In this document: piece by piece, positions 1-33,963 of the stretch | Numbering within the stretch: the stretch's first letter is position 1 | How the letters are laid out: each line of letters starts with the position of its first letter | The notes under the pieces: generated by a model | Database searches by the model: none | Told to the model about the DNA's origin: nothing | The model's input: only the letters and a program-made list of their open reading frames with translations | Position numbers and translations under genes: made by a program | Assembly (NCBI GenBank): GCA_947462535.1 | Contig: CANHPN010000023.1 | Location: forward strand, 1 to 33,963 | Length of the DNA stretch: 33,963 nt | Source: Akkermansiaceae bacterium | GTDB lineage: Bacteria; Verrucomicrobiota; Verrucomicrobiia; Verrucomicrobiales; Akkermansiaceae | Direction: 5' to 3'

Positions 1-110
1 CGCACAACCCGGACCTCACGCTCGACACCGAGACCACCACCATCGAGGACGCAGCCTTCGAACTCCTCGAAGCCATCCGCGAAAAAATCGCCGTGAACCG
101 CCCGCTCTGA
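1..110 (+). CDS. cysC: Adenylylsulfate kinase, 3' end only (probable CysC)
   Basis: Only the last 35 codons are present, read from base 3 and ending in TGA at 108-110. The tail contains HNPDLTLDTE followed by an acidic, amphipathic helix, which resembles the C-terminus of APS kinases, where a NPDLxLDT stretch precedes the last helix. APS kinase phosphorylates adenylylsulfate to PAPS in the cytoplasm, the step after sulfate adenylyltransferase. The immediate downstream cysD and cysN genes support this reading. A strong terminator follows, so this gene ends its own transcript rather than running straight into cysD. The identification rests on a short tail plus context and could be wrong. Confidence 0.65.
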   Translation, partial: HNPDLTLDTETTTIEDAAFELLEAIREKIAVNRPL

Positions 111-135
111 ACATTCCGGTTTTCCGGGTTCGTTG

Positions 136-169
136 AAAAACGCTGAAGTCCATCGACTTCGGCGTTTTT
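136..169 (+). terminator. Rho-independent terminator after cysC
   Basis: A near-perfect hairpin: aaaaacgctgaagtc at 136-150 pairs with gacttcggcgttttt at 155-169 (one G-T pair), with a 4-base loop. The A-tract on the left and T-tract on the right make it potentially bidirectional. It lies 26 bases past the stop codon and separates the upstream gene from cysD. Confidence 0.88.
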
Positions 170-204
170 GTTTTCTATCCCCGACGCCCCCCAGCTCAAT
201 ACAT

Positions 205-210
205 TATAAT
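205..210 (+). promoter_or_regulatory. Possible -10 box (TATAAT) for cysD
   Basis: A perfect TATAAT lies in the only AT-rich stretch of the spacer, just after the terminator and 126 bases before the cysD start. No convincing -35 hexamer is seen 16-18 bases upstream, so this is a weak call. The position is where a promoter would be needed, because the terminator isolates cysD from the gene before it. Confidence 0.3.
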
Positions 211-290
211 ACAACTCAACTTAATAATTATTTCTTGACCTAAGTGAACTAGAAGCCTACCCCCCTCCCGCGCCTCTTCCCTCTCCATTT

Positions 291-330
291 CAGCTTTCAG
301 CTTTCAGCTTTCAGCATTTCAGCATTTATT
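291..330 (+). repeat. Period-9 TTCAGC word repeat in the cysD leader
   Basis: Tandem tttcagc/ttcagcat words run up to the cysD start. The same word set recurs just before the genes at 10666, 21482 and 25954. No Shine-Dalgarno sequence is present between it and the ATG. Confidence 0.7.
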
Positions 331-335
331 CCACC

Positions 336-1241
336 ATGCCCAACTACCACCTCAGCCAGCTCGACCAACTCGAAGCCGAAGCGATCTTCATCCTTCGCGA
401 AACCGCGGCCCAGTTCGAGAACCCCGCCCTGCTCTTTTCCGGCGGCAAGGACTCCATCGTCATGGCCTGGCTCGCCCGCAAAGCCTTTTGGCCCGCCCGC
501 ATGCCCTTCCCGCTCGTCCACATCGACACCGGTCACAATTTCCACGAAACCATGACCTACCGCGACGAATTCGTGGAACTCATCCGCGCCTCCCTCGTTG
601 TCGGCTCCGTCCAGGACTCCATCGACAGCGGCCGCGTCGTCGAGGAAAAAGGCCCCAACGCCTCCCGCAACAAACTCCAGACCGTCACCCTGCTCGACAC
701 CATCGAGCTCAACCGATACGACGCCTGTCTCGGTGGCGGCCGCCGCGACGAGGAAAAAGCCCGCGCCAAGGAACGCTTCTTCTCCCACCGCGACGACTTC
801 GGCCAGTGGGACCCGAAAAACCAGCGCCCCGAACTCTGGAACCTCTTCAACGGCCGCAAAAACCCCGGCGAACACTTCCGCGTCTTTCCGCTCTCCAACT
901 TCACCGAGATGGACATCTGGATGTATATCAAACGCGAAAAAATCCCGCTCCCGTCCATCTACTTCTCACACGAGCGCGACGTCTTCGAGCGCAACGGCTC
1001 GCTGCTCGCCGTCACCGAGTTCCTCAAGCCCCAGGACCACGAACCCGTCACCCGCCAGATCGTCCGCTTCCGCACCATCGGCGACGCCACCTGCACCGGT
1101 GCCGTCCATTCCACCGCCTCCGACCTCGACGAAGTCATCGCCGAAGTCGCCGCCGCCCGCCAGACCGAGCGCGGCACCCGCTCCGACGACAAACGCTCCG
1201 AAACCGCGATGGAAGACAGGAAGAAGGAAGGATACTTCTAA
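336..1241 (+). CDS. cysD: Sulfate adenylyltransferase subunit 2 (CysD)
   Basis: 301 aa, the usual length for CysD. The N-terminal PP-loop motif SGGKDS is at residues 35-40, followed by LVHIDTGHNF, the conserved block after the first strand, and GGGRRDEEKARAKER in the middle. The C-terminus ends in the typical acidic/basic tail EDRKKEGYF. CysD is the catalytic half of the CysDN ATP sulfurylase, which makes adenylylsulfate from ATP and sulfate in the cytoplasm; CysN supplies the GTPase. The ATG at 336 gives the expected N-terminus (MPNYHLSQLDQLEAEAI), although the leader is pyrimidine-rich and lacks a ribosome-binding site. Unusually, cysN does not follow directly: a four-helix-bundle protein gene is placed between the two. 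Confidence 0.97.
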   Translation: MPNYHLSQLDQLEAEAIFILRETAAQFENPALLFSGGKDSIVMAWLARKAFWPARMPFPLVHIDTGHNFHETMTYRDEFVELIRASLVVGSVQDSIDSGRVVEEKGPNASRNKLQTVTLLDTIELNRYDACLGGGRRDEEKARAKERFFSHRDDFGQWDPKNQRPELWNLFNGRKNPGEHFRVFPLSNFTEMDIWMYIKREKIPLPSIYFSHERDVFERNGSLLAVTEFLKPQDHEPVTRQIVRFRTIGDATCTGAVHSTASDLDEVIAEVAAARQTERGTRSDDKRSETAMEDRKKEGYF

Positions 1242-1260
1242 GACACGAAGACGTCTAAAA

Positions 1261-1279
1261 GTCTTAAAGTCTAAATGTC
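1261..1279 (+). repeat. Left inverted-repeat arm flanking the four-helix-bundle gene
   Basis: gtcttaaagtct (1261-1272) is the exact reverse complement of 1734-1745, and gtctaaatgtc (1269-1279) of 1743-1753. The arms lie on either side of the 1353-1715 gene. The words are permuted, so only one pairing can form at a time. Confidence 0.75.
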
Positions 1280-1321
1280 TGAAAGTTATAAGATTCGAAC
1301 ACTCCTCTTCGACCTCTTCCC

Positions 1322-1338
1322 TTTAGACCTTTAGACTC
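1322..1338 (+). repeat. 17-bp direct repeat, left copy
   Basis: tttagacctttagactc is identical at 1322-1338 and 1747-1763, flanking the gene between cysD and cysN. It belongs to the GACCTTTAGAC word family also seen near 3690 and 21390. Confidence 0.8.
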
Positions 1339-1352
1339 CCAAAAAAAATCGC

Positions 1353-1715
1353 ATGACAGTAGAACGCTTCGAAGACCTCCGGATCTGGCAGGACGCGCGA
1401 GCCCAAGCCAATCACATCTACGATTCGTTCGGTGCTGATGCCCCGTCGGCCCGCGATTTCGGTTTTCGGGATCAAATCCAGCGTTGCGGCGTGTCCGTGA
1501 TGAACAACATCGCCGAAGGATTCGAACGCAGATCGGATCCTGATTTCGCCCGCTTTCTGGATATCGCCAAGGGATCGAACGGGGAAGTTCGCAGCATGCT
1601 TTATCTGGCAGAAGATCGCGACTATCTTCCATTCCAAGTCGCCAATGAAATGAGAACTTCCAGCGAGAATCTCAGTCGCGCTATCGAATCGCTCGCCAAA
1701 CACCTCCGCATCTAA
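1353..1715 (+). CDS. Four-helix-bundle protein (23S rRNA intervening-sequence protein family)
   Basis: 120 aa, typical length for this family. It has the conserved opening FEDLRIWQDARA, the middle block QIQRCGVSVMNNIAEGFERRSDPDFARFLDIAKGS (split here only for description) and a helical C-terminus. The family fold is a four-helix bundle. It was first found encoded in 23S rRNA intervening sequences, but members are now common as free-standing genes of unknown function. It interrupts the cysD-cysN pair, is flanked by a 17-bp direct repeat and by inverted repeats, and its codon choice (more A/T at third positions, e.g. gatcggatcctgatttc) is less GC-biased than cysD or cysN. These facts suggest it arrived by insertion. 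The family call is secure; the role is unknown. Confidence 0.92.
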   Translation: MTVERFEDLRIWQDARAQANHIYDSFGADAPSARDFGFRDQIQRCGVSVMNNIAEGFERRSDPDFARFLDIAKGSNGEVRSMLYLAEDRDYLPFQVANEMRTSSENLSRAIESLAKHLRI

Positions 1716-1733
1716 TCTGCCTCTCCGACCTTC

Positions 1734-1763
1734 AGACTTTAAGACATTTAGACCTTTAGACTC
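1734..1763 (+). repeat. Right flank: inverted-repeat arm plus 17-bp direct repeat
   Basis: Contains agactttaagac (1734-1745) and gacatttagac (1743-1753), reverse complements of the left arm, and the second copy of tttagacctttagactc (1747-1763). The cysN ATG is 10 bases further on. Confidence 0.75.
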
Positions 1764-1773
1764 TTTTATAACC

Positions 1774-3018
1774 ATGGACCTACTCCGCTTCACCACCGCC
1801 GGTTCCGTCGACGACGGCAAATCCACCCTCATCGGCCGCTTGCTCTATGATTCCAAATCCATCTTCGAGGACCAACTCGAAGCCATGGAGGAATCCTCCC
1901 GCCGCCGCGGCGACGAAAACGTCAACCTCGCCCTCCTCACCGACGGCCTCAAGGCCGAGCGCGAGCAAGGCATCACCATCGACGTCGCCTACCGCTACTT
2001 CGCCACCCCCAAGCGCAAGTTCATCATCGCCGACACCCCCGGCCACACCCAGTACACCCGCAACATGGTGACCGGAGCCTCCACCGCCAACCTCGCCATC
2101 ATCCTCATCGACGCCCGCAAAGGCGTCATCGAGCAAACTAAGCGCCACAGCTTCATTGCCAACCTACTGCGCATCCAGCACCTCGTCGTCGCCGTCAACA
2201 AAATGGACCTCGTCGATTACTCCGAGGAGGTCTATAACAAGATCATCCAAGACTTCCGCGACTTCGCCTCGCGTCTCGACAACATCGTCGAAATCACCGA
2301 CATCCCGATCTCCGCGCTCAACGGCGACAACGTCGTCGACAAGTCCGAGCACATGCCTTGGTATCAGGGGCCCACCTTCCTCTATCACCTCGAACACGTC
2401 TATGTCGGCGGCGAGGAAAACCACGTGGACGCCCGCTTCCCCGTGCAGTGGGTCATCCGCCCGATGAGCGACGAGTGGCACGACTTCCGCGGCTACGCCG
2501 GCCGTGTCGCCGGCGGCGTTTTCAAACCCGGCGACGAAGTCACCGTGCTGCCTTCCGGCTTCAAAACACGCGTCAAGGCCATCCACAGCCCGGACGGCGA
2601 GCAGGAGGAAGCCTTCGCCCCGCAGTCCGTCTGCATCACACTCACCGAGGAGATCGACATCTCCCGCGGCGACACGCTGGTAAAGACTAACAATCCGCCC
2701 ATCGTCTCCCAGGACATCGAGGCCATGATCTGCTGGTTCTCCAACAAGCCGATGCCGCCCAAGGCCAAGCTCGTCATCCGCCACACCACCCAGGAAACCA
2801 AAGCCATCATCCAGGACGTGAAATACCACGTGGACATCAACACCCTCCACAAAATCGAGGGCGTGGACGGCTTCGCCATGAACGACATCGGCCGCATCAC
2901 CCTGCGCACCGCCGTCCCGCTCATCCACGACTCCTACCGCCGCAACCGCGCCACCGGCTCGTTCATCCTCATCGACCCCGGCACCAACGAAACCGTCGCC
3001 GCCGGCATGATCGTCTAG
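1774..3018 (+). CDS. cysN: Sulfate adenylyltransferase subunit 1 (CysN), GTPase
   Basis: 414 aa. GTP-binding motifs are in order: G1 GSVDDGKST at residues 10-18, G3 DTPGH at 87-91, G4 NKMD at 142-145. The remainder matches the two beta-barrel domains of elongation-factor-like GTPases. CysN couples GTP hydrolysis to the CysD-catalysed synthesis of adenylylsulfate. It ends after the second barrel and has no C-terminal APS-kinase fusion, consistent with a separate cysC. The ATG at 1774 gives an N-terminus (MDLLRFTTAGSVDDGKS) that begins close to G1, as is normal for shorter CysN forms. No Shine-Dalgarno is visible; the leader is pyrimidine- and A/T-rich repeat DNA. Confidence 0.97.
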   Translation: MDLLRFTTAGSVDDGKSTLIGRLLYDSKSIFEDQLEAMEESSRRRGDENVNLALLTDGLKAEREQGITIDVAYRYFATPKRKFIIADTPGHTQYTRNMVTGASTANLAIILIDARKGVIEQTKRHSFIANLLRIQHLVVAVNKMDLVDYSEEVYNKIIQDFRDFASRLDNIVEITDIPISALNGDNVVDKSEHMPWYQGPTFLYHLEHVYVGGEENHVDARFPVQWVIRPMSDEWHDFRGYAGRVAGGVFKPGDEVTVLPSGFKTRVKAIHSPDGEQEEAFAPQSVCITLTEEIDISRGDTLVKTNNPPIVSQDIEAMICWFSNKPMPPKAKLVIRHTTQETKAIIQDVKYHVDINTLHKIEGVDGFAMNDIGRITLRTAVPLIHDSYRRNRATGSFILIDPGTNETVAAGMIV

Positions 3019-3037
3019 CGGCGATCACCGGTCGCCG
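3019..3037 (+). repeat. Small palindrome just after cysN, repeated at 4955-4973
   Basis: cggcgatcaccggtcgccg can form a 6-bp stem (cggcga/tcgccg) with a 7-base loop. It begins at the base after the cysN stop. An exact second copy lies at 4955-4973 in a gene-free spacer. There is no T-tract, so it is not a classic terminator. Confidence 0.6.
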
Positions 3038-3225
3038 CGAAAGTAGCTGGCGCGTCTCACAGACCGTTGCCGAGGCATCCACCCTCGCGCCTCCTGACTC
3101 CGGGCGAGGCGTTCAATACTGGCAGTTTAAGAAATTCCAAACCGGCAAGTATTCATCATAGGTTCTGAAGTTGAGGCCACCGCAACATCCTTGCTTCCGC
3201 GGTCAGTCTTGCGTATTACATCTCC

Positions 3226-3453
3226 ATGAAAGCCAAATTCACCGCCATTCTACGATTTGAAGAGGACGGCGTCGTCGCGCTCTCACCCGAGCTGGACATT
3301 GCAAGTCAGGGAGCGACACCCAAAGAAGCCCTCGCCAATCTGAGGGAAGCTGTAGAACTCTTCCTGGAAACCGCTTCACCCGCTGAGCTCGAGGGCCGCC
3401 TCAGCGAGGAATCCTGGATCACCCAATTTGAAACAGAGTATGCCCCCGCGTAA
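3226..3453 (+). CDS. hicB: HicB-family antitoxin
   Basis: 75 aa. The sequence MKAKFTAILRFEEDG...VALSPELDIASQGATPKEALANLREAVELFLE is the HicB partial RNase-H-like fold, with the Y/F-E-EDG strand, the SPELDIASQG turn and the EALANLREA helix (description abbreviated). HicB antitoxins neutralise HicA mRNA interferases. No C-terminal DNA-binding extension (HTH or RHH) is present, so this is a short HicB. It overlaps the next gene by 14 bases, as expected for a translationally coupled TA pair. The gene order (antitoxin first) is the reverse of classical hicAB but is common in compact HicB-HicA modules. The ATG at 3226 is the first plausible start. Confidence 0.88.
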   Translation: MKAKFTAILRFEEDGVVALSPELDIASQGATPKEALANLREAVELFLETASPAELEGRLSEESWITQFETEYAPA

Positions 3454-3655
3454 GCGCTTTTCGGGAATCGAAATGTGTCGCCTGCTTGAATCCCATGGTT
3501 TTCAGGAAGTTCGCCAACGTGGCAGCCATCGAATCATGCAGATCCGCACAGGAGAGACCACACGCACCGTGCCGGCCCCATCCACAAGGATCTCAAACCC
3601 GCCCGCAGCCTCCATCATTCGGCAATCGGGATTGGACAAATCGCTGTTCGAATAG
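3440..3655 (+). CDS. hicA: HicA-family mRNA interferase, with a suspect central segment
   Basis: 71 aa from the ATG at 3440 (an upstream in-frame TTG at 3428 would lengthen it slightly). HicA hallmarks are LLESHGFQEVRQRGSHRIM, containing the catalytic-type GSH histidine, and the C-terminal IIRQSGL helix. HicA toxins are small double-stranded-RNA-binding-fold ribonucleases. The stretch between TVP and SIIRQSGL reads APSTRISNPPAA, whereas families usually have VPxHKDLKxGTL there. In the neighbouring frame, 3580-3600 reads I-H-K-D-L-K-P. This suggests two compensating frameshifts that scrambled about ten residues while keeping the ends in frame. The toxin may therefore be weak or inactive. The family call is good; activity is uncertain. 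Confidence 0.78.
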   Translation: MPPRKRFSGIEMCRLLESHGFQEVRQRGSHRIMQIRTGETTRTVPAPSTRISNPPAASIIRQSGLDKSLFE

Positions 3656-3683
3656 GAGGTCACGCCGCGTCTAGCTCCAAGTC

Positions 3684-3726
3684 TTCCTCCGACCTTCCGA
3701 CCTTTCGACCTTTCGACTTCACACCT
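3684..3726. repeat. GACCTTTCGACC word repeat between convergent genes
   Basis: Phased words gaccttccgacctttcgacctttcg lie between the end of hicA and the end of the minus-strand membrane protein gene. This is the same word family as 1303-1340, 1724-1763, 10598-10625 and 21385-21410. Here it does not precede a start codon, so the family is not strictly a leader element. Confidence 0.6.
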
Positions 3727-3731
3727 CCCCC

Positions 3732-4418
3732 TCACGCCGCTTTCGCCTTCCTCTTCCCCAGCCACCCGCGGAGCAGGTGGGTGAGGACTCCTCCCAACAC
3801 GATCAACGACACTCCGGTGATCGCCCATTTCAGCTTCCCGTCGGCCAGGCCGGCACCGCTGAGAACCACTCCGCTGCCGATCACCCCGGTGCACAGAATG
3901 GAGATCGGCAGATAGAGCCAGAACGGCGCGCGCAGGAAACCTAGCAGGTAGTTCTGGAAAAACAGCGGGATTCCCGGCGTCAGCCGCATCACCAGGATCA
4001 ATTTCAAATGATCGCCGCGCGGCAGTTCCGGGATTTGGATCGCAGTCGCCGCCAGCAGTTTCTCAACCACCCGCCGTGCCGGCCCCGCCGCCAGCCAGTA
4101 AGTCCAGCTAAGGTTCAGCGCCAAGGCCAGCAGGCACAATCCGCAAGCCACCAGCGGCTGCTCCCTCCATACCACCCCCGCCGTCAGCAGCAAAAGACTC
4201 GTCGGAACGGGCAGACCGGGCAAAACCACCAGCGCTAAAAACAAGGCCCACGGGTTCTTCACCAAATAGGCGTTCACCTGGTCCCACCCCGCCTTCAAGC
4301 CCGCCAGATCGACCCCCGCCTTCCAAGCCAGCAGCCCGCCGGCCAGCGCCAGCCCGCACAAACCAACCAACCCGATCCTCACCCGCCGGTGCGCCAGCAA
4401 CTTTTTCAAAGGTTCCAT
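3732..4418 (-). CDS. TVP38/TMEM64 (DedA-like, SNARE-associated) membrane protein
   Basis: 228 aa using the ATG at 4416-4418 (MEPLKKLLAHRRVRIG); a longer reading to 4511 adds a charged, low-quality N-terminus. There are about five or six hydrophobic segments. Family signatures are the re-entrant-loop block LPGLPVPTSLLLLTAG and the second block VMRLTPGIPLFFQNYLLGF, equivalent to the RLTPGIPxxxxNYxxG motif of TVP38 proteins. These integral membrane proteins belong to the VTT/DedA group, implicated in lipid scrambling or membrane homeostasis; the specific substrate here is unknown. It is the only clear minus-strand gene in the window and is convergent with hicA. A purine-rich ggggggag-like stretch precedes the chosen start on its own strand. 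Confidence 0.88.
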   Translation of the reverse strand: MEPLKKLLAHRRVRIGLVGLCGLALAGGLLAWKAGVDLAGLKAGWDQVNAYLVKNPWALFLALVVLPGLPVPTSLLLLTAGVVWREQPLVACGLCLLALALNLSWTYWLAAGPARRVVEKLLAATAIQIPELPRGDHLKLILVMRLTPGIPLFFQNYLLGFLRAPFWLYLPISILCTGVIGSGVVLSGAGLADGKLKWAITGVSLIVLGGVLTHLLRGWLGKRKAKAA

Positions 4419-4511
4419 CCGCCGCAGAAGCTCCCCCTTCCGCCCCGCCTTGGCAAGCCGACACTCAGGGTTTCGCTTCTTCCCCTTCTGGAAATCCCCG
4501 CCATCTTGCAA

Positions 4512-5499
4512 TCATGTTGTTGACCCTTTGAAAGGCCTGCGAACGCCTTTTCCGCTTTGCGGCAGGCACACGCCGACTTCGCCTTCTTCCGCCGGAGGCT
4601 GCTCTTGCTCATCCATTCGGGTCCATTCGCGGCAAGCCGCTCTTCCAGTTAGAAACCAATCACTGAAGCAAAGGCCCGTCGCGCAGCCCCTCCGCTCTCT
4701 CTGTCTCCTCCTGTAAAAAAAATCTAAAAGCCAATCATTCCGGCTCCTCCTCACCCACCGAAACACCGAAACACCTCCTCTCCTTCCGCCTTTTTATTTG
4801 TTCATTTTTTCTTGAACAATGCATTGGCCAAACCACTCTCCCCGCGTGAGCGTCTGAGGGTTCTCGGGCACCCACCCTGCCCTGCGGTCGCCCCAGCGCC
4901 CCCGCAGGCCCGCAACCAAGGGCGGTAGCGTCTTTGGAACCAAGAGTCCGGTGGCGGCGATCACCGGTCGCCGAGACCGAGTCCCGGCTCCGCGTCCCTT
5001 TGCGACCTCTGCGCCTTGGCGGTTCAAAACTCTTCTCTTCCGAGACGCCCACGCTCCTCAAAACCCAGCGCGCCAGCTCCTCCGTTGCCTCCGTTACCTT
5101 CTGTAAAAATTCAAAATCCCTCTTCCTCCGCGTCCCTTTGCGACCTCGCCTTTGACTCCGTTGCCCTACGTCCATGCCAACAGGCTTCGCCCAATTTGAA
5201 GTTCACTAACGCTCACAGGGCATTGCGGTTCAAATCCTCCCCCCAGCCGCACCGCCAGCAACCGAGGTCAGTGTTTCGGTGATTCTGATTCAGTAAGAAG
5301 AAGAATAGAGAAAGCACCGCGCGAAGCCACCGCCCCTTTCTCTCCTCGTCTTACTGCTCCACCGAACTACCGAGCCGCAGGCGACCGAAACACCTCTTCT
5401 CACCCGCACCGCCATTCGGCGGACAAGTCGGCTCGGCGAGGCCGCCGTGCCACACCTCGGTAGGGCGAGCCCCGTTCAACCTCACCCCGTTCACGCCGC
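4512..5499. repeat. Gene-free spacer built of dispersed repeats
   Basis: I see no credible gene in this near-1-kb spacer. It holds: the gccttcttccgccggaggct element (4581-4610, one of four in the window); a cctccgctctctctgtctcctcctgt word stretch at 4683-4730; the second copy of the cggcgatcaccggtcgccg palindrome (4955-4973); gcgtccctttgcgacct...ccttggcggttcaaa (4989-5040); the 80-bp unit beginning gagacgcccacgctcctc (5042-5120); a second gcgtccctttgcgacct (5130-5146); and a minus-orientation REP-like element (5407-5456) followed by ggtagggcgagccccg. All of these recur elsewhere in the window. Confidence 0.8.
5042..5120 (+). repeat. 80-bp spacer unit, copy 1
   Basis: Begins gagacgcccacgctcctc, continues through cagcgcgccagc, then cctccgttaccttctgtaaaa and ends ttcaaaatcc. 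Close copies lie at 6418-6491 and 6983-7065, and shorter versions at 6687-6742 and 20472-20517. Confidence 0.85.
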
Positions 5500-6039
5500 G
5501 TGCTCACCGAAATCGATATTCTCAAGGATATCAGCGCACGTCTTGATGGTCTTTCGGTGCCTTATATGCTCACCGGCTCCATGGCCATGAACTACTATGC
5601 CGTGCCCCGGATGACCCGTGACATCGACATAGTCATCACCCTCCCGAATACTTCTGTGGCTGAATTCGTCATGGCACTCACTCCGGACTACATGATCGTC
5701 GAAGAGGCGGTCGCCAGCGCTGTCGCAGAGGATTTCATGTTCAATGCCATCCATGAAGAAGCCATCATCAAGGTGGATTTCGTATGCCGTAAAAACAACG
5801 CCTTTCGATTATTGGAATTCGAACGACGCCAACAAGTCTGCATCGGCGATTTCCAAACCTGGATCGTTTCCAGGGAAGACCTCATTCTCTCCAAACTCTT
5901 CTGGGCTAAAGACAGTCAATCCCAGACCCAGCGACAAGATGTCATCAACCTGCTTTCCGCAGGTTGCGACATCGAATACCTGCGCCGATGGGCGCTCCAA
6001 CTTGACGTTTTATGCGAGTTGAACACACTCCAGCCATGA
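5500..6039 (+). CDS. Nucleotidyltransferase-fold protein (AbiEii/MNT-like)
   Basis: 179 aa, starting with GTG at 5500. The polymerase-beta-like nucleotidyltransferase signature is present: LTGSMAMNYY with GS at residues 26-27, DIDIVI with aspartates at 41 and 43, and a third acidic position in KVDFV (about D93). The C-terminal half is helical (REDLILSKLFWAKDSQSQTQRQDVINLL), which resembles the SKL-W-K-D-S-RS-QD-DI pattern of stand-alone nucleotidyltransferases. Such proteins can act as toxins (AbiE, MenA) or as antitoxins that modify a partner. The next gene overlaps its stop in ATGA fashion, so the two are probably co-translated. Neither a partner HEPN protein nor an AbiEi-like regulator is recognisable. 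The fold call is good; the biological role is inferred. Confidence 0.82.
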   Translation: MLTEIDILKDISARLDGLSVPYMLTGSMAMNYYAVPRMTRDIDIVITLPNTSVAEFVMALTPDYMIVEEAVASAVAEDFMFNAIHEEAIIKVDFVCRKNNAFRLLEFERRQQVCIGDFQTWIVSREDLILSKLFWAKDSQSQTQRQDVINLLSAGCDIEYLRRWALQLDVLCELNTLQP

Positions 6040-6296
6040 ACGACACCTCCGAATCCTTGGACCGACAATTCCGGGCCATGTTGATGACAAAGTCCGGGGC
6101 TGACCGCCTTCAGATGGGTTCCAGCATGTTCGACTCCGCGCGTCGCATGATGCTGGCATCCTTCCCTAAAGATCTCCTTCCTCACGAACTCAGGCAACTC
6201 ATCCTCGCAAGAACCTACCCGGAACTGATCAAGTCACCACTGCCCATGGCACCACCGCCTGAAACGCTGGAAAAAAATCTGAACCCTGAATCCTGA
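6036..6296 (+). CDS. Small helical protein coupled to the nucleotidyltransferase
   Basis: 86 aa from the ATG at 6036, which overlaps the previous stop codon (ATGA), implying translational coupling. The sequence has a mostly helical core: DSARRMMLASFP, then KDLLPHELRQLILARTYPEL, a pattern I associate with small proteins found beside such genes, but I cannot name a family. The gene's last codons (N-L-N-P-E-S) lie in a period-7 ctgaatc tandem repeat, so its native C-terminus may have been altered by the repeat. It has no membrane segment or signal peptide. Its tight coupling to a nucleotidyltransferase suggests a two-gene toxin-antitoxin-like or modification module, which is inference only. Confidence 0.7.
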   Translation: MNDTSESLDRQFRAMLMTKSGADRLQMGSSMFDSARRMMLASFPKDLLPHELRQLILARTYPELIKSPLPMAPPPETLEKNLNPES

Positions 6297-6320
6297 ATCC
6301 TGAATCCTGAATCCTGAATC
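6279..6320 (+). repeat. Tandem heptamer repeat (ctgaatc)x6
   Basis: Six head-to-tail copies of ctgaatc (the first is ctgaacc), followed by decayed copies (ccgagtccagaatccc). The stop codon of the preceding gene lies in the third copy (6294-6296). Confidence 0.9.
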
Positions 6321-6417
6321 CCGAGTCCAGAATCCCATCGTCCCGGCTCCGCGTCCCTTTGCGACCTTTGCGCCTTGGCGGTTTAAATCTCTTCCTCTTC
6401 CGCGCCCCCCGTGGGCG

Positions 6418-6491
6418 AGACGCCCACGCTCCTCAAAACCCAGCGCGCCAGCTACTTCGTTTCCTCCGTTACCTTCTGTAAAAAATCTGAA
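6418..6491 (+). repeat. 80-bp spacer unit, copy 2
   Basis: Shares gagacgcccacgctcctc, aaaacccagcgcgccagc and ttaccttctgtaaaaaa with copies 1 (5042-5120) and 3 (6983-7065). Confidence 0.85.
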
Positions 6492-6833
6492 TCCAAGAGT
6501 CTCACAAAACCACCAAAGGCTTGTAGGTGGTTTGGACAGGAGCTATTCGCGACGTTCCTGCAGGGCGAGAAGCCGTGGGGCGGCTTCGAGTCAAAAGCAA
6601 ACGAAGAGAACGAAGGACTTTCTGGATAGAAGCTGAAACGCTGAAACGCTGAAATTTTGAAGAAGCGCATCTTTTGAAGCTAAAGCCCAACGCGCCAGCC
6701 CCTCCGTTTCCTCCGTTATCTTCTGTAAAAAATTCAAAATTCCTCTTCCTCCGCGTCCCTTGGCGACCTCCGCACCTTGGCGGTTCAAACCTCTTCCGCG
6801 CCCCCCGCGGGTGAGATGCCCAATTCTATCAGT

Positions 6834-6950
6834 TTAAGAATTTTGAACCGCAGATGATCGCAGATACACGCAGATGAAGAACCCAGATAAAGACTAAGTT
6901 TTCATCCAATCCATCTGCGTTCATCCTGTCCATCTGCGGTTGAATTCTCT
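6834..6950. repeat. Large imperfect inverted repeat (GCAGATG words)
   Basis: The left arm (6834-6878) contains ttgaaccgcagatg and acgcagatg. The right arm (6909-6950) contains catctgcgttcatcc and catctgcggttgaattc. The arms are reverse complements with a few mismatches and are separated by about 30 AT-rich bases. On RNA this would fold into one long hairpin of roughly 40 bp. No open frame is inside, so it is a candidate small non-autonomous repeat rather than a gene. Confidence 0.7.
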
Positions 6951-6982
6951 TAATTTATATGCCTATCCTGAAAGTGTTGGGC

Positions 6983-7065
6983 GAGACGCCCACGCTCCTT
7001 GAAGCCCAGCGCGCCAGCCCCTCCGTTTCCTCCGTTACCTTCTGTAAAAAATTCAAAATCCAAAA
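6983..7065 (+). repeat. 80-bp spacer unit, copy 3
   Basis: Same unit as 5042-5120 and 6418-6491, with gaagcccagcgcgccagc and ttaccttctgtaaaaaattc. It lies 86 bases before the glycosyltransferase start. Confidence 0.85.
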
Positions 7066-7150
7066 TCCCTCTTCCTCCGCGCCTTGGCGGTAAAATCTTC
7101 TTCCTGATTTCAGCTTTCCATTTTCCCAATATCAGCGCTACCAAAAAGCC

Positions 7151-7864
7151 ATGAACCCTGTCGAAATCCCAGCCCGCTGCCTTGGTGTCGTCATCCCCGT
7201 TTACAACGAGGAAAAAACCCTCCACATCATCGTCGGAAAAGTCCTCGCCCGGCCCGAAGTCGGCGAACTCGTCATGGTCAATGATTGCTCCTCGGACGGC
7301 ACCTGGCAAACCATGCAGGATCTCGCGAAGACCGACGACCGCATCCGCATCTTTACCCACGAGGTCAATCAAGGCAAAGGAGCCGCCCTGCGCACCGGAT
7401 TCCAACACGTGAATTCCGAGATCATCATCATCCAGGACGCCGACCTCGAATACGACCCCGACGAATACCCCAAGCTCCTGATGCCCATCCTCACCGGCCG
7501 CGCCGACGTCGTATTCGGTTCGCGCTTTCTTGGCTCCGGCATGCACCGCGTGCTCTATTACTGGCACTCCATCGGCAACCAGTTCCTCACGGTTCTCTCG
7601 AACATGTTCACTAACCTTAACCTCACCGACATGGAGACCTGTTATAAGGTATTCAGGCGGGAGATCCTGAGGAAAATCACCATCGAGGAAAACCGTTTTG
7701 GCTTCGAGCCGGAAATCACCGCCAAAGTGGCGCGGCTGAGGGTGCCGCTTTACGAGGTCTCCATTTCCTACTACGGCCGCACCTATGAGGAAGGTAAAAA
7801 AATCGGCTGGAAAGACGGTGTCCGTGCGGTCTGGTGCATTCTCAAATACAACGTTTTCCGTTAA
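7151..7864 (+). CDS. Glycosyltransferase family 2 (polyprenyl-phosphate sugar transferase-like)
   Basis: 237 aa, one GT-A domain without a membrane anchor. Landmarks: [12 protein letters not shown] (residues 13-24), VNDCSSDGT (43-51), [13 protein letters not shown] (72-84), and the metal-binding [13 protein letters not shown] (95-107). The pattern is that of dolichol/undecaprenyl-phosphate mannose or glucose synthases, which charge a lipid-linked sugar at the inner face of the membrane. Members of this subgroup usually supply lipid-linked donors for GT-C enzymes, and a GT-C-like protein is encoded nearby at 8688. The next gene follows after 13 bases. The ATG at 7151 has no Shine-Dalgarno. The sugar is unknown. 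Confidence 0.93.
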
Positions 7865-7877
7865 CAACCATCACCCT

Positions 7878-8591
7878 ATGAACAAACCAAATGAAGCGGC
7901 GGCAACCGAAGATTTTGAATTCGCGGCCTTATCCGAGGCTGAGAACTATCGTCGCGCCATCGTCTCGGAATTCGCACCGTTCCTCAAGGACCGCATTCTT
8001 GAGATCGGTGCCGGCATTGGCCAGATCAGTCAGGCAATCCTTCAGTTGCCAGACGTGCGGGAACTGGTCGGCGTGGAACCGGACGAGAGATTCCAGCAGG
8101 GCTTCCGCCAACGTCTTCCCGAGACACGGCTCGTTGAAGGTACGGCCGCCAATCTCGCCCCTGGTGAAACCTTCAACGGAGCCATCATGGTCAACGTCCT
8201 CGAACACATCGAACATGACTTCGATGAGTTGGTCCGGCTCCATGACATCCTGAGACCGTCCGGTGGCCACATCTGCCTGTTGGTCCCGGCCCGGCAGGAA
8301 CTTTATTCCGATCTCGATGCGCACTTCGGGCATTTCCGCCGCTACAGCCGCACCGATCTGCGGGAAAAGCTCCTGGCCGCCGGCTTCACCATCCGCAGGG
8401 TCGATTACTTCAATTTCATCGGATACTTCGCCTGGCTTGTCCGCTTCCGCCTGATGCGCGGCATGAGCTTCGACATCAACCAGGTTCGCCTCTTCGACCG
8501 CAGGCTTCTGCCAGTAGGTCATTGGATCGAGTCCAATGTAGTCCGCCCGCCCATCGGGCAGAGCGTCATTGCCGTGGCCACGGCGGTTTGA
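7878..8591 (+). CDS. Class I SAM-dependent methyltransferase
   Basis: 237 aa from the ATG at 7878; an in-frame extension upstream would run into the glycosyltransferase gene and is rejected. Motif I is ILEIGAGIGQISQAI (residues 40-54), the acidic end of strand 2 is in LVGVEPDE, and motif II/III includes IMVNVLEHIEHD and the post-motif LRPSGGHICLLVPA. This is the Methyltransf_11/23 type often fused to, or next to, GT2 genes in polysaccharide loci. It follows the GT2 gene by 13 bases and is probably co-transcribed. The substrate (sugar, lipid carrier or small molecule) cannot be told from sequence. Confidence 0.92.
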   Translation: MNKPNEAAATEDFEFAALSEAENYRRAIVSEFAPFLKDRILEIGAGIGQISQAILQLPDVRELVGVEPDERFQQGFRQRLPETRLVEGTAANLAPGETFNGAIMVNVLEHIEHDFDELVRLHDILRPSGGHICLLVPARQELYSDLDAHFGHFRRYSRTDLREKLLAAGFTIRRVDYFNFIGYFAWLVRFRLMRGMSFDINQVRLFDRRLLPVGHWIESNVVRPPIGQSVIAVATAV

Positions 8592-8610
8592 TTTTCGGCT
8601 GCAACCAGCG

Positions 8611-8628
8611 TTGGCGGGTGTCCGCCAA
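8611..8628 (+). terminator. Hairpin after the methyltransferase gene, weak terminator candidate
   Basis: ttggcgg (8611-8617) pairs exactly with ccgccaa (8622-8628) around a 4-base loop, 20 bases past the stop codon. No T-tract follows, so termination is uncertain. Confidence 0.3.
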
Positions 8629-8687
8629 TTGCCTGGCTTCTCGCTGTCTCCGCCATTGGATTCATGATCTAGTTCGGTCCCATTTCC

Positions 8688-10562
8688 ATGTCTAATTCCA
8701 CACATCCCGTAGCTTGGCCTCTCGGCCTGAGACTGGCGGCCATCTGGCTGGTGTTTGTCGCCTGGAGTTCCTGCGCGGGTTGGATCCTTTCATGGTCCGG
8801 CCAGTTGAACAGGACCGGCTATCTCGTCGCGCTAATCCCTCTGGCATTTGCCTCAGCGATACTCTGGAAAAAGACTGCGGGCGGGGAGTTCACCCTTCCC
8901 CGTTTGCGTCAGTTATTCCAAAGACCTGCGGTTGCCGCCTGGTTGTTGGTCGCCCTCATCTCTCTGGTTGGAGGCATCCTGTATGCGCCATCCAATTACG
9001 ACGCCTTGTCATACCGTCTGCCTAGGATTCTTTACTGGTGGCAGGAGAGCCGCTGGCACTGGCTGGAGGACGCGGACTCCCGCATGAACTTCGTAGGCAC
9101 CGGATTCGAGTGGCAGATGCTTCCGTTGATCATCTTTTCAGGTGGAGACCGCCTGCTCTTCCTGCTCAACTGGCTGCCCTTCCTGCTTTTTCCGGCTCTC
9201 ACCTTCCACGCGCTCAGGACATGCGCGGTTGGAAATTCCACCGCCGCGCGATGGATGTGGATTCTGCCGCTCTGCTACGGTTTCGTGCTCCAGGCATCGA
9301 GCATCGGCAACGATGGTCTCGGCGGCATTCTGGTGGTCGCCTCGCTCGCTTTTTCCGGTCTTGCCGAAAAACGCCGCTCGTTGGCCGCGCTGGTTCTCGC
9401 CGCGATCGCGGCCGCCGCGCTCACCGGGCTGAAGTCGTCCAACCTCCCGCTCATGCTGCCGCTGGGCTTCTTCTGGCTCAAGGCCGCATGGCGCATGCGC
9501 AGCGACATTCGCGGATGGAGCCTTCCTCCCAGCTTCGCCGCCATCCTCCTCACCAGCTTTGTTCCCATGGCGGTCCTCAACCAAGTGCATTGTGGAAACT
9601 GGGCAGGGGATCCCCAGAACAGCTTCGCAGTCAGAGTCACCAAACCCCTGCCAGGGATCACAGGAAACACCTTCAATCTCTTGATAGGTTCGATGGAACT
9701 GCCCGTTCTTCCCCTCTCGGCCGAAACCAAGAGGAGCATCAGATCCCATCTCGAGGGCGAGCATTCCCTGACTTCCTACGTCCAGTCGGGCTTCCCCCGC
9801 TTCAGGCCGGGTCTGGGTGGGGAAATCCCCATGGAAGAAGGTTCCGGTGTGGGCCTTGGAGCAACCCTGCTCCTTGCTGCGCATTTCCTCCAGCGCCGCC
9901 GATCCGTGTCCTCGATGACGATTCCATGGATTGCCTTGGGAGCCACCGCCGTGAGCGTGGCGGCCTACATGGCGAAAATGGGTAGTGAGAGCACTGCGCG
10001 GCTGATGCTTCCCTATTACCCGCTGATGGTCGCGGCCCTTCTCGCCGTCACAAAACGGCATTCTCCACGCTCCGCATGGATGCGCGCCTCATACGCGTGC
10101 CTGCCGCTGCTGTGCCTCATGCCGGGCTTGATTCTCAATCCGAACCGCCCGCTCATTCCGCTTTCCACCCTGGCGGAAATTCCGGCGGTTCCCGATGGCG
10201 TCCGGACCCGCATCCTCAAGCTCGACGAGGCCTACTCGTCACGCAGCGATTCTCTCCATGCGATCCGTGCGGATCTTCCCAAAGACTGCACGACCATCGG
10301 CTTTGCCGGCGGGCCCACCCAATCCGCCTATTCCCTGTTCAAACCGTTTGGAACACGCCGCGTGGTCGAAGTGAACCGCGCGAACGTGGAGTCCTTCGAA
10401 TGGCTGGTAGCCGCCCCAACCGGCATCAACGAACGCATCGCAAAATCGTGGGATGAGTGGCTTCCCGGCTCGCCATACGAAGTGGCCGGCAAGTATCGGA
10501 TCACCTTCACCGCCCAAGTCGGCCCCGAGGACTGGTATCTGCTGCGCCGAAAGCGCGAATGA
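8688..10562 (+). CDS. Polytopic GT-C-like glycosyltransferase (putative)
   Basis: 624 aa with roughly 10-12 hydrophobic segments. After the second or third segment comes PSNYDALSYRLPRILYWW (residues 101-118). It resembles the first extracytoplasmic loop of GT-C sugar transferases, where an aspartate near a Y-H/R-LPR block is catalytic. A soluble C-terminal part starts around residue 480. GT-C enzymes use lipid-phosphate sugars to glycosylate acceptors outside the membrane; the GT2 at 7151 could make such a donor. The start ATG at 8688 follows a pyrimidine stretch (cggtcccatttcc) without a ribosome-binding site. The family call rests on topology and this single motif. Confidence 0.7.
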   Translation: MSNSTHPVAWPLGLRLAAIWLVFVAWSSCAGWILSWSGQLNRTGYLVALIPLAFASAILWKKTAGGEFTLPRLRQLFQRPAVAAWLLVALISLVGGILYAPSNYDALSYRLPRILYWWQESRWHWLEDADSRMNFVGTGFEWQMLPLIIFSGGDRLLFLLNWLPFLLFPALTFHALRTCAVGNSTAARWMWILPLCYGFVLQASSIGNDGLGGILVVASLAFSGLAEKRRSLAALVLAAIAAAALTGLKSSNLPLMLPLGFFWLKAAWRMRSDIRGWSLPPSFAAILLTSFVPMAVLNQVHCGNWAGDPQNSFAVRVTKPLPGITGNTFNLLIGSMELPVLPLSAETKRSIRSHLEGEHSLTSYVQSGFPRFRPGLGGEIPMEEGSGVGLGATLLLAAHFLQRRRSVSSMTIPWIALGATAVSVAAYMAKMGSESTARLMLPYYPLMVAALLAVTKRHSPRSAWMRASYACLPLLCLMPGLILNPNRPLIPLSTLAEIPAVPDGVRTRILKLDEAYSSRSDSLHAIRADLPKDCTTIGFAGGPTQSAYSLFKPFGTRRVVEVNRANVESFEWLVAAPTGINERIAKSWDEWLPGSPYEVAGKYRITFTAQVGPEDWYLLRRKRE

Positions 10563-10597
10563 CAAGTTGGTGCCGCACCGCCAGGAGCGCACCACCT

Positions 10598-10660
10598 CCG
10601 ACCTCCGACCTCCGCTCCTCGACCTCTTCTCTCAGCTTTTTAGCTTTTTAGCTTTTACCC
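10598..10660 (+). repeat. Leader word repeats (GACCTCC and TTTTTAGC)
   Basis: cctccgacctccgacctccgc followed by tcagctttttagctttttagc, ending a few bases before the ATG at 10666. Both word types recur before other genes in this window. Confidence 0.7.
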
Positions 10661-10665
10661 CACAA

Positions 10666-12171
10666 ATGCTCAACGCCCGCTCCATCCAAGGCATCGTCAC
10701 CCTCGCCATCGGCATGTTCCTCGCCATCTGGCTGGGAATGGCGATTGTCACCGACCAGCTTGAAACCCTGGTGAAGATCGCTGGGGCCGCCTTGCTGATT
10801 GCCGCCGCCTTCCTTGGCAGGCGCGTCTGGCTGATGTTCATCTTCATGGCTTCAGCCAACGTGGTGCTTTACCGCTGGTTCGGAACAACCGAGATGGGGC
10901 AGGTGCTTTTCATCGCCTATTGCTCACTTCTGTTCCTGATGAGGAAACTGAAATACCAGGTGCGATTCACCGAATTGGAAGTCTGGGCCATGCTCATCAT
11001 CGCCTGTATCGCGCAGGCCTACATCCGCCATCCCGTGGGCCTCAACGTCTTAGGTGCGGGCAACGTCGGCGGACGCCCTTATGTGACGCTGGGCCTTTGC
11101 GTCATCAGCAGCGCCATTCTCTCCACCCTGATCGTTCCTCCCAAGGAACTCAAATGGGCGCTGGGACTTTCGCTTGTTGGCAGCCTCCTCGGCATCCCAC
11201 TGCAGGTAGCTCGCTACGGCAGCCTTGCCAACATGTCAGGGGGCGAGGTTCAAATCGAAGGTAGCCGCATTCCCACCTTCGCAGCCATCGGCAAGTTTTT
11301 GGCGCAGTGGCTCAACAGCCGCTTGTCCCCTCTGCGCGCCTGCATCCACCCTCTGTGGCTGATGGTGCTGTTGGCCAGCCTCGCCTTCTCCGCCGCCAGC
11401 GGCTACCGCAATGCGGTGGCGGATGTCGGTTTAATCTACATCGCCGGCATTTGCTATCATGGCGGCTTCAAGTCGTTTTTCGCTTCGATGATCATGGGAG
11501 CCTTCGGTCTTACGCTGCTCGCCCTCATCAATCTCAACTTTCCGCTGCCCGGGAATATCCAGCGCGCGCTGTCACCGCTCCCAGGCGCTTGGGAAGAGCG
11601 ATACATCAAGGGCGGAGACCAATCCACCGAATGGCGGGTGGAGATGTGGAAGGAAGCCCTCTTCACCGACCGCTGGATTTCAGACAAATGGCTGGGAGAT
11701 GGCATCGGCGTGTCGGCGGAACAACTCCAGCGGCAGGTCAATCTCAGAGGCGGTGGCGGCGTCTCCGCCGGCGGGCTCACCGAACAGCAAGTCACCATGC
11801 TCGAGCTTGGAAGCTATCACAGCGGGCCAGTCCACAGCGTCCGGATGGTCGGCTACGTGGGTTTGATCATCCTGCTTCTGGCGATGTTCCGTCTGGCCGT
11901 CCATGCCCACCGGCAGATTGTCCGCTGTAAAGGCACGGAGTGGTTCCCCGTCGCGCTGTTTTTCGGTATTCCGCTCATCACCCAGCCGTTCTTCTTCGCT
12001 TTCATCTTCGGAGAATACAACACCGCCGTCGCGCAAGCCTTGTTCGGCATGGCCATGATCCGACTCTTGGAACGCAATTTGCCCCTTCCTGCCTGGAAGA
12101 AAACTGAGCGCCTGCCATATTTGCTGCAAACCCATCGGGAACGGATGGCGCAAAACACGAAGGAAGCGTGA
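10666..12171 (+). CDS. O-antigen ligase / Wzy polymerase-like membrane protein
   Basis: 501 aa from the ATG at 10666; the open frame upstream of it overlaps the previous gene in another frame and crosses leader repeats, so it is not used. About ten to twelve membrane segments are visible. A long hydrophilic loop between residues of about 300 and 400 contains EERYIKGGDQSTEWRVEMW and then SYHSGPVHSVRMVGYVGL. This is reminiscent of the His-rich loop plus G-x-x-G-L segment (H-N-x-L...G-x-x-G) of O-antigen ligases and polymerases. Such proteins join or polymerise lipid-linked oligosaccharides in the periplasm. Its place just ahead of a Wzx-like flippase supports the role. Ligase and polymerase cannot be told apart here. 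Confidence 0.75.
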   Translation: MLNARSIQGIVTLAIGMFLAIWLGMAIVTDQLETLVKIAGAALLIAAAFLGRRVWLMFIFMASANVVLYRWFGTTEMGQVLFIAYCSLLFLMRKLKYQVRFTELEVWAMLIIACIAQAYIRHPVGLNVLGAGNVGGRPYVTLGLCVISSAILSTLIVPPKELKWALGLSLVGSLLGIPLQVARYGSLANMSGGEVQIEGSRIPTFAAIGKFLAQWLNSRLSPLRACIHPLWLMVLLASLAFSAASGYRNAVADVGLIYIAGICYHGGFKSFFASMIMGAFGLTLLALINLNFPLPGNIQRALSPLPGAWEERYIKGGDQSTEWRVEMWKEALFTDRWISDKWLGDGIGVSAEQLQRQVNLRGGGGVSAGGLTEQQVTMLELGSYHSGPVHSVRMVGYVGLIILLLAMFRLAVHAHRQIVRCKGTEWFPVALFFGIPLITQPFFFAFIFGEYNTAVAQALFGMAMIRLLERNLPLPAWKKTERLPYLLQTHRERMAQNTKEA

Positions 12172-12425
12172 GGGGTGGTAGATCAGAGGTCAGAGGGCCA
12201 TGCGGCAGGAAAGTGAGCGCGGTGGTGTTAATTTTGAATTTTGAATGTTAAATTTTGAATACTGAAGAATGGATCCTGCAAATGCCCGTAGTCTCATCTC
12301 ATCCAAAATTAAAAATTAAAAATCAAAAACCCCTCTTCTTGCGCCCTCTGCGCCTTGTTCAAATTTTTTCTCATCCAGAATCCAAAATTAAAAATTAAAA
12401 ATCGCTTCCGCCCTCCGCCCTCCGC
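12172..12425. repeat. Spacer with ATTTTGAAT/ATTAAAAATT words
   Basis: No gene seen. Holds attttgaattttgaatgtt words (12230-12258), the 17-base ctgaagaatggatcctg (12262-12278, identical to 22135-22151), aaattaaaaattaaaaatc twice (12305-12325, 12384-12402), and a decayed gcgccctctgcgccttg element (12341-12360). It ends in cgccctccgccctccgc directly before the next ATG. Confidence 0.75.
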
Positions 12426-13988
12426 ATGTCTTCCCCGCGCAAAACCCTTCTCACCCGCGGGGTCATTTTCGGTTATGGCGCGCTGATCACCCAGATCTTC
12501 TACTCCCTCGCCTCCATCCCGCTGGCGCTCTCCTATCTGAGCAAGGAGCAGTTCGGCTTGTGGAGCCTTATCACCACGCTCACATCCTACCTGCAATTGC
12601 TGGAATTCGGCATGAGCAACGCCTTCGGTCGGCATTTGTTCGAGTGTCGGGACACCAAAGAGGACGGTCGTTACGGCCGTCTTTTTGTCGCCAGCCTCAT
12701 CGGCACCGGCCTGGCGGCGCTGCTCATCGTGGTGCTCGGCACCTTGGGTTCACTGATCGCCGCGCCTGTCTTCCAGATTCCCGGGAACCTGCGCGCCGAT
12801 TTCCAGTGGCTGATGATCGGCAACGTCCTGATCGTCGGCGCCTCGGTGGCGATCCGGATGCTTGGAACCCCGCTCTGCATTCACCAGCGGCACGATCTCA
12901 TCCAACTTTCGCAGATTGGCGTCTATGTGGTCCTCTACGGCGTTCTGCATTACGGTTTTCATGCCGGCTGGGGACTTTACGCCATGCTGGCGAACGTGGG
13001 GGCCGGGTTCCTGTGGAGTCTGGTTTACTCTTTGGTCTCATGCAGCATGCTCAAGCTCTATCCTCCCAAAGGGACTTGGAAGGCACCTGATCGCGCCGAG
13101 TGTCTTTCGGTGCTGCGCTACTCACGGGACCTCTTCGTCGTGCAGATTGGCACCCAACTTGCCAACGGCATGCCCATGTTGCTGCTGCCGCGACTGCTGG
13201 GGCTTGAAGCCGCCGGAATCTGGGCCGTCAGCACCCGCCCCTTCAATATCCTCAGGCAGGTGGTCGGCAAACCCTGCGAATACAGCATCCCCATGCTTTG
13301 CGAGATGTATGTCAAAGGCGAGCCGCGCCGCATGGCGGTGCGCTGGACCCACGTCACCCAATTGGTCACCGCAGTGGCGGCCTGCATCTTCGCCGTTGGC
13401 GCGGCCAACAACCACTCGTTCATCCGGCTCTGGGTGGGTGAGCACATGGCGTGGCACACCTCCAACGACTGGCTGGCAGCCTTGTTTTTTTTCACCAGCC
13501 TGCTGGTCACTTCCCTGTTCGGCATGGTGGGCTTCCGCAAGCACTTCGGCCACATCCGCTTTGCCCCGTTTGCCGAGGCGGCGCTAATCGCCCTCAACGC
13601 ATGGTGGATGACCCCGCTGTGGGGAATCGGCGGACTGCTGGGGGCCGCCGTCATCTCCCAACTGCTCGTCCGGGTATCCTTTGGACTGATCCATTTCGCC
13701 CAGATCTCCGAAACCCAAGTCCGCTGGCTGGTGCGCGAGGCGCTGCTGAGACCGCTTCTGGTGCTGCCCCTCAGCGCCGCCGCCGCCTGGACCTGCGCCA
13801 ATCTCCACACCCTGCTGCCCGGCTACGCCGGCCTGCTGCTCGCCGCCAGCGCCGGCACCCTCCTGTCCGGAACCCTTGTGATCTTCCTCGGTGTCTCCGC
13901 CGACGTCCGCAACGAGCTCTTGCAGATGCTTCTCAAGCCACTGGGAAAATTCAGAAAACTAGGGCGTGACGGCCCCGCAGCCCCGTGA
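12426..13988 (+). CDS. Wzx-like polysaccharide flippase (MOP superfamily)
   Basis: 520 aa with about 12-14 predicted membrane helices spread over the full length. The N-terminus shows the family start: RGVIFGYGALITQIFYSLASIPLAL, then LSKEQFGLWSLITTLTSYLQLLEFG and the conserved G-x-x-N-A-F block (MSNAFGRHLFE). This matches the MATE/MOP-type polysaccharide biosynthesis proteins that flip undecaprenyl-linked repeat units across the inner membrane. Together with the polymerase/ligase-like protein before it, it suggests a Wzx/Wzy-type pathway. The ATG at 12426 follows a run of pyrimidines (cgccctccgccctccgc), not a Shine-Dalgarno. No close functional assignment (substrate) can be made. Confidence 0.9.
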   Translation: MSSPRKTLLTRGVIFGYGALITQIFYSLASIPLALSYLSKEQFGLWSLITTLTSYLQLLEFGMSNAFGRHLFECRDTKEDGRYGRLFVASLIGTGLAALLIVVLGTLGSLIAAPVFQIPGNLRADFQWLMIGNVLIVGASVAIRMLGTPLCIHQRHDLIQLSQIGVYVVLYGVLHYGFHAGWGLYAMLANVGAGFLWSLVYSLVSCSMLKLYPPKGTWKAPDRAECLSVLRYSRDLFVVQIGTQLANGMPMLLLPRLLGLEAAGIWAVSTRPFNILRQVVGKPCEYSIPMLCEMYVKGEPRRMAVRWTHVTQLVTAVAACIFAVGAANNHSFIRLWVGEHMAWHTSNDWLAALFFFTSLLVTSLFGMVGFRKHFGHIRFAPFAEAALIALNAWWMTPLWGIGGLLGAAVISQLLVRVSFGLIHFAQISETQVRWLVREALLRPLLVLPLSAAAAWTCANLHTLLPGYAGLLLAASAGTLLSGTLVIFLGVSADVRNELLQMLLKPLGKFRKLGRDGPAAP

Positions 13989-14158
13989 TTATTTCTTCAC
14001 AGAATCCGCCTGTTTTCACGAACAGAGATTGGTCTGCCATCCGACGGCAACGCCGGTGATGCTTTAGAATTGAGAAAGATTGGGGGCGAAGCGGCTTATC
14101 CTTCACTCTTACTGCAACTCCGTCCTCCGTCCTCTGGCTTCCGACTTCTTCTTCCTCC

Positions 14159-15301
14159 ATGCGTCTCGCCCTCTGCCTTGAATGTCCTCTTAATCAACAC
14201 GGTGGCGTTGAAGTGCTGGTTCGCGCGCTGATCGAGGGACTACACGAAAAGTTCGAACTCTTCCTCGTTTCCGAGGATTCCTGGGAAACCCTGAAAGGCA
14301 GTCCGCACGGATCGATGATCCGCGGACACTTCCGCTGGAATCCGGCTGATAAATCCTCTGCTCAGATCGACCGCCTCATCGGCTGGGCAGATAAAAACCA
14401 CATCGAGCTGTTGCACTTCCATCATGGCGGCACCTACTCGTGGAATTCTCGCTCGTGGAGCCATTGCGCTATCACGCAGGTTTCAAAAGCCGGCTTCTGC
14501 TGCGTCAGCACCAACCACGGTGCCTTTGGCTTCTGGCTCTTCGTGGGAGCACAGCGCTCGTTGCCCTACCGCCTCCTAGCGTTGTGCTTGTGCTGGCCCG
14601 CCAAACTCCGTCAAGTCGCCGCTGGCGAATGGGAGGCCACCGTGTCACAACACGACTATCACGCCGTGCGCCGCTGGTTCTTCCCGTTGAAATCCCGCTT
14701 CCGCCAGATCTATCACTCGATCCTCGACGAATCCGCACTGCCGGATCTTTCGAAAAGAAACATTATCCTTTGCCTCGGTACCGTCGGCAATCGCAAAGGT
14801 CAGCCCTTTCTCGTCGAAGCTTTTGCACAAGTCGCAGCGGAGTTCCCGGACTGGCAGCTTGTCATCGCCGGCCGCCATGCGGGCGACGATGCTCCACGGC
14901 AGATGCTTGATGCCATTGCACTCCACGATCTTACCGAGCGTGTGGAAGTTCTCACCCAGGTATCCGATACGCTCGCCAGACAACTCCTCGCTGAGGCAGC
15001 TATTTTCGCCATGCCCTCGCTCGCCGAAGGCCTCGGTCTCTCGCTTCAAGAAGCTCTCTACGGCCGCGCCGCCTGCATCGGCTCCCGCATCGGCGGCATC
15101 CCGGACCTCATTCTCCACGAAAACACCGGCCTGCTCGTTCCTCCTGCCGATCCTCCCGCCCTCGCCGCAGGTCTTCGCCGCCTCATGGCGGATTATGCCT
15201 TACGCCGACGCCTTGGCGAAAATGGCCGACGCCACGTCTTGGACAGCGGCATGACCCGTGAAGGAATGATCGAGCGGCACGCCGCCCTCTACCAAAGGTA
15301 G
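14159..15301 (+). CDS. Glycosyltransferase family 4
   Basis: 380 aa, GT-B fold. The N-terminal domain starts LALCLECPLNQHGGVEVLVRALI (glycine loop near residue 15). The C-terminal domain has ILCLGTVGNRKGQPFLVEAF (about 203-222), LVIAGRH, and the donor-site block LAEGLGLSLQEALYG (288-302) with the E-x7-E motif (E290/E298), then IGGIPDLI and TGLLVPP. GT4 enzymes transfer sugars from nucleotide donors with retention. The stop TAG (15299-15301) is supplied by the GTAGGGC start of a REP-like element. The leader is a pyrimidine run (cgacttcttcttcctcc) without a ribosome-binding site. Confidence 0.94.
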   Translation: MRLALCLECPLNQHGGVEVLVRALIEGLHEKFELFLVSEDSWETLKGSPHGSMIRGHFRWNPADKSSAQIDRLIGWADKNHIELLHFHHGGTYSWNSRSWSHCAITQVSKAGFCCVSTNHGAFGFWLFVGAQRSLPYRLLALCLCWPAKLRQVAAGEWEATVSQHDYHAVRRWFFPLKSRFRQIYHSILDESALPDLSKRNIILCLGTVGNRKGQPFLVEAFAQVAAEFPDWQLVIAGRHAGDDAPRQMLDAIALHDLTERVEVLTQVSDTLARQLLAEAAIFAMPSLAEGLGLSLQEALYGRAACIGSRIGGIPDLILHENTGLLVPPADPPALAAGLRRLMADYALRRRLGENGRRHVLDSGMTREGMIERHAALYQR

Positions 15302-15350
15302 GGCGCGAGCCGCCGCGCTCCGCCCACTTGTCGCCAACGGCGCGAGATGC
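15298..15350 (+). repeat. REP-like palindromic element, + orientation, at a stop codon
   Basis: Starts gtagggcgcgagccgcc and runs through ccgcccacttgtcgcc to ggcgcgaga. Its second to fourth bases are the TAG stop of the preceding glycosyltransferase gene. Related copies occur at 5407, 20666, 21315, 22938, 23755, 29804, 29885, 29946 and 31121. Confidence 0.8.
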
Positions 15351-15445
15351 CAAAACTAAGCGAAAGCACTGCCCCCTGTGGTGCCGTTTCACCCACATCC
15401 TCTAACGCTCGGAGCGGAACACCACAACCCTGCCTTCTCACCAGC

Positions 15446-16243
15446 ATGAAAAGAAAGTCCCACTTAAGAACGATTATCGCAAACCTTTTGCCTGCCTCCA
15501 TGCGCCGCTTTGCCGGCCGCTGGGGCGTGTGGTTTTATGAACGCGCGATCAGGCCAATCCTGGGCCTGATCTTCGATCTAAGGGGCGGACAATTCCGCGT
15601 CGATGGATGCGCGATCGAAGTCCCAAAACATCTGACGACACGAACCTACCGCGGCTGCTTCATGATGGGCGACTACGAAGCGGGTGAAAGAGCCTTGGTC
15701 AAAAATCTTCTGCGCCCCACCGACAGCGTCCTTGAAATCGGAGCCTGCATCGGAGCCGTCTCCTGTGTCACCAACCGCCTGCTTGCGGACAAAACGCGCC
15801 ATGTCGTCGTCGAGGGAAATCCCAAACTTATTCCCACTATCGAAAAGAACCGCGACATCAACCAATGTGGATTCACCGTGCTCAACAAGGCGGTCAGCCA
15901 GGAACGGGAAGTCACCTTTTATCTCAGCGAGGAATTCATCGTGGGAGGCACCGCACAACGGAAAAGCCCGCATCCAGTCAAGGTCGATGGAATCACTCTC
16001 GACGAACTCGATCAACAATACGGGCCGTTCAACGTGCTGATCATGGATATCGAAGGAGGCGAAATCGAAGCGATTCCAAACGCACCCGGCTTTCTGGAAA
16101 AATGCCGTCTTGTCATCTGGGAAACACACGACTGGGCGTTCGGCGCTGATGCCACCCAGCGCTGCCGTGATGCCCTGGCCGCAGCCGGGCTGAAATATGT
16201 CAGAACCGAAGAGGACACGGAAGCCTGGGCACGCCCTGACTGA
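15446..16243 (+). CDS. FkbM-family methyltransferase
   Basis: 265 aa from the ATG at 15446 (MKRKSHLRTIIANLLP); an in-frame ATG at 15347 lies inside the REP-like/repeat region and is less likely. SAM-binding motif I is SVLEIGACIGAVSC, strand 2 ends in VVVEGNPKLIPTIEKN, and the FkbM hallmark IMDIEGGEIEAI near the C-terminus is the usual (K/M)DIEGxE motif. FkbM-type enzymes O-methylate sugars or natural products and are common in surface-glycan loci. The cysteine in GACIG replaces a more usual N or G. The neighbour genes (GT4 before, SGNH/acyltransferase pair after) suggest glycan decoration. Confidence 0.92.
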   Translation: MKRKSHLRTIIANLLPASMRRFAGRWGVWFYERAIRPILGLIFDLRGGQFRVDGCAIEVPKHLTTRTYRGCFMMGDYEAGERALVKNLLRPTDSVLEIGACIGAVSCVTNRLLADKTRHVVVEGNPKLIPTIEKNRDINQCGFTVLNKAVSQEREVTFYLSEEFIVGGTAQRKSPHPVKVDGITLDELDQQYGPFNVLIMDIEGGEIEAIPNAPGFLEKCRLVIWETHDWAFGADATQRCRDALAAAGLKYVRTEEDTEAWARPD

Positions 16244-16324
16244 CTCAAGATCCATCCGGTCAAACTGACTCCGCCATCCGCAATCCGCGCGATTGCGAAA
16301 CGCACACTCCCACATTTCCCTCCC

Positions 16325-16423
16325 ATGCGATCAATTGCCGTTGCCGCACCGATCCGCAGTGCATGGGGCCACGGCTCCCGCGTTTTCACAAGTAGGAGCA
16401 CCCACAAGCATAAGCATCCGTAA
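16325..16423 (+). pseudogene. Truncated glycosyltransferase start, duplicate of the gene at 18452
   Basis: A 32-codon open frame begins MRSIAVAAPIRSAWGHGSRVFT. The intact GT4 gene at 18452 begins MPSIAVAAPIRSVCDHHARIFA, and the DNA is alike in both (tcaattgccgt, gccgcacc, atccgcagtg), including the pyrimidine leader in front. After about 66 bases the match is lost and the frame stops at TAA (16421-16423). This is best read as a remnant left by a partial duplication or a gene replacement. Confidence 0.75.
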
Positions 16424-16434
16424 ACGCAGATTTC

Positions 16435-17160
16435 ATGAAACTTCCGCCACGACTACTGCTGTTTCTGCTATTGGCACCCGTGCTGGCCTTGGCCGGCTAC
16501 GGCGGAATCCAAGCTTCCAAACGCCTCTGGAATCGCCTCGACTTCGTACTGTCGAAAGAATGGAATGAAGTTTTCACCGCGCGCAAGCAGGATCTCGCCA
16601 AACACTCGTGGCGCGACAGTCGCCCGCTTCATTTGTTTGCAGGTGACAGCCACATCGAATACGGCAATTGGTATCATGCGTTTCAAGGCGAACTTGCGGT
16701 GCGGAACATGGGTCTATCCAGTGCCCGCATCGAACATGTGACAGAACTGCTCGCCTCAATCCATGAAATCGCACCAAGCACCCTTCTCCTGCACTGCGGC
16801 ATCAACAATCTTGGCAGGGGCGATTCGCCGGACTCATGTCTCGCTCCTTACCGGAAGCTGCTTGATCAAGCAAAAAAACTCAATCCCGGGCGCATCCTTG
16901 TCGTCGCTGTGATGCCTGTCCGGCAAAGCTTGGTCGATTCCAAGGGTCGCGAATATAACACCCGAATCCGGGAGTTCAATAGCCTCCTCGCAGAACTCTG
17001 CAAGTCACGTGGAATTTTCCTGATTGATTTCAACGAGAGTATTGCCGAATCCAATGGCGGACTGAAAGAGGAATTCACTCATGACGGACTCCACCTTAAC
17101 TCCCGCGGCTATGCTGTCATTGCACCCCGTATATTGGAAACGCTGACACTAGCTAAATGA
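16435..17160 (+). CDS. SGNH/GDSL-family hydrolase, membrane-anchored or exported
   Basis: 241 aa. N-terminal signal or anchor PPRLLLFLLLAPVLALAGYGG (residues 4-24, given in parts: positively charged start then hydrophobic run). SGNH blocks: FAGDSHIE with the nucleophile Ser72, NMGLSSARI (Gly block), HCGINNLGRGD (Asn block, 120-130), and the catalytic pair HDGLHLN with Asp217 and His220. Such hydrolases act as esterases or acyl-transfer partners on glycans in the periplasm. The stop overlaps the start of the acyltransferase-3 gene (ATGA at 17157-17160). This suggests that the two act together, as in O-acetylation systems where an AT3 membrane protein hands acyl groups to an SGNH partner. Confidence 0.92.
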   Translation: MKLPPRLLLFLLLAPVLALAGYGGIQASKRLWNRLDFVLSKEWNEVFTARKQDLAKHSWRDSRPLHLFAGDSHIEYGNWYHAFQGELAVRNMGLSSARIEHVTELLASIHEIAPSTLLLHCGINNLGRGDSPDSCLAPYRKLLDQAKKLNPGRILVVAVMPVRQSLVDSKGREYNTRIREFNSLLAELCKSRGIFLIDFNESIAESNGGLKEEFTHDGLHLNSRGYAVIAPRILETLTLAK

Positions 17161-18356
17161 GTCACCAACAAAGCAATCCCCCATCGACTTCCTGGCTTGA
17201 TGTGTGGCATGTCAGTCCCAGCTTGAACAAGGACTACGACGTGATTGACGGTCTGCGTGGCATTGCCATCCTGATGGTGGTCGCAAGCCATATCTTGTAT
17301 CACGATCCGGATGGCGGCACATTGGAGCGCTTGATCGGCGGCGCCATCTGGGCCGGTGGTCATGGTGTGACGGTCTTCTTCGCACTGTCCGGCTTCCTGA
17401 TCTCACTGCCGTTTTGGAAGCGCAAGAGTCAAGGAAACCCGCAACTCACGCCACCGGGATATGCCCGTCGGAGATTCTGGAAAATATACCCACCGCTGGC
17501 ACTCTCGCTGCTTCTACTAGCTCCCATTTATGTATTGAAAACCGGTGATGCCTCGTATCTACCCATCGCGCTCAAGTGGCTGGCCGGCCTTCCCTTGGTG
17601 ACTCCCCCGGAGGGCAAGTTCAATCCGGTGATGTGGAGTCTGATTGTTGAGGTGCACTTCTACGCCTCACTTCCCCTGTTGTTTTTCCTGACCCGGAAAC
17701 TCGATTACAAAACTACCCTCATCACGCTCTTCCTCGTGCTGCTGACCGTTCCTTGCGTGTTCCGCTGGTGGGGATTGTCCCAGGGAATCAGCAGCACCAT
17801 TCACCCCTTGATCAATACCCGCTACCCTTCCTCGCTGGATTCCTTTGCCTTCGGCGTCCTGATCGGCGGCATGGAAAGTATTCGCGCCATCCGCAGGAAC
17901 TGGGTGATCTGCGGCAATCCGGGATTAATCCTTCTCGTCTCGGGCCTATGCCTGTCGTCGATCAATCAGTTTTCCGGCGGCGGCCATTCCGTGATACGTC
18001 AGGAACTGCTTGATGTATTGTTCAAGCTCGCCGCCGGACTGTTGATTCTCTATATCGCCAAACCGCATGCCGTTCCTGCCCGACTGTTCTCCTCCTGCTG
18101 GCTCAGATGGCTTGGCATCATCAGCTATGAATGGTACCTCTCCCATCAACCTATCTTTCTCTGGACCCGGTATGTATTCGGAGGCTCATCCGGTGGGGAT
18201 ATGTTCAAATACCTTTTCATCATCGGCATCTCGGGCATCGGCAGCCTCCTGCTTGCAGCGCTGGTCTACCGCTGTTTCTCCCTGCCCATCCTGCGCTGGG
18301 GTCGCCACGGGACGAAAACCGCAAATCGTCAGCCGGATTTCCGGAAAGCGGAATAA
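17157..18356 (+). CDS. Acyltransferase family 3 membrane protein (OafA/YrhL-like)
   Basis: 399 aa with about ten membrane segments. The signature start is DVIDGLRGIAILMVVASHI with the conserved Arg34 and His45. It is followed by VTVFFALSGFLIS and RRRFWKIYPPLALSLLL, the usual R-x-R...P loop, and later SLIVEVHFYASLPLLFFL with the WSL-xE-x-x-FY block. These proteins move acetyl or other acyl groups across the membrane to O-acylate surface glycans. It overlaps the SGNH hydrolase by four bases, implying coupled translation. It carries no fused SGNH domain, so the separate hydrolase may supply it. Confidence 0.94.
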   Translation: MSHQQSNPPSTSWLDVWHVSPSLNKDYDVIDGLRGIAILMVVASHILYHDPDGGTLERLIGGAIWAGGHGVTVFFALSGFLISLPFWKRKSQGNPQLTPPGYARRRFWKIYPPLALSLLLLAPIYVLKTGDASYLPIALKWLAGLPLVTPPEGKFNPVMWSLIVEVHFYASLPLLFFLTRKLDYKTTLITLFLVLLTVPCVFRWWGLSQGISSTIHPLINTRYPSSLDSFAFGVLIGGMESIRAIRRNWVICGNPGLILLVSGLCLSSINQFSGGGHSVIRQELLDVLFKLAAGLLILYIAKPHAVPARLFSSCWLRWLGIISYEWYLSHQPIFLWTRYVFGGSSGGDMFKYLFIIGISGIGSLLLAALVYRCFSLPILRWGRHGTKTANRQPDFRKAE

Positions 18357-18451
18357 CGGCAAAAATGAACGGAACAGCGCACATCAAACGACTCATTCTT
18401 GCTCATCCTGCTGACAAAATTACCAAACCCCATTCTCTACTCCCTTTTCCC

Positions 18452-19600
18452 ATGCCATCAATTGCCGTCGCCGCACCAATCCGCAGTGTCTGCGACCATC
18501 ATGCCCGGATCTTCGCCGAGCAGGGTCGCCTGCAAGGCCACTATCTTGGGACCCGACGCGGCGCGGAAGGCATTCCGGAAGAACTGTCCCGCCGCTTTCC
18601 CTTGGTGGGCCTGATCTCATACGCCGTGGCCAAAACCTTGCCTCGCTATGGCGAAGCGGCCAAGGTGGCTTGCTATCCTCTTTTCGATCAATGGGTCAAA
18701 AGGCAGGTGCCAGCAGGCACCGCCGTTTTTTCCAGTTACGGCTACACGGTTGAAACCTTCCGCAAGGCTCGGAACTCCGGTGCCTTCACCCTGCTGGATG
18801 GTGGCAACAGCCACTTCGCCCATTACTGGAAAGTGATCAGCGAAGAGCACGCCCGCTGGAATTGCGACCTGCCCCCCTTCCCCAAGCCGTGGTATGAACG
18901 CGGCCTGCGCTCCATCGAGCTCACCGACTGGGTCTTCAGCCCCAGCTCCTACGTCACCAAATCATTCATCGACGAAGGCTTCCCGGCCGACCGAGTTCTT
19001 CATCTTCCCTATCCGGTGAATCTCAGCCATTTCTCGCCGGAACCGCTCCACGATTTGCCCACCTCGCCGCTGCGCGTGGTCTGCACCGGCGGCGTCAGCC
19101 TGCGCAAGGGCTTTCCCTACCTGCTCGAAGCCATGCGCCTCATCCGCAAGGAGCGCGATGCGGTGCTCATGCTCACCGAAATCGTCCACCCATCGATGCA
19201 GCCGATCCTCGCTAAGTATCAGGACATCCCCATCGAGTGGGCACCGATGCTGCCCCACGACAAGCTCGGCGCGCGCCTCAAGTCCGCCCATGTCTTCGCT
19301 CTGCTCTCCATTGAGGAGGGCCTAGCCCGCACTGCACTGGAAGCCATCGCCTGCGGCATCCCCGCCGTGCTGACTCCGAATACCGGCACTTCGGATTTCA
19401 TCCAGCCCGGCGTGAATGGTGAGATCGTCCCGATCCGAGATGCGGCCGCCGCCGCAGCGGCCATCGTTCAGTGCTACGAACGGCGTCGCCAAGGTATTAA
19501 CACTCCGGATTCGAATTCCATTTCCGAAGCGCTTAGCTTCGACTCCTTCCGCAGGCGCTTGCTGGAACACCTCCAGACCATCGACACAACCTCGGCTTGA
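18452..19600 (+). CDS. Glycosyltransferase family 4
   Basis: 382 aa from the ATG at 18452; the frame is open far upstream but that part overlaps the acyltransferase gene. GT-B fold: the C-terminal domain opens with LRVVCTGGVSLRKGFPYLLEAM, continues IEWAPMLPHDKLGARLKSAHVFALLS and has the donor block IEEGLARTALEAIACGIPAVLT, carrying the E-x7-E motif (EGLARTALE). It then reads GTSDFIQPGVNGEIVP. The N-terminus IAVAAPIRSVCDHHARIFAEQG resembles GT4 enzymes that begin with a short APIR loop. Its first 20 or so codons are duplicated as a fragment at 16325. The leader (ctactcccttttccc) is pyrimidine-rich and has no ribosome-binding site. Confidence 0.93.
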   Translation: MPSIAVAAPIRSVCDHHARIFAEQGRLQGHYLGTRRGAEGIPEELSRRFPLVGLISYAVAKTLPRYGEAAKVACYPLFDQWVKRQVPAGTAVFSSYGYTVETFRKARNSGAFTLLDGGNSHFAHYWKVISEEHARWNCDLPPFPKPWYERGLRSIELTDWVFSPSSYVTKSFIDEGFPADRVLHLPYPVNLSHFSPEPLHDLPTSPLRVVCTGGVSLRKGFPYLLEAMRLIRKERDAVLMLTEIVHPSMQPILAKYQDIPIEWAPMLPHDKLGARLKSAHVFALLSIEEGLARTALEAIACGIPAVLTPNTGTSDFIQPGVNGEIVPIRDAAAAAAAIVQCYERRRQGINTPDSNSISEALSFDSFRRRLLEHLQTIDTTSA

Positions 19601-19646
19601 ACTTCAAATCGATTCAGCTCCAAGAACCACTAAACAAACATTCACC

Positions 19647-20393
19647 ATGGCATTCGACCACGCGCTAAATTCATTGAAGAACCTCACGTCATTGGGTAGC
19701 CTTTTGGGCGGTCTCAGGCATGATCTGTTCTATACATTCCTGCACCGCGGCACATCCGATCTTACCGATCTTGGCGACCCCAGCGAGAGCTGCAATTGGA
19801 CGATCCGCACTTCACGTCTTGATTCCCAGAGCGTGGTTTACAGCGCTGGAGTCGGACGTGATATCTCCTTCGAGCATGCCCTCGCGGATCGGTTTGGCAT
19901 GAAGATCCTGCTGCTCGATCCATCACCAACCGGTCTGGAGACCATGAGGAAATCGGAACATCAGCGTAAGGAGTTCGAGTTCATGCCGGTGGCACTTGCA
20001 GGACATGAAGGTGAATTATCGCTATCTCCGCCCGGGAATCCCGAGGAAGGTTCCTGGGTTTCGGAAACATCCCTGTCCGGCAGCGGAATCGCGAATGCGG
20101 AAATGGTCACGGTGAAATGTGAAACCGTATCCAGCCTGATGAGGAAATTCGGCCACACCCATGTCGATTTGCTGAAGATAGATATTGAAGGGGCTGAGTA
20201 TGGTGTCTTGGAAGCGATCATGGAATCGGGCGTTCATATCCATCAGATTGCGGTCGAGTTTCATCACGGCGTGCTTCCCGGTATCCCGAGAAGCCTGACG
20301 ATCCAGACACTTATTACACTCTATCGCTATGGCTACCGGATCGTGCACAAAGGCGGCAGCAATCACACGCTTTATCTCGCTGCGGAGCTATGA
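19647..20393 (+). CDS. FkbM-type methyltransferase
   Basis: 248 aa from the ATG at 19647. Motif I region: SVVYSAGVGRDISFEHALAD; strand 2 ends with LLLDPSPTG; the C-terminal hallmark DLLKIDIEGAEYGVLEAI is the FkbM (K)IDIEGAE motif. The middle has a typical FkbM pause, MPVALAGHEGELSLSPP. Motif I is atypical (SAGVGRDISF instead of DxGAxxGxxS), as in a subgroup of FkbM proteins. Probably methylates a glycan or an amphipathic small molecule; the substrate is unknown. It follows the GT4 gene by 46 bases and closes the first polysaccharide block. Confidence 0.87.
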   Translation: MAFDHALNSLKNLTSLGSLLGGLRHDLFYTFLHRGTSDLTDLGDPSESCNWTIRTSRLDSQSVVYSAGVGRDISFEHALADRFGMKILLLDPSPTGLETMRKSEHQRKEFEFMPVALAGHEGELSLSPPGNPEEGSWVSETSLSGSGIANAEMVTVKCETVSSLMRKFGHTHVDLLKIDIEGAEYGVLEAIMESGVHIHQIAVEFHHGVLPGIPRSLTIQTLITLYRYGYRIVHKGGSNHTLYLAAEL

Positions 20394-20738
20394 GTCGCTG
20401 GCTTTAACGTGGCGGGGCTGGCTGAGATAAAACCCTCGATTCAGGGATCACGGCGGACCGGGCCGCGCTACCGCGCCCCTCCGTTTCCTCCGCGTTCTCC
20501 TGAAAAAAATTGGCTCTTCATCTTCCTTTCGCGTAAATTCGCGCCATTCGCGGTTTAATCTCTTCGCATTCGCATCGACGCTCACAGAGCGACGCTATAA
20601 AGCATCTCCTCCGCATTCCCTTGGCGACCTTCGTGCTTTGCGGTTCAATCTCTTCGCATTCGCATGTCACGCCGCTGGCGACAAGTGGGCGGGCCGAGCC
20701 GAGTCCGCCCTCGAGGGTGAGAGGCAGGAAGAAACCCC
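20394..20738. repeat. Repeat-filled spacer before the TA island
   Basis: No gene seen. Contains a short cctccgtttcctccgcgttctcctgaaaaaaa form of the 80-bp unit (20472-20517), cttcctttcgcgtaaattcgcg (20522-20544; again at 22887-22908), a ccttggcgaccttcgtgctttgcggttcaatc element (about 20619-20650), and a minus-orientation REP-like element (20666-20711). Parts of this order recur at 22870-22980. Confidence 0.75.
20666..20711 (-). repeat. REP-like element, - orientation
   Basis: cacgccgctggcgacaagtg followed by ggcgggccgagccgagtccgccc. It is nearly the same as the 22938-22974 copy. Confidence 0.75.
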
Positions 20739-20987
20739 ATGAAATACTCAATCGATCTTAAACCGAAGGCTGAAAAAGACCTCCGGAAGCTGCATCCTGA
20801 AGACCGCTTGCGGATCGTTGAGCGCCTGCGTTGGCTTGAGTAGGATCTTCGTGGAGATGTGAAGCATTTGAGCAACCACCATCCGGAATACCGAATGCGC
20901 GCGGGAAACCATCGCGTGCTTTTTGAAGTTGAAGAGCACCGGGTCATCGTGTATCGAATCCTCCATCGCGGAGACGCCTATCGCTGA
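20739..20987 (+). pseudogene. RelE/ParE-family toxin gene with in-frame TAG
   Basis: The frame from the ATG at 20739 reads MKYSIDLKPKAEKDLRKL, then EDRLRIVERLRWLE, then TAG (20841-20843), then DLRGDVKHLSNHHPEYRMR, AGNHRVLFEVEEHRVIVYRILHRGDAYR and TGA at 20985-20987. Without the stop this would be an 82-aa RelE/ParE-type toxin, with the standard K-x-x-x-D-L opening, R-x-R-x-G-x-x-R-V-L-F core and V-x-R-x-x-x-R-x-x-A-Y-R ending. A single base change would create TAG from a sense codon such as GAG or CAG, so this is a point-mutant pseudogene. The antitoxin-like gene follows directly. A purine-rich gaggcaggaag precedes the start, one of the few Shine-Dalgarno-like sites here. Confidence 0.88.
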
Positions 20988-20994
20988 ATTGATC

Positions 20995-21189
20995 ATGTCC
21001 ATCCATCCCCAAGTCATCGAAAAAAACGGAGTTAAGGAATTCGTCGTGCTCCCTTACGAGGAGTTTCTGGCGATCCGTGATGAATTGGAGGATTATGAGG
21101 ACCTCAAAGTGTTGAGACGAGAGAAAAGCGAGTCCGCCGGGCTATCCTCCCGGCCGCTCGATGATATTCTGAAGGAGTTCGAGGGGTGA
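20995..21189 (+). CDS. Phd/YefM-type or RelB-like antitoxin
   Basis: 64 aa from the ATG at 20995, seven bases past the end of the toxin frame. The core IEKNGVKEFVVLPYEEFLAIRDELEDYEDLKVLRREK resembles the Phd/YefM family, in which a short DNA-binding N-terminus with a VLPYEEF strand-turn is followed by an acidic neutralisation helix (quoted in part). The C-terminus is acidic and short (RPLDDILKEFEG). The toxin-before-antitoxin order is the reverse of classical phd-doc but is known for RelE/Phd hybrid pairs. It is intact even though the toxin is interrupted, as seen in decaying TA modules. It may still act as a repressor. Confidence 0.8.
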   Translation: MSIHPQVIEKNGVKEFVVLPYEEFLAIRDELEDYEDLKVLRREKSESAGLSSRPLDDILKEFEG

Positions 21190-22192
<1,003 letters not shown>

Positions 22193-22303
22193 CTTCTCCG
22201 CGTCCCTTGGCTGAGGCCTTTGCTTGGCGATTCAAAAATCATCCATCCTCCCGCTGTAACGCGGAGATCTTGCAAAACCAAGGGAGCCCTTTACGTTTCG
22301 CCC

Positions 22304-22537
22304 ATGCCGCTGGTCTTTGAAAAGGACGGATTCAAGTTCGCTTTTTACAGCAACGATCACAGACCGATTCACGTTCACGTCCGTAAAGGCGACGGTGAAG
22401 CCATTTTCGACGTGGAAGATTCCGTCCAACTGCGGGAATCGGCTGGAATGAAAATCAGGGAACTCGCGCGAGCACAGGAACTGGCAGAAGAGAACAGAAA
22501 CCTCATCATTCAAAAATGGCATGAACACCTTGCTTGA
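22304..22537 (+). CDS. DUF4160 protein, probable toxin-antitoxin component
   Basis: 77 aa from the ATG at 22304 (MPLVFEKDGFKFAFYSND). The family hallmark is SNDHRPIHVHVRKGDGEAIFDVED, the D-H-x-P-x-H-x-H-V block of DUF4160, followed by a helix-rich end, IRELARAQELAEENRNLII. DUF4160 genes occur widely next to DUF2442 genes, and the pair is predicted, mostly by genomic association, to be a toxin-antitoxin module. Exactly that partner follows with a 17-base overlap. An in-frame extension upstream to 22142 crosses repeat DNA and is rejected. Which of the two is the toxin is not shown by the sequence. Confidence 0.9.
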   Translation: MPLVFEKDGFKFAFYSNDHRPIHVHVRKGDGEAIFDVEDSVQLRESAGMKIRELARAQELAEENRNLIIQKWHEHLA

Positions 22538-22757
22538 TACCGCAAAAGCCGCCCGCTACGACGACGGGCATATTCTGATCGAAATGCGCAGCGGGGTCGA
22601 AATCCGTTTCCCGGTGCAGGGAAACCCACGTCTCGCAAAAGGAACTCCAGCACAACTCAACCGCATTGAGTTGTCGCCATTCGGACTCCACTGGCCCGAC
22701 CTCAATGAGGATTTATCGCTCAGGGGTCTGATGGAGGGGAATTACGGCCAGAAGTGA
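22521..22757 (+). CDS. DUF2442 protein, partner of DUF4160
   Basis: 78 aa. MNTLLDTAKAARYDDGHILIEMRSGVEIRFP is the DUF2442 pattern: a D-G-x-I-x-x-x-x-x-x-G beta-strand, followed by P-RLAKGTPAQLNRIELSPFGLHWPDLNEDLSLRGLM (in parts), where the hallmark is the I-x-x-x-G-x-G-x-HWPDLDEDLSL segment with W-P-x-L-x-E-D-L-S. The protein contains no membrane segment. It overlaps the DUF4160 gene by 17 bases. DUF2442 is usually seen as the antitoxin or DNA-binding half, which is a prediction. Confidence 0.92.
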   Translation: MNTLLDTAKAARYDDGHILIEMRSGVEIRFPVQGNPRLAKGTPAQLNRIELSPFGLHWPDLNEDLSLRGLMEGNYGQK

Positions 22758-22937
22758 TTCAACAGCGGTTGCTGTCCAGCGACGAATCAGAAAGTGCGCA
22801 GTGGCGGCAAAACAAACCACACTGGGCAAGCCGCGGTGCAGCCGCCACGCCCTACCTCCGTTTCCTCCTGTTCCGATTCTTCACCTTCCTTTCGCGTAAA
22901 TTCGCGTGCTTCGCGGTTCAACCTCTTACCATTCGCA

Positions 22938-22974
22938 TCTCACGCCGCTGGCGACAAGTGGGCGGACCGAGCCG
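22938..22974 (-). repeat. REP-like element, - orientation
   Basis: tctcacgccgctggcgacaa then gtgggcggaccgagccg. Together with cttcctttcgcgtaaattcgcg at 22887, this repeats the order of the spacer at 20522-20711. The 266-base spacer 22758-23023 has no gene. Confidence 0.75.
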
Positions 22975-23023
22975 TCAATCTTACCGGCTTGCATGACGAA
23001 TCACAATTCATCATTCTTACATC

Positions 23024-23341
23024 ATGAAAATCCTCCCACCGTTTGTTACGCAACATCTGAATGCGATCAACCGGCTTTGCAGTGAATTATCGGTGCGCGA
23101 GCTTCGGTTGTTCGGCTCGGCAGTGACGGAACATTTTGATTCCACGCGGAGCGATATCGATTTCGTCGTCGAATTCTCCAACCCTGACGCTCCCGGAATT
23201 GCCGACCGATACATGGCGCTGGCTGACGGACTGGAATCGATCTTCCAACGCCCGGTAGATCTCGTCACCCGACAAGCCATGAAGAACCCGGTTTTCCGTC
23301 ATACCGTGGATTCCACCAGTCAGTCACTCTATGCGGCCTGA
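23024..23341 (+). CDS. mntA: MntA-type minimal nucleotidyltransferase antitoxin
   Basis: 105 aa. The minimal nucleotidyltransferase signature is GSAVTEHFDSTRSDIDFV, i.e. GS-x11-D-x-D. This is one residue longer than the classical GS-x10-DxD motif. In the HepT/MntA system, MntA inactivates the HepT RNase by transferring AMP residues to a tyrosine near its active site. The HepT gene overlaps this one by 11 bases, as expected. The ATG at 23024 follows an AT-rich leader (attcttacatc) with no ribosome-binding site. Confidence 0.93.
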   Translation: MKILPPFVTQHLNAINRLCSELSVRELRLFGSAVTEHFDSTRSDIDFVVEFSNPDAPGIADRYMALADGLESIFQRPVDLVTRQAMKNPVFRHTVDSTSQSLYAA

Positions 23342-23666
23342 AGCACTCAAATTGCTGGTTGATATCCATGGTGCGTTGTCGGACATCAAGGACTTTGTCT
23401 GCGGCATGGATCTGGCACAATATCGGCATGACACGAAATGCCGTGCCGCGGTCGAAAGAAAATTCGAGGTGATCGGCGAGGCCTGTGCCAGACTAAGGGA
23501 TCGTTTCCCGGATCATTTTGAGAAGCTGGATGCAGGCCCGCAGATCATCGGCTTCCGAAATCGGCTCATTCATGGCTATGACAACGTGGACGACGCGATT
23601 GTCTGGGACGTGGTAACCCGCAAGCTTCCCGAATTGGAGAAGCAGGTCTTGGACCTGATGAAATAG
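23331..23666 (+). CDS. hepT: HepT-type HEPN RNase toxin
   Basis: 111 aa, all-helical HEPN fold. The catalytic R-x4-H-x-Y motif is RNRLIHGY, with Arg76, His81 and Tyr83; Tyr83 is the residue that MntA adenylylates in characterised systems. The upstream helix contains CRAAVERKFEVIGEACARL, typical of DUF86/HepT. HepT cleaves RNA and is kept inactive by the MntA protein encoded just upstream. Both key parts look intact, so this is the most clearly functional TA module in the window. Confidence 0.95.
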   Translation: MRPEALKLLVDIHGALSDIKDFVCGMDLAQYRHDTKCRAAVERKFEVIGEACARLRDRFPDHFEKLDAGPQIIGFRNRLIHGYDNVDDAIVWDVVTRKLPELEKQVLDLMK

Positions 23667-23754
23667 TCACTTTCCTCCGCCAAACATCCGCACCGCCATT
23701 CGGCAATGCGGATCGAGCGTTAGCGAGCTTTCACAATCCGGCGAAGCCACAAAC

Positions 23755-23815
23755 TGGTATGGCCGGAACACCGTGGAGGCAAACAAGTGGGTCCGGCGAG
23801 CCGCCAGTCCCTACC
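23755..23815 (-). repeat. REP-like element, - orientation, divergent copy
   Basis: aaacaagtgggtccggcgag followed by ccgccagtccctacc, ending 65 bases before the GT4 start. Next to it is gcgttccttggcgacctttg (23828-23847) and a ctcttcctcttcccc pyrimidine run that ends at the ATG. A further decayed accgccattcggcaatgcgg lies at 23690. Confidence 0.65.
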
Positions 23816-23879
23816 TTTTCATTCTCCGCGTTCCTTGGCGACCTTTGTGCCTTTGCGGTAAATACTCTTCCTCTTCCCC

Positions 23880-25019
23880 ATGCCCCGCATCGTGATTCTA
23901 GCCGAATTCCCGCTCTCCGCCCTCACCGGCGGCGCCGTCGGCCGGGGTGGCGGTCAAGGCTGCACCTGGCTGCCGCAACTCGCGCTGGCCTTCCAGGACC
24001 ACAAGGATCTGGAGATTCACTGGGTGATTCTCGACCGCACCATCCGCCGGACCGTGGTGATCGAGGCGCTGGGACAGCACTTCCATCGCGTGCCGGCGGT
24101 GAAATTCTCGGTGGATCTCGCGCTCAACTACCTCCCGGCCCGCTTCGTGCTCGGCCGCGAAATCCGCCGCATCCAGCCGGACGTGGTCCACGCCTGGGGA
24201 ACCGAGTTGATCTATCCAGCCGCGCTACGGGATTGCGCCTGTCCCACCATCCTCTCGATGCAGGGCGTGCTTGCGGCATACCAGCAGATCGGCGGCTTGC
24301 CTGACGACTGGCGCTGGCGGAAAATGATTTCCTCCGAGCCGGACTTCATCCGCTCCGCCACCATCGTCACCTCGGAAAGCCAGTGGGGAATCGACAAGGT
24401 CAAAGCCATCCACCCGCAGGCCGATTGCCGGATGGTCGAATACGGCGTACACCCCTCGTTCTACGACCTGCCCTGGCAACCCGATCCCCAAAAGCCCTAC
24501 GCCCTCTTCGTCGGCGGGGCCGACAAGCGCAAGGGTGTGGATCTTCTCATCGCAGCCCTCAAGCTCCTCCCCGACCGTCGGTGGGAAATGCGCTTCGCGG
24601 GAGATGCCGCCATCCAGCAGGCCTGTGATGCCGCAGGCCTCCAAAACATCCGCAGCCTCGGCCTGCTGCCGTGGCCGGAAATGCAGAGACAACTCCAAGG
24701 AGCCTGGTGCTCGGTCCTCCCCACCCGCGGCGACACCAGCCCGAACTCAGTCAAAGAGGCGCGGGTCATCGGCGTTCCGGTGGTCACCACCCAACACGGC
24801 GGTCAGGCCGGCTACATCATGGACGGCATCAACGGCCGCATCGTCGATCCCCTTGATGCCACAACCCTCGCCGCCGCCTTGAAGGACGTGATGTCTTCCT
24901 ACGAACGCACTCTGACGCTCGGTCGCGGCCGCCATCAGGAAGACCGCGAATATCTGCACCCGCGGAGAACCGCCGAAGGCTTCGCGGAAATTTATCGGCA
25001 GATTGCTGGTTCCATATAG
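23880..25019 (+). CDS. Glycosyltransferase family 4
   Basis: 379 aa, GT-B fold. The N-terminal domain has the glycine loop GGGQGCTWLPQLALAF (about residues 22-37) and DVVHAWGTELIYPAAL. The C-terminal domain starts PYALFVGGADKRKGVDLLIAAL, has LGLLPWPEMQRQLQGAWCSVLPTRGDTSPNSVKEARVIGVPVVTT (in parts) and TGNGRIVDP-like INGRIVDPLDATTLA. The donor block is diverged: instead of E-x7-E it reads GDTSPNSVKEAR, keeping the second glutamate. That is a recognised variant of GT4. It begins the second polysaccharide block. The start follows a run ctcttcctcttcccc rather than a Shine-Dalgarno. Confidence 0.9.
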   Translation: MPRIVILAEFPLSALTGGAVGRGGGQGCTWLPQLALAFQDHKDLEIHWVILDRTIRRTVVIEALGQHFHRVPAVKFSVDLALNYLPARFVLGREIRRIQPDVVHAWGTELIYPAALRDCACPTILSMQGVLAAYQQIGGLPDDWRWRKMISSEPDFIRSATIVTSESQWGIDKVKAIHPQADCRMVEYGVHPSFYDLPWQPDPQKPYALFVGGADKRKGVDLLIAALKLLPDRRWEMRFAGDAAIQQACDAAGLQNIRSLGLLPWPEMQRQLQGAWCSVLPTRGDTSPNSVKEARVIGVPVVTTQHGGQAGYIMDGINGRIVDPLDATTLAAALKDVMSSYERTLTLGRGRHQEDREYLHPRRTAEGFAEIYRQIAGSI

Positions 25020-25058
25020 GTGGCGCTGCACCCCCGGGGCAGCATGCCAATGCCCGGT

Positions 25059-25104
25059 GAAAGCCCGGAACAAGCAACGCCTTTCCGGCACCTCTCGGGC
25101 TTTC
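25059..25104 (+). terminator. Possible terminator after the GT4 gene
   Basis: gaaagcccg (25059-25067) pairs exactly with cgggctttc (25096-25104), followed by cttcctttcctttctc. The loop is 28 bases, longer than usual for an intrinsic terminator, which lowers confidence. Confidence 0.4.
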
Positions 25105-25187
25105 CTTCCTTTCCTTTCTCATCCCATTGACCTGGCCCCCGGCGGGCCGCGCTACCCGTTCTTCATTCCATCACCTAACTCCAAACC

Positions 25188-25865
25188 ATGAAACTACGCA
25201 TAAAATTCACCTCGTTCCTCCAACGCATGTTGGGCGAACACAAGTTCGAAAACCTCCGCTATCATTATTACAAGCGGTTCGTGCCCAACCTCGGATATTC
25301 GAAGGAATACTACGAGGGGATACGAAGTGCCAACCATTCATACTATGAACTGTTCGCGCAAGTCCTGATGGAAGAATTCAAGCCAAGCACCCTCGTGGAC
25401 TGTGGCTGCGGTCATGGCGGGATATCCAGAGAGTTTCTCAATCACGGTTGCAAAGAGGCGTTCTTATTTGACGGATCTCCTGATGCCGTTGAAATCGCGC
25501 GCTCGGCCGGAGTGAAGAATGTGGAACAACTGGACTTCGCCAACGCGGAGGCAATCCCCGCCAAAGGCGACCTTGCGATCTGCCTCGAAGTGGCCGAACA
25601 CATTCCCACCGCCTACGCAGGTAATCTCTGCCGTCTCTTATCAAATGTCGCTCCAACACTGGCTTTTACCGCAGCTCCTCCCGGTCAAGGAGGACACCTC
25701 CACGTCAACAACCAGCCTCAATCCTATTGGATTAATTTATTCTCAAAAAACGGAATGGTATATGACCCGCAGGCCGTTGCCCGTATCCGCAAGGTCTTTG
25801 ATGGACGAATGCTCTCGGACTACGATGAGAACCTGATGGTGTTCCGCCGCAGCCACTCATCATAA
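25188..25865 (+). CDS. Class I SAM-dependent methyltransferase
   Basis: 225 aa. Motif I is LVDCGCGHGGISREF (about residues 69-83), strand 2 ends in AFLFDGSPDAVEIAR, motif II is LAICLEVAEHIPTAYAG, and the post-motif FTAAPPGQGGHLHVNNQPQSYW is a pattern often seen in Methyltransf_11/23-type enzymes in glycan loci. The N-terminal 60 residues are basic and tyrosine-rich (YHYYKRFVPNLGYSKEYYEG). The ATG at 25188 is preceded by cctaactccaaacc. The substrate is unknown; its position between glycosyltransferases suggests glycan decoration. Confidence 0.92.
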   Translation: MKLRIKFTSFLQRMLGEHKFENLRYHYYKRFVPNLGYSKEYYEGIRSANHSYYELFAQVLMEEFKPSTLVDCGCGHGGISREFLNHGCKEAFLFDGSPDAVEIARSAGVKNVEQLDFANAEAIPAKGDLAICLEVAEHIPTAYAGNLCRLLSNVAPTLAFTAAPPGQGGHLHVNNQPQSYWINLFSKNGMVYDPQAVARIRKVFDGRMLSDYDENLMVFRRSHSS

Positions 25866-25953
25866 GACCTCATTCAGTTTTCACGGCTCCGCACACGCAG
25901 TTGGACCTTCCTTGCGATTTCTGCTTTCCGTTTTTAGCTTTCAGCTTTTCCCT

Positions 25954-27138
25954 ATGAGAATCGCCACCTGCACCCCCGTTGATTTCGCGGCCGACGCGCA
26001 GTTTTTCGGACGCGACAGCGGGCTGTTATGCCGGGGGTTCCAAGCTGCCGGGCACGATGCGTTCGTGGTGATGCCGGGTGCGCTCCGCCCGGATGACGAG
26101 CCGGGCGTCGTTCGTTGCACGCGCGCGGAGATGTCTAGCGAATCATGGTGGCACGCGCTCGGAGTGGAAGTGGTGGTTCTTTACGCATGGGGAGATCCAC
26201 GATACCAGGCAGTTGCGGAAGCCATCCGCGCTGCGGGGATCGTGCTGGTTCAGAGCCTCGATACCGCCGGGCTCCACACTCCATGGGGGGATTTCAGGGA
26301 ATGGTCGCGCTGTCTGGTCGGCCTGTTGGCCGCGGAGTCCCAACCACGACGCATGGCGCGCCATCTGGCAAAGGCGCTCAGGGATTTATTCCCGGCGGTT
26401 TATGAAAACCAGCGCCTCGGCATGATGGATTGTTCCGACCGCGTTGCAGTGGTTTCGCCACCCGCAGCCCGCTCGATCACCGCTTACGCCTCCTCGCTCG
26501 GTCATTCCCGGATCACATCAAAGATTCTCGTCGTCCCGCATCCGGTCGCTCCGCTCATGAAGCCATCAGAACATCAAAAGCTTCCCAAAGTCCTGGTGGT
26601 GGGTCGCTGGACAGCCGAAGATCGCGCTCAAAAGGATCCCATGCTGACCATGGCCGTATTGGGGAAGTTTCTTGAAACATGCCCGGAATGGAGCGCTGAG
26701 GTGGTCGGGCGTGGCAGCACGGCGCTGAGGAGTTTGGCCGCGGATTGGAAAAATGATGCCGCGAGTCGGCTCACGCTTACCGAAGCCGTTCCCCGCACCC
26801 AATTGATCGAGCGCTACCAGCAAAGCCGCATTCTTCTCTGCTGCTCGCGATACGAGTCGTTTCACATCAGTTCGGCGGAAGCGTTGTGTTGCGGCGGCTC
26901 GATTGTCGTGGCCGATCACCCGCTGCTGGCCTCCACCGGCTGGTTCACCACCAAGGATTCGGGAACCTTGGCACCAAACCGCAGCGCAAGCGCTCTCATA
27001 AAGGCACTCACCCGCGAGGCGGAAGCCTGGCGGCAAGGCGGCCGCAACCCGCAACGAATCTCCTCGGAGTGGCGGCAACTGCTTCACGCGGACCGTGTGG
27101 CCACAGGAATGCTGGATGCGCTGCGCCTCAAGAGCTGA
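25954..27138 (+). CDS. Glycosyltransferase, GT4/GT1-like
   Basis: 394 aa from the ATG at 25954 (MRIATCTPVDFAADAQFFGRDSG); a short upstream extension would cover leader repeats. GT-B fold: the C-terminal half begins PKVLVVGRWTAEDRAQKDP, continues WSAEVVGRGSTALRSLAAD and ends with the donor block SRYESFHISSAEALCCGGSIVVAD, where the glutamates Y-E-S-F-H-I-S-S-A-E match the E-x7-E motif. The N-terminal half is diverged from common GT4 enzymes, so I do not assign a substrate. The TTCAGC words (25929-25950) abut the start codon, with no ribosome-binding site. Confidence 0.88.
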   Translation: MRIATCTPVDFAADAQFFGRDSGLLCRGFQAAGHDAFVVMPGALRPDDEPGVVRCTRAEMSSESWWHALGVEVVVLYAWGDPRYQAVAEAIRAAGIVLVQSLDTAGLHTPWGDFREWSRCLVGLLAAESQPRRMARHLAKALRDLFPAVYENQRLGMMDCSDRVAVVSPPAARSITAYASSLGHSRITSKILVVPHPVAPLMKPSEHQKLPKVLVVGRWTAEDRAQKDPMLTMAVLGKFLETCPEWSAEVVGRGSTALRSLAADWKNDAASRLTLTEAVPRTQLIERYQQSRILLCCSRYESFHISSAEALCCGGSIVVADHPLLASTGWFTTKDSGTLAPNRSASALIKALTREAEAWRQGGRNPQRISSEWRQLLHADRVATGMLDALRLKS

Positions 27139-27272
27139 AGCCGTTCACGAAAACCCCGCTGCGGGCCTCAGGACAGGTCCCAAATTTGCCCCCAGGCTGG
27201 GCATGGCGCATTCCAGACCTTGTGGAGCGGGAATTTAAAAAACCTTGCTGAGGACCGACCCAACCATTGCCA

Positions 27273-28160
27273 ATGAAATCCGATCGCAGAGACCTCGTCA
27301 TGACACTTGCCTACCGCTACCCGTGGGAGGATCTGAGCGTCTTCGTGAACTCGCTGAAAAGCTCCGGTTTTACCGGGGATCTCGTGGTATTCGCCGCCCG
27401 TCTCGACAAGCGGACGATCCGGGAACTGGAGTTACGCGGGGTGGTGGTGGTGCGGATTTTCCTGCCGCTCTACCGCCTTGCCAACGTCTTCCTGATTCCC
27501 GCTTGGAGACCGTGGCGCTGGCTGTTGCGGATGATCCCCGGACGCGCGGCCAAGCGGAACCTCGCCAAGCATATTTTCAGCATCATGTGCACGCGCTTCG
27601 CTTATTTTCATGACTACCTCGCACGCCACCGCGACAAGTATGATCAGGTGATGATTAGCGATGCGCGCGACGTCTGCTTTCAAAGCCCGCCTTTTGAAAA
27701 CCTCGGCACGGAGTCCGTGGTGACGTTCCTGGAAAACCAGCCGATCTCGGAAAACAAGGCGAACTTGATCTGGCTCGTCCAGACCTATGGCGGCAAGTTC
27801 CCGCCCGCGCTCCTCCACAAACCCATCGCATGCGCGGGCGTGACCCTCGGCACGACGGATGGCATGATGGCCTATCTCACACAGATGCTCGATGGCATGT
27901 TCAACGCCGTGAAAATGCGGCCTGTGGACGGCACCGACCAAGCGGTTCATAACTTCATTTTCCACACCGGACTGCTGGAGGAAAGCGCCATGATGCCAAA
28001 CGGCAACCCGATCTGCATGACCATGGGTCCCGGAGATCCTTTTGAACTCGACGAGGATTTCCGCCTTATCTCCCAAGGCCGTGTCGTTTCGATCCTCCAT
28101 CAATACGACCGGTTCCCCGAGTTGAAGGCCGCCAAGCAGGAGCGCTACGTGCAATGTTGA
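27273..28160 (+). CDS. Putative glycosyltransferase, GT-A-like, unassigned family
   Basis: 295 aa from the ATG at 27273; an in-frame TTG six bases upstream is less likely. The best clue is QVMISDARDVCFQSPPF (about 125-141), a D-x-R-D-V-x-F-Q pattern resembling metal-binding blocks of GT-A transferases. A later IACAGVTLGTTDGMM (the N/C-A-G-x-x-x-G acceptor-strand pattern) and VDGTDQAVHNFIFH (the D-Q block) follow. I have no family name for it with confidence. It begins with a basic MKSDRRDLVMTLAYRYPW and has no membrane segment. Neighbours are a GT4 upstream and an MBOAT acyltransferase downstream, so a glycan-assembly role is likely. Confidence 0.65.
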   Translation: MKSDRRDLVMTLAYRYPWEDLSVFVNSLKSSGFTGDLVVFAARLDKRTIRELELRGVVVVRIFLPLYRLANVFLIPAWRPWRWLLRMIPGRAAKRNLAKHIFSIMCTRFAYFHDYLARHRDKYDQVMISDARDVCFQSPPFENLGTESVVTFLENQPISENKANLIWLVQTYGGKFPPALLHKPIACAGVTLGTTDGMMAYLTQMLDGMFNAVKMRPVDGTDQAVHNFIFHTGLLEESAMMPNGNPICMTMGPGDPFELDEDFRLISQGRVVSILHQYDRFPELKAAKQERYVQC

Positions 28161-28276
28161 ATGCTGGATGTTGAATGTTGAATCCGAAAAGAGAATCGCC
28201 AATCCGCCATCCCTTCCGCTCTTCCCTTCAGAATTCAAAATTCAGAATTCAAAATTCAGAATTCAAAATTTAAAAT
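28161..28276 (+). repeat. ATTCAAAATTCAG word repeat before the MBOAT gene
   Basis: tgttgaatgctggatgttg and related words, then agaattcaaaattcagaattc repeated (28231-28275). Period is near 10. The words are shared with 7048-7065, 12228-12402, 22100-22192 and 31235-31258. Confidence 0.75.
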
Positions 28277-28285
28277 CACCCACCT

Positions 28286-29803
28286 GTGCTTTTCAATTCG
28301 TGGTCATTTCTCGTGCTGCTGGCTGCCACCTTCGCGTTGTATTACGCGCCATGGTCGCGCGGCAGGCACGGCAAGGCCTGGCAGGTGTCTCTGGCGCTGG
28401 TAGCCAGTGTCATCTTCTACGGATGGGAGGATCCGAAACTCATCGGCTTGCTGGCGATTTCCTGCGTCGGCAACAGCATCGCCACCGGCCGGATCATCCA
28501 GCACAAGGTGGCGGGCGATGACGCGTTGGTGAGGCGTTGGACCCGGCGGGCGGTCGTCATGAACCTCGCCCTGCTCGGCATCTTCAAGTATCTCCCCTTC
28601 ATCGCGGGTTTGCTTCCTTTCCTGCCGCCGGCCTGGGTCGCCGCCGCCAAAGCCATCCCGCTGCCCATCGGGATTTCTTTCTACACCTTCCACGGCATCA
28701 GCATGATCGTGGACGTGGCCCGCGGCGAGGTCACCCGCGAAGGTGGCGCTTTGGTTGCGGGAGGATCCCGAAGCGGCCGCTTCGCCAAAGGGGTGAGGGA
28801 CATCGGCTTCTATCTGTTGTTTTTTCCCCAGCTCGTCGCCGGTCCCATCGTCAAGGCCAAGGAGTTCTGGCCGCAGATCAGCGCCAAGCGCATCGAGGAC
28901 ATTCCTTGGAAGGGAGTCGTCCGGGCACTGATCACCGGCTACTTCCTCAAGATCTTCGTAGCCGACAACCTGGCGGAACAAACCGCAAGCCTGACCCTCG
29001 GACCGGCCAACCTGGCGGGATCCAGCCCGCTGAACCTGATTCCGCTGCTCTACGGCTACTCGCTCCAAATCTTCGCCGACTTCGCCGGCTACTCGCTGAT
29101 CGCCATCGGCCTCGCGGCCATGTTCGGCTACCGGTTCCCGACCAACTTCAACTTCCCCTATCTCTCCACCAGCATCACGGAATTCTGGAAACGCTGGCAC
29201 ATGTCCCTCTCAGGCTGGCTGCGTGATTACCTCTACATTCCCCTGGGAGGCAACCGCAAGGGGCCGGCGAGAACCTATGTGAACCTGTTCCTCGTCATGT
29301 TCCTCGGCGGCCTCTGGCATGGCGCCGAGTGGAAGTTCGCGCTATGGGGAAGTCTTCACGGGCTGTTCCTGGCGCTGGAGAGACTTGCGTCGAGAAACCA
29401 GGATCCAGAGTGCAGAATCAAGAAGACCTCTGCATTGCTCTCTTCTTCATCGTCTGGCCTCTGGTCTCTGGCGTCTGGCTTCTTTCATTGGTTTATTACC
29501 TTCCACCTCGTGACGGCCCTCTGGCTGACGTTTCTCATGCCGGACATGGCGAGCATCGTGGCGTTTTTCAAGGGCGTCTGCAGCAGCAAGACCGGCTTTT
29601 CCGGGCCGCCGATCTTCTCGCTGGTTTTCTATGGCACGGCGGCGGTTCTCTATCATGCCTGGGGCTGGCTGAAGGAACATCGCGAACACTTCGCGAACCA
29701 TCTCGCCCGATCCCCGCTCGAGCCGGTTCTCCACGGAGTGATGATATTCCTGATCCTCACCAATCCCGGCGCGCCGCGGGGGTTCATTTATTTTCAATTT
29801 TAG
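28286..29803 (+). CDS. MBOAT-family membrane O-acyltransferase (AlgI-like)
   Basis: 505 aa, starting with GTG at 28286 (MLFNSWSFLVLLAATFALYY). About 10-12 membrane segments. MBOAT signatures: IPLPIGISFYTFHGISM, FFPQLVAGPI, then FWKRWHMSLSGWLRDYLYIPLGGNRKG with His305, and FLGGLWHGAEWKFALWGSLHG with the catalytic His345. AlgI-type proteins transfer acyl groups across the membrane for O-acylation of extracellular polysaccharide. Residues of about 370-398 are abnormal: SRNQDPECRIKKTSALLSSSSSGLWSLASG (in two pieces) replaces the usual short loop, and its DNA is like the spacer word repeats. The C-terminus FIYFQF is also made of repeat-like bases, and a REP-like element starts one base after the stop. 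Confidence 0.92.
   Translation: MLFNSWSFLVLLAATFALYYAPWSRGRHGKAWQVSLALVASVIFYGWEDPKLIGLLAISCVGNSIATGRIIQHKVAGDDALVRRWTRRAVVMNLALLGIFKYLPFIAGLLPFLPPAWVAAAKAIPLPIGISFYTFHGISMIVDVARGEVTREGGALVAGGSRSGRFAKGVRDIGFYLLFFPQLVAGPIVKAKEFWPQISAKRIEDIPWKGVVRALITGYFLKIFVADNLAEQTASLTLGPANLAGSSPLNLIPLLYGYSLQIFADFAGYSLIAIGLAAMFGYRFPTNFNFPYLSTSITEFWKRWHMSLSGWLRDYLYIPLGGNRKGPARTYVNLFLVMFLGGLWHGAEWKFALWGSLHGLFLALERLASRNQDPECRIKKTSALLSSSSSGLWSLASGFFHWFITFHLVTALWLTFLMPDMASIVAFFKGVCSSKTGFSGPPIFSLVFYGTAAVLYHAWGWLKEHREHFANHLARSPLEPVLHGVMIFLILTNPGAPRGFIYFQF
29390..29482 (+). repeat. In-frame spacer-type insert within the MBOAT gene
   Basis: aggatccagagtgcagaatc then ctcttcttcatcgtctggcc and tctggtctctggcgtctggc. These are the same kind of words found in spacers, e.g. 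cctctggcttccgacttc at 14132 and gagtccagaatccc at 6323. The insertion keeps the reading frame. Confidence 0.65.
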
Positions 29804-29834
29804 GTAGGGCTGCCCGGCCTCGGGCCGCCAACTT
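29804..29834 (+). repeat. REP-like element, + orientation, directly after the MBOAT stop
   Basis: gtagggctgcccggcctcgg then gccgccaactt. It begins one base after TAG (29801-29803). It forms a three-element cluster with the two minus-orientation copies that follow. Confidence 0.8.
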
Positions 29835-29884
29835 CACCATCTCCCGCCGGAGGCTGTTCTTCCTCTTCTCTTTCGCATCGCAAC

Positions 29885-29938
29885 CGCACCGCCATGCGGC
29901 GGGAAAGTGGGCGGATCGAGCCGAGTCCGCCCTACCGG
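29885..29938 (-). repeat. REP-like element, - orientation
   Basis: cgcaccgccatgcggcggga followed by aagtgggcggatcgagccga and gtccgccctacc. gggcgga (29909-29915) pairs with tccgccc (29926-29932). Confidence 0.85.
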
Positions 29939-29945
29939 TTTCTGA

Positions 29946-29996
29946 ACCGCCATGCGGCGGGAAAGTCGGCGCGGCGAGGCCGCCACGCCCTACCTC
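29946..29996 (-). repeat. REP-like element, - orientation, head-to-tail neighbour
   Basis: aaccgccatgcggcgggaaa then gtcggcgcggcgaggccgcc and acgccctacc. It ends 13 bases before the next ATG at 30009. Confidence 0.85.
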
Positions 29997-30008
29997 GTTC
30001 TTCTCCCG

Positions 30009-31124
30009 ATGTCACAGCCTCCTCCAGCCCCCCCCCCAACAACCGCGCGGCATTTCAACGGCCTCGACGGCCTGCGCGGAGCGGCGGCGCTGCTTGTTTT
30101 TCTTTCACACGCTAGCTTGGACCATTTGCACCTGTTCGGTGTGGATTTTGGGGGAATCGGCAAGTGTGGGGTCGCGATTTTCTTCATCCTCAGCGCCCAC
30201 CTCCTCACCCTCCAGTTCATGCAGCGGAGCGACGCGGCGAGCTGGAGCGTTCCAAACCTGAAGCATTATTTCATCCGCCGGTTCACGCGGATCTATCCGC
30301 TGTATTTCGTTTATCTGGGCACGGCGCTGGTCACCACGTGGGCCTCCACCGCGCTTTTCGGGATGAATCAACCGGATGGCGTGCCACTCACCCTTGATTT
30401 TCCCGCGTGGATCCAGCATTTGATCCTTGTCCGCGGAGACGGAGTGACATGGAGCATCGCGGTCGAGTTCAAATACTATTTTCTCCTCCCCCTGATTGCA
30501 TGGATTCTCCATCTCATGGCCCGTAAGGGGCGGCTGCCACAGGTCGCACTGATGGTCGTAGCTATCGCTGCGGCCGCCTATTACGGCTCTGATGTCGGTC
30601 ATGTCGAAAACGATCCCCGCTTGCGGGCCTACCTCGGAATCTTTCTAACGGGATCTTTCTGCGGTCTCATCGGGAGTCTTTGGGAACGGTTCCCGGATTA
30701 CAAATACAGGGTCCTCACGCCCCTGTTCATCGTCGGTCTGGGATTCATCGTCCTGACCACGCCACCGATGATCAAAACGCTGGGGCTGGTGAATCCGAAA
30801 AACTATCAACCCCAGCAATGGATGTTCTACCATGGGATCGCCTTCATCCCGGTGCTATTCGCGGCGGCTTATGGAAACGGAATGGTCAGCAGAATCTTCA
30901 GCAGCCGGTTTCTGCGCTTCGTGGGCATGATCAGCTTCAGCCTCTATCTATGGCATCCCGTCTTCATCAAGGGCGGCGCCCGCCTGCTCAAGGAATACGA
31001 TCCCCACCTCGTGGGCTGGATCGCTCTGATCGGAACCCTTGCGGCCTCTTACGTGTCCTACCGCATCATTGAGAAGCCATTCCTCAAAGTTGGAGGAAAA
31101 CGCAACCCTCCGCCCCCCAGGTAG
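30009..31124 (+). CDS. Acyltransferase family 3 membrane protein
   Basis: 371 aa from the ATG at 30009 (MSQPPPAPPPTTARHFNGLDG); an earlier in-frame ATG at 29952 lies inside a REP-like element and is rejected. Motif: HFNGLDGLRGAAALLVFLSH with Arg23 and His34, then VAIFFILSAHLLTL and HYFIRRFTRIYPLYFVYL, followed by TWSIAVEFKYYFLLPLI. About ten membrane segments. Like the 17157 gene it would O-acylate a surface glycan. It has no fused SGNH domain, but an SGNH-like gene follows. The stop TAG (31122-31124) is embedded in the GTAGGGC start of a REP-like element. Confidence 0.93.
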   Translation: MSQPPPAPPPTTARHFNGLDGLRGAAALLVFLSHASLDHLHLFGVDFGGIGKCGVAIFFILSAHLLTLQFMQRSDAASWSVPNLKHYFIRRFTRIYPLYFVYLGTALVTTWASTALFGMNQPDGVPLTLDFPAWIQHLILVRGDGVTWSIAVEFKYYFLLPLIAWILHLMARKGRLPQVALMVVAIAAAAYYGSDVGHVENDPRLRAYLGIFLTGSFCGLIGSLWERFPDYKYRVLTPLFIVGLGFIVLTTPPMIKTLGLVNPKNYQPQQWMFYHGIAFIPVLFAAAYGNGMVSRIFSSRFLRFVGMISFSLYLWHPVFIKGGARLLKEYDPHLVGWIALIGTLAASYVSYRIIEKPFLKVGGKRNPPPPR

Positions 31125-31155
31125 GGCCGGGCGGCCTCGCCCCGCCCACTTTGCC
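31121..31155 (+). repeat. REP-like element, + orientation, at a stop codon
   Basis: gtagggccgggcggcctcgc followed by cccgcccactttgcc. Its bases 2-4 are the TAG stop of the acyltransferase. Right after it lies the fourth copy of the ttctgccgccggaggctgct element (31153-31182) and cattcaaaatccaaaatcc words before the next gene. Confidence 0.8.
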
Positions 31156-31267
31156 TTCTGCCGCCGGAGGCTGCTCTTTCTCTTCTTGTTCGCGTTGATT
31201 CCATTCGCGCTTGAAAAAATCTCTTCCTCTTCCCATTCAAAATCCAAAATCCAAAATTCCACCGCTC

Positions 31268-32104
31268 GTGCGCTACGCGTTCACACTCCTCCTCACCCTC
31301 ACGGCCTGCTTCGCCGCACAAACCCTCGCCCTGCGCGCGGTGGGCGGACGGACAGCCAAGAGCGAATCCAATTTCTTTTCCTCGATCGGCCGGATCCAGG
31401 CGGGTGCCACAGGCAAGTCGGAGGTGATGTTACTGGGATCATCCATCACCGGCCGCTTGCCGGACCGGGCCCAGGGATATCACGGTTGGGCGAACATGGG
31501 CTGTGACGGAGGAAGCGCGGTGGACGTCTTGAGGGCGATGGATGAGGGAATCCTGCCAAGAGCGCCGCTCCTGGTCATCGAAGCGAATACCCTGCAACTG
31601 GCGTTGAATCAAAAGCCTACGGAAATTGCCGCCGCGATGCGCGGCCCGTGGTTCAAGGTCGGGCTCAACGCTCCCTGCCTCGCGGCTTACGCCAGGCCCG
31701 CCGCGTTTTTCTATAGCAAGCTTCTCGCCCGGCGCATCGGTGGATTTGATAGTGGCACCGGAACGGGTGACCTCGAGGTGGCCGATGGCCCGGAATGGAT
31801 CACGAAACCTCACGACGACGGTCTCACGCCCCGGCAAAAAGCGTTGATTCAGGAGGTTGCCGCAATCTTACAAAAGATGAAGGCCAAGGGCACGCACTCC
31901 ATCCTCGTGTGGCTCCCGCCCGCCAGAGGGGACGGATCCACCCCGCCGGACTGGATCCTCGAACTGGCAAGAACCGGCGGCTCACGCTATTGGGATCTTG
32001 GGCAAAAGGCGGATTCCAAATGGATCACCCTCACCGATGGCGTCCACATGGCGGCACCGAGCGCGGCACGGGCGGTCAATTCACTTCTAAAAGCCATTTA
32101 TTAA
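31268..32104 (+). CDS. SGNH-hydrolase-like cell-envelope protein
   Basis: 278 aa, starting with GTG at 31268 (an in-frame TTG at 31211 would add 19 residues encoded by repeat words and is rejected). The N-terminus RYAFTLLLTLTACFAAQTL is a signal peptide with a possible lipobox LTAC (Cys14). SGNH blocks: VMLLGSSITGRLP (candidate nucleophile Ser58 or Ser59), a glycine block MGCDGGSAVDVLRAM, and TDGVHMAAPSAARAV with Asp257 and His260. The classic asparagine block is replaced by IEANTLQLALN. With the MBOAT and AT3 genes just upstream it may act like AlgJ/AlgX partners in periplasmic O-acylation, which is inferred. Overall it is a remote SGNH match. Confidence 0.75.
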   Translation: MRYAFTLLLTLTACFAAQTLALRAVGGRTAKSESNFFSSIGRIQAGATGKSEVMLLGSSITGRLPDRAQGYHGWANMGCDGGSAVDVLRAMDEGILPRAPLLVIEANTLQLALNQKPTEIAAAMRGPWFKVGLNAPCLAAYARPAAFFYSKLLARRIGGFDSGTGTGDLEVADGPEWITKPHDDGLTPRQKALIQEVAAILQKMKAKGTHSILVWLPPARGDGSTPPDWILELARTGGSRYWDLGQKADSKWITLTDGVHMAAPSAARAVNSLLKAIY

Positions 32105-32364
32105 AACGGCAGCCACATCGCTCCGGCCAACCGGCGGAAATTCGCCTTTCCATCGCTTTGCCACATCTTTTCACCTTGACCTGGCAAACACATCCTCGCG
32201 GGGTTTTTGATATTCCAAGGCCTTTTCGCGATGATGCGCATGAGACGACCGTATTTCGTGGCGATCTCGCCATGTCTGGTGTGGGTGATTGCAGCCGGCT
32301 TCAACCTCGTCAGGAACTAACGCACCGCCACACGGACTTCTTAAATATTCCAGAGATGCAAAAT

Positions 32365-32433
32365 ATGAAAGAGGCACTTATTGGCCATACGGGATTTGTT
32401 GGAGGAAACCTGCTCCGGCAGCGCGACTTCTGA
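32365..32433 (+). pseudogene. Truncated NAD-dependent epimerase/dehydratase start
   Basis: MKEALIGHTGFVGGNLLRQ then RDF and TGA. This is the Rossmann glycine-rich start (G-x-T-G-F-V-G) of sugar-nucleotide epimerase/reductase proteins, cut off after 22 codons, where the sequence changes to unrelated DNA (ggcggaccccaaaattcggg). Confidence 0.75.
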
Positions 32434-32748
32434 GGCGGACCCCAAAATTCGGGCCAGGGGTTAAGCTTTGATTGTGGTGGTCGGGTGCGGGTCTTGAACC
32501 CAAACTAAACCACACAAAATGAAAGCAAAACGATTGGGGAATCGATTTGTCACTATACGAATTCATCCGATGATCGTCGTGGGAACAATCCGGTGGATAA
32601 AGCCGCTGGCACCGATTTTCGGAATGATGATTTTTCACACGGACCTGCTGGCCTATGGCGATGCCGTGATTGCCTACAAAACAACACCCACTGGCACTTT
32701 GTTCCCAAAACCCCGTCCTTTTTCAATCGAACCCTTTTGAAAGCATAA

Positions 32749-32814
32749 GGCTTCGTCCTCGGTCACACGGGAGTCAAGCGATTACTCAAGCGTATCCTGC
32801 GGGTGAAGGCATAA
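32749..32814 (+). pseudogene. Possible second Rossmann-start remnant
   Basis: The frame reads GFVLGHTGVKRLLKRILRV, preceded by KA and a TAA. V-L-G-H-T-G resembles a degraded G-x-T-G-x-x-G epimerase start. A short match only. Confidence 0.25.
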
Positions 32815-32857
32815 GCTCGAATTTTTCAACACGATCACATCCCATTACGCGCATGCC

Positions 32858-33730
32858 ATGAGCAATGCCCCAGATCAATTATCCAAGCTTACCGCGCCCG
32901 AAGGTTGGGGTCGTCTTGGCCTCGGCACGGGAACCCTCGCGTCCCTCGGTCGCGCTTCCACGGTCGCCGACACCCGCGCCCTGTTGGATTCGATGCTGGA
33001 TCTCGACATCTCCCTGATTGACACCGCGGACAGCTATGCTTCGGGAGCTTGTGAAATCCTGCTGGCGAAAGCGATGCGCGGCCGGCGCAACCGCTTTAAC
33101 CTCATTACCAAAGCCGGATACCGTCATGGCAACCTGCCCGGACTCTTACGCCCGTTGAATCAGTTCGTCAAAAAGGGGCTGCAGAAACTCGGACGCCGCC
33201 GATGCTTTGACCCGGCCTACCTGTTGCGTTGCCTGGAAAACAGCCTTCGCCGCCTGAACACCGACCACGTGGAAGGTTTCCTTTTGCACGATCCGCCGGC
33301 CGGTGCCGCGGGTAGCGATGAAACGGCGGAGTTACTCCGCAGAGTCAGGCGCGAGGGAAAAGCCCTTGCGGTGGGGGTCTCGTCAGGAGAACCGGAAGTG
33401 CTGCGCGTCGCGTTGCAGAACGGAATCTGCGATCTGATCGAGTGCCCGGCGAACCTCGGCGTGCCTGACGAATTGATTGGTGTCTGGCAGACCTGCGCGG
33501 ATCACGGAATCCACGTGATCGGCAATCATGTATTCGATCCCCGGTCCGTGGCCATGGAGAGCGTGAGCCACCAGCTTCTGATGAGAGCCAGCGCCTCCCT
33601 GCTTCCAGCCGGCTCCACCATTCTCTGCGGCACCCGCAATCCCTCGCACCTGCGCTCTTCCCGTGACTGGGCGTTGGATCCCCTTCCGATCGAGGAAACC
33701 CGACGCCTCAGACGCCTCCGCCTCGGCTGA
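32858..33730 (+). CDS. Aldo/keto reductase
   Basis: 290 aa, about the usual size. The AKR tetrad is visible: Asp55 and Tyr60 in LIDTADSYASG, Lys85 in LITKAGYRHG and His144 in FLLHDPPAG. The N-terminal strand GRLGLGTGTLAS is the usual G-x-G-T-x-x start, and VGVSSGEPEVLR and CPANLGVPDELI follow, as in AKRs. A (beta/alpha)8 barrel NADPH-dependent oxidoreductase. In polysaccharide loci such AKRs may take part in sugar modification, which is an inference. The ATG at 32858 is preceded by attacgcgcatgcc without a ribosome-binding site. Confidence 0.93.
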   Translation: MSNAPDQLSKLTAPEGWGRLGLGTGTLASLGRASTVADTRALLDSMLDLDISLIDTADSYASGACEILLAKAMRGRRNRFNLITKAGYRHGNLPGLLRPLNQFVKKGLQKLGRRRCFDPAYLLRCLENSLRRLNTDHVEGFLLHDPPAGAAGSDETAELLRRVRREGKALAVGVSSGEPEVLRVALQNGICDLIECPANLGVPDELIGVWQTCADHGIHVIGNHVFDPRSVAMESVSHQLLMRASASLLPAGSTILCGTRNPSHLRSSRDWALDPLPIEETRRLRRLRLG

Positions 33731-33769
33731 TCCGCGCACCGGCCACCCCATTTTACACCATTTGCCATC

Positions 33770-33871
33770 ATGATCGAAGACGCGCGCAAGATCCAGCCGG
33801 AAACCGTATTGGAGCAGGGCTACCTCATTTTGGTACAATCCGCACTTGTACGAAACGACCGTTTGATTTAA
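33770..33871 (+). CDS. Short open frame, unrecognised, possibly a truncated gene
   Basis: 33 codons from the ATG at 33770 (MIEDARKIQPETVLEQGYLI, then LVQSALVRNDRLI), stop TAA at 33869-33871. The start sits 39 bases after the aldo/keto reductase stop, a plausible operon spacing. The coding look is good but the length is too short for a whole enzyme. It may be the N-terminal remnant of a gene broken at about 33870. I do not recognise the family. Confidence 0.35.
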   Translation: MIEDARKIQPETVLEQGYLILVQSALVRNDRLI

Positions 33872-33880
33872 GCGGGCCGG

Positions 33881-33963
33881 ATGGCTTGCAAGAAGACCCG
33901 TAATGAAGAGTATGCCGGAGGGTTTCCTCCCGGCATGGAAGCATTTGAAAAGCTCACCGATCC
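33881..33963 (+). CDS. 5' end of an unrecognised gene, cut by the window end
   Basis: Opens at ATG 33881 with MACKKTRNEEYAGGFPPGME and then AFEKLTD, and has no stop before the window edge (27 codons visible). It lies ten bases after the short frame above. Too little is present to assign a product. Confidence 0.4.
   Translation, partial: MACKKTRNEEYAGGFPPGMEAFEKLTD

Follow-up and report, generated by a model that had tools for sequence, protein, structure and literature searches.

The cysD-cysN locus and its inserted gene

The window, namely the whole stretch of 33,963 nt that was analysed (contig CANHPN010000023.1, GenBank assembly GCA_947462535.1, from an Akkermansiaceae bacterium), carries near its start the genes of the two sulfate adenylyltransferase subunits, cysD and cysN. 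As the initial annotation had stated, they are split by a 120-aa gene of the intervening-sequence type (table 1). The profiles matched by the inserted ORF, PF05635 and TIGR02436, are those of the 23S rRNA-intervening sequence protein and the four helix bundle protein, respectively; genes of this family have been encountered chiefly as insertions in rRNA. An ORF of the S23/IVP family and terminal inverted repeats flanking it, i.e. two features of the intervening sequence (IVS) elements, are both present, and the gene lies between cysD and cysN, not inside a 23S rRNA gene; a known structured RNA was excluded in so far as an Rfam search of the window gave no match. No reverse transcriptase gene is found beside the S23 gene.

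Table 1. Genes and repeats of the cysD-cysN region, in window coordinates.
Feature	Position	Strand	Profile matches (E-value)
cysD, host gene on the upstream side (small subunit of sulfate adenylyltransferase)	336..1241	+	NF003587 (1.2e-135), TIGR02039 (8e-125)
5' arm, 12 nt past the cysD stop and made up of about four words of 8 nt (GTCTAAAA-type; core NGTC)	1253..1286	+	
Extra word pair of the downstream type, directly ahead of the S23 start codon; one copy of the 17-bp direct repeat	1322..1338	+	
S23/IVP four-helix-bundle protein gene, 120 aa	1353..1715	+	PF05635 (5.5e-32), TIGR02436 (7.6e-29)
3' arm, made up of 8-nt words that complement those of the 5' arm; its end lies 10 nt ahead of the cysN start	1721..1763	+	
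cysN, host gene on the downstream side (large subunit of sulfate adenylyltransferase)	1774..3018	+	TIGR02034 (5.4e-171)

The two short inverted pairs previously noticed around the gene are real, and both lie inside one larger pair (1253-1285 with 1721-1753; 33 nt, 85% complementary). When the two 150-nt flanks are scored for local inverted similarity, they give 20.5, a value that none of 2000 dinucleotide-preserving shuffles attained, the best of which scored 19.0. The 17-bp direct repeat (1322-1338 and 1747-1763) is likewise perfect, as described, and consists of the same word pair, with one copy directly ahead of the ORF and the other within the array that follows it. Even with one mismatch allowed, no further copy of this 17-mer is found in the 2.82-Mb own genome and, therefore, the word belongs to the window locus. 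The arms are of an 8-nt variant, with the cores CG/AG/AG/TG/AG (NGTC) instead of five AGs. The S23 gene itself shows a dN/dS of 0.07 with respect to its orthologue in genome G001. A profile search of the own genome for further copies, which had been suggested along with an inspection of their flanks, yields five PF05635 genes in all, three of which (L001, L002 and L004) reach the arm threshold defined below, while L003 and L005 fall below it.

Association of inverted arms with S23 genes

For each gene, the 150 nt upstream were scored against the reverse complement of the 150 nt downstream, and a score of at least 14 was taken to indicate inverted arms. In the own genome and its relatives, 73 of the 93 S23 genes sampled pass (median score 19); among mismatched flank pairs of this set the median is 7.5 and 2.3% reach 14, and none of 352 control genes, which were called by a crude ORF caller and come mostly from one genome (G004), does so. 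In the same genomes inverted arms are also rare around cysD (3/28) and ahcY (0/23), and they are found around none of 36 genes of the window. A wide set drawn from many phyla behaves similarly, with 47 of 80 loci passing (1.4% of mismatched pairs), and the passing loci include Bacteroidota, Gammaproteobacteria, Ruminococcus, Planctomycetota and Desulfobacterota. The S23 genes below threshold are 20 of 93 and 33 of 80 in the two sets, respectively. The refuting possibility that the repeats are simply a leader word family unconnected with the gene is, thus, not borne out, the word being confined to its locus and inverted arms accompanying S23 genes across phyla.

These counts are to be read in the light of the way the sets were assembled. 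Of the 95 distinct S23 genes in the loci examined, 93 had flanks of the required length (100 nt or more) and were used; the loci stem from the five own-genome matches, the top-scoring match in each of 29 genomes and a further 60 loci hand-picked from the score-ordered matches listed. The wide set comprises the best 80 among the matches listed when named genomes were scanned. Judging by name, length and arm, at least two of these loci, L159 and L168, apparently lie on contigs already represented in the first set, as L022 and L082. Furthermore, loci sharing a junction are related, so that counts across loci are not independent. At the level of genomes, 55 of 59 relatives carry at least one PF05635 gene.

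Anatomy of the arms

The arms are built of words repeated with a period of mostly 7 nt. In the 120 loci with arms, identity between positions is 0.625 at lag 7 and 0.596 at lag 14, 0.354 at lag 8 and 0.353 at lag 15, and 0.25-0.28 at the remaining lags; identity is highest at lag 7 in 95 loci and at lag 8 in 19. The commonest core of the period-7 arms is AG (32/83). Chains of at least four AG upstream together with at least four CT downstream, at a spacing of 7 or 8 nt, are found in 42/93 and 36/80 loci (controls, 1/352), and the opposite orientation is found in two, one and none of the same three groups, respectively. When single spacings are considered, AG chains of four or more occur at 7 nt in 40/93 and 43/80 loci and at 14 nt, a multiple of 7, in 9 and 14; for each of the other spacings between 3 and 13 nt, no more than three loci have such chains.

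The distribution of chain lengths has two peaks, one at 2, which is background, and a second one at 5, the latter length being found for AG in 22/93 and 19/80 loci and for CT in 19/93 and 23/80. With one locus taken per junction group, the second peak of the AG chains persists but is lower than the background one (a mean of 8.8 of 36 at length 5, with 2.1 at 4, 2.5 at 6 and 12.0 at 2), and that of the CT chains is weak (5.8 at 5 versus 8.9 at 3). Inside junction groups identity amounts to 0.95 and 0.92 at the two AG positions and to 0.51-0.86 at the remaining ones, in a comparison in which 262 of the 348 pairs were drawn from one junction group. The words vary from locus to locus, yet both arms of a given locus match: when arms are swapped inside junction groups the score falls from 19 to 11.25, and the own pair exceeds the median swapped pair in 39 of 45 cases.

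A further feature of the arms of the 93 and 80 loci is an excess of mismatches with A in the 5' arm and C in the 3' arm (71 and 31, respectively), which would be U.G wobbles in the antisense strand only.

Operon junctions with and without the S23 gene

S23 genes lie in sense between two co-directional genes in 66 of the 93 loci and are antisense to both in three; the corresponding figures for the wide set of 80 are 48 and one. Judging from translations, the junctions that recur are presumably metK-ahcY, nrdA-nrdB, gyrB-gyrA, those of nuo genes and livG-livF, AhcY being the one gene name among them that was checked by search. An exact match to a 23S primer site is present in 0 of 173 loci. The S23 protein is under purifying selection, as indicated by dN/dS values of 0.03-0.31 (median 0.12; 13 usable pairs of 246).

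The cysD-cysN junction is far from uniform among the relatives, which disposes of the possibility that they always carry the gene there. The whole junction is spanned by 25 of 30 cysD loci of the genus: three contain an S23 gene (L035, L036 and L051), eight a nucleotidyltransferase-like gene, nine a gene-free gap of 96-296 nt and five a gap of 4-61 nt. A fourth genome with S23 at this junction is that of L048, where the gene lies at a contig end, and a fifth is that of L030, from the first set. In five of the nine gene-free gaps inverted arms score above all 60 shuffles. Empty junctions had been predicted to carry one copy of the 17-bp repeat; such junctions exist, but none of the 29 other cysD loci, including 24 that cover the junction in full, contains the 17-mer. 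Similarly, among the 22 of 30 metK-ahcY loci that could be scored, S23 is found in 11 and missing from 11, and six of the latter have gaps of 21-36 nt.

More than one S23 lineage is found between cysD and cysN. The five nearest rows to the window protein reach down to 41% identity and do not include the S23 protein of L051/L090 (genome G014), which is of another lineage and 76% identical to that of L091 at a different junction. The idea of a cassette moved into the operon is, therefore, upheld as far as S23-less junctions in relatives and a second lineage at the same junction are concerned, while the movement itself is inferred and would be rare, since S23 genes mostly cluster by junction: the tree, computed by FastTree from few columns, requires 14 changes of junction label, where the minimum is 10 and the mean of shuffled labels is 42.2. 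Pairs of S23 genes at different junctions may be alike while their arms differ (L013/L015, 82%; L090/L091, 76%). In one case a 32-nt arm found at an nrd junction recurs at ahcY in another family (L034 or L076 with L104).

As to the other insert between cysD and cysN, the AbiEii-like nucleotidyltransferase gene is found in L050, L052-L057 and L064, and at a contig end in L059, its assignment to AbiEii resting on a weak Pfam match of one of three sequences tested (E 0.0019). An insert unrelated to S23 at the same position suggests that the junction has been repeatedly entered by unrelated cassettes. In L030, word hairpins with a nearly identical loop flank the S23 gene on both sides, as if the unit lay inside a duplicated hairpin.

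Interpretation and alternative explanations

The anatomy of an S23 gene flanked by matching arms is well supported, and the proposal of a free-standing IVS-type gene with inverted flanks in an operon gains from the recurrence of the package at many other operon junctions. We regard the window locus as one resident of a widespread class of elements, in which an S23 gene is bracketed by its own inverted word arrays and placed in sense between two co-transcribed genes, and we give this reading a probability of about 0.55. It may best be pictured as a settled, IVS-like element of protein operons, the pentameric product of which would read its own arms of spaced words.

The mechanism is put forward as a testable proposal. 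The S23 protein would recognize the arms through short cores recurring every 7 or 8 nt, mostly AG and, in the window, NGTC, which are typically five, one for each subunit. Five chains are present in each of the solved relatives, 2gsc and 2rld, and the Xanthomonas protein is described as a homopentamer in PMC4990558; the oligomeric state of the proteins of the present set is assigned by homology, and the correspondence of five cores to five subunits is our inference. If the protein read spacing more than sequence, the words might drift while the arms stay usable. It would be chiefly as DNA that the arms are kept alike, either because one is copied from the other or because both ends are recognized; the gene would be expressed from the host operon mRNA; and the element would stay settled for long periods, moving rarely. 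The IVSs of 23S rRNA would then be a special case, in which the element landed in an rRNA helix. A broader formulation, which is tentative, sees S23 proteins in general as spacing readers, i.e. pentameric rings contacting five mostly-AG cores 7 or 8 nt apart, so that the ends of the element are set by rhythm and not by sequence. Such elements would colonize protein operons throughout bacteria, their arms being kept alike by copying, and would decay into the intergenic heptamer and octamer arrays that have long lacked an explanation, with the 23S rRNA IVS as an outlying niche.

The arms might, alternatively, act in RNA, by pairing in the operon mRNA to form a stem that RNase III cuts, so that the S23 segment is removed or separated. 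The arms do bracket the gene, which is mostly in sense (66 vs 3 and 48 vs 1), and the 532-nt junction RNA folds better than all of 100 shuffles, with arm-to-arm pairing (z -3.48, 0/100); furthermore, excision of a heptamer-bearing IVS from 23S rRNA by RNase III is published (PMC4990558). A selected stem in the sense strand should, however, tolerate G.U pairs, yet A.C mismatches between arms outnumber G.U ones by 86 to 51 in the relatives and by 51 to 33 in the wide set, and loci with an excess of A.C outnumber those with an excess of G.U by 37 to 11 and 19 to 7, where composition would predict about 0.9 G.U per A.C. A sense RNA stem as the cause of the matching arms is, therefore, disfavoured, and processing of this kind appears unlikely. 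In view of the same bias we think that the two arms are kept alike as DNA, and that the protein reads the repeated core.

It is less plausible still that the arrays reflect a genome-wide microsatellite habit, with slippage in intergenic DNA producing tracts in which S23 genes merely land. Word arrays without S23 are indeed common in the window, and inverted arms mark five of the nine gene-free cysD-cysN gaps; but few other genes in these genomes have such flanks (0/352; cysD 3/28; ahcY 0/23), array orientation is fixed relative to the S23 gene and the association spans many phyla. Four S23-free relatives show no arrays in the 256 kb sampled, although they do not provide a clean negative, since the S23-bearing G056 and G041 likewise have none in 164 kb. 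As for an ordinary transposon, with the arms as terminal inverted repeats and the 17-bp direct repeat as its footprint, the inverted ends, the empty junctions in relatives (the five gaps of 4-61 nt among the 25 spanned) and the two S23 lineages at one junction are what it would produce. On the other hand, the element contains no transposase, the arms are not the same at different loci, the grouping of the S23 genes largely follows the junction (14 label changes, compared with a minimum of 10 and with 42.2 when shuffled), and the 17-mer, absent from the other cysD-cysN junctions, belongs to the arrays. A target-site duplication, as the initial annotation had implied in taking the repeat for an insertion footprint, is rejected on the latter ground, and a transposon of this type is highly improbable.

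Relation to known systems

The arrangement is closest to the Coxiella-type 23S IVS, for which PMC4990558 reports an S23-family ORF of unknown function between terminal inverted repeats. Tandem heptamers of variable number lie beside the S23p start (three GACAGAT units and a fourth, degenerate one ahead of it), and a 28-bp stem is cut by RNase III. Here, in contrast, the host is a protein operon instead of an rRNA gene, the words vary by locus, and the ORF, which likewise codes for a protein of unknown function, is under strong purifying selection, where the same source speaks of reductive evolution. Intergenic heptamers of Xanthomonas and Nostoc (PMC4692102) resemble the arms in having 7-nt units, mostly four per array, and two Xanthomonas genomes contain 70 and 75 convergent inverted pairs; one word per genome is used there, unlike the locus-specific words of the S23 arms. 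The TAACTGA repeats of Beggiatoaceae, cyanobacteria and Bacteroidetes are also direct heptamer repeats near start codons within operons, and their author raised the possibility that what moves is a protein binding the repeats; they differ from the S23 arms in having a single fixed word and almost no inverted pairs (PMC4679880). Neither S23 nor a helix bundle is mentioned in the passages searched of PMC4692102 and PMC4679880. The behaviour of a REP/RAYT-like family, in which one repeat is expected to be spread genome-wide, does not agree with a 17-mer confined to the window locus.

The protein ring TRAP reads a short core at fixed spacing, one per subunit, and in this respect resembles the mode proposed for S23, but it has eleven subunits and a different fold. 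Avd, the accessory protein of diversity-generating retroelements, is a relative with a four-helix bundle that forms pentamers, binds nucleic acid and works with a reverse transcriptase; dependence of this type was rejected for S23, as 18 of 55 S23-bearing relatives have no RVT_1 match.

The IVS studies of the 1990s left the S23 family an orphan, and to our knowledge it has stayed one. A search of the open-access literature, subscription journals lying outside its scope, found no paper linking S23 operon elements to word arrays and nothing useful on the S23 or Avd ring, and no published description of the general S23-plus-arms arrangement was found; the window locus is one member of it. The recurrence of the package in operons of many bacteria offers a concrete lead on what S23 recognizes. 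If protein operons, with matched arrays on either side, are the general setting of S23 genes, the arms are the obvious candidate ligand and binding can be tested; two puzzles, namely the intervening sequences of rRNA and the intergenic heptamer repeats, would also be connected.

Word arrays without S23 genes

The window contains 23 arrays of 7- or 8-nt words, nine of which have an inverted partner within 500 nt (score at least 13), as do 4 of 500 random pieces. Solo arrays, i.e. those with no inverted partner within 500 nt, include 288-323, which immediately precedes the cysD start, 3688-3717, 6279-6335 and 21416-21474. The long 7-nt array at 6279-6335 lies near an ORF (5500-6036) with a DUF6036/AbiEii-like nucleotidyltransferase match (3.2e-05). 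Gene-free word hairpins, in which arrays do have inverted partners, are found at 12230-12402, 22104-22190 and 28153-28276, and are perhaps relics of such elements.
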